This document shows, in pieces, positions 1 through 64,000 of a stretch of 64,000 bases of DNA (the stretch's first letter is position 1; the number at the start of each line of letters is the position of its first letter). This stretch comes from Shinella daejeonensis (GTDB lineage Bacteria > Pseudomonadota > Alphaproteobacteria > Rhizobiales > Rhizobiaceae), in assembly GCF_024281235.1 (NCBI RefSeq), contig NZ_JAHWXY010000001.1:496001-560000 (forward strand), read 5' to 3'. The notes under the pieces are model-generated. The model did not search any database and was not told the origin of the DNA. It worked only from the letters and a program-made list of their open reading frames with translations. Both the position numbers and the translations under genes were made by a program.

Positions 1-41
1 GAAAACTGGCCTTTCGGGACCGAATCACTACATTGAGCCCC

Positions 42-2528
42 ATGACCAGCGGCTATGACGACATTCCCTTCTTCGACGAGGACCCGCAACTTTCCGGCCA
101 GCCGGCGCCGCCTGCGGGCAAGGCCGCTGGCGGTATCGCCGCGCGCGCCATGGCTGCCCGCGACGCCGGGCGCGCGCCGGACTATCTTTCCGGCCTCAAT
201 CCCGAGCAGCGCGAGGCGGTGGAAACGCTCGACGGCCCCGTTCTCGTGCTGGCCGGCGCCGGCACCGGCAAGACACGGGTACTGACGACCCGCATCGCCC
301 ATATTCTCGCCACCGGCCATGCCTTTCCCAGCCAGATCCTCGCGGTGACCTTCACCAACAAGGCGGCCCGCGAGATGAAGGAGCGCATCGGCCTGCTGGT
401 CGGCGGCGTGGTGGAAGGCATGCCCTGGCTCGGCACCTTCCACTCCATCGGCGTCAAGCTCCTACGCCGCCATGCCGAACTGGCGGGGCTGAGAAGCGAT
501 TTCTCGATCCTCGACACCGATGATGTGATCCGGCTGATCAAGCAGATCCTCCAGGCCGAAGGGATCGACGACAAGCGCTGGCCGGCAAAGCAGTTCGCCG
601 GCATGATCGACACCTGGAAGAACAAGGGGCTCGATCCGGCGCAGGTTCCGGAAGGCGACGCCCGCGCCTTCGCCAACGGCAAGGGCCGCGAACTCTATAC
701 CGCCTATCAGAACCGGCTGAAGACGCTGAACGCCTGCGATTTCGGCGACCTGCTGCTGCATCCGATCCGCCTGTTGCGCGCCAATCCGGATGTCCTGGCC
801 GAATACCACCGGAAGTTCCGCTACATCCTCGTCGACGAGTATCAGGACACCAACACCGCGCAATACATGTGGCTGCGCCTGCTTGCCCAGCGGCCGCGGC
901 AAACCGGGACGACGGCTCCCGGCGGCGCGGCGGCGGGCGTGAACCTGTGCTGCGTCGGCGACGACGACCAGTCGATCTATGGCTGGCGCGGCGCGGAGGT
1001 GGATAATATCCTGCGCTTCGAAAAGGATTTTCCGGGCGCGAAAGTGATCAAGCTGGAGCGCAATTACCGCTCCACCGCGCATATCCTCGGCGCGGCCGGT
1101 CATCTCATCAGCCATAACGAGGACCGGCTCGGCAAGACGCTGTTCACCGATCACCTCGACCCGGAAGACGGCAAGGTGATGGTGCATGCCGCCTGGGATT
1201 CGGAAGAAGAGGCCCGCGCCATCGGCGAGGAGATCGAACAGCACCAGCGCCGGCAGCACAAGCTCAACGACATGGCGATCCTCGTGCGCGCCTCCTTCCA
1301 GATGCGCGAGTTCGAAGACCGCTTCGTCACGCTCGGCCTCAACTATCGCGTCATCGGCGGCCCGCGCTTTTATGAGCGGCTGGAAATCCGCGACGCCATG
1401 GCCTATTTTCGGCTCGTCTGCCAGCCGGCCGACGACCTCGCCTTCGAACGGATCGTCAACACGCCGAAACGCGGCCTCGGCGATACGACGGTGCGCAATC
1501 TGCACGATTATGCCCGCGCCCGCGATATCCCCATGCTGGCCGCCGCCGCGGAGATCGTCGAGACGGACGAACTGAAGCCGCGCGCGCGCAAGGCGTTGTC
1601 CGACGTGGTGGCGGATTTCCGGCGCTGGCAAAACCTTCTGGAAAATACGCCGCACACCGAGCTTGCCGAGCAGATCCTCGACGAAAGCGGCTACACCGCC
1701 ATGTGGCAGGCGGACAAATCCGCCGAAGCGCCGGGACGGCTGGAAAACCTCAAGGAACTGATCCGCTCGATGGAAGCCTTCGAATCGATGCGCGGCTTCC
1801 TGGAGCATGTCTCCCTCGTCATGGACACGGAGCAGAACGAGAACCTCGACGCCGTCTCGATCATGACGCTGCATTCCGCCAAGGGGCTGGAGTTCGACAC
1901 CGTCTTCCTGCCGGGCTGGGAGGAAGGCCTGTTCCCGCACCAGCGCGCCCTCGACGAGGGCGGCCGGTCCGGCCTGGAGGAAGAGCGCCGCCTCGCCTAT
2001 GTCGGCCTCACCCGCGCCAAGCGCCACTGCCACATCTGGTTCGTTTCCAACCGCCGCATCCACGGCCTCTGGCAATCCACCCTGCCGTCCCGCTTCCTCG
2101 AGGAATTGCCGGAAGCGCATGTCGAGGTGGCCGAAATGGAGCAGACCTATGGCGGATACGGCCGCGGATACGGCCAGTCACGCTTCGACAAGCAGGAGCC
2201 CTTCCAGAACGCCTATTCCACCCCCGGCTGGCGGCGCGCGCAGGCAAACCGCAACGACGCCACCCGCGACAACTGGGGCACCCGCTCCGGCCATGCGGTG
2301 GAGCGCATCGGCTATGGCGAATCCGGCCCGCGATCGCGCGTCATCGAGGGCGAACTGGTCGCCCGCTCGACAACCAGCGAAGCGTCGCGCTTCTCGATCG
2401 GCGACCGTGTGTTCCACCTGAAGTTCGGCAACGGCAACATCGCCGCCATCGAAGGCAACAAGCTGACCATCGACTTCGACCGCGCCGGCCAGAAACGCGT
2501 TCTCGACGGCTTCGTCGAAAAGGCCTGA
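42..2528 (+). CDS. uvrD: ATP-dependent DNA helicase, UvrD/PcrA family
   Basis: This is a superfamily 1A 3'-5' DNA helicase of 828 residues, acting in nucleotide excision repair, mismatch repair or replication restart. Visible motifs run in order: Walker A GAGTGKT near residue 75, motif II VDEYQDTN, DDDQSIYGWRGA, LERNYRST, TLHSAKGLEFDTVFLP and the closing YVGLTRAK. The C-terminal segment starting RFSIGDRVFHLKFGNG matches the Tudor-like C-terminal domain of PcrA/UvrD, which contacts RNA polymerase. A TTG at 33 would add only three residues; the ATG at 42 is preferred. Rhizobia can carry several UvrD paralogues, so the exact orthologue is uncertain although the family is not. Confidence 0.95.
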   Translation: MTSGYDDIPFFDEDPQLSGQPAPPAGKAAGGIAARAMAARDAGRAPDYLSGLNPEQREAVETLDGPVLVLAGAGTGKTRVLTTRIAHILATGHAFPSQILAVTFTNKAAREMKERIGLLVGGVVEGMPWLGTFHSIGVKLLRRHAELAGLRSDFSILDTDDVIRLIKQILQAEGIDDKRWPAKQFAGMIDTWKNKGLDPAQVPEGDARAFANGKGRELYTAYQNRLKTLNACDFGDLLLHPIRLLRANPDVLAEYHRKFRYILVDEYQDTNTAQYMWLRLLAQRPRQTGTTAPGGAAAGVNLCCVGDDDQSIYGWRGAEVDNILRFEKDFPGAKVIKLERNYRSTAHILGAAGHLISHNEDRLGKTLFTDHLDPEDGKVMVHAAWDSEEEARAIGEEIEQHQRRQHKLNDMAILVRASFQMREFEDRFVTLGLNYRVIGGPRFYERLEIRDAMAYFRLVCQPADDLAFERIVNTPKRGLGDTTVRNLHDYARARDIPMLAAAAEIVETDELKPRARKALSDVVADFRRWQNLLENTPHTELAEQILDESGYTAMWQADKSAEAPGRLENLKELIRSMEAFESMRGFLEHVSLVMDTEQNENLDAVSIMTLHSAKGLEFDTVFLPGWEEGLFPHQRALDEGGRSGLEEERRLAYVGLTRAKRHCHIWFVSNRRIHGLWQSTLPSRFLEELPEAHVEVAEMEQTYGGYGRGYGQSRFDKQEPFQNAYSTPGWRRAQANRNDATRDNWGTRSGHAVERIGYGESGPRSRVIEGELVARSTTSEASRFSIGDRVFHLKFGNGNIAAIEGNKLTIDFDRAGQKRVLDGFVEKA

Positions 2529-2537
2529 CCCGGCGCC

Positions 2538-3737
2538 TCACGCCGCCTTGCGGTAGAGCGCGGCGATCTGCGTGCGCGAGTTCGGCATCTGCGGCACGAC
2601 GACCAGCGTATCGACATGGCCGCGCTTGAAGGCGTTGAGGAACGGCTCGTAGTTCTGGAAGGCGACGCAGCCGTGCGAGCCGATCTGGCCGCGCAGGAGA
2701 TTGGTGTGCGTCAGAAGTCCCGTGCGGTTCTGCGGATCACGCCCGTCGATGGAAAGCATACGGATCGCCTCGACGCCATGGAAACGCCGTTCGCGCATCC
2801 GCAGCCGATAGATGCCCGCCGGCGTCGGCCCCTTCATCTTCACGTGGGAGTATTTCGGATTGTCGCGCATCTTGCCGATCCCGGAATGGGCGCGCAGCTT
2901 CGTGCCGTCGGGCATATGGACGGTCGCGCCGGAAACGTCGTAGATCGCGATCTTGGTGCCCTTTCCGGGCCAGCCGCCGGCACTCGAATCCCCGTTGCGG
3001 CCACCGCCGAAAAGCGTTCCGAACAACGTGCGGTCCGGCTTTGCATAGGCGACGTCTTCGGTCTTCGGCTTGGAGGAACGGGCGGCGGATTGCGTCGCGG
3101 GTTTCGCCCTGGCGGGCTTTTCCTCGACGACCACGGCTTCCAGCGCCGGCCTTGTTTCCGGCAGCGGAATATGGCCGAGGATCATTTCCTCGGATGTTTC
3201 AGGCTTCGCCATCACCGAATCGAAGGGCCGGGCTCCGACGTCTTCGCGGGCCGAAACAGGTTCGGCAAGCGCGGTCAGCAGAGCAGGTTCGCCGGAGATC
3301 GCGCGCTCCTCGATGACCGAACGTTCGGCGCGGGCGATGGCGCGCTCGATCCGCTCCGCCTTGGCCTTCTCGCGCTTGACGGCGGCGGCGAGCCGGATGG
3401 CGATTCCGCGCTGGTGCGAGACCTGGATTGCCTCCGCCGTCAGCTGACTCTGGCGCTGTTCGCTTTCACTGGGTGGCGAGAGCCGTGAGAATTTGGCGAT
3501 CCGGACGATCCGGGTCTCGTCGCCCGCGCCGGCAGTTCCAGCCGACAGGGCGACAGGAGCCTTATACTCCGTCGCCAACGCCGATGCCGCCTGCTGCAAC
3601 GCTTCGAAAGTCGAGACGACGGCCCAGGCCGAACCGGCGATGACGCCGCAGGCCAGGAGTGCGCCGAGGAGGATTCCGCCGGAACGCCCACGGCGGGACT
3701 GGATCGCAAGACGCGATGAATCGTGAAAAGACGCCAT
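2538..3737 (-). CDS. Membrane-anchored L,D-transpeptidase-like protein (DUF2778/Tlde1-type)
   Basis: This 399-residue protein has a short basic N-terminus, one membrane segment (about residues 18-40), a long variable periplasmic region and a C-terminal catalytic domain. The active-site signature SHGCVAF places the nucleophilic Cys near residue 357, preceded by LLTHTNLLRG. The order of conserved blocks (AHSGIGKMRDNP, GPTPAGIYRLRMRERRFHG, SHGCVAF) recalls the rhizobial DUF2778 or Tlde1-like proteins rather than classical YkuD enzymes. The expected action is cutting or exchanging tetrapeptide stems of peptidoglycan in the periplasm. The start is the ATG at 3737; the open frame continues upstream only through a tandem repeat. 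It is convergent with the helicase, whose stop lies 9 bp away. Substrate is unknown. Confidence 0.75.
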   Translation of the reverse strand: MASFHDSSRLAIQSRRGRSGGILLGALLACGVIAGSAWAVVSTFEALQQAASALATEYKAPVALSAGTAGAGDETRIVRIAKFSRLSPPSESEQRQSQLTAEAIQVSHQRGIAIRLAAAVKREKAKAERIERAIARAERSVIEERAISGEPALLTALAEPVSAREDVGARPFDSVMAKPETSEEMILGHIPLPETRPALEAVVVEEKPARAKPATQSAARSSKPKTEDVAYAKPDRTLFGTLFGGGRNGDSSAGGWPGKGTKIAIYDVSGATVHMPDGTKLRAHSGIGKMRDNPKYSHVKMKGPTPAGIYRLRMRERRFHGVEAIRMLSIDGRDPQNRTGLLTHTNLLRGQIGSHGCVAFQNYEPFLNAFKRGHVDTLVVVPQMPNSRTQIAALYRKAA

Positions 3738-3738
3738 G

Positions 3739-3766
3739 ATACTCGTTACCCGATACTCGTTACTCG
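3739..3766. repeat. 14-bp tandem repeat (two copies) next to the start codon
   Basis: Two near-identical 14-mers, ATACTCGTTACCCG and ATACTCGTTACTCG, lie directly upstream of the ATG of the L,D-transpeptidase-like gene, in the place where a ribosome binding site would be. No good Shine-Dalgarno sequence is present there. Confidence 0.7.
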
Positions 3767-3990
3767 ACGCAGCCCCGGAAGACCGTTTCCCAGGACCATG
3801 GCCCCGGCGACAGGCTTCGGGCTTACGCGCCCCGGCCACCCGCCGGACGGCAAGAGAATGACGAAATATGGTAAGCAATTCCTTTACGACGCCTCACGAT
3901 CCGAACGGGACACCGGCGCGCTTTCCCCGGCAGCCGGCATCTCCCCCTGTCATCCGAATGGGGCGCTGACATGTCCGGACCACAATATCG

Positions 3991-5430
3991 CTACAAATCG
4001 GGCTGTCGCGAGAGGAAGTCGGTCGCCTTTTCATAGGCGGCTGCAAGCGCCAGCACGGCCCCGTCGGCTTGCGGCGGGCCGATGATCTGGATGCCCGCCG
4101 GCAGGCCGCAAGCGCCGAAACCCGCCGGCATGGCGGCGACCGGCAGGCCCGCGAGCGTCGGCCCGATCACCACTTCCATCCAGCGATGATAGGTATCCAT
4201 GGCCCGGCCGGCGATGGTTTTCGGCCAGTCGATCCCGGCGTCGAAAGGAAACACCTGTGCGGCCGGCAGCACCAGGAAATCGAAGCGCGCGAAGAGCGCA
4301 AGGATATGACGATACCAGTCGCTGCGCACCCGCGATGCCGCGTAGACGTCCGCCGCGGTCAGGGTCCGGCCGTTCTCGATTTCCCAGATCAGCTCCGGCT
4401 TCATCCGCGCGCGCCGCTCGCGATCGTCGTAATCCGCCGCCTGCGCGCCGGCGACGAGCGCGTGCCGCAGCGCCAGCCAGGCGCGCCAGAGGCGGTCCAT
4501 ATCGAAGCCGGAACCGCTGTCGGAAACCGCGCAACCCAGCCGGCGGAAAACGTCGAGCGAGGCCCGGCAGAGGTCCAGCACACCCGGCTCGACGGCGAGA
4601 TAGCCGTCGAAATCACCGAGCCAGCCGATCCGCGCGCCGGCGAAATCCCGCTCCGGAGCGAAGACGAGTCCGTCCCCGGAAACCGACAACGGATCGCGCG
4701 GGTCATGGCCCGCCTGCGTGGCGAGAAGAGCGGCGACATCGCCGACCGAGCGGCCCATCGGCCCGTTGACGGCAAGCTGGTTGAGGAAAAGCTCATTGCC
4801 GAGCGCCGGAACGCGCCCGAAGGACGGCCGGAATCCGACGACGTTGTTGAAGGCCGCCGGGTTGCGCAGCGACCCCATCATGTCGCTGCCGTCGGCGACG
4901 GGAAGCAGGCGCGCCGCCAGCGCCGCCGCCGCTCCGCCCGATGAGCCTCCCGCGCTCCGGGACGGATCGTAGGGATTGCGCGTCACCCCGAACACCGGAT
5001 TGTAGCTGTGCGACCCGAGCCCCATTTCGGGCGTATTGGTCTTGCCGATAAGGATCGCCCCCGCCGCGCGGATACGCTCCACCTGGATATCGTCGTAATC
5101 CGGCACGAAATCCGCATAATTGGCGGACCCGAAAGAACACGGCAGTCCGGCCGCCTCGGAAAGATCCTTCACCGCGAAGGGAAGACCATGCAGCCAGCCG
5201 CGCCGGTTTCCCGCCGCAAGCTCCGCATCCGCCCCCCGCGCGGCGGCCAGCAGCTCCTCGGCCGGACGCAGGTTGACGATGGCGTTGATGCGGGGATTGA
5301 TCGCCGCGATCCGCCCCAGGAAGGCCTCCATGATCCGAAGGCATGAAAGCCGGCGCGTGGCGACGGCTTCGGAAAGATCGCGGGCGGAAAGGCTTGTGAT
5401 ATCCTGCACGGCGGGCTCCGATGGTTGCAT
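3991..5430 (-). CDS. Amidase signature family hydrolase
   Basis: This is a 479-residue amidase-signature enzyme hydrolysing a C-N amide bond of unidentified substrate. The Ser-cisSer-Lys triad is visible: Lys88 in PFAVKDL, cis-Ser at about 163 in GGSSGG, and the nucleophile Ser187 in GSDMMGSLRNPA. The ATG at 5430 is chosen because the 18-residue upstream extension of the frame is encoded by an interspersed repeat. It is divergent from the Rieske oxygenase gene, and the 377-bp gap between them carries one of the three operators of the methylated-amine cluster, so it could belong to that regulon, for example by releasing an amine from an amide; this is inference. The gap to the next gene (3738-3990) shows no gene beyond the 14-bp repeats. 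Confidence 0.9.
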   Translation of the reverse strand: MQPSEPAVQDITSLSARDLSEAVATRRLSCLRIMEAFLGRIAAINPRINAIVNLRPAEELLAAARGADAELAAGNRRGWLHGLPFAVKDLSEAAGLPCSFGSANYADFVPDYDDIQVERIRAAGAILIGKTNTPEMGLGSHSYNPVFGVTRNPYDPSRSAGGSSGGAAAALAARLLPVADGSDMMGSLRNPAAFNNVVGFRPSFGRVPALGNELFLNQLAVNGPMGRSVGDVAALLATQAGHDPRDPLSVSGDGLVFAPERDFAGARIGWLGDFDGYLAVEPGVLDLCRASLDVFRRLGCAVSDSGSGFDMDRLWRAWLALRHALVAGAQAADYDDRERRARMKPELIWEIENGRTLTAADVYAASRVRSDWYRHILALFARFDFLVLPAAQVFPFDAGIDWPKTIAGRAMDTYHRWMEVVIGPTLAGLPVAAMPAGFGACGLPAGIQIIGPPQADGAVLALAAAYEKATDFLSRQPDL

Positions 5431-5438
5431 CGACCAGA

Positions 5439-5547
5439 GCTGGAACATTTCCAGCGAGAATGTGAAGCGGTTTTGCGTCCGCAAATGCGGCTAAAACAAA
5501 GAGATAAACCGATTTTGCCAATTCTGTGAAAACCAGAACCGCTCTAG
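5439..5547. repeat. Interspersed rhizobial intergenic repeat (RIME-like)
   Basis: The stretch contains GAAGCGGTTTTGCGTCCG, then GCTAAAACAAAGAGATAAAC, and ends in ACCGCTCTAG. I recognise this as the general form of a mosaic repeat common between genes in Rhizobium and Agrobacterium relatives. The outer parts (AAGCGGTT near 5465 and AACCGCT near 5537) are inverted. It abuts the amidase start codon. The remaining part of the gap up to 5774 shows no gene. Confidence 0.65.
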
Positions 5548-5774
5548 CAGGCCGGCCCGGGACACGCCAGTCCCGGCGACAAGCTGCATGAAGTCAGGCG
5601 GATGGCCGCTTTTCCTGAATCGATTCCCGAAGCGGCTCGCGTTTGCGGCGAAGAGGGACAGGCAGGCAGGGCCCGAAACTATCGACATTGTGTCACCACA
5701 GCCCGCCTCCCTTCGACGACCGTTGAAAACCACCGGTTCAAGCGGTTCCTTTCGAAGGAAATTTATGGTTATAT

Positions 5775-5788
5775 TGAATGAACGTTCA
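5775..5788. promoter_or_regulatory. TetR-type operator 1 (TGAATG-AA-CGTTCA) at the Rieske promoter
   Basis: The sequence is TGAATGAACGTTCA, preceded directly by a possible -10 box TATATT (5770-5775) and 19 bp before the preferred start codon at 5808. The same 6-2-6 pattern recurs at 8566 and 13743. It overlaps an upstream ATG at 5778, which is therefore unlikely to be the true start. The obvious ligand is the BetI-like repressor encoded at 12772-13497. Confidence 0.75.
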
Positions 5789-5807
5789 GCAAATAATGGG
5801 GAACGGC

Positions 5808-7013
5808 ATGAATGAGATGATGCGCGATATCCGCGTTCCGGAAGATTGGGACCGCAGCGGCCTTCCCGGCTGGTGCTACCACAGCCCGGCCCTTCTGGAG
5901 CTTGAGAAGCAGCATGTCTTCCGCGAGCACTGGCAGATCGCCTGCCATGTTTCCGACGTTGCGGAGCCAGGCGATTACCGCACGATGGACGTCATCGGGG
6001 AGCGGGCGCTGGTGCTGCGCACGCAGGACGGCGACATCCGCGCCTTCCACAATATCTGTCGCCACCGCGGCTCCCGGCTCGTCGCCGACGAGAGCGGGCA
6101 TTGCCGCAACGCGCTCGTCTGTCCCTTCCACGGCTGGGTCTACAATCTCGACGGCACGCTGCGCGGCGCCGCCCGGCCGCAAAGCTTCCCGCCCCTCGAC
6201 AAGCAGGAATTCGCGCTGAAGCCGCTCGAATGCGAAATCTGGCAGGGTTTCGTCTTCATCCGTTTCGCACCCGGCCCGCAACCCTCCGTGGCGGAACTGA
6301 TGAAGCCGTTCGAGGCCGAACTGGCCCATTACCGCTCCGCCGACATGGTGCCGGCCGGCGGAATGTGGACGCAGGAGACGCCCGTCAACTGGAAATCGGT
6401 CCGCGACGTCGACAACGAGGGCTACCATGTCGCCATGGCGCACCCCGCGTTGCAGGATCTCTACGGCTCGACCTATTACGACGAGCCCTTCGTCGACGGA
6501 TTGTGCCGCTCCTTCGCCACCTACAATCCGCATGCCGGCCGCCGCTGGAGCGTGCGCCACTATGTCAATATCTCGCCGGAAAACCCCGACCTTCCCGCTC
6601 CCCTGCGCAAGGCATGGATCTATTTCGGGATCTTTCCGAACGCGGTGATCGCCGTCACGCCGGAGACGGTGCAGTTCTATCAGGAATTTCCGCTGGGGGT
6701 CGGCCGCACGCTGCTGCGCGGCGGCATCTATCGCCGACGCGAGGAGACCCGCGCCCACAGGCTCGCCCGCTATCTCGCCTGCCGCATCGATCGCGACACG
6801 CAGGCCGAGGACGTGCAACTGACGATCTGGTCGAACGAGGCGATGACCTCCGACGCTTTCGCCGGCTTCTACCTCTCCGATCTCGAATATGGCGTGCGCA
6901 CCCACCACGACCATCTGCGCAAGGCCCTGCCGGTCGTGACGCTGGATGAAGCCCCGGGCGAAACCGAGATGGCGGCCATAAACGCCCACATGGCGAAGGG
7001 CGACCAGCCCTGA
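5808..7013 (+). CDS. Rieske [2Fe-2S] ring-hydroxylating-type oxygenase, alpha subunit (amine monooxygenase-like)
   Basis: This 401-residue protein carries a Rieske domain with CRHRGS (Cys84, His86) and CPFHGW (Cys105, His108), followed by a catalytic domain with the mononuclear iron motif NEGYHVAMAH (His207, His212). Length and order match the group containing choline, glycine betaine, carnitine and stachydrine oxygenases as well as aromatic dioxygenase alpha subunits. The ATG at 5808 follows a GGGGA ribosome site; the earlier ATG at 5778 lies inside the operator. It is transcribed alone and ends convergently with the aminotransferase. No reductase partner is encoded in the cluster, so electrons must come from elsewhere. 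With the BetI-like regulator and GcvT-like enzyme nearby, oxidative attack on a methylated amine is the best inference. Confidence 0.88.
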   Translation: MNEMMRDIRVPEDWDRSGLPGWCYHSPALLELEKQHVFREHWQIACHVSDVAEPGDYRTMDVIGERALVLRTQDGDIRAFHNICRHRGSRLVADESGHCRNALVCPFHGWVYNLDGTLRGAARPQSFPPLDKQEFALKPLECEIWQGFVFIRFAPGPQPSVAELMKPFEAELAHYRSADMVPAGGMWTQETPVNWKSVRDVDNEGYHVAMAHPALQDLYGSTYYDEPFVDGLCRSFATYNPHAGRRWSVRHYVNISPENPDLPAPLRKAWIYFGIFPNAVIAVTPETVQFYQEFPLGVGRTLLRGGIYRRREETRAHRLARYLACRIDRDTQAEDVQLTIWSNEAMTSDAFAGFYLSDLEYGVRTHHDHLRKALPVVTLDEAPGETEMAAINAHMAKGDQP

Positions 7014-7023
7014 CCGGAACGGG

Positions 7024-7052
7024 ACGGGGACGCCTTCGCGGCGCCCCGTTTG
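7024..7052. terminator. Probable bidirectional terminator between convergent genes
   Basis: A stem ACGGGG(A)CGCC / GGCGCCCCGT with loop TTCGC lies in the 58-bp gap between the stop codons of the Rieske gene and the aminotransferase gene. T-tracts are weak. Confidence 0.6.
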
Positions 7053-7071
7053 CACCCTCCTTTACCGGCGG

Positions 7072-8496
7072 TCAGCCCTTCCAGAGCCCTTCGCGCACCA
7101 GATCGTCCATCGTCAGTTCGATGCCCCGGCGCAGGATGGCGACCATCTCGTCGATCTGCGCAAGCGAAATGGTCAGGGGCGGCGACATCACGCACATATG
7201 GATGAGCGGACGCACGAGAAGACCCAGTTCCTGGCAATGCCGGTCGATGCGCTTGCCCACCTCGATGTCGAGCGTCAGCGGGTTCCGGCTCTCGTGGTCG
7301 GCGACGCATTCGACACAGGCCATCAGACCGAGGCCGCGCACCTCGCCGACCAGCGGAAGTTCCTCCAGCGCCTTGAGGCTGTTCTGGAAATGGCCGGAAA
7401 TCGCGCGCGCGTGGTCGAGCAATCCCTCTTCCAGCAGATCGAGGTTCTTCAGGGCCACCGCGCAGCCGACCGGATGACTGGAATAGGTCAGCCCGTGGGC
7501 GAACATCGCATCGGAATGGTTGGAGCGGCGAAGCTCCTCGAACAACCGGCCGGCGATCATCACCCCGCCGAGCGGGAAATAGCCGGACGTCACCCCCTTG
7601 GCGAAGGTGATCATGTCCGGCTCGATGCCGAAGACCTCCTTCGAGGCGAAGACATGGCCGAGGCGGCCGAAGGCCGTGACCACCTCGTCGGCGATGAAGA
7701 GGATGTCGTTGTCCCGGCAAAGTTGCCCCATGCGCAGGAGATAGCCTTCCGGCGGCACGATGACGCCGCCCGACGCCATCACCGGCTCGGCGATGAAGGC
7801 GGCGATGCGATCCGCTCCCCTGTCCTCGATCACCTGCCGGAACTCCTCCACGAGGACGTCGCAGAACTGGCCGACGCTCATTCCGGCCGGCCGGCGGAAC
7901 GGATCCGGGCACGTCAGCTTGACCACCAGGTCGGCGGCGCTGTCCATCCAGTCGTGATCGCGCGGCCGGCCATTGAGCGAGGCGGCAAGATAGGTCGAGC
8001 CGTGATAACCGCCCTGACGCGAGACGATCAGCTTCTTCTCCGGCCGCCCCTTCACATTGTTGGCGAACTGGGCGAAGCGCAGCGCCGTCTCGACGGCGGA
8101 GGAACCGCCGGTCGTGTAGAAGGCATGATCGAGCCCGTTCGGAGCATGGCCGGCAAGCCGCGCCGAAAGCTGCGCCGATGGCGCGTTCGTCGTGTACCAG
8201 GGCGAATTATAGGAGAGCGCCATCGCCTGCCCGGCCATCGCCTCGGCAAGCGCGCGGTTGCGATGGCCGGCATTGACACACCACATCCCCGCCGGCCCGT
8301 CGATGAGCCGCCGGCCTTCCGCATCGGTCACATAGATGCCGTCGCCCGCGTCGAGCCGCCCGCGCGCTTCCGCGCCGATGGAGCCGGACACCGGCCAGGG
8401 TTGCACGAGATGCCGCTCGGCCAGCCGCATGACAGCATCGTCCGCCCCGTCGCCGGCACCCCGTCCCTCTTCCGACGTCATCGGCTGCGCAGCCAT
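7072..8496 (-). CDS. Class III (omega-amino) aminotransferase
   Basis: This 474-residue PLP enzyme of fold type I moves a terminal amino group to a keto acid such as pyruvate. Visible features are GSSAVETALRFAQ near residue 131, QGGYHGSTYLAASLNG, the PLP-ring Asp in FIADEVVTAFGR (about 270) and the Schiff-base lysine in ITFAKGVTSGY (about 300). It resembles the beta-alanine or putrescine:pyruvate aminotransferases. A clear GGAGG lies 7 bp upstream of the ATG. It is divergent from the ABC transporter genes across a 228-bp region holding operator 2. Its expected job is to deaminate a primary-amine intermediate of the pathway; the true substrate cannot be read from sequence. Confidence 0.92.
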   Translation of the reverse strand: MAAQPMTSEEGRGAGDGADDAVMRLAERHLVQPWPVSGSIGAEARGRLDAGDGIYVTDAEGRRLIDGPAGMWCVNAGHRNRALAEAMAGQAMALSYNSPWYTTNAPSAQLSARLAGHAPNGLDHAFYTTGGSSAVETALRFAQFANNVKGRPEKKLIVSRQGGYHGSTYLAASLNGRPRDHDWMDSAADLVVKLTCPDPFRRPAGMSVGQFCDVLVEEFRQVIEDRGADRIAAFIAEPVMASGGVIVPPEGYLLRMGQLCRDNDILFIADEVVTAFGRLGHVFASKEVFGIEPDMITFAKGVTSGYFPLGGVMIAGRLFEELRRSNHSDAMFAHGLTYSSHPVGCAVALKNLDLLEEGLLDHARAISGHFQNSLKALEELPLVGEVRGLGLMACVECVADHESRNPLTLDIEVGKRIDRHCQELGLLVRPLIHMCVMSPPLTISLAQIDEMVAILRRGIELTMDDLVREGLWKG

Positions 8497-8565
8497 TTCG
8501 AACCTCCATAAAACAAAATAATATCAGGACAATCATTTGATAAACATTGAATTTTTCATTTATAT

Positions 8566-8579
8566 TGAATGTCCGTTCA
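8566..8579. promoter_or_regulatory. TetR-type operator 2 (TGAATG-TC-CGTTCA), aminotransferase/ABC intergenic region
   Basis: The sequence TGAATGTCCGTTCA is preceded by the same TTATAT context as operator 1, so an identical -10/operator overlap exists here. It lies between the divergent aminotransferase and the permease-permease-ATPase operon and can control both. The rest of the gap (8497-8724) shows no gene. Confidence 0.75.
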
Positions 8580-8724
8580 GTCAATATTGCAGAAATAACG
8601 CTTGATTTCAACGGGGTTTCCGGTCCATGCTGCAAAAACGGGAACAGACAAGCCGGAAAGGCGTCACGATGGGAAGACCCTGCCTCATAGTGTACGATTG
8701 TCGCCGCTGCCGGAGGCAGCGCGG

Positions 8725-9639
8725 ATGACGGCGACGGCGCTTGCCGCCGAAACGTCCCCCGACCGGCCAGGCCGGCGGGCCTGGAGGCGCAGCGAGGAAG
8801 CGCGCGGCCTCGCCATGATCTCGCCGACCTTCCTCTACGCGCTGGCGCTGCTGCTGTTGCCGGTGCTGGTCGTCGTCACCTACAGCTTCTGGACGCAGGA
8901 TTATCTGGAGATCGACCGCACCTTCACGCTGGAGAATTACCGCCAGGCGCTGAGCGAGCCGATCTATCGCGATCTCTTCCTGCGCTCCCTATGGATTTCC
9001 CTCGCCGTCAGCGTCGCGACCGTGGTCTTTTCCTATCCCGTCGCCTGGTTCATCTCGTTCCACGGCGGCGTGCACAGGAACCTCTGGCTGTTTCTCGTCA
9101 CCATTCCCTGCTGGACGAGCTACCTGCTGCGCGTCATGTCGTGGAAGGTCATCCTCGGTTATGGCGGCGTGCTGAACACCGGGCTGATCAATCTCGGCGT
9201 CATCGACGCGCCGCTCACCTCGCTTCTCTACAATTCGAACGCCGTCGTCATCACGCTGGTCCATAGCTGGGCGGCCTTCGCCATCCTGCCGATCTACGTT
9301 TCGCTACAGAAGATCGACCGCAGCCTGATCGAGGCGGCGCGCGACCTCGGCGACAGCCGCCTGCGCGCCTTCTTGCGCATCACGCTGCCCCTGTCGCTAC
9401 CCGGCGTCATCTCGGCCTTCCTGATCGTCATGATCCCGACGGTCGGCGACTATGTGACGCCGCGCCTCGTCGGCGGCAAGGACGGCATGATGATCGCCAA
9501 CGCCATCCAGGCGCAATTCGGCAAGGCGGCAAACTGGCCGCTCGGCGCGGCCCTTTCCGTCACCACCATGGTGCTCGTCTCGCTGTCCGCCGCGGCCGTG
9601 GTGCTGGCGTTGCGCTTCGCCTTGGGGAGGATGAAATGA
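8725..9639 (+). CDS. ABC transporter permease, PotB-like
   Basis: This is a 304-residue inner-membrane permease of the polyamine/opine/iron-type (PotB) group with about six membrane segments, beginning at ISPTFLYALALLLLPVLVVVTYSF. The EAA loop EAARDLGDSRLRAFLRITLPLSLPG (about residues 203-227), which contacts the ATPase, is intact. The ATG at 8725 follows GGAGG with correct spacing; the frame is open to 8602 but without a ribosome site. It overlaps the next permease by 4 bp (ATGA). It is the first gene of a permease-permease-ATPase operon whose binding protein is encoded separately on the other strand. Confidence 0.92.
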   Translation: MTATALAAETSPDRPGRRAWRRSEEARGLAMISPTFLYALALLLLPVLVVVTYSFWTQDYLEIDRTFTLENYRQALSEPIYRDLFLRSLWISLAVSVATVVFSYPVAWFISFHGGVHRNLWLFLVTIPCWTSYLLRVMSWKVILGYGGVLNTGLINLGVIDAPLTSLLYNSNAVVITLVHSWAAFAILPIYVSLQKIDRSLIEAARDLGDSRLRAFLRITLPLSLPGVISAFLIVMIPTVGDYVTPRLVGGKDGMMIANAIQAQFGKAANWPLGAALSVTTMVLVSLSAAAVVLALRFALGRMK

Positions 9640-10469
9640 GTTTCCTGACGCAACGCCTGCGTTTCCTGCCCTGGCTGCCGGCCTATATGGCGGTCTATTT
9701 CCTCTTCCTCTATCTGCCGATCCTGCTGCTGCCGGTCTTTTCCTTCAACGATGCCGCGACGACGACCTTTCCCCTGACGGGCTTCACCACCAAATGGTAC
9801 GCTTCGCTTGCCGGCAACACCGCCATGCTGGAGGCGGCGCGCAACAGCCTTGTCGTCGGCGTCTGCGTCGCCTTGCTGTCCACCGTCCTCGGCATCTGCG
9901 CCGCCCGCGCCATCACGCGCTACCGCTTCCGGGGCCAGAAGGCCGCCGCCGGCCTCATCATGTCGCCGCTGTTCCTGCCGGAAATCATCGTCGCGGTCTC
10001 GCTGCTGATGATCGTGCTGGCGATCGGCCTGGAACTGTCGCTGATCACCGTGATCCTCGGCCAGACGGTCTTTTGCGTGCCCTACGCCATGTCCGTGCTC
10101 GTTTCCGGCTTCGAGGGCTTCGACCGCAGCCTGGAGGAAGCCTCCTACGATCTCGGCGAGACGGCGTTCGGCACCTTCCGCCGTGTCACGCTGCCGGTCG
10201 TGGCGCCGGCCATCGTCTCCAGCCTGCTCGTCACCTTCACTATTTCGCTGGATGAATTCATCCTGGCCTTCTTCCTTGCCGGCACATCGCCGACCTTGCC
10301 GCTCTATATCTGGGGCCAGTTGCGCTTTCCGGCGAAACTGCCCGCCGTGCTGGCGCTCGGCACCATCATGATCGTCCTGTCCATTGTCATGCTTACGCTC
10401 GCCGAAACCCTGCGCCGGCGCGCCGAACGGCGCACGCGCATGGCGTCCGCGCCGCCCCAGGAGGCCTGA
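9636..10469 (+). CDS. ABC transporter permease, PotC-like
   Basis: This 277-residue inner-membrane permease pairs with the preceding PotB-like subunit. It has about six membrane segments and an EAA loop EEASYDLGETAFGTFRRVTLPVVAP (about residues 168-192). The start overlaps the previous stop by 4 bp, and its own stop abuts the ATG of the ATPase gene, so translation is probably coupled through the operon. Confidence 0.92.
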   Translation: MSFLTQRLRFLPWLPAYMAVYFLFLYLPILLLPVFSFNDAATTTFPLTGFTTKWYASLAGNTAMLEAARNSLVVGVCVALLSTVLGICAARAITRYRFRGQKAAAGLIMSPLFLPEIIVAVSLLMIVLAIGLELSLITVILGQTVFCVPYAMSVLVSGFEGFDRSLEEASYDLGETAFGTFRRVTLPVVAPAIVSSLLVTFTISLDEFILAFFLAGTSPTLPLYIWGQLRFPAKLPAVLALGTIMIVLSIVMLTLAETLRRRAERRTRMASAPPQEA

Positions 10470-11579
10470 ATGACCGATCGCACCATGATCCGCATCGACG
10501 CCGTGTCGAAGTTCTACGGCATCTACAAGGCGCTGGACGCCGTCTCCCTGACCATCGGCGAAGGCGAATTCTTTTCGCTGCTCGGCCCTTCCGGCTGCGG
10601 CAAGACCACGCTGCTGCGATCCATCGCCGGCTTCGAGACGCCGACGAGCGGCGAGATCCATATCGACGGCGTACCGTCGGTCATGCTGCCGCCGAACCGC
10701 CGCCCGACCAATATGGTGTTCCAGAGCTACGCCATCTTCCCTCATCTCGACGTCGCCGAAAACGTCGCCTACGGCCTGAAACGGCTGCGGCTTTCGCGGG
10801 AAGACGAGGCAAGGCGGGTGGGGGATGCACTCGAACAGGTGCGCCTCGCGGGCCTTGGAAAACGCCAGGCGCACGAATTGTCGGGCGGCCAGCGCCAGCG
10901 CGTGGCGCTGGCCCGCGCGCTCGTCATGCGGCCGAAGGTGCTGCTTCTCGACGAGCCCCTGTCGGCGCTCGACAAGAAACTGCGCGAGGAGATGCAGGTG
11001 GAATTGCGCCAATTGCAGAAGGCCGTCGGCATCACCTTCATTCTCGTCACCCACGATCAATACGAGGCGCTGGCGCTGTCGGACCGCATCGCGGTGATGT
11101 TCGGCGGAAAAATCGCCCAGGTCGCGACACCGAAGGAAATCTACCAGCATCCGCGCACCCGCAAGGTCGCCGACTTCCTCGGCGGCATGAACTTCCTGAG
11201 CGGCCGGATTCTCGGCGAACAGGCCGGCACCGTCTCCGTCGACGCCGCCCGCTTCGGCGCCGTCAACCTCGGCAAGCCGCCGGGGTTCACCGCCGCCGAC
11301 GGCCGCGTGACCCTCGGTATCCGTCCCGAGCGGCTACGGTTGCTGTGGGACGACGAGCGCGCCCCGCACGAACTTTCCGGCCGCCTCGAGAACCGCGCCT
11401 ATTTCGGTGAAGTCACCCATCTGTCCGTCGGCGTGGAGGGGCTGGAAGCCCCCCTGTCGATGGTGGAAACCAATAGCTACGGCGCGGACGACCTGCCCAT
11501 CGGGGCGGAAATCCGGCTTGCCTACGATCCCGACGCCTTCGTCCTTCTGGCGGAAGATCCGCCCGTCTCAAGAGTGTGA
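10470..11579 (+). CDS. ABC transporter ATP-binding protein, PotA-like
   Basis: This 369-residue ATPase energises the importer. Walker A is GPSGCGKTT near residue 37, the signature is [15 protein letters not shown], Walker B is VLLLDEPLSALD, and the switch His is in LVTHDQYEAL. A C-terminal TOBE-type domain from about residue 240 (LGIRPERLRLL) is typical for PotA/FbpC-type subunits and may serve regulation. It is the last gene of the transporter operon. Confidence 0.93.
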   Translation: MTDRTMIRIDAVSKFYGIYKALDAVSLTIGEGEFFSLLGPSGCGKTTLLRSIAGFETPTSGEIHIDGVPSVMLPPNRRPTNMVFQSYAIFPHLDVAENVAYGLKRLRLSREDEARRVGDALEQVRLAGLGKRQAHELSGGQRQRVALARALVMRPKVLLLDEPLSALDKKLREEMQVELRQLQKAVGITFILVTHDQYEALALSDRIAVMFGGKIAQVATPKEIYQHPRTRKVADFLGGMNFLSGRILGEQAGTVSVDAARFGAVNLGKPPGFTAADGRVTLGIRPERLRLLWDDERAPHELSGRLENRAYFGEVTHLSVGVEGLEAPLSMVETNSYGADDLPIGAEIRLAYDPDAFVLLAEDPPVSRV

Positions 11580-11580
11580 A

Positions 11581-11614
11581 GGCCGCCTTCTCCCCGCCGG
11601 AGGAGAAGACGGCC
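11581..11614. terminator. Hairpin between convergent genes
   Basis: An inverted repeat GGCCG-C-CTTCTCC / GGAGAAG-A-CGGCC directly follows the ATPase stop. There is no long T-tract, so it is either a weak intrinsic terminator or an RNA-stabilising 3' hairpin. Confidence 0.5.
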
Positions 11615-11658
11615 CGCAAGGGCGAAGGGATATCGGAGAAAGGTGGCCGCGCCGCCTG

Positions 11659-12741
11659 TCAGTACCCCGCCTTGATCTTCTCGAACTCCGCGATCATCTT
11701 CTGGCGCAGTTCTATCGGCATGGGCGACTGGAACAGCGTGTTGGCGACAAAGGCGTCGACATCGTCATAGCCTTTTTCGGCGAGAATCTCCGGTGCGACG
11801 GCGGCCATGCCCTTGGCGTTGGAATGGCCGTAGCCCCAGCTTTCCACCATATAGGCGGCGGCTTCCGGGTCGGTGATGGCGTTGAGATAGTCATAGGCGA
11901 GCGCCTCGCTGCCCTCCCCGTCCTTCAGCCGCACATAGCCGCAGACCCAGGTTGAAAGCCCCTCCGTCGTGCCCTTGTTCATGGCCACCGGGATATCGTC
12001 GGCCTGAAGCGTGGTGGCGGTCTCGTTCCACGCCCAGGCCAGATCGACCTCGCCGCTGCCCATCGCCTGGCTGAGATCGGTGTTGTCCGTCCAGTAGAGC
12101 CGCACGTTCTTGTGCACGGCACGCAGGAAATCCGACGCTTCGGCAAATTGCGCATCGGTCATCTGCGCCCAGTCCTTGAGCCCGATCGCCAGGCTCGCCA
12201 GCGCATAGGCGTCGTCCACATTGTCGCCGATCGACACCCGGTCCTTGAACTTCGGGTCCGCGAAGGCCTTGAGCGAGGTCACCTCTTCGGGCTGCACGGT
12301 ATCGGTGCGATAGGTCAGCACGGTATTGCCCCACTCGAACGGCAGGAACCAGGCCGTTCCGTCCTCCGAGGTCATCAGGTTCTTCATGCCGGAAATGCTC
12401 GGCAGGACATCAGCCCAATGGGTAAGCTTCGATGTATCCAGCGGCTCCAGCAATCCCGCCTCGCGCCATTTGACGACGCTCTGCGAGCAGGGGTGCGCAA
12501 GGTCCGCCTTGAAGCCGGAGCGCAATTTCTGGAATGCTTCCTCCTCATCGCCGAAAAAGCTGAAATCCGGCGAGCCGCCATGCTTTTCCGTATAGGCCGG
12601 GTGGAACGCCGGGTCCTCGTAGCCCGACCAGTCGAACACGGTCAGCGTATCGTCGGCAAGGACCGGAAGGGCGGTCCCCAGTGAAAGGAGCGCGGTCAAC
12701 GCCGCCATCGTGAAACGTCTTGCGATGATTGCTCTTGTCAT
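11659..12741 (-). CDS. ABC transporter periplasmic solute-binding protein, PotD-like
   Basis: This 360-residue protein begins with a signal peptide cut after about residue 29 (LPVLADDTL). The mature part opens with LTVFDWSGYEDPAFHPAYTEKHG, typical of the PotD/SBP_bac group that binds spermidine, putrescine or related amines. It supplies substrate to the PotB/PotC/PotA-like complex encoded just next to it on the opposite strand. It lies 30 bp downstream of the BetI-like repressor gene and is probably co-transcribed with it from operator 3. A GGAGGAGAA ribosome site precedes the ATG. Ligand is unknown. Confidence 0.92.
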   Translation of the reverse strand: MTRAIIARRFTMAALTALLSLGTALPVLADDTLTVFDWSGYEDPAFHPAYTEKHGGSPDFSFFGDEEEAFQKLRSGFKADLAHPCSQSVVKWREAGLLEPLDTSKLTHWADVLPSISGMKNLMTSEDGTAWFLPFEWGNTVLTYRTDTVQPEEVTSLKAFADPKFKDRVSIGDNVDDAYALASLAIGLKDWAQMTDAQFAEASDFLRAVHKNVRLYWTDNTDLSQAMGSGEVDLAWAWNETATTLQADDIPVAMNKGTTEGLSTWVCGYVRLKDGEGSEALAYDYLNAITDPEAAAYMVESWGYGHSNAKGMAAVAPEILAEKGYDDVDAFVANTLFQSPMPIELRQKMIAEFEKIKAGY

Positions 12742-12771
12742 GCCGTTCTCCTCCTCTTGTGCAGACCCGGT

Positions 12772-13497
12772 CTAGGGCGCGGCGGGTCCTTGCCGCGTCA
12801 GATGCCTCGGAAAAATATTGACGACAAACTCGATGGCCGCCTCCAGCGCCTTCTCGCGCGTGGTCCCGTCCCCCATCATCAGGCGAAGCCAGAGACCTTC
12901 GAGCAGGGCGCAAAGCGAGATCGCCATCGGCTCCGGCGCATAGCTGTATCCGCCCTCCGCCTTCAGTTCAGCGCAAAGCTGGATCACCGTCTCCTGATAT
13001 TTCACGTCGCGTGCACCGCATAGCGCCTGATAGGTTGGCCGGGATTTCGCCTCGCCCCAGAAGGCGCACCAGGCGGCAAGCTTGCGTTTCGTGCAGATAC
13101 GGCGGTCGAAATCGGCCTGCACCAGCGCCCAGAGGCGGCTTGCGGCGGAAGGACCGACCCGCTCCAGCGCGCCGCCCCAATGGTCCGCATATTCCTCCGC
13201 CATATATTGCAGCGTGGCGACGAGCAGGTTCTCCTTGCTCTCGAAATGAAAATTGACGATGCCGCGCGAAAGCCCCGCTCCGTCCGCGACGTCGGCAAGT
13301 GTGGTCTCGGAATAGCCGCGCTTGGCAAGCGAATCGATCGTCGCCTCGATGAGCTGCTGCCGCCGCGTCTCCTTGGAAGCCTTGCGCCCGCGCTTTTCGC
13401 CCTCGCCCGAAACCCGCTCCGCAGCCTTCATCGAAGCCTTGCCCGCCGTGCCTGCCCGCATCTTCGTCGCCGCCTTTCCGTCAGGGTCACGCAGCAT
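12772..13497 (-). CDS. TetR-family transcriptional repressor, BetI-like
   Basis: This 241-residue regulator has a Ser/Gly/Lys-rich N-terminal tail of about 40 residues, then a TetR HTH domain (RRQQLIEATIDSLAKRGY, then TLADVADGAGLSRGIVNFHF). The C-terminal part (LAAWCAFWGEAKSRPTYQAL, ALLEGLWLRLMMGD) matches the ligand domain of BetI, the choline-responsive repressor of betaine synthesis. Three copies of one TetR-type palindrome in this cluster fit it as operators, including one upstream of its own transcript. The start is uncertain: ATG 13497 has a weak ribosome site, and ATGs at 13461 and 13431 are alternatives. A quaternary or methylated amine effector is inferred from the BetI likeness. Confidence 0.88.
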   Translation of the reverse strand: MLRDPDGKAATKMRAGTAGKASMKAAERVSGEGEKRGRKASKETRRQQLIEATIDSLAKRGYSETTLADVADGAGLSRGIVNFHFESKENLLVATLQYMAEEYADHWGGALERVGPSAASRLWALVQADFDRRICTKRKLAAWCAFWGEAKSRPTYQALCGARDVKYQETVIQLCAELKAEGGYSYAPEPMAISLCALLEGLWLRLMMGDGTTREKALEAAIEFVVNIFPRHLTRQGPAAP

Positions 13498-13502
13498 CGC
13501 GA

Positions 13503-13658
13503 TCAGGATCCCGATCCGGCCGGCCCGCTGCCGCCGGGATAAGCGGAAGAAAACGGCCGGCCGTCAAGAACCTTCCGCAGCTTGAACCCGAAGGCGGCTG
13601 CGCGCGCCGCGACGGCCCGCCGCTGCCCTGCCGTATCCTGTCTGCCCGCCGTCGCCAT
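13503..13658 (-). CDS. Possible 51-residue leader ORF upstream of the BetI-like gene
   Basis: An ATG at 13658 follows a good AAGGAAAG ribosome site and opens a 51-residue basic, Ala/Gly-rich frame that stops 5 bp before the repressor ATG. Any transcript from operator 3 toward the repressor must contain it. I recognise no family, and high-GC DNA makes chance ORFs common, so it may be a non-coding leader. Confidence 0.25.
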   Translation of the reverse strand: MATAGRQDTAGQRRAVAARAAAFGFKLRKVLDGRPFSSAYPGGSGPAGSGS

Positions 13659-13742
13659 GACTTTCCTTCGCCTTCCGCCTCGTTGCGGCTCCGATACCTG
13701 AAAAAATTGTAGCGGATAATCAGCCCATTGCAATAACCTTGC

Positions 13743-13756
13743 TGAACGATCATTCA
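13743..13756. promoter_or_regulatory. TetR-type operator 3 (TGAATG-AT-CGTTCA on the minus strand)
   Basis: The plus-strand sequence is TGAACGATCATTCA; read on the minus strand it is TGAATGATCGTTCA, the same 6-2-6 pattern as operators 1 and 2. It lies 59 bp upstream of the first FAD oxidoreductase (plus) and upstream of the repressor and binding-protein genes (minus), so it can control both directions and give autoregulation. Confidence 0.75.
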
Positions 13757-13815
13757 GAATAACTGGACAACGTTTTGCTTTTGATGCAGCTTTTAGAAAC
13801 AAGGGAGGCATCGAT

Positions 13816-15435
13816 ATGCGGAAATTCGACGCGATTATCGTCGGCGGAGGACATAATGGGCTGGTGACCGCCTGCTATCTCCAGCGCGCCGGCCTCAATG
13901 TCGCGGTTCTGGAAAAGAACGGCTGGGTCGGCGGTGCGGCGACGAGCCGGGAGCTGACGCCCGGCTTCCTCTATTCGAACTGTTCCTACGTCTGCTCGCT
14001 CTTCCGGCCGGAGATCATGCGCGATCTCGAATTGCCGAAACACGGGCTCCAGGTCATCGCCTACGAGGGCGGCGCGGTCTTCACCCGCGATGGCGACTAT
14101 CTCGCCTCCTACCGCGACCACGACAGCCATCGCCGCGAGTTTTCCCGCTATTCGAAGCGCGACGCCGAAGCCTACGACCGTTACGCCCGCGACGTCACCC
14201 GGCAATGCCGTTTCATTCAGCCGCTGCTGATGCGGACGGCCCCCGACCCCTTCGGCTTCCGCCCGCGCGATATTTCCGAACTGCTCTATCTGGCGCGCAA
14301 GTTCGGCGAATTCGGCCCGCAGGAAATGGCGCAGACGCTGCGCTTCTGGACCATGTCGATTGCCGATTTCCTCGACGAATATTTCGAGACCGACGTGATC
14401 AAGGCCTATCTGGCGCTCTCGGGCATCATCGGCACGGCGCTGGGGCCGATGTCGCCGGGCACGGCCTATGTGCTGCTGCATCATTACATGGGCGAGGTGG
14501 ACGGTTCGGTCGGCGCCTGGGGCTATGCGCGCGGCGGCATGGGCGCCGTCACGCAGGCGCTTGCCCGCTCCTTCGAGGCCTCCGGCGGCACGATCCGCAC
14601 CGATGCCCCCGTGGACAGGATCCTGTCGCGGGGCGGCCGGACGAGCGGCGTCGTTCTGGAGGATGGAGAGGAAGTGCGCGCGCCGCTCGTCGTGTCCAAC
14701 GCCGATGTGAAGCGGACCTTCCTCGATCTCGTTTCCGAAAAGGACCTGCCGGGCGACTTCGTGCACCGCGTGAAGCATTTCAAGATGCGCGGCTCCTCCG
14801 GCAAGGTGAATATCGCCCTCGACAGCCTGCCGGAATTTCCCGCCCTGCCGGAGGGCTCGGCCTGTATTCGCGGCGACATGCATTTCACCGATTCCGTCGA
14901 ACGGATGGAACGCGCCTATGACGACTGGAAGGCCGGGCGCTGGTCGGCCGATCCCTTCCTCGACATGATGATCCCGACCACCATCGACCCGACCATGACG
15001 TCCCCCGGCAAGCATTTCATGAGCTGTTTCGTGCAATATTGCCCGCCGAAACTTGCAGGCCGCGAGTGGACGGACGCCGACCGTGACGCCTTCGCGGAAA
15101 CGGTGGTCAGCCAGATCGCCGAATATTCTCCCGGCTTCCGCGACCGCATCGTGCATATGGAGGTGCGAACCCCGCGCGAGATCGAACGCGAGGTCGGCAT
15201 CACGGAAGGCAATATCTTCCAGGGCGAACTGACGTTCGACCAGTTGCTGTTCAATCGGCCGGTGCCCGGCTATGCGCAATACCGCAGCCCCATCGCCGGC
15301 CTTTACATGTGCGGCTCCTCCACCCATCCGGGCGGCGGGGTCATGGGCGCGCCGGGCCGCAATGCGGCAATCGAGATCCTGCGCGATCTCAAGCGTCCCA
15401 CCGAACGGATGAGCAAAGCCCATGAAGTCGTCTGA
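13816..15435 (+). CDS. FAD-dependent oxidoreductase, phytoene desaturase/PYROXD2-like (first of pair)
   Basis: This 539-residue flavoprotein has an N-terminal dinucleotide-binding fold with GGGHNGLVTACYL (about residues 10-22) and ends with the second FAD-contact segment GLYMCGSSTHPGGGVMGAPGRNAA (about 495-518). The overall plan is that of the COG1233 carotenoid-desaturase or amine-oxidase-like family, whose bacterial members are mostly uncharacterised. It is the first gene of a four-gene operon, overlapping the second FAD gene by 14 bp. In this setting, oxidation of a C-N bond giving an imine or methylene group for the GcvT-like enzyme is a reasonable guess; a carotenoid role is unlikely because no other carotenoid genes are present. 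Confidence 0.88.
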   Translation: MRKFDAIIVGGGHNGLVTACYLQRAGLNVAVLEKNGWVGGAATSRELTPGFLYSNCSYVCSLFRPEIMRDLELPKHGLQVIAYEGGAVFTRDGDYLASYRDHDSHRREFSRYSKRDAEAYDRYARDVTRQCRFIQPLLMRTAPDPFGFRPRDISELLYLARKFGEFGPQEMAQTLRFWTMSIADFLDEYFETDVIKAYLALSGIIGTALGPMSPGTAYVLLHHYMGEVDGSVGAWGYARGGMGAVTQALARSFEASGGTIRTDAPVDRILSRGGRTSGVVLEDGEEVRAPLVVSNADVKRTFLDLVSEKDLPGDFVHRVKHFKMRGSSGKVNIALDSLPEFPALPEGSACIRGDMHFTDSVERMERAYDDWKAGRWSADPFLDMMIPTTIDPTMTSPGKHFMSCFVQYCPPKLAGREWTDADRDAFAETVVSQIAEYSPGFRDRIVHMEVRTPREIEREVGITEGNIFQGELTFDQLLFNRPVPGYAQYRSPIAGLYMCGSSTHPGGGVMGAPGRNAAIEILRDLKRPTERMSKAHEVV

Positions 15436-16999
15436 CACGTTGCAATCTTCCTATGACGTCATCGTCATCGGCGCCGGCCACAACGGGCTTGCCGCCGCTG
15501 CGAAACTGGCGAAAGCCGGCCGCAGCGTGCTCGTTCTCGAAGCGGCGGCGGAACCGGGCGGCGCGCTGGTCGGCCGGGAATTTTCGCCCGGCTACCGCTC
15601 CGCCGGCCTCGGCCATATCCTCAACCGGCTGGACGCCGAGGCCGCGCGGGATATCGGCCTCGACCTGGCCGTCGGCCGCAGCCTCGCCCCCACGACGGCC
15701 CTCGACGGTTCGGGACGCGCGGTGGTCCTGCGCGGCGCCTATGGCGAGGAGGTCGAGGGCGTGAGCGCCGCCGACGCCGACGCCTTTTACCGGCTGCGCA
15801 AGAAACTGATCTTCCAGGCCGCCGTGCTCAAGCGCTTCCTGCGCCGGCCACCGCCAAGGCTCGACGGGGTTTCGCCCGGCGACATCGCCGGCTTTGCCGC
15901 CGCCGGCCTCGGCCTTTTGCGCAAGGGGCGCGGAGAGGCGCGCGACTTCCTGCGCATGTTGCTGATGAATGTCGCCGACGTGGCCGACGAATATCTCGCC
16001 GACGACCGGCTGAAAGGGCTTCTGGCCTTCGACGCGACCCTCGGCATCCATCTCGGCCCCCGCTCGCCGACATCGCTTCTCGGGCTCTACTATCGCCTGA
16101 CGGGCGAGATATCCGGCAAGCCCGGCGGCCAGATCGTTCCCGAAGGCGGAATGGCGGCGCTCGCCCCGGCCTTTCGGCGGGCGGCGGAAAACGCCGGCGT
16201 GACGATCCGCTGCAACACGCCCGTCGCACGCGTCCTTGTCGACCGGGGGCGCGCCAGCGGCGTTTTGACGGAGGACGGAACGGAAATCGCCGCCACCGTC
16301 ATCGTCTCGGCGATCCATCCGCAGAAGACCTTCCTCGATCTGGTCGACCCCGCCGAAAGCGACACCGGTTTCATCCGGTCGATGCGCAATCTGCGCAGCC
16401 ATGGCAATGTCGCAAGGCTCGACCTCGCGCTCGACCGGTTGCCGACCTTCTCCGGCCTTCCCGCCGATGCGCGACACGGCCGCATCGTGCTTGTCCGCTC
16501 GATGGAGCAGGTGGAAACGGCCTTCAACCCGGCGAAATATGGAGAATTCTCCCCCGATCCGGTGATGGAGATCACCTTCCCGAGCCTTGCCGACCCTTCG
16601 CTGGCCCCGCCGGGCGGCTGCACGCTTTCGGCGCTCGTCCAATATGCCCCCTACCGCCTGAAACAGGGGTGGGAGAGCGGAAAGCCGGCGTTCCTGAAGA
16701 TCCTTCTCGACACGCTCGAACAGCACGCGCCCGGCATCGGCTGGTCCATCGCCGCCGCCGACCTGATGACGCCCGTCGATATCGAACGGGAATACAACCT
16801 GCCCGGCGGCCACTGGCACCACGGCGAGCTTCAGGCCGACCATCTTCTGGTCAACCGCCCGATCAACGCCGCCTCCCGCTACGCGACACCCGTCGAGGGG
16901 CTTTATCTCGCCAGCGCCGGCGCGCATCCGGGCGGCGGCATTTCCGCCCTGCCCGGCTGGAACGCCGCACGCCACATTCTCGCGGGAGCCACGCCATGA
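15422..16999 (+). CDS. FAD-dependent oxidoreductase, phytoene desaturase/PYROXD2-like (second of pair)
   Basis: This 525-residue flavoprotein is a diverged paralogue of the preceding gene. It has GAGHNGLAAAAKLAKAG near the N-terminus and a matching C-terminal GLYLASAGAHPGGGISALPG segment. Both FAD-contact regions are intact, so it should bind cofactor. Its start lies inside the previous gene (14-bp overlap) and its stop overlaps the next start (ATGA), which implies coupled translation and perhaps a heteromeric complex. Substrate is unknown. Confidence 0.88.
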   Translation: MKSSDTLQSSYDVIVIGAGHNGLAAAAKLAKAGRSVLVLEAAAEPGGALVGREFSPGYRSAGLGHILNRLDAEAARDIGLDLAVGRSLAPTTALDGSGRAVVLRGAYGEEVEGVSAADADAFYRLRKKLIFQAAVLKRFLRRPPPRLDGVSPGDIAGFAAAGLGLLRKGRGEARDFLRMLLMNVADVADEYLADDRLKGLLAFDATLGIHLGPRSPTSLLGLYYRLTGEISGKPGGQIVPEGGMAALAPAFRRAAENAGVTIRCNTPVARVLVDRGRASGVLTEDGTEIAATVIVSAIHPQKTFLDLVDPAESDTGFIRSMRNLRSHGNVARLDLALDRLPTFSGLPADARHGRIVLVRSMEQVETAFNPAKYGEFSPDPVMEITFPSLADPSLAPPGGCTLSALVQYAPYRLKQGWESGKPAFLKILLDTLEQHAPGIGWSIAAADLMTPVDIEREYNLPGGHWHHGELQADHLLVNRPINAASRYATPVEGLYLASAGAHPGGGISALPGWNAARHILAGATP

Positions 17000-18219
17000 C
17001 CACGATCTTTGCCGAGGGACGCCGCGCCGCGCAAACCCATATTCTCACACCGCGCCTCGAAACGCCTTTCCATGCCCGTCTTGCCGCGCTGGATACGCTC
17101 AACGAATGGTACACATGGAGCGGCTGCAAAGCGCCGCACGCCCTTTCCGATCCGGAACTGGAATATTTCGCCATCCGCTCGACGGCAGCGCTTTTCGATA
17201 TCTCGCCGATGGTGAAATATCGCATCGCCGGCCCGGATGCCGAACGTTATCTCAACCGGCTGACGCTGCGCGACGTGCGCCGGCTCGCCGTCAATCGTGT
17301 CCATTATACCGCCTGGTGCGACGACCACGGCCATGTGCTGGACGACGGCACCCTGTTCCGGCTCGGCGAGACGGATTTCCGCCTGTGCTGCCAGGAACGT
17401 CACCTGCCCTGGCTTCTGGACAGCGCCTTCGGCTTTTCCGTCGATATCCGCGAGGAAACCGAGGCCGTCGCCGGCCTCGCCCTTCAGGGGCCCACCAGTT
17501 TCGCGGTTCTTGCAGCAGCCGGCTTCGGGGACGTCCAGCAGTTGAAGCCCTTCGACAGCACGACGCTTCCCCATGACGACGTCAGCGTGACGATCTCGCG
17601 CACCGGCTTCACCGGCGATCTCGGCTACGAGCTGTTCGTGCCGCGCGCGCGTGCGCTCTCGCTCTGGGACCGGCTGTGGACGGCGGGTGCGGCCCACGGC
17701 ATCCGCGCCATCGGCTATGACGCGCTCAACCAGGCTCGCATCGAGGCCGGCTTCATCGTAGCCAATGGCGATTTCATCACCGCCGACGGCGCGCTTCGCG
17801 CCGACCGTGTGCGCATGCCCGACGAGATCGGCCTCGACTGGCTGGTCGATCCGGACAAGCCGCACTTCAACGGCCGCAATGCGATCCTGGCGGCACGGCG
17901 GAATCAAACTCTTAAAAACATCCTCGTCGGCCTTGAAATCGAAGGAAATATTCCGGCGGAGCATGCATTGGTCTACCATCGCCGTAAGCATGAGGCCGGC
18001 ATCGTCACCGCCGGCATCTGGTCCCCCACCGCCAAGCGCAATATCGCGATCGCCAGTCTCGAGCGCCCATATGGCTCGCTCTACAAGGACGATCTCTGGG
18101 TGGAGATCTACGCCCTGCGCGAATTGAAATACCAGAAGATGATGAAACGGGCGAAGATCGTACCGCGCCCGTTCCTTCGGCTGGCGCGGCGCAGCGCCAC
18201 ACCGCCGGGCCTGAGGTAG
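16996..18219 (+). CDS. GcvT-like aminomethyltransferase / tetrahydrofolate-dependent demethylase
   Basis: This 407-residue protein belongs to the GcvT fold group, which includes glycine-cleavage T protein, DMSP demethylase DmdA and the O-demethylases LigM/DesA. Visible family blocks are FDISPMVKYRIAGPDAERYLNRLTLRDV (about residues 67-94), ALQGPTSFAVL, the SRTGFTGDLGYELFVP block (about 200-215) and the C-terminal LVGLEIEG and SPTAKRNIAIA segments. It probably accepts a one-carbon unit on tetrahydrofolate. It is not the housekeeping GcvT because gcvH and gcvP are absent. The ATG at 16996 overlaps the previous stop; a much longer upstream frame is only a shadow of the FAD gene. Confidence 0.87.
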   Translation: MTTIFAEGRRAAQTHILTPRLETPFHARLAALDTLNEWYTWSGCKAPHALSDPELEYFAIRSTAALFDISPMVKYRIAGPDAERYLNRLTLRDVRRLAVNRVHYTAWCDDHGHVLDDGTLFRLGETDFRLCCQERHLPWLLDSAFGFSVDIREETEAVAGLALQGPTSFAVLAAAGFGDVQQLKPFDSTTLPHDDVSVTISRTGFTGDLGYELFVPRARALSLWDRLWTAGAAHGIRAIGYDALNQARIEAGFIVANGDFITADGALRADRVRMPDEIGLDWLVDPDKPHFNGRNAILAARRNQTLKNILVGLEIEGNIPAEHALVYHRRKHEAGIVTAGIWSPTAKRNIAIASLERPYGSLYKDDLWVEIYALRELKYQKMMKRAKIVPRPFLRLARRSATPPGLR

Positions 18220-18224
18220 AGATC

Positions 18225-18491
18225 ATGGATGCGCAGACACGCCGCAACTGGCGGATCATCATGACGCCGCCGGGGGCGGAATGGTCCGGGCGGGCGCGCT
18301 ACGCCGCGGCGATGTATTTCTATCAGCGCGGCGACATGGCGTCGGATACGCTGGAGGTCTATCGCATCTGTTCCAGGATCGACACGGAAAACCCCGTCGA
18401 CGTCCTCAAGCGCTGGCGGATCGGGGCGGAATGGATCGGGCGGCTGGAGGAGGCTTGCCGAGCCATGGACAGCGCACCGGATCCGCAATGA
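18225..18491 (+). CDS. Small protein of unknown function, last gene of the demethylation operon
   Basis: This is an 88-residue soluble protein, 5 bp after the GcvT-like gene and clearly in the same operon. It is rich in Arg and Trp, with RARYAAAMYFYQRGDMASDTLEVYRI in the centre. I do not recognise a family. No signal peptide, membrane segment or metal-binding Cys/His motif is visible. It could be a small subunit or chaperone for one of the neighbouring enzymes. It ends 9 bp before the convergent AcrR-like regulator gene. Confidence 0.7.
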   Translation: MDAQTRRNWRIIMTPPGAEWSGRARYAAAMYFYQRGDMASDTLEVYRICSRIDTENPVDVLKRWRIGAEWIGRLEEACRAMDSAPDPQ

Positions 18492-18500
18492 TGGTATCCC

Positions 18501-19154
18501 TCAACGTCCGCCGGGACACCCATCGCGATCGCTTTCAAGGATCTGGCCGAGCGCGAAGCTGCGGAACAGCCGGCTGACGCCTTCGCGTCCTTCCGCCACG
18601 ATATCGAAGCGGCGGCCGAACAGCAGCCATTCCGCGCAAAGCCCCTTGATCATCCAGCGCAGGGTCGACGCCGCCGACTGCGGCGTCCAGATCCGGTTCA
18701 TGCGCCCCTGCTCCAGGGCCCGTGCAAAAACCGTTTCCAGCGCGAGCATATGACGGTCGTCGATATCGTGCTGGCGGGTGCAGACATCGGCGAATTCGCC
18801 GCCATAATCGCAGCGCAGCAGGATCGACAGGATGCGCTGGCGTTGCTCATCCCGGGAAAGAAGCTCGATCCATTCGCCGACGAGCCGCTCCATCAGCGCC
18901 AGCGCATCGGTTTCCGGAGCCTCCAGTCCTCGGGCGAGAAGGTCTTCCTGCGGCAGCGGCACCGAATTGCAGAGAGCCATGAACAATTCGGAGCGATTGG
19001 CGAAATGCCAGTAGATGGCGCCCCGCGTGACGCCGGCCGCGCGCGCGACCTCCTCCATGGAGGCATTGGCGACGCCCTTCTCGTAGAAGACCCGCTCGGC
19101 CGCCAGCAGGATCTGCTGGCGGGTTTCCCTGGCCCGCGCCTTGCTTCGACGCAT
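18501..19154 (-). CDS. TetR-family repressor, AcrR/TtgR-like
   Basis: This 217-residue regulator has an N-terminal HTH domain (ETRQQILLAAERVFYEKGV, then SMEEVARAAGVTRGAIYWHF) and an AcrR-type C-terminal ligand domain with FADVCTRQHDIDD. It starts 4 bp after the RND pump stop codon and is therefore the third gene of the efflux operon, an arrangement different from the common divergent acrR. The likely operator is the palindrome at 23654-23677 upstream of the operon, which would give autoregulation. Inducers are probably toxic hydrophobic compounds; inferred. Confidence 0.9.
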   Translation of the reverse strand: MRRSKARARETRQQILLAAERVFYEKGVANASMEEVARAAGVTRGAIYWHFANRSELFMALCNSVPLPQEDLLARGLEAPETDALALMERLVGEWIELLSRDEQRQRILSILLRCDYGGEFADVCTRQHDIDDRHMLALETVFARALEQGRMNRIWTPQSAASTLRWMIKGLCAEWLLFGRRFDIVAEGREGVSRLFRSFALGQILESDRDGCPGGR

Positions 19155-19158
19155 GGCG

Positions 19159-22100
19159 TCACTCCACGGCGGTCGGCGCGCTTTCGGCGGTCTCCTTGCG
19201 CTTGCCGTAACCGAACAACCGCATCACGAAGACGAAGAACACCGGCACGAAGAACACCGCAAGCACCGTCGCCGAGATCATCCCGCCCATGACGCCGGTG
19301 CCGATGGCCCGCTGGCTGCCCGAGCTTGCGCCCGAAGCGATCACCAGCGGCAGAACGCCGAGCGTGAAGGCGAGCGAGGTCATGAGGATCGGACGGAAGC
19401 GCAGGTGGCAGGCCTCGATGGCCGCCTCCAGCAGCGGCTTGCCCTCCGCCATCTGCTCCTTGGCGAACTCGATGATCAGGATCGCGTTCTTCGCCGACAG
19501 GCCGATGATCGCGATCAGGCCGACCTTGAAGTAGACGTCGTTCGACATGTCGCGCAGCATGACGAACAGCACCGAGCCGATCACCCCGAGCGGCACCGCC
19601 AGGATGACGGCGATCGGAATCGACCAGCTTTCATAAAGGGCCGCAAGGCACAGGAAGACGAGCAGGCACGACAGGCCGATGAGGATCGGCGCTTGCGAGC
19701 CCGACTGGATTTCCTGCAGCGACTGCCCCGTCCATTCGTAGCCGAAGCCCGGCGGCAATTGCGCAAACAGCCGCTCCATTTCCGCAATGGCGTCGCCGGA
19801 GGAGAAGCCCGGCTTGGTGTCGCCGCTGATGCGGACGGCGGGATAACCGTTGTAGCCCACGGTCTGCGTCGGCGCCTTGACCCATTCCACCACCGCGAAG
19901 GCGGACAGCGGAACCATGCCGCCATTCGAGTTGCGGACGTTGAGGTTGAGGAGATCGGCAACCTGCATGCGCTTGTTCTCGTCCGCCTGCACCGTCACGC
20001 GCTGCATGCGGCCCGCATTCGGAAAGTCGTTCACATAGGTCGAGCCGAGATTGGTCGAGATCGTCGAATTGATATCGGCGAAGGTCACGCCGAACGTGTT
20101 GGCCTTCTCGCGATCGATGACGATATCGAGCTGGGCGGCGTCCGGCATGCCTTCGAAGCGGACGCCCAGCAGGACGGGGCTCTCGGCGGCAAGGCCGATA
20201 AGCTGGTCGCGCGCTGCGGCCAGCGCCGCCTCGCCAAGACCGGCGCGGTCCTGCAGGCGGAAGGAGAAGCCCCCCGTCGTGCCGAGGCCCTGGATCGGCG
20301 GCGGCGACAGCGCGAAGCTGATCGCATCCTTGATCTGGCTCATGGCCATCGTGGCCCGGCCGGCGATCGATTGCGCCGAATCGTCCGGCCCGCGCGTGCT
20401 CCAGTCATGCAGCGTGACGAAGGCGAGGCCGGCGTTCTGGCCGCTGCCGAAGAAGGAAAAGCCGTTGATCGCGACGATGGTGTTGACCGCGTCCTCCTGG
20501 CCGAAGATCTTCTCCGTCTGGGCGATCACCTCGTCCGTCCGGTGGCCGGTCGCCTCCGAGGGGAGTTGCATCATCACGATGACGAAGCCCTGGTCCTCAT
20601 CCGGCAGGAAGGAGGACGGAAGCTGTATGAACAGATAGCCGAGGCCGGCCAGAAGCGCCACATAGATCACCATGACGCGGCCGATCCGGTGCACCAGCCA
20701 GCCGACCGTCGAGGAATAGCCGTGCGAGGTGCGGTCGAAGGAGCGGTTGAACCAGCCGAAGAAGCCGCGCTTCACCTGATGATGCCCCTTCGGCACCTGC
20801 TTCAGGAAGCTGGCGCAAAGCGCCGGCGTCAGCGACAACGCGAGGAAGGCCGAGAACAGGATCGATACGACCATCGTCAGCGAGAACTGCTGGTAGATGA
20901 CGCCGACCGCGCCGGGAAAGAAACCCATCGGAATGAACACCGAGGCCAGCACCAGCGTGATGCCGATGACGGCGCCGGTGATCTGCTTCATCGCCTTGCG
21001 GGTGGCTTCCCTGGGCGGCAGCCCCTCCTCCGACATGATGCGCTCGACGTTTTCGACGACGATGATCGCATCGTCCACGAGAATGCCGATGGCCAGCACC
21101 ATGGCGAACATGGTCAGCACGTTGATCGAGAAGCCCATCGCCAGCATCACCGCGCAGGCCCCGAGCAGCGCGATCGGCACGACGATCGTCGGGATCACCG
21201 TGTAGCGGATGTTCTGAAGGAAGAGGAAGATCACGAGGAAGACGAGCCCCACCGCCTCGAGCAGCGTGTGCAGCACTTTCTCGATCGAGACCTTCACGAA
21301 GGGAGAGGTGTCATAGGGGATCGAATATTCGAGGCCCGGCGGGAAGAACTTCGACAGTTCGTCCATCCGCTCCTTGATGGCGGCGGAGGTTTCCATGGCG
21401 TTGCCGGTCGGGGCGAGCTGGACGCCGATGGCCGCGGAGGGCCGGCCGTTGAGGCGGGTCGAGAAGTTGTAGCTTTCGCCGCCGACCTCGATGCGGGCGA
21501 CGTCGCGCAGCCGCACGGCCGAGCCGTCGGCATTGGCGCGCAGAACGATGGCGCCGAATTCCTCCGGCGTGCCGAGCTGGCCCTTGATATTGACGGGCGC
21601 CGCGATCTGCTGGGTGATCGGGTTCGGCTGCGCGCCGATGGAGCCGGCGGCGATCTGCGCGTTCTGCACCTGGATTGCGGCCGTCACATCGGCGGCCGTC
21701 AGGTTGAGGCCGAGCATCCGGTCGGGATCGAGCCAGACGCGCATGGAGCGCTGGGTGGCGAAGACCTGTGCGCGGCCGACACCCGGCACGCGCTGGATCT
21801 CGCTGAGCACGTTGCGGTTCAGGTAATCGCCGAGGCCGATGGCGTCCGTCGACCCGTCAAGCGAGGTCAGCGCCACGATCAGCAGGAAGCCGGAGCCCGC
21901 CTCGTCGACCTGAACGCCCTGACGCTTGACGCTGTCGGGAAGGCGCGGCTCGACGCGGCGCACGCGGTTCTGCACCTCGACGGCCGCCTGGCCGGCGTCC
22001 GTACCCGGCGCGAAGGTGACGTCGATGCCGACCGAGCCGGAAGACGACGAGGTCGATTCGAAATAGAGCAGCCCCTCGATGCCGTTCAACTCGTTCTCGA

Positions 22101-22293
22101 TGAGTTGCGTGACGCTCTGATAGGTGTCCTGCGAGGACGCGCCGGCATAGGTGGTGTTGATCGAGATCTGCGGCGGCGCGACATTCGGATATTGCGAAAC
22201 GGGCAGCAGCGGGATCGCGATGACCCCGGCCAGCATGATGAAAATGGCGACGACCCAGGCAAAGATCGGCCTGTCGATGAAAAAACCGGGCAT
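19159..22293 (-). CDS. RND multidrug efflux transporter, AcrB/MexB (HAE1) family
   Basis: This 1044-residue inner-membrane proton antiporter has the usual RND plan of twelve membrane segments with two large periplasmic loops. The N-terminus MPGFFIDRPIFAWVVAI is standard for AcrB homologues, and the proton-relay motif GILVDDAIIVVENVERIM carries the paired Asp residues near 405. The full family length is present with no frameshift. It follows the adaptor gene by 11 bp on the same strand. No outer-membrane TolC/OprM gene is adjacent, so a distant channel must be used. Rhizobial relatives include the AmeB and SmeB type pumps. Confidence 0.96.
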   Translation of the reverse strand: MPGFFIDRPIFAWVVAIFIMLAGVIAIPLLPVSQYPNVAPPQISINTTYAGASSQDTYQSVTQLIENELNGIEGLLYFESTSSSSGSVGIDVTFAPGTDAGQAAVEVQNRVRRVEPRLPDSVKRQGVQVDEAGSGFLLIVALTSLDGSTDAIGLGDYLNRNVLSEIQRVPGVGRAQVFATQRSMRVWLDPDRMLGLNLTAADVTAAIQVQNAQIAAGSIGAQPNPITQQIAAPVNIKGQLGTPEEFGAIVLRANADGSAVRLRDVARIEVGGESYNFSTRLNGRPSAAIGVQLAPTGNAMETSAAIKERMDELSKFFPPGLEYSIPYDTSPFVKVSIEKVLHTLLEAVGLVFLVIFLFLQNIRYTVIPTIVVPIALLGACAVMLAMGFSINVLTMFAMVLAIGILVDDAIIVVENVERIMSEEGLPPREATRKAMKQITGAVIGITLVLASVFIPMGFFPGAVGVIYQQFSLTMVVSILFSAFLALSLTPALCASFLKQVPKGHHQVKRGFFGWFNRSFDRTSHGYSSTVGWLVHRIGRVMVIYVALLAGLGYLFIQLPSSFLPDEDQGFVIVMMQLPSEATGHRTDEVIAQTEKIFGQEDAVNTIVAINGFSFFGSGQNAGLAFVTLHDWSTRGPDDSAQSIAGRATMAMSQIKDAISFALSPPPIQGLGTTGGFSFRLQDRAGLGEAALAAARDQLIGLAAESPVLLGVRFEGMPDAAQLDIVIDREKANTFGVTFADINSTISTNLGSTYVNDFPNAGRMQRVTVQADENKRMQVADLLNLNVRNSNGGMVPLSAFAVVEWVKAPTQTVGYNGYPAVRISGDTKPGFSSGDAIAEMERLFAQLPPGFGYEWTGQSLQEIQSGSQAPILIGLSCLLVFLCLAALYESWSIPIAVILAVPLGVIGSVLFVMLRDMSNDVYFKVGLIAIIGLSAKNAILIIEFAKEQMAEGKPLLEAAIEACHLRFRPILMTSLAFTLGVLPLVIASGASSGSQRAIGTGVMGGMISATVLAVFFVPVFFVFVMRLFGYGKRKETAESAPTAVE

Positions 22294-22304
22294 CGTTCAG
22301 ATCC

Positions 22305-23567
22305 TCACTTCGCTTCCGTTGCGGGCGCGGCATCCGAACCGTCTCCGGCCGTGTCCCCGTCGGGAGAAGGGGCGGCCTCGTCGGTTTTGGCCGGTGCGGC
22401 TTCGGCCGGCTGATCGCCCGAAAGCGCTTCTGCGGCAGGCGTCCATTCGGCCGGAGCGACCTCGCCGCCGGGCTGCACCTTCTGGAAGCCCTCGACGATG
22501 ATCTTCTCCCCGTTCTTCAGGCCGTCGGTGACGACCCAGCGCGTGTCGACCGCCCGGCCGACGGTCACCTGCCGGATGCTGGTCTTGTTTTCGTCGTTGA
22601 CGACGTAGACCTGCGCCCTGCCGGAGCTGTCGCGCTGAACCGCCTGCTGCGGCACGAGGATCGCATCCTTCTGCACGCCCTGTTCGATCAGCACGCGCAC
22701 ATACATGCCCGGCAGAAGATCGCCCTCGGGATTGGGGAACTCGCCGCGCAGCGTCACCTGTCCGGTCGAAGCGTCGACCGCGGCTTCGGAGAAGAGCAGC
22801 TTGCCGTCATGGGCATAGGTGGTGCCGTCGTCGAGAAGAAGCTTCACATCGGCCGCATTGCTGTCGTCGATGAGGGCGCCATCCTCCAGCGCCTTGCGCA
22901 GGCGCATGAGATCGGTCGCCGGCTGGGTGAAGTCGGCATAGACCGGATCGAGTTGCTGGATCGTCGCCATGTTCTCGCCGCTGGCGCTGACGAGCGCGCC
23001 CTCGGTGATGAGCGCGCGGCCGATGCGGCCGCTGATCGGCGCCGTCACATTGGCGTATTCGAGATTGAGCTGCGCGGAAGCAAGACCGGCATCCGCAATG
23101 CCGACGTCGGCGTCGGCCTGCGCGAGCTGGGCGACAGCGTCGTCATATTGCTGGGCCGATGCGACATTCGACTTGCGGAGCTGTTCCTGCCGGTCGGCCG
23201 CCTGCCTTGCCTGCATCTGCACTGCCTGGGCGCGGCGCAGCGTCGCCTCGGCGCTGTCTACCTGCACCTGGAAGGGCTTGGGATCGATCCGATAAAGCAC
23301 GTCCCCCTGCTGAACCATCGAGCCCTGCTCGAACACCCGCTCGACGATGATGCCCGAAACACGCGGACGGACCTCCGCCGTACGGGTGGCGGCGATACGT
23401 CCCGGCAGATCGTTGGTCAGCGGCAGCACTTCGGCCTTTACGGTCACGACGGCCACTTGCGGCGGCGGGAAGGCGGCGTCTGCCTGCTGCGCCTGTTCCT
23501 CCTTGCAGCCGGCCAGGATCATCAGGGCGCAAAGGGTCGCAATCGAAAAGGGTCTCGTGAAACGCAT
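22305..23567 (-). CDS. RND efflux periplasmic adaptor lipoprotein, AcrA/MexA family
   Basis: This is a 420-residue membrane-fusion protein with a lipoprotein signal ending LMILAGC (Cys near residue 21). It shows the biotinyl-lipoyl half (GIIVERVFEQGSMVQQGDVLYRIDP), an alpha-helical hairpin rich in Gln/Ala (about 90-155) and the second lipoyl half (ANVTAPISGRIGRALITEGALV). The C-terminal 40 residues are an Ala/Pro/Glu-rich tail. The ATG at 23567 follows GGAAGA; an ATG four codons earlier is less likely. It is the first gene of the adaptor-pump-regulator operon. Confidence 0.94.
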   Translation of the reverse strand: MRFTRPFSIATLCALMILAGCKEEQAQQADAAFPPPQVAVVTVKAEVLPLTNDLPGRIAATRTAEVRPRVSGIIVERVFEQGSMVQQGDVLYRIDPKPFQVQVDSAEATLRRAQAVQMQARQAADRQEQLRKSNVASAQQYDDAVAQLAQADADVGIADAGLASAQLNLEYANVTAPISGRIGRALITEGALVSASGENMATIQQLDPVYADFTQPATDLMRLRKALEDGALIDDSNAADVKLLLDDGTTYAHDGKLLFSEAAVDASTGQVTLRGEFPNPEGDLLPGMYVRVLIEQGVQKDAILVPQQAVQRDSSGRAQVYVVNDENKTSIRQVTVGRAVDTRWVVTDGLKNGEKIIVEGFQKVQPGGEVAPAEWTPAAEALSGDQPAEAAPAKTDEAAPSPDGDTAGDGSDAAPATEAK

Positions 23568-23653
23568 GGGATCTTCCATCGTCGAAATTCGGCCAGAAGG
23601 GCCGCAAAGCTGAAAACAGGCCGATGCGGCGGATCCTTGCCCGGCCTCATCGC

Positions 23654-23677
23654 AACATACAAACAGGGCTGTATGTT
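23654..23677. promoter_or_regulatory. AcrR-like operator upstream of the efflux operon
   Basis: AACATACA and TGTATGTT form an 8-bp inverted repeat with an 8-bp spacer, 87 bp upstream of the adaptor start. The arms closely resemble the published AcrR site arms (TACATACA...TGTATGTA). The AcrR-like repressor of the same operon is the likely ligand. Confidence 0.7.
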
Positions 23678-23757
23678 AAATCCTGCCTTTTGACAATCGC
23701 GCCGAAAACACAGGCGTGAAGAAATGGCGGATCATCACGATTTTATGATGAGGGGCC

Positions 23758-24759
23758 TCATCGTATCGCTCGTCCATCAGCGCCGAAGCGGTGCATCTGT
23801 TCGCCCGCCGGCGTGGCGAAGACCTCTTCGCCGGGGTGATAGTGATGCTCGCCGAACAGCCGGACCGTGACGATCCCGGCCTTTTCCGATTCGAGATAGA
23901 GGATCGTGTCGGCCCCGAGATGTTCCACATGCGCGACATTCGTCGCCCATTCGCCGCTCTGGCGCGACAGCGTGATATGCTCCGGGCGAATGCCGATCGT
24001 CCTCGCCTCCTGAATGCCGAGACGCTCCGCATCGATGAAATTCATGCTCGGCGAGCCGATGAAGCCCGCCACGAAGAGATTGGCCGGCCGGTTGTAGAGT
24101 TCCATCGGCGAGCCGATCTGCTGGATCACGCCACCGTCGAGCACGACGATCTTGTCGGCGAGCGTCATCGCCTCCACCTGATCGTGCGTGACATAGATCA
24201 TCGTCGCCTTCAGGTCCCGATGCAGCCGGGCGATCTCCAGCCGCGTATTGACGCGCAGCGCCGCATCGAGATTGGACAGCGGTTCGTCGAACAGGAACAG
24301 CTTCGGCTCGCGCACGATGGCGCGGCCGATGGCGACACGCTGGCGCTGCCCCCCGGACAGTTCGGCCGGCCGGCGGTCCAGATAAGGCTCAAGCGACAGC
24401 ATCGCCGCCGCCGCCTTCACCCGCGTCGCGACCTCCGCCTTCGACGCGCCCGCCTGCTTGAGGCCGAGGCCCATGTTGTCGCGAACATTCAGGTGCGGAT
24501 AGAGCGCATAGGACTGGAACACCATGGCGATACCGCGTTTGGCGGGCGGCACCGCCGAGACCTCAGCGCCGTCGATCAGGATGGCGCCCGAGGTCGCATC
24601 CTCCAGGCCGGCGATGATGCGCAGCAACGTCGATTTCCCGCAGCCCGATGGTCCGACGAAGATGACCAGTTCCCCGTCCTCCACCTCCAGGTCGATGCCC
24701 TTGAGGACATCGACCGAGCCGAAGGCTTTGTGCACGGATTTCAATGTGAGAGAGCCCAC
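23758..24759 (-). CDS. Sugar ABC transporter ATP-binding protein, MsmK/UgpC-like
   Basis: This 333-residue ATPase of the carbohydrate uptake class has Walker [10 protein letters not shown], signature [15 protein letters not shown], Walker [13 protein letters not shown] and the switch His in [12 protein letters not shown]-terminal regulatory domain of the MalK type contains GIRPEHI. The chosen start is a GTG at 24759 preceded by AGGGGA; the frame continues upstream to 24915 only as a shadow of the oxidoreductase gene. It is the last gene of the murQ-led operon, 11 bp after the Gfo/Idh gene. Confidence 0.93.
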
Positions 24760-24770
24760 GAAACGTCCCC

Positions 24771-25835
24771 TTAGAGCTTGACCGGCCGGCCGGTGCGGAC
24801 GCTTTCGTCCGCCGCCAGGCATATGCGCAGCGACTGCACGGCGTCGTCCATGTGCCGCGACAGATCGAGGTCCTCGCGGATGGCCCTGAGCACGAAGGCC
24901 TGCTCCCGGTCGCACAATTCCTGATGCCCCGGCTCCCCGTCCATGACGAGATCCTCGTCCCGCCGCACGAAAGCGCCGTCCGGTCCCGTTTCGGCGCTGT
25001 GCAGGCGGATGACCGCGGTCTTCGTATGGGTGTCGATATCGTCGGACCGGGCGTTCGGGTCCATGACGATGGAGACCGATCCCTTCGGCGACATGACGTC
25101 CTTCACGAAAAAGGCGGTTTCCGAGATCATCGGACCCCAGGCGGCCTCGTACCAGCCGAGCGAACCGTCGGCGAACAGAACCTGCAAATGGCCGTAATTA
25201 TACATCTGCGGCGCGATCTCGTCGGACAGGCGCAGCCCCATGCCGCGAACCTCGACGGCCTTCGCGTCGGTGATCTGGCACATCACGTCGAGGTAATGCA
25301 CGCCGCAGTCGACGATCGGCGGCGTGCTTTCCAGCAGCGCCTTGTGGGTCGCCCAGGTCGGTCCGCTCGACTGCTGGTTCAGGTTCATGCGGAAGACATA
25401 GGGGCCGCCGAGCTTGCGGGCTTCCTCGATGAGACGCATCCAGGACGGATGATGGCGCAGGATATAGCCGACCACCAGCTTGCGGCCGTTGGCGCGGGCG
25501 CAGGCGACGACGCGCTCCGCATCCGCCACCGTGGTCGCCAGCGGCTTCTCCACGAAGACATGGGCGCCCGCCTCCATCGCCATGACGGCATAGTCCGCAT
25601 GACTGTCGGAATAGGTATTGATCGAGCAAAGTTCCGGCTGCAACGCCTTCAGCGCCTCCTTGAAGGAGGGCAGGATCTCGTAGCCGGACAGCGCTTCCGG
25701 AAGCGCGACCTTCGAGCGGTTGACCAGCCCGGCGATCTCGAAGCCGGGGTTCTCGTGATAGGCGAGCGCATGGCTGCGCCCCATATTGCCAAGGCCCGCG
25801 GAAAGAACGCGGATGGGGGATGCCGTCAAGGTCAT
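24771..25835 (-). CDS. Gfo/Idh/MocA-family NAD(P)-dependent sugar oxidoreductase
   Basis: This 354-residue enzyme has an N-terminal Rossmann fold ([20 protein letters not shown]) and the family motif [15 protein letters not shown], whose Lys near 100 is the usual catalytic residue. [12 protein letters not shown] carries the downstream conserved Asp and His. Such enzymes oxidise or epimerise sugars, inositols or amino-sugar derivatives. It overlaps the preceding permease by ATGA and precedes the ATPase, so it acts on the imported compound or its derivative. Specificity cannot be read from sequence. Confidence 0.9.
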
Positions 25836-26674
25836 TTCACTGCTCCGGAAGTAATGCCGCGGATGAGCTGCCGCGAGAAAGCGAGATAAAGGACGAGAAC
25901 CGGCAGAATCGCCAGCGACAGCGCCGCAAGCACGGCGTTCCAGTTGGTGACGAACTGGCCGATGAACATCTGTGCGCCGAGCGTCACCGTCTTGGTCGCC
26001 TCGCCGGGTGCGAGAATCAGCGGGAACCACAGGTCGTTCCAGATCGGGATCATCGTGAAGACGGCGACCGTCGCCATGGCCGGGCGCACCAGCGGCAGCA
26101 CGAGACGGAAGAAGATCGCATATTCCGAAAGCCCGTCGATGCGGCCGGCATTTTTGAGGTCGTCGGAAACGGTCCGCATGAACTCCGACAGGATGAAGAC
26201 CGCAAGCGGGATCCCCTGCGCCGTATAGACGAGGATCAGCGCCGTCAGCGTGTTGACGAGCCCGGTCGCCACCATACCCTGGAGGATCGCCACGGTGCCG
26301 AGCCGGATGGGAATCATGATGCCGAGCGCAAGATAGAGCCCCATCAGCGAATTGCCGCGGAAGCGGTATTCCGACAGCGCGAAAGCGGCCATCGCGCCGA
26401 ACAGCAGCACCAGCGCGATCGCAACGACGGTGACGATCATGCTGTTCTGGAAATAGCTGGCGAAATCGCCCTGCTTGAGAACCGTCGCATAGCCGACAAG
26501 GTCGAAGGTCTCCGCCGTCGGCAATTGCATGGGATTGCGGAAGATCGCGTTCCGGCTCTTCACCGAATTGATCAGCGTCAGGAAGACCGGAAAGAGCGAG
26601 ACCAGTGCATAGGCGACGAGCGCCAGATGGACCAGCGCCATGCGTGAAAACGAAATGCGTGCCCTGGGCAACAT
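25832..26674 (-). CDS. Sugar ABC transporter permease, MalG-like
   Basis: This is a 280-residue inner-membrane permease with about six membrane segments. The EAA-type loop KNAGRIDGLSEYAIFFRLVLPLVRP (about residues 166-190) is intact, and the C-terminus [12 protein letters not shown] is typical of MalG-type subunits. A GGGAGAA ribosome site precedes the ATG. It follows the MalF-like permease by 16 bp and overlaps the Gfo/Idh start by 4 bp. Confidence 0.93.
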   Translation of the reverse strand: MLPRARISFSRMALVHLALVAYALVSLFPVFLTLINSVKSRNAIFRNPMQLPTAETFDLVGYATVLKQGDFASYFQNSMIVTVVAIALVLLFGAMAAFALSEYRFRGNSLMGLYLALGIMIPIRLGTVAILQGMVATGLVNTLTALILVYTAQGIPLAVFILSEFMRTVSDDLKNAGRIDGLSEYAIFFRLVLPLVRPAMATVAVFTMIPIWNDLWFPLILAPGEATKTVTLGAQMFIGQFVTNWNAVLAALSLAILPVLVLYLAFSRQLIRGITSGAVK

Positions 26675-26690
26675 GCCAGCTTCTCCCGGC

Positions 26691-27641
26691 TCAGAACTGG
26701 TAGCGGCGGATACGCCGCTGCACGACGAAGAGATAGAAGGCGACGCCGGCGAGGATGATCAGGAACATCACCGTGGCGATGGTCGCGCCCATCGAGCGGT
26801 CGCCGAGCTGGAGCTGGAAGCCGAAGAAGGTGCGATAGAGCAGCGTGCCGAGGATGTCGGTCGACTTGTCCGGCCCGGCAAGCGCGCCCTGCACGGTGTA
26901 GACGAGGTCGAAGGCGTTGAAATTGCCGACGAAGGTCAGGATCGAGATGATGCCGATGGCCGGCAGGACCAGCGGCAGCTTGATCTTCCAGAACTGGCTC
27001 CAGCCGGTGACGCCGTCGCATTCGGCCGCCTCGATCACCTCGTCGGGAATGTTGAGCAATGCGGCATAGATCAGCATCATCGGAATGCCCACATATTGCC
27101 ACACGGAGATCAGCGACACGGCGATCAGCGCCGAATCCGGCTTGCCGAGCCAGGGGGAAAACAATGATTTCAGCCCGACCAGATCCATCAGATAGGGCGA
27201 GACGCCCCAGATCGGCGAGAGGATCAGCTTCCAGATGAAACCGACGATCACGAAGGACAGGAGCGTCGGCAGGAAGATCGCGGTGCGGTAGACGGCGGAA
27301 AACCGCAGCTTCGGTGTCGACAGCATGGCGGCGAGCGCCACGCCGATCGGGTTCTGCACCAGCATGTGGATGGCGAAGAAGATGAAGTTGTTCTTCAGCG
27401 CATTCCAGAAGTCCGCAGCCCAGCGGGCATCCCCGAACAGCACCTTGAAGTTGCCCAGGCCGACGAAGGTCGACTGGCCGTCCACCGTATTGAACAGCGA
27501 CAGGCGCAGCGTCTCGACGAGCGGCAGGATCATCACCGCCGTATAGACGAGAACGGCCGGCAGCAGGAACACCGCGATATGCCAGCGGCGAGGCCGTCTC
27601 GCCACGCCGGCTGCATCCTGAAAGAGGGTTGCGTCGCTCAT
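26691..27641 (-). CDS. Sugar ABC transporter permease, MalF/UgpA-like
   Basis: This 316-residue inner-membrane permease pairs with the MalG-like subunit. The first membrane segment is HIAVFLLPAVLVYTAVMIL, and the EAA loop EAAECDGVTGWSQFWKIKLPLVLPA is present at about residues 215-240. The ATG at 27641 (MSDATLFQ) is preferred; the frame extends 23 codons further but runs into a 13-bp tandem duplication with no coding character. It is separated from the binding-protein gene by 221 bp carrying a strong hairpin. Confidence 0.92.
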   Translation of the reverse strand: MSDATLFQDAAGVARRPRRWHIAVFLLPAVLVYTAVMILPLVETLRLSLFNTVDGQSTFVGLGNFKVLFGDARWAADFWNALKNNFIFFAIHMLVQNPIGVALAAMLSTPKLRFSAVYRTAIFLPTLLSFVIVGFIWKLILSPIWGVSPYLMDLVGLKSLFSPWLGKPDSALIAVSLISVWQYVGIPMMLIYAALLNIPDEVIEAAECDGVTGWSQFWKIKLPLVLPAIGIISILTFVGNFNAFDLVYTVQGALAGPDKSTDILGTLLYRTFFGFQLQLGDRSMGATIATVMFLIILAGVAFYLFVVQRRIRRYQF

Positions 27642-27792
27642 GGCCCTGCTTGCTCCGTCCGGTCCATCAATGCCTGCCGTTCCTGCCTGTCGCCCATGCC
27701 TGTCGCCCATGGCAACGCGCGCGGTACGCGCGGCCCGCGACCGTCCATGCGAACCTCGGCCTGCAAGATTATGCCGGGGCGGCCGCTTCAGC

Positions 27793-27815
27793 CCTCCTCC
27801 CCGGCGGGGAGGAGG
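27793..27815. terminator. Hairpin between binding-protein and permease genes (attenuator/stabiliser)
   Basis: CCTCCTCCCC-GGC-GGGGAGGAGG forms a perfect 10-bp stem in the 221-bp gap after the solute-binding protein stop. There is no strong T-tract. Such hairpins commonly protect binding-protein mRNA and lower the permease level. The rest of the gap contains the 13-bp tandem GCCTGTCGCCCAT (27685-27710) and no gene. Confidence 0.6.
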
Positions 27816-27862
27816 ATGACAGGCGAAGGAAGCGCCTGCCGAAAGACGGCAAGGAGCTTGCC

Positions 27863-29122
27863 TTACTCAGCCGGCTTGTACCAGCTGTCGAGTCCGTCCT
27901 GGAGCTTCTTGGCCGCCTCTTCCGGCGTATCGATGCCGTTGATGACGTTGGCCGATTCCGTCCAGGTCTCGTTTTCCAGATTCGGCGTTCCGCGCGACAG
28001 GATCTGGTAGGTCGAACGGATCGTCGGCTGGCACTTTTCACGCCAGGAGACGAACTCCTGCGCCAGCGGATCCTCCATCTTCACCGCCGTCGAGTTCAGG
28101 CTGAAGAAGCCCGGCAGCGAATTGGCGTAGATGTCGGCGAATTCCGGCGACGCCACGAAGGACAGGAACGTCTTCGCCGCATCCGCATTGGCGCTCTTGG
28201 CGTTGAGGCCGATGCCGATATCGTTGTGGTCGGAGATATAGCAGGTGTCGCCCGCCGTCTTCACCGGCGGCGGGAATGCGCCCATGTTGAACTGGGCCTG
28301 GGTATTGAACAGGCCGATTTCCCAGGATCCGGCCGGGAAGATCGCCGCGCGGCCGAGCGAGAACAGGTTCTGGCTGTCGGGATAGGTCTGCGCCTCGAAG
28401 CCATCGCCGAGATAGTCCTTCCACTTGGCGAGAACGCGGAACGGCTCGACCCAGCCCTCATCCGTCAGCTTCTGCGTGCCGGCGATCAGCGCCTTGCGGC
28501 CCTCCTCGCCCTTCCAGTAGGTCGGGCCGATATTCTGGTAACCCATGGTCGCGGCTTCCCAGAGGTCCTTGGTGCCCATGGCCATCGGGATGTAATTGCC
28601 GTCGGCCTTGATCTTGTCGAGAAGCGCGAAGAACTCGTCTTCCGTCGCCGGCGGCGCAAGTCCCAGTTCGTCGAAGATGTCCTTGTTGTAGATGAAGCCG
28701 TGAATGACCGAGGCCATCGGCACGCAGAAGGTGGTCGCGCCATCGTCCGTCGTCCAGGCGGACCGGGCGACATCGGAGAAGTTCTCCATGCCCGGCAGAT
28801 CGTTGAGGCTGGTCAGATGCCCCTTGTTGTAGAGTTCCAGAGAGGCGTCGAAGGGGCGGCAGGTGATGAGGTCGCCCGCCGACCCCGCGTCGAGCTTGGC
28901 GTTCAGGGCGGCGTTATACTCGGTCGGAGCCGATGGCGAGAACACCACCTTGATGCCCGGGTTCTTCGCCTCGAAGGCCGGAATGATCTTCTCCTGCCAG
29001 ATGGAAAGGTCGTCGTTGCGCCAGCTTTCGACGGTCAGCGTCACGTCCTCGGCCTGCGCCGCTCCGGCCATGGCGAGAACGCTCGTGGCAAGAAGCAGGC
29101 CCCTGATTGTGCTGCGTGTCAT
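27863..29122 (-). CDS. Sugar ABC transporter periplasmic binding protein
   Basis: This 419-residue family 1 carbohydrate-binding protein has a signal peptide cut after about residue 24 (MAGAAQAEDV). The mature start VTLTVESWRNDDLSIWQEKIIPAFE and the later GSWEIGLFN segment are typical of MalE/UgpB-like proteins. It lies 43 bp downstream of murQ and upstream of the two permeases. Given murQ, nagA and the kinase in the divergent operon, the ligand is probably an amino sugar or a cell-wall-derived saccharide; this is inferred from context. Confidence 0.92.
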   Translation of the reverse strand: MTRSTIRGLLLATSVLAMAGAAQAEDVTLTVESWRNDDLSIWQEKIIPAFEAKNPGIKVVFSPSAPTEYNAALNAKLDAGSAGDLITCRPFDASLELYNKGHLTSLNDLPGMENFSDVARSAWTTDDGATTFCVPMASVIHGFIYNKDIFDELGLAPPATEDEFFALLDKIKADGNYIPMAMGTKDLWEAATMGYQNIGPTYWKGEEGRKALIAGTQKLTDEGWVEPFRVLAKWKDYLGDGFEAQTYPDSQNLFSLGRAAIFPAGSWEIGLFNTQAQFNMGAFPPPVKTAGDTCYISDHNDIGIGLNAKSANADAAKTFLSFVASPEFADIYANSLPGFFSLNSTAVKMEDPLAQEFVSWREKCQPTIRSTYQILSRGTPNLENETWTESANVINGIDTPEEAAKKLQDGLDSWYKPAE

Positions 29123-29165
29123 GTCTTTCTCCCCTTTTTTGCGCGCATGCGCGATCGAGTTCGTC

Positions 29166-30059
29166 CTATCCGAATGTTTCGAGGGCCCGGCGCAAGCTCT
29201 GCCCCGACCGTTCGAGCGCCGCCGCCGCAGCGCGCGAATCCGCCGCACCCGCCGCCAGCAGCACCGCCGTCTTGACCGAACCGCCGGAGCGCGCAAGCAG
29301 GCGTTCCGCCTCGTCGAAATCGACGCCGGCGATATCGGAGACGATGCGCGCCGCCCGCCCCCTCAGCTTGATATTATCCGCCTTGAGATTGACCATATGC
29401 CCGTCATGGACATGGCCGAGATGAATGCCGACAAGCGTGGAAAACAGATTGAGGGCGATCTTCTGCGCCGTGCCCGCCCCCATGCGCGTCGAGCCGGAAA
29501 CCACCTCCGGCGGCGTCGCCAGCACAATGGACGCGTCCGCGCCCGAAAACAGCGGCGCGCCGGGGTTATTGGCAAGCGCCACAAGACGCGCGCCTCTTGC
29601 CCGGCCATATTCGGCGACCGCCACCGCATAGGGTGTCGAACCGCTGGCCGAGACGACGACAACGCAATCCTTCGCGCCGATCGCCGCCGCTTCGGCGTCC
29701 GCCGCCCCTTGCGCCCGATCGTCCTCGAAGCCGCCGGCCAGATCCTCAAGGCTCGCCATGCCGCCAGCAAGCAGGATAACGATACGTTCGCGCGCGATAC
29801 CATAGGTCCCGGGAAGCTCAAGCGCATCCGCCATTGCCATCAGGCCCGAACTGCCGGCGCCGGCATAGACGAGGCGCCCGCCCGCCGAAAGCGCGTCCGC
29901 CGCAAGCCGCGCAGCCGTCGCGATATCCGCAAGGGCTGCATCGACCACCGCCGCGGCCGCCTTCTGGGCGTCTGCCAGCACCTTCAGCACGTCGACCGGG
30001 CGAAGCTCGTCCAGTCCCGCCGCGCTCCGGTGCCTGCCCTCGGTCTCGCCTGTGGCCAT
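29166..30059 (-). CDS. murQ: N-acetylmuramic acid 6-phosphate etherase
   Basis: This 297-residue SIS-domain lyase splits the D-lactyl ether of MurNAc-6-phosphate to give GlcNAc-6-phosphate in the cytoplasm. It shows GRLVYAGAGSSGLMAMADALEL (about residues 61-82), the family signature STRMGAGTAQKIALNLFSTL (about 194-213) and VNLKADNIKLRGRAARIV. Glu in DALE and Glu in FEDD line up, from memory of the family, with the two catalytic glutamates of E. coli MurQ. It is the first gene of the transporter operon, divergent from the kinase-nagA operon. Its product is the substrate of NagA encoded nearby. Confidence 0.9.
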   Translation of the reverse strand: MATGETEGRHRSAAGLDELRPVDVLKVLADAQKAAAAVVDAALADIATAARLAADALSAGGRLVYAGAGSSGLMAMADALELPGTYGIARERIVILLAGGMASLEDLAGGFEDDRAQGAADAEAAAIGAKDCVVVVSASGSTPYAVAVAEYGRARGARLVALANNPGAPLFSGADASIVLATPPEVVSGSTRMGAGTAQKIALNLFSTLVGIHLGHVHDGHMVNLKADNIKLRGRAARIVSDIAGVDFDEAERLLARSGGSVKTAVLLAAGAADSRAAAAALERSGQSLRRALETFG

Positions 30060-30082
30060 CCTCGCTCCTCCTTGGATAAATT

Positions 30083-30102
30083 AATGCCAAAAAAAGACCA
30101 AT
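30083..30102 (-). promoter_or_regulatory. Direct-repeat operator facing murQ
   Basis: The minus strand reads ATTGGTCTTTTTTTGGCATT, two TTGGY half-sites 11 bp apart, 24 bp upstream of the murQ start. It matches the kinase-side site at 17 of 20 positions in opposite orientation. The GntR-family regulator of this locus is the expected ligand. Confidence 0.6.
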
Positions 30103-30214
30103 TGTCTACCGCAAATTAACTTTCGGTTTCATTTTCCCAATACGAAATATTTTAATCTTTATTAATCAACAGGCTACGGTTCGCCCGCATTGCCCGTCAG
30201 CTTTCCTCTTGGTT

Positions 30215-30234
30215 ATTGGTATTTTTTTGGTATC
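30215..30234 (+). promoter_or_regulatory. Direct-repeat operator facing the kinase-gntR-nagA operon
   Basis: The plus strand reads ATTGGTATTTTTTTGGTATC, two perfect TTGGTAT copies with an 11-bp period, 20 bp upstream of the kinase start. TGGTAT-type half-sites are, as I recall, used by some GntR/HutC-type amino-sugar regulators. Between the two operators lies an AT-rich stretch (30103-30200) fit for two divergent promoters. Confidence 0.6.
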
Positions 30235-30253
30235 GTCAGCGCCGGAGGTTCTC

Positions 30254-31159
30254 ATGGCTCATCACATCCTCGGCATCGATGGTGGCGGCACCAGTTGCCG
30301 CGCGGCGGTCGCCGACCGGCAAGGCGTCGTCCTCGGGCGCGGGCGCAGTGGTGCGGCCAATATCCTGACGGACCCCAACAGCGCCATCGTCTCCATCACC
30401 GAGGCCGCACGCGCCGCCTTCCGCGACGCCGGGCTCGACGAGGACGGCGTCGCCGACGCCTCGGCCTTCCTCGGCCTTGCCGGGACCAATGTCGGCGACC
30501 TGACCCGATATGTGCGCGACCGGCTGCCCTTCCGGCATACGGATATCGATTCCGACGGCCTGATCGCCTTGCAGGGCGCACTCGGCGATGGCGACGGAGC
30601 CGTGGCGATCCTCGGCACCGGCTCCATCTATATGGGCCGCCTCAAGGGCGTCACCCGTTATGTTGGCGGCTGGGGTTTCGTCGTCGGCGATCTCGGCGGC
30701 GGCGCGCGGCTTGGTCATGCCCTGTTGCAGGAAGCGCTGCTGGCCCATGATCGCGTCCATCCGCCAGGCAGCGCGACCGAAGCCGTACTTGCGGAATTCC
30801 GGCACGATCCGCGCCACATCGTCGAATTCGCCCGCCTGTCGAAGCCCGGCGATTTCGGCCGCTTCGCGCCGCTGGTCTTCGAGCACGCCGGAAAGGGCGA
30901 CGCCTGCGCGCTCGCCCTCATCGAGGCGGCTGCCGCAGCGGTCAACGAATCGCTCGACGCCATCGCGACGCTGAGCGGCGCGCCGCGTCTCTGCCTGCTC
31001 GGCGGCCTCGCGCCGCTCTATCCGCCATGGCTTGCACAACGGCATCGGTCGATCCTTGTCGAGCCCGAAGCCGATGCGTTGGCCGGCGCCGTGGCGCTGG
31101 CCGCCAGCCACCTCCGCGACCGGATGGGGAAGCAGGCCAGGACGGGGGAACAGGCATGA
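30254..31159 (+). CDS. BadF/BadG-family sugar kinase, probable N-acetylglucosamine (or MurNAc) kinase
   Basis: This 301-residue ASKHA-fold kinase has the phosphate-1 motif GIDGGGTSCRAAV at residues 6-18, ILGTGSIYMG around 117 and GDLGGGARLGHALL around 140, as in human NAGK-like and BadF-type kinases. The ATG at 30254 follows GGAGG. It probably phosphorylates an imported amino sugar at O6, feeding MurQ or NagA. Whether the substrate is GlcNAc, MurNAc or glucosamine cannot be decided. It overlaps the GntR gene by 4 bp. Confidence 0.85.
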   Translation: MAHHILGIDGGGTSCRAAVADRQGVVLGRGRSGAANILTDPNSAIVSITEAARAAFRDAGLDEDGVADASAFLGLAGTNVGDLTRYVRDRLPFRHTDIDSDGLIALQGALGDGDGAVAILGTGSIYMGRLKGVTRYVGGWGFVVGDLGGGARLGHALLQEALLAHDRVHPPGSATEAVLAEFRHDPRHIVEFARLSKPGDFGRFAPLVFEHAGKGDACALALIEAAAAAVNESLDAIATLSGAPRLCLLGGLAPLYPPWLAQRHRSILVEPEADALAGAVALAASHLRDRMGKQARTGEQA

Positions 31160-31920
31160 CCGGGACGCTCGCGGCGATCCTCTCGCCGCAAAGCCTTCAG
31201 GCCGGCGGCCCCGGGCCGCTCTATCTCAAGCTGCGCCAGGCGCTGGAAGATGCGATCAGTTCCGGAAAGCTCAATCATGGCGACGCCCTGCCACCCGAAC
31301 GCGATCTCGCCGGCTATGCCAATATCAGCCGCGTCACGGTACGCAAGGCTGTCGACGACCTTGTGAAGGACGGACTGCTGGTGCGCCGCCAGGGGTCGGG
31401 GACCTTCGTCGTCAAGCCGGTGGCCAAGGTGGAGCAATCCCTCTCGCGTCTCACTTCCTTCACCGAGGACATGGCGCGACGCGGCCTTGCCACCCGCGCG
31501 CGCTGGCTCGACCGCGACCTCTGCCATCCCTCCCCGGACGAGATGATGATGCTCGGCCTGCCGGCGGACGCGCTGGTCGCCCGGCTGGGGCGCCTGCGCA
31601 TCGCCGGCGACATGCCGCTCGCCATCGAACGCGCCTGTATCTCCGCGGAATTCCTGCCCGACCCGCTGGAGGTGACGGGTTCGCTCTATGCGACGCTGGA
31701 GCGCCGTGGCTGCCGGCCGGTACGCGCCGTCCAGCGCATCTCCGCCTACAACATGAAGGACCCCGACGCCTCCATCCTGGATGTTCCGGTCGGCGCGGCC
31801 GGTCTGTCCATCGAACGGGTCTCCTACCTTCGTTCCGGCCGGGTGGTGGAGTTCACCCGTTCGGTCTACCGTGGCGACGCCTACGACTTCGTCGCCGAAC
31901 TGACGCTCTCCGGCCCGTGA
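31156..31920 (+). CDS. GntR-family regulator, HutC/NagR subfamily
   Basis: This 254-residue regulator has an N-terminal winged helix (PLYLKLRQALEDAISSGKLNHGDALPPERDL, then SRVTVRKAVDDLVKDGLLVRRQGSGTFV) and a C-terminal UTRA effector domain (from about residue 95, with LPADALVARLGRLRIAGDMPLAIE and VEFTRSVYRGDAYDF). UTRA domains commonly bind sugar phosphates such as GlcN-6-P or GlcNAc-6-P. It is encoded inside the operon it most likely controls, through the mirrored repeats at 30083 and 30215. Confidence 0.93.
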   Translation: MTGTLAAILSPQSLQAGGPGPLYLKLRQALEDAISSGKLNHGDALPPERDLAGYANISRVTVRKAVDDLVKDGLLVRRQGSGTFVVKPVAKVEQSLSRLTSFTEDMARRGLATRARWLDRDLCHPSPDEMMMLGLPADALVARLGRLRIAGDMPLAIERACISAEFLPDPLEVTGSLYATLERRGCRPVRAVQRISAYNMKDPDASILDVPVGAAGLSIERVSYLRSGRVVEFTRSVYRGDAYDFVAELTLSGP

Positions 31921-31957
31921 CGGCCAACGGACGCCGCCAACCGACGAAAGGCAAATC

Positions 31958-32980
31958 ATGCAGACCGATATGCGCCGTGAAATCGATGAGATTCCCGAGG
32001 CGGCCGCCCGCTTGCTGGCCAATGCCTCGGATGCCATCGCCGGCACCGGCCGCGCATTACGCAGGCATGACCCGCGCTTCCTGGTCACCGTGGCGCGCGG
32101 ATCGTCCGATCATGCCGCCCTCTTCCTGAGATACGCCATCGCGCTGACCGCCGGCCGGCCGGTCGCCGCGCTCGGCCCGTCGCTTGCGTCCATTTACGGC
32201 GCCCCCCTGAAACTGGAGGGCGGCGCGGCGATCGCCATCTCGCAATCCGGGAAAAGCCCGGACATCGTCGCCCTGGCCGAAAGCGCCACGGCGGGCGGCG
32301 CGCTTTCCATCGCGCTCACCAATACGCTCCCCTCGCCGCTTTCGAGCGCCTGCACCCACGCGCTCGACCTGAACGCCGGACCGGAGATCAGCGTCGCGGC
32401 GACCAAGTCCTATGTGAACTCCATCGTCGCCGGTCTCGCCATCCTGGCGGAATGGACCGGCGACAGCGCGCTGACGCGCGCCGTCGCAGCGCTTCCCGAT
32501 CACCTTGCCCGCGCCGTCGCGCTCGACTGGAGCAACCTGTCCGAGGGACTGGCCGGCGCGCAATCGCTCTATGTCCTCGGGCGCGGGCCGGCGCTCGCCA
32601 TCGCCAGCGAGGCGGCGCTGAAGTTCAAGGAAACCTGCGGCATGCACGCCGAGGCCTATTCGTCGGCGGAGGTGCTGCATGGCCCGGTCGCGCTGGTCGG
32701 CCCCGCTTTTCCGGTCATCGCCCTTGCCGCGCGCGACGCCGCCGAGGCTTCGGTGCGCGCCATGGCCGACGAGATCGCCGGACGCGGCGCCTTCGCCTGC
32801 GTCACCGCCGATGGCGCAAAACGCGCAGCCGGCCTGCCTTACGTGGCGACCGGCCACCCGCTCACCGACGCGCTGGCCCTGATCGTTCCCTTCTACGGCT
32901 TCGTGGAATCCTGGTCGCGCAGCCGCGGCCTTGATCCCGACAAGCCGGTCAATCTCAAGAAAGTGACGGAAACCCGATGA
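31958..32980 (+). CDS. SIS-domain glucosamine-6-phosphate deaminase/isomerase (NagB-II/GlmS-C-like)
   Basis: This 340-residue protein has two SIS domains equal to the isomerase half of GlmS but lacks the glutaminase domain. Visible are VTVARGSSDHAALFLRYA, AIAISQSGKSPDIV (sugar-phosphate loop, about residue 88), AATKSYVNSI and the second-domain LGRGPALAIASEAALKFKETC with AEAYSSAEVLHGP. The expected reaction is GlcN-6-P to fructose-6-P plus ammonia. Position before nagA with a 4-bp overlap fits the step after deacetylation. Confidence 0.88.
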   Translation: MQTDMRREIDEIPEAAARLLANASDAIAGTGRALRRHDPRFLVTVARGSSDHAALFLRYAIALTAGRPVAALGPSLASIYGAPLKLEGGAAIAISQSGKSPDIVALAESATAGGALSIALTNTLPSPLSSACTHALDLNAGPEISVAATKSYVNSIVAGLAILAEWTGDSALTRAVAALPDHLARAVALDWSNLSEGLAGAQSLYVLGRGPALAIASEAALKFKETCGMHAEAYSSAEVLHGPVALVGPAFPVIALAARDAAEASVRAMADEIAGRGAFACVTADGAKRAAGLPYVATGHPLTDALALIVPFYGFVESWSRSRGLDPDKPVNLKKVTETR

Positions 32981-34137
32981 ACGCCCTAACCGCCATTACC
33001 GGAGCCCGGATCTTCGACGGCGACCTCTGGCACGACGACAGCGCCCTCCTGTTCGAAGACGGCAGGATCGCCGGCATCGTCGGCGAGCGTGAGGTGCCGG
33101 CGGCCGCCCGGACGGTGGCCATGGCCGGGCTTTCGCTCGTTCCCGGCTTCATCGATCTCCAGGTCAACGGCGGCGGCGGCGTGCTGCTCAACGAGCGCCC
33201 CGACATCGACGGCATCCGCGCCATTTGCGCCGCCCATGCCCGCTTCGGCACCACGGCGCTGTTGCCGACGCTGATCACCGACACGCCCGACGTCACCGAA
33301 GCCGCCATCGACGCCGGCGTGAAGGCCCGTCGCTCCGGCGTCCCGGGCTTTCTCGGGCTTCATCTGGAAGGGCCGCATCTGTCGCTTGCCCGCAAGGGAG
33401 CCCATGATCCGCAATTCATCCGGCCGATGGAGCAGGCCGATCTCGACCGGACCGTCGCCGCCTGCGCGCAACTCGATGTTCTGCTCATGACGCTTGCACC
33501 CGAAAACGTCACCAATGAACAGATCGCCGCTCTGGCCGCCGCCGGCGTCATCGTCAGCCTCGGCCATTCGGACACCGGCTACGCCACCGCCGCCGCGGCG
33601 ATCGAGGCCGGCGCGCGGATGGCGACCCATCTTTTCAACGCCATGAGCCCGCTTTCCCATCGCGAGCCCGGACTGGTCGGCGCGGTGCTGGATCTCGGCC
33701 ATGTCCATGCCGGCCTGATCGCCGACGGATATCATGTCGATCCCGCCGCCATCGGCGTGGCGCTGCGCGCCAAGCGCGGGCCCGGCCGCATCTTCCTCGT
33801 CACCGACGCCATGGCGCCGCTCGGTACCGACATGACCGGCTTCCGCCTTAACGGCCGCGAAATCTTCCGCAAGGACGGGCGGCTGACGCTTGCCGACGGA
33901 ACGCTCGCCGGCGCGGATACCGACATGATGGCCTGCGTGCGCTTCATGCACCGGCACGTCGGTCTCGATCTCGACGAAGCCTTGCGCATGGCCTCGCTCT
34001 ATCCCGCCGAAGCCATCGGCATGACCGGCCGCAAGGGACGGCTGACCCATGGTCACGACGCCGATTTCGCCGCGCTGGATGCAAGCCTCTCGGTCGCCGC
34101 CACCTGGATCGGCGGCAGGCCTGCCTTCGCCGCATGA
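32977..34137 (+). CDS. nagA: N-acetylglucosamine-6-phosphate deacetylase
   Basis: This 386-residue amidohydrolase removes acetate from GlcNAc-6-P. The metal ligands are visible in HLEGPHLS (Glu near 130), LGHSDTGY (His) and ATHLFNAMSPLSHREPG (His), with the catalytic Asp in LVTDAMAPLG near 272. It ends with AALDASLSVAATWIGG, typical of this family. Its product goes to the SIS isomerase encoded just before it. Full length, no defects. Confidence 0.95.
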   Translation: MNALTAITGARIFDGDLWHDDSALLFEDGRIAGIVGEREVPAAARTVAMAGLSLVPGFIDLQVNGGGGVLLNERPDIDGIRAICAAHARFGTTALLPTLITDTPDVTEAAIDAGVKARRSGVPGFLGLHLEGPHLSLARKGAHDPQFIRPMEQADLDRTVAACAQLDVLLMTLAPENVTNEQIAALAAAGVIVSLGHSDTGYATAAAAIEAGARMATHLFNAMSPLSHREPGLVGAVLDLGHVHAGLIADGYHVDPAAIGVALRAKRGPGRIFLVTDAMAPLGTDMTGFRLNGREIFRKDGRLTLADGTLAGADTDMMACVRFMHRHVGLDLDEALRMASLYPAEAIGMTGRKGRLTHGHDADFAALDASLSVAATWIGGRPAFAA

Positions 34138-34254
34138 GACCCGCGACCGCTACCACGCGCCTTGCGAGGCGTGGTGGAATCGGCTCTACCCTTGTCCGTG
34201 ACCGCCGCCGGAATCCGGCGCAGACGGCTCTCAACCCTTGCCCCGGAGTGGCGG

Positions 34255-35310
34255 ATGCAACTGATTTTCGATGGCCATAACGATGTTCTTTCAAGGCTTT
34301 GGGATCATGCGCGCGAAGGCGCGGACCCGGTTGCCGAATTCGTCGAGGGAACCGGCAAGGGCCATATCGACGCGCCGCGCGCGCGCAAGGGCGGGCTTGC
34401 CGGCGGCTTCTGCGCCATCTATGTCGCGACCCCCGGCGGCTATCCGCCCCGCGTCGTCGACGAGAACGGCCATTATGACATTCCCATGGTCGGGCCGCTG
34501 GATCAGGCCGCAGCCCTCGACACGGCGCTGGAAATGGCCGCCATCGCCTTCCGGCTGGAACGCGCCGGGGCGCTCTCGATCTGCCGTTCGACCGCCGAGA
34601 TCCGCGCCGCGATGGCGGCCGGCCGCTTTGCCGCCGTGCTCCACATCGAAGGCTGCGAGCCGCTTTCCGACAATCTCGCCACGCTGGAAACGCTTCATGC
34701 CGCCGGGTTGCGCTCGCTCGGACCGGTCTGGAGCCGGCACAACCGGTTCGGCCACGGCGTGCCCTTCGCCTTTCCCTCCTCGCCCGACACCGGCCCCGGC
34801 CTCACCGACGCCGGTTTCGAACTGGTCAGGGCCTGCGACCGGCTGGGCGTGATGATCGACCTTTCCCATATCACCGAACAGGGCTTCTGGGATGTGGCCC
34901 GGACCAGCACCGCGCCGCTCGTCGCCACCCATTCCAACGCCCATGCCCTGACGCCGATCTCGCGCAACCTCACCGACCGGCAACTCGACGCCATCCGCGA
35001 ACGCAAGGGCGTCGCCGGCCTCAACTACGCCACCACCATGTTGCGTCCCGACGGTCTCGAAAACGCCGACACGCCGCTTTCCGACATGGTGCGCCACATC
35101 GACTATATGGTCGAACGGATGGGCATCGATTGCGTGGCGATCGGTTCCGACTTCGACGGCGCGACGATCCCGGCGGCAATCGGCGACGCGGCGGGCAATC
35201 AGGCGCTCGTCCAGGCGCTTGCCGCTGCCGGATATGACGAGCAGGATCTGGCGAAACTGTGCCGCGAAAACTGGCTGCGTCTTCTGGGAACCGTCTGGCG
35301 CGAGACCTGA
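34255..35310 (+). CDS. Membrane dipeptidase-type (M19) peptidase
   Basis: This 351-residue zinc dipeptidase of the renal dipeptidase family shows FDGHNDVLSRLW (His, Asp), LHIEGCEPL (bridging Glu), DLSHITEQGFWDV, ATHSNAHALTPISRNLTDRQL (His) and AIGSDFDGA. The ATG at 34255 is preferred, preceded by GGAGTGGCGG; the upstream extension lacks a ribosome site. It lies 117 bp after nagA on the same strand and may be co-transcribed. M19 enzymes tolerate D-residues at the second position, so trimming of muropeptide dipeptides such as L-Ala-D-Glu would fit the cluster; inference. Confidence 0.9.
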   Translation: MQLIFDGHNDVLSRLWDHAREGADPVAEFVEGTGKGHIDAPRARKGGLAGGFCAIYVATPGGYPPRVVDENGHYDIPMVGPLDQAAALDTALEMAAIAFRLERAGALSICRSTAEIRAAMAAGRFAAVLHIEGCEPLSDNLATLETLHAAGLRSLGPVWSRHNRFGHGVPFAFPSSPDTGPGLTDAGFELVRACDRLGVMIDLSHITEQGFWDVARTSTAPLVATHSNAHALTPISRNLTDRQLDAIRERKGVAGLNYATTMLRPDGLENADTPLSDMVRHIDYMVERMGIDCVAIGSDFDGATIPAAIGDAAGNQALVQALAAAGYDEQDLAKLCRENWLRLLGTVWRET

Positions 35311-35373
35311 ACCGGATCCCCGCGCGGTTTTGTTGAATGCTCAAGGCCCTGGCAAGCGAACAAGGAGATCCGC

Positions 35374-35880
35374 ATGTCGCAGAAAACGAACCGGGCGAAA
35401 CGCCTGACGCCGATCGCCGTTCTCATGGCTGTCTTCTCCGCCCTGCCCGCCGCCGCCGAGACCGTGGGCAAGGTCGGCGTCGACTGGATCGGCAACGACA
35501 TCTATGTCGACGCGGTCACCGATCCCGAGGTCGAGGGCGTCACCTGCCACATCACCTATTTCGACCGCAGCGTCATCGACCGGCTGAAGAAGGGCAACTG
35601 GTTCGAGGATCCCTCGAACAACGCGATCGCCTGCCGGCAGAGGGGGCCGGTGACGGTCGGCGATATCGATCTGGGGAAAGGCGGAGAGGAGGTCTTCAAG
35701 TCCGGCCTGTCGCTGATCTGGAAGTCCCTGGTGGTCACCCGCATCTACGATCGCAAGAACGATACGCTCATCTATCTCGCCCATTCGCGGCAGGTCACCG
35801 AAGGTTCCGCGAAAATGTCGATCTCGACCGTGCCGCTCTACGGTGAAGCGGTCACCTGGAAGAACGGCAAGCCGGAATAA
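35374..35880 (+). CDS. creA: CreA family protein
   Basis: This 168-residue periplasmic protein has a signal peptide cut after about residue 29 (LPAAAETVGK). The conserved CreA block runs EVEGVTCHITYFDRS (Cys near 61), NAIACRQRGPV (Cys near 90) and VVTRIYDRKNDTLIYLAHSRQVTEGS. Function in E. coli is not settled. It lies 63 bp after the dipeptidase gene but appears unrelated to amino-sugar use. Confidence 0.93.
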   Translation: MSQKTNRAKRLTPIAVLMAVFSALPAAAETVGKVGVDWIGNDIYVDAVTDPEVEGVTCHITYFDRSVIDRLKKGNWFEDPSNNAIACRQRGPVTVGDIDLGKGGEEVFKSGLSLIWKSLVVTRIYDRKNDTLIYLAHSRQVTEGSAKMSISTVPLYGEAVTWKNGKPE

Positions 35881-36050
35881 GAGCACCTGATAAAACCTCC
35901 GGGCGGAGGATGGCCGAGGGATTCTCCTGCGTCCGCAAGGCGGCAACCGCAGTCGATGCCAGAGGTATCGGCGAGGATTGACGGCGCAGCAGGCGACCAA
36001 AAGAACCGGCCAGCCGTCCCCATGAGGTTTCATGGGGTGCTCCAGAAGAC

Positions 36051-36075
36051 GCCCCGGCCATCAACGGGCCGGGGC
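36051..36075 (-). terminator. GC-rich hairpin after the small exported protein gene
   Basis: GCCCCGGCC / GGCCGGGGC with a 7-base loop follows the stop of the minus-strand gene ending at 36106 and probably terminates it; on the minus strand it is followed by GTCTTCT, a weak T-tract. The rest of the 225-bp gap up to creA has a second short inverted repeat (36018-36037) and no gene. Confidence 0.55.
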
Positions 36076-36105
36076 GCGTTCCGGAATGAATCCTCGAGAA
36101 GACCA

Positions 36106-36459
36106 TTACTTGACGTAGACGATCCGGCTGCCGTCGGCGGCGGACTGGATGTCGACGACATTCTGGAGCTGGACGTTCTGCGCGGCAAGCGCTGCTTCCA
36201 GAGCCGGATCATTGGCGAGTTCGGCCTGGGTCTTTTCCACCTCGCCGGGCGTGTTCATCTTGCTCTGGAGGCGGTTGAGGTCGGCGCTCAGATTGCTGTC
36301 GCCTTCCATCGAACCGATGTTCACGACGCGGATGCTGTCGGTCGAAATCGCGCCGGTGCTCATCGTATCGGCGGGCATGGTTTCCTGCGCGTAGGCCACG
36401 CCGGCCAGCGGAGAAACCGCAAGCATCGACGAAACGACGAGTGTAACCATCTTGTTCAT
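36106..36459 (-). CDS. Small exported protein of unknown function
   Basis: This 117-residue protein has a signal peptide (MNKMVTLVVSSMLAVSPLAGVAYA, cut near AYAQE) and an acidic mature part of about 93 residues, with VEKTQAELANDPALEAALAAQNV and a conserved-looking end ADGSRIVYVK. I recognise no named family, though rhizobia often carry small periplasmic proteins of this shape. The ATG at 36459 follows GGAGA. It is likely monocistronic. Confidence 0.75.
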   Translation of the reverse strand: MNKMVTLVVSSMLAVSPLAGVAYAQETMPADTMSTGAISTDSIRVVNIGSMEGDSNLSADLNRLQSKMNTPGEVEKTQAELANDPALEAALAAQNVQLQNVVDIQSAADGSRIVYVK

Positions 36460-36630
36460 GACAATCTCCATTGGTTTCCAGGTGCGGAAAGCAATGGAAA
36501 AACGACGACAAGCCCGGACGGTTCCCATAAATTTACGGAAACTGCCGATTGTTACCACATGGTAATCTTCCATCACGTTGACGTGAACCGCCTGAAGCCG
36601 GCGGTTCACGCATCAGGAAGAGCCCGATCG

Positions 36631-37095
36631 TCAGGCGGCCTGGGCGAGTTCGTCCGCGATGACGGTATCCAGATTGAGGAAGCAGACCATCGACTTCTCC
36701 AGTGCAACGATGCCGCGGCAGAAGGCGCGCTGGGCTTCGGGAATGATCTCCGGCGGCGGTTGCAGGTCCTCGGCGCGAATGGTCATCATGTCCGAGACCT
36801 GCTCGACCAGAAGCCCCACGAGCTTTCCGGCGATGTCGGTGACGATGATCGCCGACCGTTCCGACGGCTCCGTCATCTTCATGCCGAGCCGGCAGGCCAT
36901 GTCGATGACCGGGATGACCGCACCGCGCAGGTTGATGAGACCGAGCACGTAGGACGGCGTGTGCGGCATCGGCGTCACGGGGGCCCATCCGCGGATTTCC
37001 CGGATGGCCATGATGTCGATGCAGAACTCCTGGTCCGCAAGGTGAAAGGAGACGATCTCGAGATAGTCGCCGGACTGCTTGATGGCATTGGACAT
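36631..37095 (-). CDS. cheW: CheW-like chemotaxis coupling protein
   Basis: This 154-residue single-domain CheW homologue links receptors to CheA. Visible blocks are YLEIVSFHLADQEFCIDIMAIREIRGW, TPSYVLGLINLRGAVIPVIDM, the SAIIV strand and the end VCFLNLDTVI. It stands alone, with no cheA, receptor or cheY in the window, so it may serve a receptor array encoded elsewhere. The open frame runs far upstream, but only the ATG at 37095 starts the domain at its normal N-terminus. Confidence 0.93.
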   Translation of the reverse strand: MSNAIKQSGDYLEIVSFHLADQEFCIDIMAIREIRGWAPVTPMPHTPSYVLGLINLRGAVIPVIDMACRLGMKMTEPSERSAIIVTDIAGKLVGLLVEQVSDMMTIRAEDLQPPPEIIPEAQRAFCRGIVALEKSMVCFLNLDTVIADELAQAA

Positions 37096-37272
37096 AACTG
37101 GAACTCTTCCCGGATGCATGAATTTTGATGAACCGTGCCAAAGATACATTAACAAAGCCTGAGGAAAGGCCGCTAAAGCTGGCGATCGCCGCTGCCGGAG
37201 CCCTTTGGCCCGGCACCGCCGCACCCGCCGGCGGGCATTTTCATTCCCGGCTTTCGACGCTATAGTGACGGC

Positions 37273-37431
37273 ATGAACAGAACCGGCCCATCGCTTGCCC
37301 TGCTTTCCCTCGCCCTGCTTGCCGCGGGCGCCGGCGGCGCGCTTCTCGCGGCCGCCTTTTCCGGCTGGATCGAGCACGGGTCCGCGATCTTCCTCAGCCT
37401 TGCCGAATCCGGTCTTGCCTGGTGCCTGTAA
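37273..37431 (+). CDS. Probable 52-residue small membrane protein
   Basis: An ATG at 37273 opens a 52-codon frame ending TAA at 37431. The peptide has a hydrophobic N-terminal half (residues 7-31, LALLSLALLAAGAGGALLAAAF), then GWIEHGSAIFLSLAESGLAWCL. It lies 145 bp upstream of the SCO1-like gene on the same strand. The ending in Trp-Cys-Leu and the signal-anchor shape suggest a real small membrane protein, possibly part of the SCO1 unit, but I cannot name a family. Confidence 0.5.
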   Translation: MNRTGPSLALLSLALLAAGAGGALLAAAFSGWIEHGSAIFLSLAESGLAWCL

Positions 37432-37576
37432 TGCCGTGCTTGCGGCAATTGGCGCCTTTTCCGGTCCTTGCAAAAAGCCTATGGAACAGGCAGCCCGCAG
37501 CGTGGCGCCGGCAAAGCCTGACAGGCCGACGTAAAGCCTGACGGGTGAAGGCCTGCCGCATTTCCGAAGGATAGCC

Positions 37577-38176
37577 ATGAAAACCGTACGCCTCACCCTC
37601 TGGATCGCCGTTGCCCTCGTCGCGGCCCTTCTCGGCTGGCTGACGCTGGAAATGACCCGCTCGAACCAGGCGACGGCCGAAGGCCCCTTCGGCGTGCCTT
37701 TCCAGCTTGTGGCCCAGGATGGATCACCGATCACCGAAAAGGCGTTCACCGGCAAGCCGTCCGCCCTGTTCTTCGGCTTCACCCATTGCCCGGAAGTCTG
37801 CCCGACCACGCTGTTCGAGCTGGACGGCTGGCTCAACAAGGTCGATCCCGACGGCTCGAAGCTCCAGGCCTATTTCGTGACCGTGGATCCCGAGCGCGAC
37901 ACGCCGGAGATCGTCGGCCAATACGTCGGAAACGTCTCCAAGCGCATCACCGCCATTTCCGGCGCGCCGCAGGACGTTCTCGCCATGGCCAAGGGGTTCC
38001 GCGTCTATTACCGCAAGGTGCCGCTCGACGAGAAGAAGCCCGACGGCGACTACACGATGGATCACACCGCATCGGTCTTCCTGCTCGATTCGCAAGGGCG
38101 GTTCCGCGGCACGATCGCCTATGGCGAAAATGCCGAGGTCGCCGAGCAGAAGCTCGCCAATCTCTCCGAAAAATAG
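37577..38176 (+). CDS. SCO1/SenC family copper-delivery protein
   Basis: This 199-residue membrane-anchored thioredoxin-fold protein acts in delivery of copper to the CuA centre of cytochrome c oxidase. One N-terminal membrane segment (residues 6-25) is followed by FFGFTHCPEVCPTT with the copper-binding Cys71 and Cys75, and by the third ligand His163 in MDHTASVFLLD. The full SCO plan is present. No cytochrome oxidase genes are in the window. Confidence 0.94.
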   Translation: MKTVRLTLWIAVALVAALLGWLTLEMTRSNQATAEGPFGVPFQLVAQDGSPITEKAFTGKPSALFFGFTHCPEVCPTTLFELDGWLNKVDPDGSKLQAYFVTVDPERDTPEIVGQYVGNVSKRITAISGAPQDVLAMAKGFRVYYRKVPLDEKKPDGDYTMDHTASVFLLDSQGRFRGTIAYGENAEVAEQKLANLSEK

Positions 38177-38281
38177 CGCAACCGGCAGGAACGCCGGAAC
38201 CCGCGCAGGACGGCCCGCCCGGCTTTGACCGCGGGCCACCCGCCGTGCTAGGCGGACGCCAGCGCAACAGGGACCGCCACC

Positions 38282-39160
38282 GTGAGCGAAATCCGCCTCT
38301 ATACCTCGACGACCGAAAAGGATGCCGGGGCGATTCTCGATCTTCTGACGGATGCCTTCGAGGAAGAGGGCTACGCCATCGCCACCATGGAGGTCGACGA
38401 GAAGAACGACGTCTGGGAAGCCTCGGTCTACCTGATGACGAGCGAGGCGGAGGCGATAGGCGAACGGTTCGCCGCCCTGCTCGCCGCCCCCTTCCCCGGC
38501 CTTTCGATCGAGCGCGAGGTGCTGCCGGACGTCGACTGGATCGCGCTGTCGCTCGAAGGGCTGAAACCGGTACGGGCCGGACGCTTCGTGGTGCACGGCT
38601 CGCATGACCGCGGCGCCGTGCGGGCCGGCGAGATCGCCATCGAGATCGACGCCGGACAGGCCTTTGGCACCGGTCATCACGGCACGACGGCCGGCTGTCT
38701 CGAAATGATCGCCGGCGTTCTGCGCTCGCGCAAGATCCGGCGCGTGCTCGATCTCGGCACCGGCAGCGGCGTTCTGGCGATCGCCGCGCGCAAGTTCGCG
38801 CCCGTCCGCGTGCTGGCGACCGATATCGATCCGGTCGCCACGAAGGTCGCCCGCGAGAACGTCCGCCTCAACGGCATCACCTCGGATATCACGCTCGAGA
38901 CCGCGCCGGGTTTCCATTCCACGGCCTTCCGCCGGCACGGACCGTTCGATCTGATCATCGCCAATATCCTCGCCCGGCCCCTGATGCGCATGGCTCCCCG
39001 GCTGGCCGCCGAACTTGCGCCGGGCGGCCACGTCATCCTGTCGGGCATTCTCGCCGAACAGCGCTGGAAGGTGCTCGCCGCCTATAACGGCGCGGGCCTG
39101 CGCCATGTGCGCACGATCTGGCGCGACGGCTGGGTCACCATTCACCTCGATCGCAACTGA
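38282..39160 (+). CDS. prmA: Ribosomal protein L11 methyltransferase
   Basis: This 292-residue SAM-dependent enzyme trimethylates L11 amino groups. The SAM-binding block is RVLDLGTGSGVLAIAARKF near residue 155, followed by ATDIDPVATKVARENVRLNG, and the substrate loop is IANILARPLM. GQAFGTGHHGTTAGCLE just before the fold is typical of PrmA. The start codon is GTG at 38282. It ends 9 bp from the 3' end of a convergent small-RNA candidate. Confidence 0.94.
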   Translation: MSEIRLYTSTTEKDAGAILDLLTDAFEEEGYAIATMEVDEKNDVWEASVYLMTSEAEAIGERFAALLAAPFPGLSIEREVLPDVDWIALSLEGLKPVRAGRFVVHGSHDRGAVRAGEIAIEIDAGQAFGTGHHGTTAGCLEMIAGVLRSRKIRRVLDLGTGSGVLAIAARKFAPVRVLATDIDPVATKVARENVRLNGITSDITLETAPGFHSTAFRRHGPFDLIIANILARPLMRMAPRLAAELAPGGHVILSGILAEQRWKVLAAYNGAGLRHVRTIWRDGWVTIHLDRN

Positions 39161-39168
39161 GCGGGAAC

Positions 39169-39201
39169 AAAAAAGAAAGGCGGTGCCAGAGGCACCGCCT
39201 T
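39169..39201 (-). terminator. Rho-independent terminator of the small RNA candidate
   Basis: AAGGCGGTGCC-TCT-GGCACCGCCTT in minus-strand sense is followed by TTTCTTTTTT. The T-tract exists only on the minus strand, so it ends a minus-strand transcript rather than prmA. Confidence 0.85.
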
Positions 39202-39325
39202 CGGACCGGAAACCCGGCCTTGCCCGCGAGCTGAGGAGGAGGAGTGCTCAAGCGGGCCTATGCATTCCGAACGTCTTCCCGGAGGAGGGAGGAGGAGTGA
39301 CCGGCAAGACGCCTGATCGGAATGC
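39169..39325 (-). ncRNA. Candidate three-hairpin small RNA with anti-Shine-Dalgarno loops
   Basis: On the minus strand three stem-loops follow each other. Hairpin 1 (39262-39325) pairs GCATTCCG with CGGAATGC and CGTCTT with AAGACG, and presents ACTCCTCCTCCCTCCT in its loop. Hairpin 2 (39222-39257) pairs GCCCGC/GCGGGC and GAGC/GCTC, with loop ACTCCTCCTCCTCA. Hairpin 3 is a strong intrinsic terminator. Unpaired CTCCTCC is complementary to ribosome binding sites, and this architecture recalls the alphaproteobacterial anti-SD small RNAs such as the alpha-r14 family. The 5' end and promoter are not defined; an upstream TATAAG near 39431 is one -10 option. The rest of the prmA-pepP gap (to 39663) shows no convincing gene. 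Confidence 0.7.
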
Positions 39326-39663
39326 CTAGCTTTTTCTCCACGTCTGCGAGATCTTCCAAGCAAGATGTAAAGCGTTGACTTTCCATCTCTTTTTCTTGAA
39401 GCGCATCTCGCGTTCGCTTCGATGAGGGCCTTATAAAGGATTCGCGCCGAAGGGACAGCATTTTTCGGGCATGGGAGCCATGCAATGAATGCATACGTCC
39501 GGCATCAGCGACGGACGGGGCAGTCCTTCCCCTGAAAACGCCGGCGGAGAACCCGTCTTGCGACGCGACTGCGGGCCGCTATTCCCCTGCGCGGGCGTTT
39601 CCTCGCCCGCACCGATGCGATAGATTGCCGGCAAGATTCACCAGTCCCCCGGAAGTTTCCCCC

Positions 39664-41499
39664 ATGTTCCAGAGTTTCGACGTCACCTCCACGTCCCGGT
39701 TCGGCCGCGAGCGCGCCGATGCTCTCCGCGCCACCTTCGACGGCCTCGGCATCGACGGCTTTCTGGTGCCCCGCGCCGATGAATATCAGGGCGAATACGT
39801 GCCGGCATCGGCCGAGCGGCTCGCCTGGCTCACCGGCTTCACCGGATCGGCCGGCATCGCGCTGGTGACGCGCGATCAGGCGGTCGTTTTCGTCGATGGC
39901 CGTTATGTCACGCAGCTTGCCGAACAGGTGGACGGCAGCGTTTTCACCGGCGGCGACCTTGTCGACGAACCGCCGCACCTCTGGCTGCCGAAACACGCGC
40001 CGAAGGATTTTCGGCTCGGCATCGATCCGTGGCTGCATACGGGCGCGGAAGTGCGGCGGCTGGAAAAGGCGCTGGCCGCCGTCGACGGCGCGCTCGTTTT
40101 CCTGCCCCACAATCCGCTCGACCGCCTCTGGACCGGCCGGCCGGCCGAACCGCTCGGCGCCATCGCCATCCAGACGGTCGACCATGCCGGAGAGCTTGCC
40201 GGCGACAAGCTTGCCCGGATGGCCGAAGCCACGCGGGCGGCCGGCGCCGATGCGCTCGCGGTCACCGATCCCTCCTCGATTGCCTGGATCTTCAATATCC
40301 GCGGCAGCGACGTGCCGCACACCCCGCATCCGCTTGCCCGCGCCATCCTTCCCGCCGAGGGCCGCCCGCAAATTTTCCTCGACAAGCGCAAGACCGGCAT
40401 CGAGCAGGAAGCCTATCTGACGCAGTTTTCCGACATGCTGCCGCCCGCCCGCTTCGACGGCGAGATCGCCGCCCTCGCCGAGGCGGGACGCCGCATCCTG
40501 ATCGACCCCGACCACGCACCCTTCGCGCTTGCCGAGGCGATCCGCCGCAAGGGCGGAACACCCGTCGAGGGAGCCGACCCCGCCCGCCTGCCGCGCGCCT
40601 GCAAGAACGCCGTCGAGCTGGAAGGCTCCGCCCGCGCCCATCTTCAGGACGGCGCGGCGATGGTCGAATTCCTGGCCTGGCTCGACGGCACGGAACCCGG
40701 CTCCCAGACGGAGATCGCGGTCACGAAAAAGCTGGAGGACCTGCGCCGCGAGGTCGGCGAGCGGATGCAGAACCCGCTCAGGGACGTTTCCTTCGACACG
40801 ATCGCCGGCGCGGGCGCCCATGCCGCGATCATGCATTACCGGGTGACGACGGCCAGCGACGCGCGACTTGAAACCGGCACGCTGTTCCTGATCGATTCGG
40901 GTGCGCAATATATCAACGGCACGACGGATATCACCCGCACCGTCGCCATCGGCACGGTGCCGGAAGAGCAGAAACGCTTCTTCACGCTCGTCCTCAAGGG
41001 AATGATCGCCATCAGCGTCGCCCGTTTTCCGAAGGGCACGCGCGGCTGCGATCTCGATCCCCTCGCCCGCATCGCGCTGTGGAAGGCAGGCGTCGATTTC
41101 GCCCATGGCACCGGCCACGGGGTCGGGTCCTACCTTTCGGTGCACGAGGGGCCGCAGCGCATTTCCCGCCTGTCGACGCAGGAATTGCTCGCCGGCATGA
41201 TCCTTTCCAACGAGCCCGGCTACTATCGGCCCGGCAGCTTCGGTATCCGCATCGAAAATCTCGTCCATGTCCTGCCGGCCGCCCCAGTCGAGGGTGGCGA
41301 CATCGCCATGCTCGGCTTCGAAACGCTGACCTTCTGCCCCATCGACCGCCGTCTCATCCTGACGGACCTGCTGACGCAAGAGGAACTGGACTGGCTCAAC
41401 GCCTATCACGCCGAAACCCGGGAGAAGATTTCGCCTCTTCTCGCTTCGGCGGAAACGCGAGCCTGGCTGGACGCCGCGACCGCGCCGGTCAGCCGGTGA
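39664..41499 (+). CDS. pepP: Xaa-Pro aminopeptidase (aminopeptidase P, M24B)
   Basis: This 611-residue cytosolic metallopeptidase removes an N-terminal residue preceding proline. The long form has two creatinase-like N-terminal domains and a C-terminal pita-bread domain with metal ligands in FLIDSGAQYINGTTDITRT (two Asp), FAHGTGHGVGSYLSVHEGP (His) and LSNEPGYYRPGSFGIRIENL (Glu). The length fits the eukaryotic-like long APP found in alphaproteobacteria. The ATG at 39664 is preferred. Its 3' end overlaps the convergent azlD-like gene by 11 bp. Confidence 0.93.
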   Translation: MFQSFDVTSTSRFGRERADALRATFDGLGIDGFLVPRADEYQGEYVPASAERLAWLTGFTGSAGIALVTRDQAVVFVDGRYVTQLAEQVDGSVFTGGDLVDEPPHLWLPKHAPKDFRLGIDPWLHTGAEVRRLEKALAAVDGALVFLPHNPLDRLWTGRPAEPLGAIAIQTVDHAGELAGDKLARMAEATRAAGADALAVTDPSSIAWIFNIRGSDVPHTPHPLARAILPAEGRPQIFLDKRKTGIEQEAYLTQFSDMLPPARFDGEIAALAEAGRRILIDPDHAPFALAEAIRRKGGTPVEGADPARLPRACKNAVELEGSARAHLQDGAAMVEFLAWLDGTEPGSQTEIAVTKKLEDLRREVGERMQNPLRDVSFDTIAGAGAHAAIMHYRVTTASDARLETGTLFLIDSGAQYINGTTDITRTVAIGTVPEEQKRFFTLVLKGMIAISVARFPKGTRGCDLDPLARIALWKAGVDFAHGTGHGVGSYLSVHEGPQRISRLSTQELLAGMILSNEPGYYRPGSFGIRIENLVHVLPAAPVEGGDIAMLGFETLTFCPIDRRLILTDLLTQEELDWLNAYHAETREKISPLLASAETRAWLDAATAPVSR

Positions 41500-41803
41500 C
41501 GAACTGCCGGAAGACCATCACCGCCACCCAGCCGATCGCCAGCATCGCCATGGTGCCGGTGCGCATGCCGGCGACGAGGGCGACAAGGATGGCGAAGGCC
41601 ATATCGATCCCGCCCGTCACGGCGGCCGGGACGACGAGCGTCGTCAGGACGGCGGCAGGCACGGCGCTGAGCGCTGCTTCCATGCGCGGCGGAATGCGCT
41701 TCATGCGGGTGATCAGCACATAGCCGCCGAACCGCGTCGCATAGGTGGCAAGCGCGGCACAGACGATGAGCCATACCATATCGGGACGAAACAGCGTCTC
41801 CAT
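41489..41803 (-). CDS. AzlD-type branched-chain amino acid export small subunit
   Basis: This 104-residue membrane protein has three to four membrane segments and the family features YATRFGGYVLI and VPAAVLTTLVVPAAV. AzlD proteins pair with AzlC to export branched-chain amino acids or analogues such as azaleucine. It starts 2 bp after the AzlC-like stop codon, so the two are co-translated. Confidence 0.9.
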   Translation of the reverse strand: METLFRPDMVWLIVCAALATYATRFGGYVLITRMKRIPPRMEAALSAVPAAVLTTLVVPAAVTGGIDMAFAILVALVAGMRTGTMAMLAIGWVAVMVFRQFVTG

Positions 41804-41805
41804 CG

Positions 41806-42540
41806 TCACGCCTCCCCTTTCACGGGCAGGCCGACGGGCTCCTCCGCCTCGCCGCCATCCGTCGGCAGCAGCGCGGCGACCGTAATGCCGGCGAGCGCGC
41901 CCAGGCTCACATGCCAGGGCGAGCCGACGAAATGCAGCGCCGCCACCGAGCCGACGCCGGAGGCGAACACCACCGGCAGGAAATTCGCGCGGCTGCGGAA
42001 GCCGAGGACCAGCCCCATGAAATAGATCGGCAGCAACACGTCGATACCGATGGCCCTGGGATCGCCGATCAGGTTCCCGAGCACTCCGCCGAGAACCGTC
42101 AGGAGCAGCCAAGGCAGATAGACGCTGATGCCGAGCGTCATGTACCAGACGAAACTGACCCGCACGCCGCTTTCGCCGCGCCGCTCCGCCTCGGCGAAAA
42201 GCGGATCGATCAGCAGGAAGAAACCGGCAAGCTTCTGGCCGAGCGTGAAATGCCGGATATGACGGGCGATGGCCGCCGAATAGAGCACATGGCGAAAATT
42301 CACCGCGAAGATCGAAAGAATGATCAGCCAGGGCGCGACATTATGGTTGAACAGTTCGACGCCGACGAGCTGGCTTGCCCCGGCATAGACGATGGCGCTC
42401 ATCAGCGTCGCTTCGGCGATGGTCAGCCCGTTGTCGACCGCGACCGCCCCGAACAATACGGCGAAAGGCCCGGCCGAAACGGCCACGGCCAGACCGCGCC
42501 GCAACGCATCGCGAATTTCCGCTGATCTTTCCGAAGACAT
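41806..42540 (-). CDS. AzlC-type branched-chain amino acid exporter large subunit
   Basis: This 244-residue membrane protein of the LIV-E group has the conserved opening GPFAVLFGAVAVDNGLTIAEATLMSAIVYAGASQ and NFRHVLYSAAIARHI. Several membrane helices are evident. The C-terminal about 15 residues (EEPVGLPVKGEA) are a short hydrophilic tail. It forms an operon with the AzlD-like gene. Confidence 0.92.
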   Translation of the reverse strand: MSSERSAEIRDALRRGLAVAVSAGPFAVLFGAVAVDNGLTIAEATLMSAIVYAGASQLVGVELFNHNVAPWLIILSIFAVNFRHVLYSAAIARHIRHFTLGQKLAGFFLLIDPLFAEAERRGESGVRVSFVWYMTLGISVYLPWLLLTVLGGVLGNLIGDPRAIGIDVLLPIYFMGLVLGFRSRANFLPVVFASGVGSVAALHFVGSPWHVSLGALAGITVAALLPTDGGEAEEPVGLPVKGEA

Positions 42541-42666
42541 CGATACGCCCTATGGTGAACGGTCACAGCCATAGAGCAGGCCCCGGCCCACCACAATCCA
42601 ATTGGCTTGATGGATGGATCAGGGACACTGATCCGTCCGGCTCCGGTCGGCCCATGCCTTGAAGCC

Positions 42667-43491
42667 TCACCCCTTGTGCGGCTGGAACGTATGCTCCGGC
42701 CCGGGGAAGCTGCGGGCCTTGACCTCTTCCGCATATGTCGCGACCGCCTCGCTGATTTCCGGCGCGAGATTGGCGAAACGCTTCACGAAGCGCGGCTTGA
42801 AATCGGTGAAGATGCCGAGCACGTCGTCGATCACCAGAACCTGCCCGTCGCAGGCCGGCGATGCGCCGATCCCGATGGTCGGCGTCTTGATCGTGCCCGT
42901 GATTTCCTTCGCCAGCGGCTCGACCGTTCCCTCGATGACGATGGCGAAAGCGCCGGCCTCGTCGAGCGCCACGGCGTCGCGGCGGATCTTGTCGGCCTCC
43001 TTGTCGCTCCGGCCGAGCGAGCGATAGCCACCGGTCGTATTGATGAGCTGCGGCATCAATCCGACATGACCGAGGACCGGAATGCCGCGCTGCGTCAGGA
43101 AATGCACCGTCTCGGCCATTTCCGCGCCGCCTTCCAGCTTGATCGCGCTGCACCCCGTCTCCTTGAGCACGCGGGCGGCGCTGCGGAACGCGAGTTCCCG
43201 GGATTCCTGGTAGGATCCGAACGGCAGGTCGACCACCACGCAGGCGTGGGACGACCCCCGCATGACGGCCTGACCATGGGCGATCATCATCTCGATCGTT
43301 ACGCCGACCGTGGAATCGAGGCCGTAAAGCACCATGCCGAGCGAATCGCCGACCAGCATGAAATCCACATGCGGATCGAGCAGCTTGGCGATCGGCGTCG
43401 TATAGGCGGTGAGGCTGACGATCGGCCGCTCGCCCTTGAGCGCCGTGATGTCGGTCGGGGCAAGCCGGCGTTTGGCTGTGTGTACACTCAT
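42667..43491 (-). CDS. panB: 3-methyl-2-oxobutanoate hydroxymethyltransferase
   Basis: This 274-residue enzyme makes ketopantoate from ketoisovalerate and methylene-tetrahydrofolate in pantothenate synthesis. Family blocks are visible: [27 protein letters not shown] (metal-binding Asp), [20 protein letters not shown] and [17 protein letters not shown]. The first gene of the pair, panC, ends one base before its start, so both are one operon. Confidence 0.96.
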
Positions 43492-43492
43492 C

Positions 43493-44368
43493 TCAAGCCA
43501 CCTTCGCGGTTGTCGTGGGTTGCGGGCCGATCACCCGGTTGTCAAGAAGACGCGTGCCGCCGAAACGGACGAAGAGCAACAGCAGCGCCGGCCGGTCGCC
43601 GACGCACGGGATTTCGGACAGCGTATCGGGATCGCACAGCGCCACCACCTCCGGATCGGCCAGCGGCTCGGCGCGGATGAAGGCGGTAACGGCCGCCTCG
43701 ACGCGGCGCGGATCGGTCTCACCGGCGGCGATCAGCCGCTCCGCCTCATCGAGCGCCCGCGGCACGATGGAAGCGGCGGCGCGCTCGTCGGGCGAAAGAT
43801 AGACATTGCGGGAAGAGCAGGCGAGCCCGTCGGCCTCGCGCACCGTCGCCACCCCGACGACGGTCACGGGCTGGGCGAGATCCTCCGCCATCCGCCGGAT
43901 GATGGCGAGCTGCTGGTAATCCTTCTCGCCGAAATAGGCGCGGTCTGGCTGCGCGATGTTGAACAGCTTGCTGACGACGGTCGCAACGCCGGCGAAATGG
44001 CCCGGACGCACGGAGCCTTCCAGCTTCGCGCCGAGCGCCGGCACGTCGACCACCGTTTCCATCGGGCGCGGATACATGTCGCCGACGCCGGGCGCGAAAA
44101 GAAAGTCCACCCCACCGGCCTCCAGCAGCGCCTGATCGCGCGGCAGGTCGCGCGGATAGCGCGCCAGATCCTCGTTGGCGCCGAATTGCAGGGGATTGAC
44201 GAAGATCGTCGCCACCACGACGTCGTTTTCGGCGCGCGCGCGCCGCACCAGTTCCATATGGCCGACATGCAGATAGCCCATCGTCGGCACCAGGCCGATG
44301 CTGCGGCCGCCGCGCCGGTGCGGCGTCAACGCCGCGCGCAGGTCCGCGATGGTGGTGAAGGTCTGCAT
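43493..44368 (-). CDS. panC: Pantothenate synthetase (pantoate-beta-alanine ligase)
   Basis: This 291-residue adenylate-forming enzyme joins pantoate and beta-alanine. It shows the HIGH-type motif [13 protein letters not shown] (residues 29-41), [28 protein letters not shown] and the KMSKS-like [12 protein letters not shown]. It is the promoter-proximal gene of panC-panB. Upstream lies the repeat-rich region shared with the divergent DEAD-box helicase. Confidence 0.96.
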
Positions 44369-44447
44369 CGGCGGTTTCTCCTTGCCCTCTCCCGACGATC
44401 GCGCCCCGCGATCGGCGCAACGGTCCCTCCGGGCAGCGGCGTTTTAT

Positions 44448-44544
44448 CTTGTGCAGCGCAAAAATACAATCGGCAAAGCCGGCCCTGTGCAATGCGCGGA
44501 TAGCTGCCCTGCGCAATGCGCGATACCTGCCCTGCGCAATGCGC
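44448..44544. repeat. Repeated palindromic 14-mer CCTGYGCAATGCGC upstream of the helicase
   Basis: Three copies of CCTGYGCAATGCGC start at 44484, 44508 and 44531, spaced 24 and 23 bp. A degenerate copy (CTTGTGCAGCGCAA) starts at 44448. The core GCGCAATGCGC is an odd palindrome (GCGCA-A-TGCGC). The region lies in the 292-bp gap between divergent panC and the DEAD-box gene, which holds no other gene. It may be a cluster of regulator sites or a set of RNA hairpins in the helicase leader. Confidence 0.75.
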
Positions 44545-44660
44545 ACTGTACTTTTCCGGCGACCGGCAGTAGGAAGCACGCAAATGAAGCCGGCAGGCTG
44601 CCGGACTGAAGCGCGGTCACCCCGAAGGAGGCCGCGTCAACCGATTCCGAAAGATTCCAG

Positions 44661-46610
<1,950 letters not shown>

Positions 46611-46726
46611 TCGCGGAGGGCTATCCGCCAGGACGCCCCCGGTCCCCGCCCGCCCGCAGACGCAAGGCATCGGAACGGAACCTTGTTCGCAGGGCCGCGT
46701 TGTTTCCCGTTCGAGGGGGATAAACG

Positions 46727-47590
46727 ATGCGTAAGGCTGCGGATGGGGACTGCCGGCGGGCGAAAGGCCAGCCGGACAGGCTCGGCCACTTCATCAACGG
46801 CCTTGGCCGTGGCGGCGCGGGCGCGTTGCTGTTCGGCATTCCGATGTTGATGACGATGGAAATGTGGTCGCTCGGGTTCTACATCGCCCGCGAGCGCCTG
46901 CTCGTCCTGCTGATCGCCCTCCTTCCGCTCCTCGTCCTTCTCGCCCGCCGCATCGGCTTCGAAAGGGTGTCGTCCTGGCGCGAAGCCGGCCGCGACGCGA
47001 TCGTCGCCTATGGCATCGGCATTTCGGCAAGCGCCATCGTTCTCCTCACCCTCGGCCTGATCACCGGTCATATGTCCGCCCATGAGATCGTCGGCAAGAT
47101 CGCCATCCAGAGCGCTCCGGCCAGCATCGGCGCGATGCTCGGCCGCAGCCAGCTTGCCAATCGCACTGGAGACGGCAGCGGCGAGACCGAGATCGAGACC
47201 TCCTACGGCGGCGAACTGTTGCTGATGGCGACCGGAGCGCTGTTTCTGTCGCTCAACATCGCGCCGACGGACGAAATCATGGTGCTCGTGTACAAGATGA
47301 CGCTCTGGCACATTCTGGCCGTCGCCCTGCTGTCGATGGCGCTCATGCACGGTTTCGTCTATGCGGTTTCCTTCACCGGAGGGCACGAACTTTCCGCCGG
47401 AACGCCGGCCTGGCACGCATTCGTCCGTTTCACCCTGCCGGGCTACGTGGTGGCGCTGGCCGTCAGCTTCGCCGCGCTCTGGATATTCGAACGCCTCGAC
47501 GACCGCTCCGCTCTGGAAACGCTATCCTGCATGATCGTCCTCGGCTTTCCCGCTGCGATCGGCGCCGCCGCCGCCCGGCTGATCCTGTGA
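46727..47590 (+). CDS. Integral membrane protein, TIGR02587/DUF2391-like
   Basis: This 287-residue inner-membrane protein has about seven hydrophobic segments, including GALLFGIPMLMTMEMWSLGFY and LLLMATGALFLSLNIAPTDEI. The pattern and its partner match, from memory, the uncharacterised TIGR02587 family, which is nearly always next to a TIGR02588 gene. A GAGGGGG ribosome site precedes the ATG. No catalytic residues are evident. It is followed after 7 bp by its probable partner. Confidence 0.8.
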   Translation: MRKAADGDCRRAKGQPDRLGHFINGLGRGGAGALLFGIPMLMTMEMWSLGFYIARERLLVLLIALLPLLVLLARRIGFERVSSWREAGRDAIVAYGIGISASAIVLLTLGLITGHMSAHEIVGKIAIQSAPASIGAMLGRSQLANRTGDGSGETEIETSYGGELLLMATGALFLSLNIAPTDEIMVLVYKMTLWHILAVALLSMALMHGFVYAVSFTGGHELSAGTPAWHAFVRFTLPGYVVALAVSFAALWIFERLDDRSALETLSCMIVLGFPAAIGAAAARLIL

Positions 47591-47597
47591 GGCTGCG

Positions 47598-48008
47598 ATG
47601 ACCAGAACCACCGAGGGGCGCCATCGCGAAAGGCACGATCCGCATTGGATCGAATGGCGGACCGGCTGCATATCGGCTCTTCTCGTCACGGCAATGATCG
47701 GCTGGATCGCCTATGAAGCGGTGACCCGGCAAGAAACGCCGCCGGAGCTTGTTGTTACGGCAGGCCGGAGCGAAGCGGTGGCCGGCGGCTATCGCGTACC
47801 GTTCGAGATTTCAAATCGCGCACCCACCACGGCTGCCAATGTGATGATCATCGGTCGCCTTGCCGAGAACGGCCGCACTATCGAGGAAAGCCAGGTGCTG
47901 CTCGATTACGTGGCTGCGGAATCACGCTCCGCCGGCGCACTTCTCTTCGCGGAAAACCCCGCCGGCCGCACGCTCGATATCCGCCCGGTGGGCTACACGG
48001 ATCCGTGA
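47598..48008 (+). CDS. Membrane-anchored protein, TIGR02588-like partner
   Basis: This 136-residue protein has a short N-terminal cytosolic segment, one membrane helix (about residues 20-41, GCISALLVTAMIGWIAYEAV) and a periplasmic domain of about 95 residues (VVTAGRSEAVAGGYRVPFEISN). It is of the TIGR02588 type by size, topology and pairing with the previous gene. Function is unknown. Confidence 0.8.
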   Translation: MTRTTEGRHRERHDPHWIEWRTGCISALLVTAMIGWIAYEAVTRQETPPELVVTAGRSEAVAGGYRVPFEISNRAPTTAANVMIIGRLAENGRTIEESQVLLDYVAAESRSAGALLFAENPAGRTLDIRPVGYTDP

Positions 48009-48110
48009 ACTGGCCATAAGCAAGGAACCATTCGCGTTCCTCGCGGATTTTCCCCGCAGTTCCACCCGTTTCCATTGCAACGAAGAGTATGGAGCCGCGA
48101 GACAAGAACC

Positions 48111-49025
48111 ATGGCGACATCCATCCTCATCCTGCTTTCCACCCAGTTGCTCCTGCCGCTGTTCTTCATCCTCTGGCCGTGGCTGCCCCGTCCTGCCGAC
48201 CGTCTCGGCTGGCTGGTGCGGATCCTCTACGGGGCGTGTTACCTCACCTTCCTCTCGCTCGTCGCGCGCTGGGACTGGATCGCGGTGCCACTCGGCACCG
48301 TCTTTCCCCTGGCCTTCCTCGTCGGCGGCGTGCTTTCCTGGTTGCGGGTCATGCGCCGGCCGTGGAACGTTTCGAGGTCCATCCTGCGCGCGCACGGCTT
48401 CACCCTGGCGATGGCGATCTTCTTCCTGGCGCTCGCCGCCCGTACGCTGTCCGGCTATGGCTACGGTCCGCGCGCAGTCGTGCTGACCTTTCCGCTTTCG
48501 GGGGGAACCTATTTCGTCGCGCAGGGCGGCGGCAACGCATCGATCAACCACCATGCCGCAAACGCCGTCCAGCGCTATGCGCTCGATATCGTCGCCCTCG
48601 ATCGTTTCGGGCGGCGGGCAAACGGCCTGACGCCGCCCGACCTCACCGACTATGCGATTTTCGAACGGCAGGTGGTAAGCCCCTGCAACGGCGTCGCCAT
48701 CGCCGTGCATGACGGCAGGCCGGACAATCCGATCGGCCGCACGGATGCCCGCATGCCGGCCGGAAACCACGTCGTCCTTGCCTGCGGCAACGTCCGGGTG
48801 ATGCTGGCGCATCTGGAAAGAGGATCCATCCTCATCGACGGCGGAGCGGTCGTGCAGGACGGCCAGCCGATCGGCCGCGTCGGCAATTCAGGCAATACGA
48901 CCGAACCGCACCTGCATATCCACGCCTATGAGGGCGGGACCTTCGACAGCGAGGCGGGACACGGCGTGCCGATACTCTTCGACGGCCGCTTCCTCGTGCG
49001 CGGTTCCGTAGTGACGGTCCCCTGA
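48111..49025 (+). CDS. M23-family peptidase with four N-terminal membrane segments
   Basis: This 304-residue protein begins with four predicted membrane helices (about 1-25, 34-54, 60-82, 100-118) and ends in a LytM/M23 domain of about 185 residues. Zinc-ligand motifs are NHHAANAVQRYALD, MLAHLERGS and EPHLHIH; NPIGRTDARMPAGNHVVL is the usual central strand. The expected action is cutting peptide crosslinks in peptidoglycan, or binding them. The multi-pass N-terminus is unusual for M23 proteins. It lies 102 bp after the TIGR02588-like gene and ends 2 bp from the convergent ligA stop. Confidence 0.85.
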   Translation: MATSILILLSTQLLLPLFFILWPWLPRPADRLGWLVRILYGACYLTFLSLVARWDWIAVPLGTVFPLAFLVGGVLSWLRVMRRPWNVSRSILRAHGFTLAMAIFFLALAARTLSGYGYGPRAVVLTFPLSGGTYFVAQGGGNASINHHAANAVQRYALDIVALDRFGRRANGLTPPDLTDYAIFERQVVSPCNGVAIAVHDGRPDNPIGRTDARMPAGNHVVLACGNVRVMLAHLERGSILIDGGAVVQDGQPIGRVGNSGNTTEPHLHIHAYEGGTFDSEAGHGVPILFDGRFLVRGSVVTVP

Positions 49026-49027
49026 CG

Positions 49028-51256
<2,229 letters not shown>

Positions 51257-52927
51257 CTACAGTCCCCCCGACAGCAGCCGCGCCGCCGCCGCCCGCGCTT
51301 CATCCGTAACCGACGCGCCCGCCAGCATGCGGGCGATTTCCTCGGTGCGGGCGCCGTCGTCCATCCGCGCCACGCGGGTCGCGACGGTCTCGCTGCCCGC
51401 CACGGGCGCCTTGGAGATCAGAAGATGTGTGGCTGCCCGCGCCGCGACCTGTGGCGCATGGGTGACGGAAAGGACCTGAACGGTTGCCGAAAGCCGCTTC
51501 AACCGCTGGCCGATCGCATCGGCCACCGCCCCGCCGACGCCGGTATCGATCTCGTCGAAGACCAGCGTGGGCGCCGAGCCCCGGTCGGCGAGCGCCACCT
51601 TGAGCGCCAGCAGGAAGCGGGAAAGCTCACCGCCCGAGGCGACCTTCATGATCGGCCCCGGTCGTGTGCCGGGGTTGGTCTGGACGTGGAACTCGACCGT
51701 GTCGATCCCCTGCTCCGTCCCGCCTTCGGGGTCGGTGGAGATCACCACGCTGAAACGGGCGCGCTCCAGCTTCAGCGCCGGCAGTTCGGCCATGACCGCC
51801 GCGGCGAGCGCATCGGCCGCATGATGCCGCCTTTCCGACAGCGCACGGGCCGAAAGTTCGAAAAGGGAGCGGGCCTCGCCGAGTTGTCCTTCGAGTTGCG
51901 CCAGCTTCTCCTCTCCGGCGTCGAGATCGGCAAGATCGGCGATCATCCGCTCCGTCAGGGCGGGAAGCTCCGTGACCGGCACGGAAAACTTGCGCGCGGC
52001 AGCCCGCAGCGCAAACAGCCGCTCCTCGGTCCGTTCCAGTTCCCGGGGATCGAATTCGGTCTTGCGTAGCGCGGCTTCCACCGCCATCTGGGCGTCCGAC
52101 AGCTGGGCCAGCGCCTGATCGAGCAGTTCGACCGTTTCCTCCAGCAGGCCCGGGGCCTCATGGCTCTTGCGTTCCAGCCGCCGCACCATCGAGGCGATGA
52201 GCGGGACCGGCGAGGCGTTGCCGTTGAGGAAATCGCTCGCCTCGCTGATATCGCCGGCGATGCGCTCGGCCTTCATCATGCGCGCGCGGCTGTCGGCCAG
52301 TTCGTCCTCCTCCCCGTCCTGCGGGGAGAGCGCCTCCAGTTCCTCGACCGAAGCGCGCAGGTAATCCGCCTCCCGCGCGGCCGCCTCGACCTTCTCGCGA
52401 TGGCGGCGCAGCGTGCGCTCCGCCTCCTTCCAGCGATGATAGAGCGTACCGACCTCCGCCGCCGCCGGGAAAAGACCGCCGAACGCGTCGAGAAGCTGCC
52501 GGTGGGCGTCGGTGTCGACCAGCGCCCGGTCATCGTGCTGCCCGTGGATTTCAACGAGGTTCCGCCCGGCCTGACGCATCAGTTGCACCGAAACCGGCTG
52601 GTCGTTGACGAAAGCCCGGGTGCGGCCGTCCGCCGATTGCTGGCGGCGGAAGATCAGATCGCCGTCGTCGTCGATGCCGTTCTCGCGAAGCAGGGTGCGT
52701 GCTGCATGGCCCGCCGGAACGTCGAAGACCGCCGTCACCTGTCCCCGCTCGATACCGTGACGCACGAGCGCACCGTCGCCGCGCCCGCCGAGCGCCAGCG
52801 AAAGACTGTCGAGAAGAATGGACTTGCCCGCGCCGGTCTCGCCGGTCAGGACCGAAAGGCCGGGCTCGAAACCGAGATCCAGCCGCTCGATCAGGACGAT
52901 ATCGCGGATCGATAGCTGCGACAGCAT
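51257..52927 (-). CDS. recN: DNA repair protein RecN
   Basis: This 556-residue SMC-like ATPase works in double-strand break repair. Walker A is TGETGAGKSILLDSL near residue 30, a long coiled coil fills the middle (about 150-365), and the signature VASGGELSRFLLALKVAL and Walker B TLVFDEIDTGVGG lie in the C-terminal part. It sits 19 bp after bamD and 72 bp before ligA on the same strand. Confidence 0.97.
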   Translation of the reverse strand: MLSQLSIRDIVLIERLDLGFEPGLSVLTGETGAGKSILLDSLSLALGGRGDGALVRHGIERGQVTAVFDVPAGHAARTLLRENGIDDDGDLIFRRQQSADGRTRAFVNDQPVSVQLMRQAGRNLVEIHGQHDDRALVDTDAHRQLLDAFGGLFPAAAEVGTLYHRWKEAERTLRRHREKVEAAAREADYLRASVEELEALSPQDGEEDELADSRARMMKAERIAGDISEASDFLNGNASPVPLIASMVRRLERKSHEAPGLLEETVELLDQALAQLSDAQMAVEAALRKTEFDPRELERTEERLFALRAAARKFSVPVTELPALTERMIADLADLDAGEEKLAQLEGQLGEARSLFELSARALSERRHHAADALAAAVMAELPALKLERARFSVVISTDPEGGTEQGIDTVEFHVQTNPGTRPGPIMKVASGGELSRFLLALKVALADRGSAPTLVFDEIDTGVGGAVADAIGQRLKRLSATVQVLSVTHAPQVAARAATHLLISKAPVAGSETVATRVARMDDGARTEEIARMLAGASVTDEARAAAARLLSGGL

Positions 52928-52946
52928 GTCGTTCCGTTATCTCCGG

Positions 52947-53795
52947 TCAGGCGCCGATCAGGTTCTTGCCGGCGCGCGAAATCCACGATCCCGAATTTTC
53001 GCGGGGTTCCAGCCCCTTGGTCTGCAACAGCTTGTAGCTGTCGGCATACCATTGGCTGTCGGGATAGTTATGGCCGAGCACGGCGGCCGCCGTCTCCGCT
53101 TCACTGGCCAGACCCATGGCATAATAGGTCTCGACGAGACGGGCCAGCGCCTCCTCGATCTGGTTGGTGGTGGGATAACGCTCGACAACCGTCCGGAAAC
53201 GGCTGGCCGCCGCGACATATTCCCTGCGTTCCAGATAATAGCGGCCGATCTGCATTTCCTTGCCGGCGAGCTGGTCGCGGGCAAAACGGATCTTGGTCTG
53301 CGCGTCCTCGACATATTCCGACTTGGGATGATTGTCGATCACCGCCTGCATGGCCTCGATGGTCTGCTGGGCGGCGCGCTGGTCCTGCGTCACGCTCGGG
53401 ATCTGCTTCCAGTAGGCGAGCCCGACGATATATTGCGCATAGGCCGCATCCTCGGACTGCGGATAAAGACTGAGATAGCGCTTGGCGGCGGTGATCGCCT
53501 CGTCGTTGCGCCCCTGCCGATAGTTGACGAAGGCGTTCATCACCAGCGCCTTGCGCGCCTCTTCGGAGAAGGGATGCTGGCGGTCGACGGCCTCGAACTT
53601 GCGGGCCGCCTCCGTCGTCTTGCCGGCATTGAGGTTCGCCAGGCCCTGCGTATAAAGCGTATCGGCAGGTTCGACCTCGCCCGTGAGCTTGGTGATGTCG
53701 ATATCCGGATCCGACTGGCAAGCCGACAGAATGGCTGCCGGAGCCGCGACGGCAAGCGCGAGGCAAAGCATGCGCGCCGTCTTCTTCACACCCAT
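52947..53795 (-). CDS. bamD: Outer membrane protein assembly factor BamD
   Basis: This 282-residue lipoprotein is a subunit of the BAM complex that inserts beta-barrel proteins. The lipobox ILSAC places the lipidated Cys at residue 26, and several TPR-like repeats follow ([71 protein letters not shown]). The ATG at 53795 gives a proper signal peptide; the longer upstream frame does not. Position between lpxC and recN is conserved in rhizobia. Confidence 0.95.
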
Positions 53796-53962
53796 CGATC
53801 CTGCAACTACCATTTCACAATCCCAAATCGGCGGTGCCCGCTCCGCGGAGCGTTTCATGCCCGCGTTTCTATCTCCAAATGCGCGCGAACCGCAACGCCA
53901 TGGCGGCGCATTAACGCATTTTTATGGCAGGCGTATCGGGAAAGCGGCAAGTCCGCCTGCCT

Positions 53963-54925
53963 TCAGGCGGACCAGGGCGCGAATTCGGGAGCGTTGACCG
54001 CGATCAGTTCGCGCTGGCCGACGCGCGACCGCGGCGCGGCCGCCTCGACGACCTCATAGGCCGAACGGTCGGCCAGGAGCGCCTTCAGCGCCTGGGCGTT
54101 CATCCGGTGCCCGCCGCGATAGGAGCGATAGCAGCCGATGAACTGCGTGCCGGCAAGCGCCAGATCGCCAACGGCATCGAGCGTCTTGTGACGCGCGAAT
54201 TCGTCCGCATAACGCAGGCCCTCGATATTGATCACCGTATCGTCGTCGGAAATGACGACCGAATTCTCCAGCGACGATCCGAGCGCATAACCGGCCGCCC
54301 AGAGCTTTTCCACATCCCGCATGAAACCGAAGGTACGGGCGCGCGACAGCTCCTTGCGGAACGTTCCCGGGGTCAGATCGCCCTTCCAGGACTGTCGCCC
54401 GATCAGCGGGCAATCGAAATCGATCTCCACCTCGAACCGCATGCCGTCGTCATAGGGCAGGAACTCCGCCCAGGAAGCCCCCGCCTCGACACGAACCGGC
54501 TTGACGATGCGGATATACCGGCGCTTGGCGGCAAGCGTCATCAGGCCGACCTGATCGATCGCTTCGATGAAGGGAGCGGAACTGCCGTCCATGATCGGCA
54601 TTTCGGCGCCATGCACCTCGATAAGCACATTGTCCAGCGCCAGCGCGTAGAGCGCCGCCATCACATGTTCGACCGTGGCGATCGAGGCCGAGGGGGAAAA
54701 GCCCAGAACGGTGCAGAGATCGGTGTTGCCGACCTGGGAGGAAACCGCCCGATACTCATTGACCGTACCGTCGTCGTGCACGCGCTGGAACACGATGCCG
54801 CTATCGGCTTCGGCCGGGTGGAAGGTGATCGACACCGGCGCGCCCGAATGGACGCCCGTACCGGCCACCGTCACCGGATTGGCCACCGTCGTCTGGAAAC
54901 CGAGCATACCGACCGTCATCTTCAT
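53963..54925 (-). CDS. lpxC: UDP-3-O-acyl-N-acetylglucosamine deacetylase
   Basis: This 320-residue zinc enzyme carries out the committed step of lipid A synthesis. The zinc ligands are visible in ATVEHVMAALYAL (His near 79) and in FARHKTLDAVGDL (His and Asp near 238-242). MDGSSAPFIEAI and the glycine-rich GSSLENSVV loop are also present. The ATG at 54925 starts the conserved N-terminus LGFQTTVANPVTVAGTGVHSG. It has its own upstream region separated from ftsZ by a terminator. Confidence 0.96.
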   Translation of the reverse strand: MKMTVGMLGFQTTVANPVTVAGTGVHSGAPVSITFHPAEADSGIVFQRVHDDGTVNEYRAVSSQVGNTDLCTVLGFSPSASIATVEHVMAALYALALDNVLIEVHGAEMPIMDGSSAPFIEAIDQVGLMTLAAKRRYIRIVKPVRVEAGASWAEFLPYDDGMRFEVEIDFDCPLIGRQSWKGDLTPGTFRKELSRARTFGFMRDVEKLWAAGYALGSSLENSVVISDDDTVINIEGLRYADEFARHKTLDAVGDLALAGTQFIGCYRSYRGGHRMNAQALKALLADRSAYEVVEAAAPRSRVGQRELIAVNAPEFAPWSA

Positions 54926-55193
54926 TCGCCTCGTTTGGTGCCGGCGGGCGTTCCGTCGACCTGTTTCATGATTGCGGCCCAAGGGAGCCCATGGCGGCGA
55001 CGCGATGCGCCCGCCTTTCAAATCTCATCCATGTGTCCGACAGCGTCGACCCGATCCGGCAGCCACCGGCGACCGAATCCCGATCGCCCTTGAATTCCGC
55101 GTATATCTAGTAGGTCCCTCAGCGTTACACAAATCACTGTTTCTTTCTAATTGTTACGTTAACCCCTCAGCACAAACCATTGGAAAAGCACTC
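54926..55193. promoter_or_regulatory. lpxC upstream region
   Basis: This 268-bp AT-richer stretch lies between the ftsZ terminator and lpxC, whose neighbours are all minus strand, so it should hold the lpxC-bamD promoter. GTTACGTTAACC at 55153-55164 and an AT-rich TAGATATAC (minus, about 55105-55113) are possible elements. No gene is seen. Confidence 0.4.
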
Positions 55194-55224
55194 AAAAAAA
55201 ATGCCCGGAAGAAAATCCGGGCAT
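55194..55224 (-). terminator. Rho-independent terminator of ftsZ
   Basis: In minus-strand sense ATGCCCGG-ATTTTCTT-CCGGGCAT is followed by seven T residues, 23 bp after the ftsZ stop. This ends the ddl-ftsQ-ftsA-ftsZ transcript. Confidence 0.9.
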
Positions 55225-55247
55225 TTTCGTGACACGACCCGAAGGCC

Positions 55248-56948
55248 TCAGCTGGTCTGGCGGCGCAGGAACGCCGGGATTTCCAGCTGATCGTCCTCGC
55301 TCAGCGCGCGCGGTTGCGGGCTGGCGCGGCCGTGGTCGTCGAGATTGCCGCGACGCGGCGCATAAAGGCTCGCTTCAGCCGACAGCGGCCGGCGCTGTGC
55401 CTGGGCCGGCGCCGCGACGGGTTCGCCGGCATGCTGCTCTTCATCCTCACGACGGCCGAGCGACGAGGTGATGCGGCGCAGAAGGCCCATCGGTCCGCGT
55501 TCTTCCTGATGTGCTGCGGCCGGCTGCTGGTGCTGGGCGGCGCGATGATCGATTTCGGCCTTCACCACCGGCGGGAAGTCCTCGATCTTCGGCATGCGCA
55601 CGGCCTGCGGCTCCTGGCGGACGACCGGGGCGGCCGGCTCGAAGCGATGCTGGGCGGCCGGAGCCGGCTGCGGCTGGACCGGGACGGCGCGCTGAACGAC
55701 AGGCGCTTCGGCCGGAGCGGCGAAGAGACGGCTCTGCGGGCGGAAATCCTCCTGCGGTGCCGCGGCATGCTGCACCGGCGCGGACCGGCCGGCCGGAATG
55801 GCCAGTTCCTGCTCCAGGTCGGTTTCCGCGGCGCGGATCGTCTCGGCGACCATGTCGACCGGTGCCGGCTGCGGCGCGGGCGCGGCGGCCTGGAACTGCG
55901 GCTGGGCCGGAGCGGCGGCGGGGCGGGCTACAGGCTTGCTGACGTTGCGAAAGTCAGCAGTCCGCGCAGCCACCTCCGAGGCCGCGCGATCGATACCGGT
56001 TGCCACGACAGAGACGCGGATAACGCCTTCGAGGTCTTCGTCGAAGGTTGCGCCGAGGATGATGTTCGCGTCCGGATCGACTTCCTCGCGGATACGGGTC
56101 GCCGCCTCGTCGACTTCGAACAGGGTGAGATCGCGGCCGCCGGTGATCGAGATCAGCAGGCCCTGCGCGCCCTTCATCGAGGTCTCGTCGAGCAGCGGGT
56201 TGGCGATCGCGGCTTCGGCGGCGGCCATGGCGCGGCCCTCGCCGGACGCCTCGCCCGTACCCATCATCGCGCGGCCCATCTCGCGCATCACCGAACGGAC
56301 GTCGGCGAAGTCGAGGTTGATCAGGCCTTCCTTGACCATCAGGTCGGTGATGCAGGCGACGCCCGAATAGAGCACCTGGTCGGCCATCGCGAAGGCGTCG
56401 GCGAAGGTGGTCTTGTCGTTGGCGATGCGGAAGAGGTTCTGGTTCGGAATGACGATCAGCGTGTCGACCGACTTCTGAAGTTCCTGGATGCCTTCCTCGG
56501 CAAGCCGCATGCGCCGGCCGCCCTCGAAGTGGAACGGCTTGGTGACAACGCCCACCGTCAGGATGCCCTTGTTGCGGGCCGCCTGCGCGACGATCGGGGC
56601 AGCGCCCGTGCCGGTGCCGCCGCCCATGCCGGCGGTGACGAAGCACATATGGGTGCCGTTCAGGTGATCGATGATCTCGTCGATGCATTCCTCGGCGGCG
56701 GCGCGGCCGACTTCCGGCTGGGATCCCGCTCCCAGACCTTCCGTCACCTGCACGCCCATCTGGATGATACGCGTCGCCTTGGTCATGGCGAGAGCCTGCG
56801 CGTCCGTATTGGCGACCACGAAGTCGACGCCTTCGAGGCCGGCGGTGATCATGTTGTTGACGGCGTTGCCGCCGCCGCCGCCGACACCGAAGACGGTGAT
56901 GCGGGGCTTCAATTCGGTGATATCCGGCTTTTGCAGCTTGATAGTCAT
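55248..56948 (-). CDS. ftsZ: Cell division GTPase FtsZ
   Basis: This 566-residue tubulin homologue forms the Z-ring. The tubulin signature [10 protein letters not shown] lies near residue 108, the T7 synergy loop is [14 protein letters not shown], and the conserved C-terminal peptide [10 protein letters not shown], which binds FtsA and others, closes the protein. Between about residues 320 and 545 is a long Pro/Ala/Gln/Arg-rich linker, typical of Rhizobiaceae FtsZ1 and much longer than in E. coli. The ATG at 56948 follows AAAGGAA; earlier in-frame ATGs have no ribosome site. Confidence 0.97.
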
Positions 56949-57042
56949 TGTACCCGTTCCTTTCGTTTCCGGCTGCATCGCCAAGCCGGTTGTTCCTAGA
57001 ATTCGTTGCCGGTCTTTCCCGAAGCTTGCCTCGGCAAAGCCA

Positions 57043-58374
57043 TCAGAAACTGTCCCTCAGCCATTGCCCCATCCGGGCGATACGGCCATTGCCCCCAGTG
57101 ATTTGCGAGAGCATGCCGCCCTGCGCCGCATGTTCCTCCAGTTCGGCGACCTGCGGATAGATCATCAGGCCGACTGCGGTGGAGAAAGCCGCCCCCTTCG
57201 CCGCCGCCGGCAGGCCGGATACACCGAGAGGCCTGCCGATGCGCACGTTGCGGGCCAGGATGCGACGGGCCGCTTCCGGCAGGCCGGTAAGCTGGCTTGC
57301 GCCGCCCGTCAGCACGATCCGCTTTCCGACGATCGGCGAGAAGCCCGAGCGCTGGATGCGGTCGCGAATGAGTTCGAGCGTCTCCTCAATGCGCGCACGC
57401 ACGATGCGCGACAGCAGCGCGCGCGGCACATGGGTCGGCTGGTCGCGGTCGTCCTCGCCGATCGGCGGGATCGCGACGACATCGCGCTCGTCGCCGGCAT
57501 TCGGCAGGGCCGAGCCATGCACGACCTTGAGCCGCTCGGCATCCTCGATCCGGGTCGACAGGCCGCGCGCCAGATCCGTGGTCACATGATGACCGCCAAG
57601 CGCCACCGCATCGGCGTGAACGAGCTTGCCTTCCGCGAAGACCGAGATCGTCGTGGTGCCGCCGCCCATGTCGATGCAGGCGCAACCGAGTTGCATCTCG
57701 TCGTCGACGAGCGCCGACAGGCCGCTGGCATAAGGCGTCGCCACCATGCCCTCGACCGTCAGATGCGCGCGGTTGATGCACAGTTCGAGGTTCTTGAGCG
57801 CGGCGCGCTCGGCCGTCAGCACATGCATGTCGACCCCGAGCGCATCGCCGAACATCGAGAGCGGATCGCTGATGCCGCGCTCGCCGTCGAGCGAGAAGCC
57901 GGTCGGCAGCGAATGCAGGATCGCCCGGTCCTGGCGCAGCGACTGCTGCCCGGCCGCCGCCAGAACCTTGCGCAGGTCGTTGGCGTCCACCTCCTGGCCG
58001 CCAAGATCGATGGTGGCGGTGTAGATGTCGCTTTGCAGGCGGCCCGTCGACACATTGACGATCAGGCTCTCGATGGTCAGCCCGGCCATCCGCTCGGCCG
58101 CGTCGACGGCCAGCCGCACGACGCTTTCCGCCGAATCGAGGTCGGTGATAACCCCGTTCTTGACGCCGCGCGAACGCTGATGGCCGATGCCGATGACCTC
58201 GACATTATGCGTGCGGCCCGGAAGGATCTCGCTTTCGGCGCGCGGCGTCAGCCGGCCGATCATGCAGACGACCTTGGTCGAACCGATATCCAGCACGGAC
58301 ACCACATGGACCCGCTTCGAGGAAAGCGGCTTGAGGCGCGGCAGGCCGAAATGGGAGGAGCCGAAAATACTCAT
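57043..58374 (-). CDS. ftsA: Cell division protein FtsA
   Basis: This is a 443-residue actin-fold protein that tethers FtsZ to the membrane. Visible are [17 protein letters not shown] (phosphate 1), the SHS2-domain region after about residue 90, [23 protein letters not shown] (phosphate 2) and [16 protein letters not shown] (adenosine motif). The C-terminal amphipathic end MGQWLRDSF is the membrane-targeting sequence. It starts 4 bp inside the end of ftsQ and is followed by ftsZ after 94 bp. Confidence 0.97.
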
Positions 58375-59294
58375 GTTTTCTTCGCTGCCCTTTTCAGTTC
58401 CTTCGTCCTTTTCTCCACGGCGGCGGCGCGGCGTTCGAAGGCGCCTTCGCTCAGCCGGATCGTCGTGCGGTCCTCAAGGCGCAGGTCCACGGCCGCGATA
58501 TCGCGCTCCAGGATCGCCTGCTCGGCTTCGAGCCTTGCGAGAAGGTCCATGGCGCGCGCGACATTGTGCTCCGGCAGCTTCACCACGATGCCGCTATCGA
58601 GAAGCAGATTCCAGCGGCGGCCCGCGACCCGCACATAGGCCTGCACCTGCGCCTTGATGTCCGGCCAGTTGTCGAACTCAGCGGAAAAATCGGCCGCAGC
58701 CGTTTCCGCATCGCGCCCCACGAACAGCGGCAGCGTGGAAAACTTGTTGTCGCGCAGCGGCGCGATGACGCTGCCGTTCTTCTCGATCAGCGACAGGTCG
58801 CTGCCGTGCTGCCAGATCGCGAAGGCCTCGCGCTCCTGCAAGGCGATCTCGACGGTGCCCGGATAGACCTTGCGGACGGTGACGTCCCGCACCCAGGGCA
58901 ATTCGGCAAGTTGCCGGCGCGCCTCTTCGGCGTCGAGCGCCATGAGCGAGGTCGTGCCGTCCAGCCCGAGTTGCTCCAGGATGTCGATCTCGGACGTCTG
59001 GTGATTGCCGGACACCCGCACGTCCTCGATGGCGAAGCCCATCGCCGTCGTCGACGCCTGCGCGACATCCTGCCCGTGCCCGCCAAGCGACATCCCGTAG
59101 AAACCGGTCGCACCGAGGAAAAGCACGGCGGAAACCGTTCCCGCATGCCGCGGGATATGGACGCGGCCGGTGACGAGGCTGACGAGCAGGCGCACGGCAC
59201 GGCGCAACGGCCGCGGCAAAACACGTCCACCTTCCGTCTCAACCGGGCCGCCCGATCGCGCCCTGCCCTTTTGCCTGACGCTCAACGCAAACAA
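58371..59294 (-). CDS. ftsQ: Cell division protein FtsQ
   Basis: This 307-residue bitopic division protein has a basic cytosolic N-terminus, one membrane segment (about residues 55-75), a POTRA domain ([23 protein letters not shown]) and the FtsQ beta domain. The start is assigned to TTG at 59294, since GGAGGA lies 7 bp upstream and the resulting [10 protein letters not shown] opening is typical of rhizobial FtsQ. This start lies inside the end of ddl (13-bp overlap). The long upstream frame is a shadow of ddl. Confidence 0.92.
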
Positions 59295-60208
59295 GACGCG
59301 TCCTCCACGATCCACTTCAGGAACTCTCCAAAGGAATAGCCCGCATGTTCGGCCATCTCGGGCACGAGCGACGTCGGGGTCATCCCGGGCTGGGTATTGA
59401 CCTCCAGCCACACGAGATCGCCATCCTGCGAGAACCGGTCGTCATAGCGGAAGTCGGAACGGCTGACGCCGCGGCACCCGATCGCCTGATGCGCCTTGAG
59501 CGACAAGGCTTGTATCTTCTGGTAAACATCCGGTGAAATCTGCGCGGGAAGAACGTGCTTCGAACCGCCCTTGGCATATTTCGAATCGTAGTCGTAGAAG
59601 GCGTGCCCCTGCGGCACGACCTCGGTAACGCCGAGTGCGACGTCCCCCATGACGGCGCAGGTCAGCTCCCGGCCGTGAACGTAGCGTTCCACCATCACCC
59701 GGTCGCCGTAGCGCCATTCGCTGGAGGTGATGACCTGCGGCGGATGCGACTGGTCTTCCCGGACGATCACCACGCCGAAGGACGAGCCTTCGCGCACCGG
59801 CTTGACCACATAGGGCGGCTCGATCGGATGCTCGCTCGTGAAGTCGAAGCGGTTCATCACCCGCTCCTCGGCCACCGGGATATCCGCCGCCCGCGCGACG
59901 ATCTTCGCCTGCGCCTTGTCCATCGCAAGCGCCGAGGCGAGCACGCCGGAATGGGTGTAGGGAATTTCCAGATATTCGAGAATCCCCTGGATCGTGCCGT
60001 CTTCGCCGAAAGGCCCGTGCAGGGCGTTGAAGGCGACATCCGGCTTCAGCGCCGCAAGAACACCGGCGATATCGCGGCCGACGTCGACACGCGTGACGCG
60101 GTAGCCGACAGCCTCCAGGGCATCGGCACAGGCGTTCCCCGAGGAGAGACTGACCGGTCTCTCCGACGAAAATCCACCCATCAGCATCGCCACATGCTTC
60201 GCGCTCAT
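59282..60208 (-). CDS. ddl: D-alanine-D-alanine ligase
   Basis: This 308-residue ATP-grasp enzyme forms the D-Ala-D-Ala dipeptide for peptidoglycan. Visible blocks are [19 protein letters not shown] (N-terminal P-loop-like turn), [42 protein letters not shown] and [20 protein letters not shown]. It is the DdlB type found in dcw clusters. It begins the ddl-ftsQ-ftsA-ftsZ unit, apparently with its own promoter because aqpZ and a terminator lie upstream. Confidence 0.97.
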
Positions 60209-60468
60209 AGAACCCCCGGCGATCCGCGCCCGTTTCGTATTTCCTGTCCGCCCGTCCCGCCCGGACCCGAATTCCTCTCCCGGTCCCGACTCGTCGAGCA
60301 GCTTGACACCACTAGAACGGCATTAAGGTTAATGAAGCGTTTACTTTCGTTAACCCGCCGCGTCCGGCACGCAATTTTTCCGCACCGAATCAGGATGCGT
60401 CCCGATTCCCCTTCTGGAATCAGAGAGTTGCGGCTGAAGCAAGAGAAAGTGAAAAAATCGCGGAAACG
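60209..60468 (-). promoter_or_regulatory. Probable ddl-ftsQAZ promoter region with CtrA-like half-sites
   Basis: The region between the aqpZ terminator and ddl is AT-richer around 60325-60355. It contains TTAA-N7-TTTA (60329-60343), close to the CtrA consensus TTAA-N7-TTAA, and a further GTTAACC at 60349-60355. CtrA control of division genes is known in alphaproteobacteria, so a cell-cycle promoter here is plausible but unproven. No gene is seen. Confidence 0.35.
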
Positions 60469-60491
60469 AAAACGGCCGCATGCGGCGGCCG
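60469..60491 (-). terminator. Rho-independent terminator after aqpZ
   Basis: In minus-strand sense CGGCCGC-CGCAT-GCGGCCG is followed by TTTTCGTTT. It lies 110 bp downstream of the aquaporin stop codon and separates aqpZ from ddl. Confidence 0.7.
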
Positions 60492-60600
60492 GAAGCGGCA
60501 AACCCGCGGTAAACGGCGTTCCGCCGCCGTCTGTCCCCGAGGAAAGGTCGTCACCAGCAGGTGCCGGCCGCCCGTGCGGGGAGCGGCCGGCGTTGCAGGA

Positions 60601-61287
60601 TCAGTCGTCGTCGCCGACGACCTTCCAGATCACGGCGCCCAGCGCCGCGCCGACGATGGGTGCGATCCAGAACAGCCACAATTGACCGAGCGCCGCCGTC
60701 TCGGCAAACAGCGCGACGCCGGTCGAACGCGCCGGATTGACCGACGTGTTGGTAACCGGGATCGATATCAGATGGATGAGCGTCAACGTCAGGCCGATGG
60801 CCAGCGGCGCGAAGCCCACCGGCGCACGGCCATGGGTGACGCCGAGGATGACGAACAGGAAGAAGGCCGTCAGCACCACTTCCGCGACGAGCGCCGCCAT
60901 CAGGGAGTAGCCGCCGGGCGACAGGTCCCCATAGCCGTTCGACGCGAAACCGCCGGCCGTGAAACCCGCCGTTCCCGATGCGATGACGTAAAGCACGGCG
61001 GCGGCGAGCACCGCGCCGATCACCTGCGCCACGATATAGGGTACGAGGCTGGCGACGGGAAACCGCCCGGCGACCGCCAGCCCGACCGAAACGGCCGGAT
61101 TGAAATGCCCGCCGGAGATTCCGCCCACCGCATAGGCCATCGTCACGACCGTCAGGCCGAAGGCGAGCGCCACGCCGAGAAAGCCGATCCCGACCTGCGG
61201 AAAGGCGGCGGCCAGCACGGCGCTGCCGCAGCCGCCGAACACCAGCCAGAACGTACCCAGAAGCTCTGCCGAAAATTTCCTGAACAT
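60601..61287 (-). CDS. aqpZ: Aquaporin Z
   Basis: This 228-residue water channel has six membrane segments and both pore motifs, [11 protein letters not shown] (about residues 59-69) and [11 protein letters not shown] (about 180-190). His and Arg expected in the water-selective filter (the Arg of NPAR and a preceding His in [11 protein letters not shown]) are present, favouring AqpZ over a glycerol facilitator. The ATG at 61287 follows GGGGG. It is on the same strand as the mur and fts genes but is a foreign insertion in functional terms between murB and ddl. Confidence 0.94.
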
Positions 61288-61409
61288 TGAAACCCCCTTC
61301 GAAACAGGGAATTCCGCCCCTCGCGGAATTCCGTCGCGCAACCTTGACGCGACGGACGCCTTTTCACCCTATCGTTGTGAATGGGGGATGAACGGTTCGG
61401 ATCGACGGA

Positions 61410-61442
61410 CCCGTCCTGCCGGAACGGCGCCGGCAGGACGGG
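61410..61442. terminator. Perfect 13-bp stem hairpin after murB
   Basis: CCCGTCCTGCCGG-AACGGCG-CCGGCAGGACGGG lies 14 bp after the murB stop codon. The stem is perfect but no T-tract follows on either strand, so it may act as an mRNA 3' end stabiliser or a weak terminator. The remaining gap to aqpZ (61288-61409) shows no gene. Confidence 0.6.
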
Positions 61443-61456
61443 AAAGCGAAGCGGGA

Positions 61457-62431
61457 TCAGGCCGTGGCGCGGCCGAGGAATTCCTTGATCTCGTATCCCG
61501 GCAGGAAACGGCCGATGCGCCGGATTTCCCATTGCAGCAGCACGCCGGAATGTTCCAGAACGCGGCTGCGGACGGTTTCGCCCAGATATTCCAGCTCGTA
61601 GCCGGTCGCCTGCCCGGTATTGATCATGAAATTGCAATGCATCGGCGACATCTGCGCGCCGCCGATCATCATGCCCCGGCAGCCCGCCTCGTCGATGACC
61701 TTCCAGGCGGAATGACCGTCCGGATTCTTGAAGGTCGAACCGCCGGTCTTCTCGCGAATCGGTTGCACGGTCTCGCGGTGGCGGCGCACGCTATCCATGC
61801 GCTCGCGGATTTCGCTCTTGTCGCCGGCCTGCCCCTCGAAGATCGCATGGGTGAAGATCAACCCCGCCGGAACGGAAGAATGGCGATAGGAATAGCCCAT
61901 GTCGGCATTGCTGAGGACGTGCTTTTCGCCCCTGCGGTCGATGGCGTGCACCTCGACGACCAGATCCTTCGTCTCGCCGCCGTTGGCGCCGGCGTTCATG
62001 CGCAGGGCGCCGCCGATGGAGCCGGGAATGCCGTAGTAGAACTCGAAGCCGGCGATGCCGTGATCGAGCGCCATGGCGGCGATATTCTTGTCGGGGCAGA
62101 TCGCGCCCGCCTTGATCCTGTTCTCGCCGACAAGCTCCAGATCGCCGAACCCCTTGGCCGACAGGCGGATCACCACGCCGGGAATACCGCCGTCGCGGAC
62201 CAGCAGGTTGGAGCCCACGCCGACCACGGTCAGCGGAACGTCCTCCGGCACGAGCTTCAGGAAGGCCGTCAGATCGTCGACGTCATGCGGCTGGAACATC
62301 AGTTCGGCAAGGCCGCCGGCCCGGAACCAGGTCACGCGGTCCATCGGCGCATCGGGCGTCAGACGGCCGCGAATATCCTTCACGCCGTCGCCCAGCGCCT
62401 CCAACAGCTTTGCACCATCAACCCGCTTCAT
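61457..62431 (-). CDS. murB: UDP-N-acetylenolpyruvoylglucosamine reductase
   Basis: This 324-residue FAD enzyme forms UDP-MurNAc. The FAD-binding segments are [14 protein letters not shown] (near 74) and [20 protein letters not shown], and the catalytic Ser lies in [10 protein letters not shown]. The C-terminal region [12 protein letters not shown] agrees with type I/II rhizobial enzymes. The ATG at 62431 overlaps the murC stop by 4 bp; the much longer upstream frame is a shadow of murC. Confidence 0.97.
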
Positions 62432-63843
62432 GCCACCTGCCCTGAAATTCCCGCCAGTTCGCCCGGCAATGCATGCGCCCAATGGGTGATGTTGCCCGCG
62501 CCCAAGAGAACCACAAAGTCGCCGGGCTTTGCAATGCCGGCGACAATCGGCCCCAGCGCCTCCGGAGACGGCAGAAAGCGGGCGTCGCGATGCCCGGCCG
62601 CCTTGATGCGCAGGACCAGTTCCTCGGACGTCACCCCTTCGATCGGGTCTTCCCCCGCCGCGTAGATCGGCGCGATCATCACCGTATCGGCCTCGTTGAA
62701 GCAGCCTGCGAATTCCTCGACGAGACTGTGGACACGCGAATAGCGATGCGGCTGGTGGACCGCGATGACCCGCCCCCTGCATGCTTCGCGCGCCGCCATC
62801 AGCGCGGCCCGGATCTCGACCGGGTGATGGCCGTAGTCGTCATAGATATGGACGTCGTTCCATGTCCCCGTCAGCGTGAAACGACGCTTGACGCCGGCAA
62901 AGCCCGCCAGTCCCCGGACGATGGCCTCGGCGCTGATGCCGAGCCGCTGGGCGACGGCGATGGCTGCGGTGGCATTGGAGACATTGTGACGGCCGGGCAT
63001 CGGCAGGCGCAGGTCCTTGAACGCGATCACTTCGCCGGTGCGGCGGCGGCGGATCTCCACGTCGAAGACCGAGATCGCGCCGTCCATGCGCACATTGCCG
63101 AAGCGCACGTCGGCCTGGGGGTTTTCGCCATAGGTAATGACCTTGCGGTCTTCGATCCGGCTGACCATCGCCTGCACCTCGGGATGATCGAGGCACATGA
63201 CGCCGAAGCCGTAGAACGGCACGTTCTCCACGAACTGCCGGAAAGCGGCGCGCACGGCGTCGAAACTGCCGTAATGATCGAGATGTTCCGGATCGATATT
63301 GGTGACGACCGCCACATCCGCCGGCAACTTGAGGAACGTGCCGTCCGATTCGTCGGCCTCCACCACCATCCACTCGCCCTCGCCCATGCGGGCGTTGGTG
63401 CCATAAGCGTTGATGATGCCGCCGTTGATGACCGTCGGGTCGAGCCCGCCGGCTTCCAGCAGGGTCGCGACCATGGAGGTCGTCGTCGTCTTGCCATGGG
63501 TGCCGCCGATGGCGATGGCGTTGCGGAAGCGCATGAGTTCCGCCAGCATTTCGGCCCGGCGAACCACCGGCAGCAGCTTTTCGCGCGCCGCCATGAGTTC
63601 CGGATTGCTCTTCCTGATGGCCGTGGAGACGACGACCACTTCCGCGTCGCCGAGATTTTCCGCCTTGTGGCCGACAAAGACCTCAATGCCCTTGTCGCGC
63701 AGGCGCTGTACATTGGCGCTGTCGGCCTGGTCGGAGCCCTGCACGCGGTGGCCGAGGTTGTGCAGCACCTCCGCGATACCGCTCATGCCGATGCCGCCAA
63801 TGCCGATGAAATGAACGAGCCCTATGCTCTGGGGCATCTTCAT
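62428..63843 (-). CDS. murC: UDP-N-acetylmuramate-L-alanine ligase
   Basis: This 471-residue ATP-dependent ligase adds the first amino acid of the peptide stem. Visible are [18 protein letters not shown] (UDP-binding Rossmann turn), [19 protein letters not shown] (P-loop, about residue 110), [24 protein letters not shown] and [15 protein letters not shown]. It overlaps murG and murB by ATGA at either end, so the three are translated as one unit. Confidence 0.97.
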
Positions 63844-64000
63844 GGCCGTTCTCCCTTGAATTGCGCGATCGTCTCGCCGCCCGCAATAGCCTCAACCATG
63901 GAGGCGAGCAAGCGCGCGGCATCGGGTTTTCCCGTCTTTCTGGCGCTTGCGGCCATCGTCGCCATGCCGGACGGATCGTGCATCGCTTCGGTTATGAGGG
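63840..64000 (-). CDS. murG: MurG glycosyltransferase, C-terminal fragment (cut by window edge)
   Basis: The last 52 codons are visible, ending IAQFKGERP and stop at 63840-63842, overlapping the murC ATG. The fragment ([20 protein letters not shown] ... [13 protein letters not shown]) matches the end of UDP-GlcNAc:lipid I transferase MurG, as does the gene order murG-murC-murB. The rest lies beyond position 64000. Confidence 0.88.

Follow-up and report, generated by a model that had tools for sequence, protein, structure and literature searches.

A conserved structured RNA with anti-Shine-Dalgarno loops between prmA and pepP in Shinella and related genera: a probable trans-acting small RNA that may descend from a protein-plus-RNA locus

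Introduction

The cuckoo RNA family and the CIN1 locus reportedly go back to Reinkensmeier and Giegerich in 2015, and the ar14 family presumably corresponds to RFM SmelA075. Rhizobial RNA families with anti-Shine-Dalgarno (aSD) motifs are presented as multicopy, with synteny that is mostly fragmented; families with three and four hairpins are described and two-hairpin forms are mentioned (PMC3927594). The ar14 RNAs have three hairpins, each with an unpaired CCUCCUCCC motif, and for the ar14 member NfeR1 of Sinorhizobium meliloti the study describes a promoter that LsrB binds and activates, with TGCA-N6-GCAT at -72 to -60, and silencing of ntrB by pairing of the aSD motifs at its ribosome site (PMC10746234). 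The gene lsrB/vtlR precedes abcR1 both in S. meliloti and in A. tumefaciens (PMC8844928, PMC7486931); for S. meliloti, LsrB did not control the AbcR RNAs under the conditions of one study (PMC7486931) and does control AbcR1 according to the other (PMC8844928). In Rhodobacter, the CcsR RNAs and the small DUF1127 protein CcaF1 are encoded on one transcript, and short DUF1127 proteins often accompany CcsR-like RNAs (PMC10253847).

Here, we describe an RNA locus between prmA and pepP that resembles each of these systems in part. It shares with ar14 tandem aSD-loop hairpins, an intrinsic terminator and a sigma-70-type promoter (here predicted) with a LysR-type transcriptional regulator (LTTR) box near -70. 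Unlike ar14, it has four hairpins: loop 1 carries the exact motif, loop 2 carries CCUCCUCCU, and hairpin 3 and the terminator loop lack the motif, so that an extra aSD-free hairpin precedes the terminator; the prmA-pepP location is a further difference. As reported for the cuckoo/CIN1 type, adjacent hairpins expose CCUCCUCCC-type loops, and in some relatives the RNA has a short protein gene as its neighbour, whereas the Shinella locus has no protein gene, the relatives' protein has no Pfam DUF1127 hit and loop 2 is again CCUCCUCCU. The small protein gene followed by aSD hairpin RNAs on one presumed transcript in relatives recalls CcsR1-4 and ccaF1 of Rhodobacter sphaeroides, which lie under an RpoHI/RpoHII promoter (PMC10253847) rather than an LTTR-box promoter. 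AbcR1/2 (ar15) likewise combine aSD motifs with an upstream LTTR box, and VrsA and Atu1667 of Agrobacterium tumefaciens, small VtlR-activated transcripts under a VtlR box (PMC7486931), are similar by description. In the literature searched, which took in main texts and, in part, sRNA surveys of A. tumefaciens and S. meliloti, we recognised no RNA between prmA and pepP and met no prmA-pepP branch that lacks a protein gene.

Results

We analysed a 64,000-nucleotide stretch of the Shinella daejeonensis genome (NCBI RefSeq assembly GCF_024281235.1, contig NZ_JAHWXY010000001.1, positions 496,001 to 560,000), hereafter called the window. On its plus strand, prmA (ribosomal protein L11 methyltransferase; 38282-39160; PF06325, E 3.7e-61) and a pepP-like M24 aminopeptidase gene (39664-41499; PF00557 and PF16188) enclose an intergenic stretch whose minus strand, at 39329-39169, holds two hairpins with aSD loops, a small hairpin and a terminator; prmA is the convergent neighbour and pepP the divergent one. 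An earlier note on this DNA had proposed a three-hairpin RNA here. Both loop sequences that it named can be read on the minus strand: ACTCCTCCTCCCTCCT spans 39298-39283 and ACTCCTCCTCCTCA spans 39245-39232. Hairpin 1 (39258-39329) has the loop ACUCCUCCUCCCUCCU, with an exact CCUCCUCCC at 39295-39287, and hairpin 2 (39222-39257) has the loop ACUCCUCCUCCUCA with the variant CCUCCUCCU. The count of three covered the two aSD hairpins and the terminator but overlooked hairpin 3, a short GC stem without an aSD motif at 39204-39219, between hairpin 2 and the terminator. Hairpin 4 (39169-39202), whose loop also lacks the motif, has the features of an intrinsic terminator, with a 12-pair stem at 39202-39176 followed by CTTTTTT, as the note had described; 8 of 10 stem pairs are invariant across 23 distinct sequences, while a plain terminator scan of 39100-39700 by itself was at chance level (one found, 0.8 in shuffles). 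The minus strand from 39330 to 39160 folds at -83.6 kcal/mol, compared with -60.2 +/- 4.3 for dinucleotide shuffles (z -5.4), none of 200 of which folded as well.

The locus is widespread among relatives. A DNA search of 60 relatives and the genome itself gave matches in 24 of 61, including all 20 other Shinella as well as genome G031, at 87% identity; an exact pattern scan of the named genomes returned 17 stretches, 13 from Shinella and the others from Rhizobium alarense, Rhizobium sp. RU20A and two MAGs. We built a covariance model (R1) from 25 aligned sequences and ran it on 394 genomes of the family at an E value of 0.01, which produced 122 matches in 110 genomes. The best 90 of the 122 matches, from 89 genomes, were examined, with the 32 others (E 1.4e-5 to 0.0099) set aside; 305 of the 394 genomes have none of the 90 examined matches. 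Among these best 90, 75 were flanked by prmA and pepP in the expected orientation, 13 had either prmA or pepP no more than 1.5 kb away and two lay beside neither. Twelve of the 90 loci came from the 25 sequences of the model itself, and 76 of the 78 new loci were linked to prmA and/or pepP; because synteny was not part of the model, this linkage is independent support. The two unlinked loci (L193 and L195) score above the ar14 threshold and are therefore probably paralogues. An order-wide search gave matches in 8 of 199 genomes in all, with just five matches outside the family, all weak (24-33 bits).

The fold is kept across these loci. Stretches of 136-150 nt from four relatives had fold z-scores of -4.6 to -2.0, and the distant relative L064 had one of -2.0. 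For 87 of the 90 loci, the minimum free energy fold of the single sequence showed a CCUCC motif in two or more hairpin loops. The folds of 12 of the 88 linked loci showed three aSD loops, and in the two of these that were read (L187 and L191) the third was the terminator loop.

The stems also vary as paired RNA would. Compensatory changes in relatives, which the earlier note had proposed as a check, occurred in 13 of 48 pairs among the 25 sequences (23 distinct, window included), with a shuffle mean of 4.0 and none of 500 shuffles reaching 13; structures slid along this alignment gave 3-5 such pairs. A weaker measure, the number of further pair types, was equalled by 14 of 500 shuffles in the same sequences. 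With the 88 linked loci, 85 of them distinct, compensatory changes appeared in 44 of 48 pairs (shuffle mean 33.3, 0 of 500 as high; slid structures 16-25), and the covariation score was 0.601, compared with 0.203 in shuffles and at most 0.103 in slid structures. The larger alignment was fitted to the structure, which favours covariation, and the smaller alignment, made with MAFFT, therefore gives the cleaner evidence. Hairpin 3 had compensatory changes in all five of its pairs, with 99.5% of cells paired in the 88 linked loci.

These results bear on whether the stretch acts mainly in cis, as a transcription terminator of prmA with the remainder incidental. Just past the prmA stop codon, the terminator stem forms a perfect inverted repeat, so that the plus strand can fold into a hairpin too. 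However, the U tract is on the minus strand, with no T run after the stem on the plus strand, and a prmA terminator would leave unexplained both the covarying aSD stems and the conservation of the minus-strand box and promoter; we consider a purely local role very improbable.

Upstream of the hairpins, the minus strand carries a predicted sigma-70-type promoter, CTGTCC-N17-TATAAG (39430-39458), with a predicted transcription start site (TSS) at about 39423, and an LTTR-type activator box, ATGCATTCATTGCATGGCTCCCAT (39471-39494), which contains TGCA-N6-GCAT at 39493-39480, placing that motif at -70 to -57 relative to the predicted TSS. Similar promoter elements lie at the same place in relatives, in the common order ATGC-N7-GCATGGC[A/T]CCCAT, a CTNTCC-like -35 element, a spacing of about 17 nt and a -10 element resembling TATAAG or TATAT. 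A scan with a strict E. coli-type consensus reported no promoter at the predicted start of the RNA. The longer box was found with at most two mismatches in 76 of the 90 loci and in none of 90 shuffled loci (more than two mismatches in the other 14), the pattern having been derived from these same loci and the control being one mononucleotide shuffle per locus. In the genome of the window (4.66 Mb), ATGC-N7-GCAT-N43-46-TATA had four matches and its reversed control none: at the prmA-pepP RNA, upstream of ar14 copy 1 and before two DUF1127 genes (C22:181562 and C31:45406). The site near ar14 copy 1 (C31:44922-44985) is about 135 nt upstream of the ar14 match, which starts at 45121. The shorter pattern TGCR-N6-GCATGGC had 17 matches, compared with five in the control. 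Both patterns were written after the promoters were known, so these counts show specificity and not discovery.

From promoter to terminator, the predicted RNA spans 39169-39423 on the minus strand. Its start is probably near 39423 and its length about 255 nt, both ends being predictions from promoter position and terminator; the extent of 39169-39325 given in the earlier note thus included the 3' part with the terminator but probably began about 100 nt too far downstream. The predicted full RNA, taken from 39423 to 39165, folds at -112.2 kcal/mol (z -4.4). Its 5' leader (39330-39423), where relatives have a small open reading frame (ORF), contains in Shinella an ATG at 39386-39384 that begins a 42-codon frame extending into hairpin 1. 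Conservation, covariation and the conserved promoter together make a structured RNA gene with aSD loops well supported. Beyond the earlier note, the analysis adds the LTTR-box promoter, a fourth hairpin, a longer predicted transcript and the relatives' small protein gene.

The activator is probably of the LsrB/VtlR type, judging from the sequence and position of the box. The window box is of the NfeR1 type, TGCA-N6-GCAT, and its position class is like that of the LsrB site of NfeR1, counted here from a predicted TSS. It reads GCATGGCTCCCAT, without the TG that belongs to the VtlR motif as published (GCAT-N3-TG-N3-T, the AbcR1/VtlR type), so the activator may be another LTTR. In the same genome, GCAT-N3-TG-N3-T is present at abcR1, which is directly preceded by a LysR-type gene. 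We observed two forms of the box in this genome, GCAT-N3-TG-N3-T (AbcR and two DUF1127 genes) and GCATGGC(T/A)(C/A)CCAT (the prmA-pepP RNA and upstream of ar14 copy 1), which may be read by one regulator or by two.

Rfam had no match at gathering threshold anywhere in the window. The prmA-pepP RNA scored 22.2 bits with the ar14 model (RF02344), compared with a gathering threshold of 58.8, a match that is not significant by itself because the ylbH leader family scored 22.1 bits on the plus strand; sub-threshold ar14 matches also occurred in 9 of 14 control genomes. Among 18 loci scanned with Rfam, three of the 16 linked ones (L175, L181 and L186, all of genus g108) were just above the ar14 threshold (59-63 bits). 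Together with the three aSD loops in 12 of 88 folds, this suggests that the RNA, although below threshold, is best placed in the ar14/cuckoo group, as a divergent branch whose layout has four hairpins. Of the kinship with ar14 that had been suggested for it, membership thus fails on the score and on the terminator loop without an aSD motif, whereas a divergent relative remains a fair description.

Permissive Rfam matches, including ylbH, suhB, CcsR1, DUF1874 and others, were far below their thresholds (suhB/mmgR, RF00519, 17.7 bits for a threshold of 41; CcsR1, 16.1 for 65.3). AbcR/ar15 (RF02345) had five matches in the genome, three of them over threshold (C11:718023, C11:718242 and C22:362728, the third with GCAT-N3-TG-N3-T upstream) and none at prmA-pepP. 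A CIN1 or CcaF1-CcsR type locus with DUF1127 was likewise rejected, as none of the five PF06568 matches in the genome is at prmA-pepP. The true ar14 genes of the genome lie at C31:45121-45245 (L056, 119.3 bits) and C22:180988-181113 (L057, 107.2 bits), each with a DUF1127 gene no more than about 300 nt away. Since these two ar14 and three AbcR copies are elsewhere, the prmA-pepP RNA is a separate locus.

In Rhizobium alarense, the promoter and the hairpins are separated by a 51-codon frame that has a ribosome site, and in several other genera a basic protein of 50-57 amino acids (MANSFFR...LDDETLKGMGTSREELRRKG) is encoded at the same place, just before the RNA. Carriers include L139, L154, L155, L161, L173, L176, L177, L179, L180, L184, L192 and L194, with the frame mostly at about 1345-1519 when the loci are turned to the RNA strand. 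A profile built from 16 members found 19 of the 90 loci at E < 1e-6 and seven more weakly (E 5e-5 to 0.04), 26 in all, and recovered three loci outside its building set (L183, 8.8e-16; L114, 3e-14; L121, 4e-7). Differences at codon positions 1 to 3, counted over all pairs of 11 sequences, numbered 701, 600 and 1317, a third-position lean as expected of a coding frame. Pfam gave no credible match and no DUF1127 for the 15 members scanned, and NCBIfam gave no match for the five scanned; the protein resembles DUF1127 faintly, in the C-terminal half of that domain (hhalign E 0.003, probability 10).

The gene is absent from the 21 Shinella genomes (the window's own and 20 others), where the best profile E value was 0.13. 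This also bears on the 42-codon frame of the window (MESQRF..., start 39386), which could be taken as the true product, with the hairpins just shaping its mRNA. Its start lies at about the start of the relatives' ORF, and the accompaniment of CcsR-like RNAs by short DUF1127 proteins (PMC10253847) would fit such a product. The profile, however, misses the window locus as it does the other 20 Shinella, Pfam and NCBIfam are empty for the frame, and the variation follows base pairing, so a peptide as the product is the most improbable of the readings that we weighed. The absence of a profile hit at the window locus likewise led us to reject the idea that this frame is a remnant of the small protein.

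We mapped the frame on a PrmA tree of 83 of the 90 loci, rooted at the midpoint; the seven loci without a PrmA stretch, including the ORF carriers L173 and L180, were left out. On this tree the label 'ORF present' requires seven changes (at least four forced by well supported branches) and the label 'absent' eight (at least five forced). Homologous frames scattered over the tree make ancestral presence with repeated loss the simplest reading, although the root is a midpoint and gains are possible.

Discussion

Taken as a whole, the locus probably encodes a trans-acting aSD small RNA of the cuckoo/ar14/CcsR kind, activated by an LTTR of the LsrB/VtlR type, acting by blocking ribosome sites and descended from a protein-plus-RNA locus; we put the probability of this account at roughly 0.72. 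An activator of the LsrB/VtlR sort would act from the TGCA-N6-GCAT box at about -70 to -57 and drive the sigma-70-type promoter, and the resulting RNA of about 255 nt would stop at the intrinsic terminator. Hairpins 1 and 2 would then present CCUCCUCC-type loops, resembling the aSD of 16S rRNA, which could pair with purine-rich ribosome sites and so block translation of many mRNAs, probably including those of transporter genes. By analogy with NfeR1, the RNA should block ribosome sites.

The pattern GGAGGAGG-N4-10-ATG occurs 29 times in the genome, compared with three times for a control, a high count being expected given that Shine-Dalgarno sites are common. A strict rule (a frame of at least 90 amino acids with no in-frame start upstream) leaves 7 of the 29, four of which are transport components, namely two ABC ATPases and two solute-binding proteins; two further genes with GGAGGAGG sites, encoding a desaturase and a DctP protein, were picked by eye. 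The four of seven are a hint that transporter mRNAs may be among the targets. Because aSD loops match most ribosome sites, target prediction is weak, and the broad regulation of ABC transporter or metabolic mRNAs that had been proposed for this RNA is plausible, with weak support from these four genes.

Alternatively, the RNA may have no particular mRNA targets, its loops being a general decoy that competes with 16S rRNA, or it may simply add to the ar14/AbcR pool. The loops contain what we take to be the 16S aSD core (a search for the 16S gene of this genome did not find it), and two ar14 and three AbcR copies exceed threshold in the same genome. On the other side, the loops share the polarity of the ar14 loops, so the two would not be expected to pair with each other, and the ar14 member NfeR1 represses ntrB by pairing at the ribosome site (PMC10746234). 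We therefore regard a decoy or pool function as unlikely and favour blocking of specific ribosome sites.

The prmA-pepP RNA may be an mRNA that has shed its coding part and retained the regulatory tail, given that some relatives still have the small protein gene before the RNA. We infer an ancestor with a gene for a protein of 50-57 amino acids together with the RNA, from which Shinella would have lost the protein gene while keeping promoter and RNA. The locus is thus a relative of the aSD families that can be traced at one place across many genera, with or without the upstream small protein. This series opens two questions to testing: whether such RNAs originate in the 3' portion of mRNAs for small proteins, and what number of aSD RNAs a single LTTR-controlled network requires.

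More tentatively, and with somewhat less than an even chance in our estimation, the locus could be a natural mRNA-to-small-RNA series, in which an ancestral LTTR-controlled small basic protein was encoded ahead of aSD hairpins, the protein was lost in several lineages, selection retained the promoter and 3' RNA module, and the region of the former ORF start turned into a third aSD hairpin in two Shinella. In these two loci (L050 and L052, of the 23 loci L031-L053), CTCCTCCTCCC lies between complementary arms where the ORF began, a possible third aSD hairpin. The element reads CGAAGTG-AACTCCTCCTCCCA-CGCTTCG and occupies the site of the small-ORF start in R. alarense, and the L050 leader folds as such a hairpin, weakly (z -1.5).
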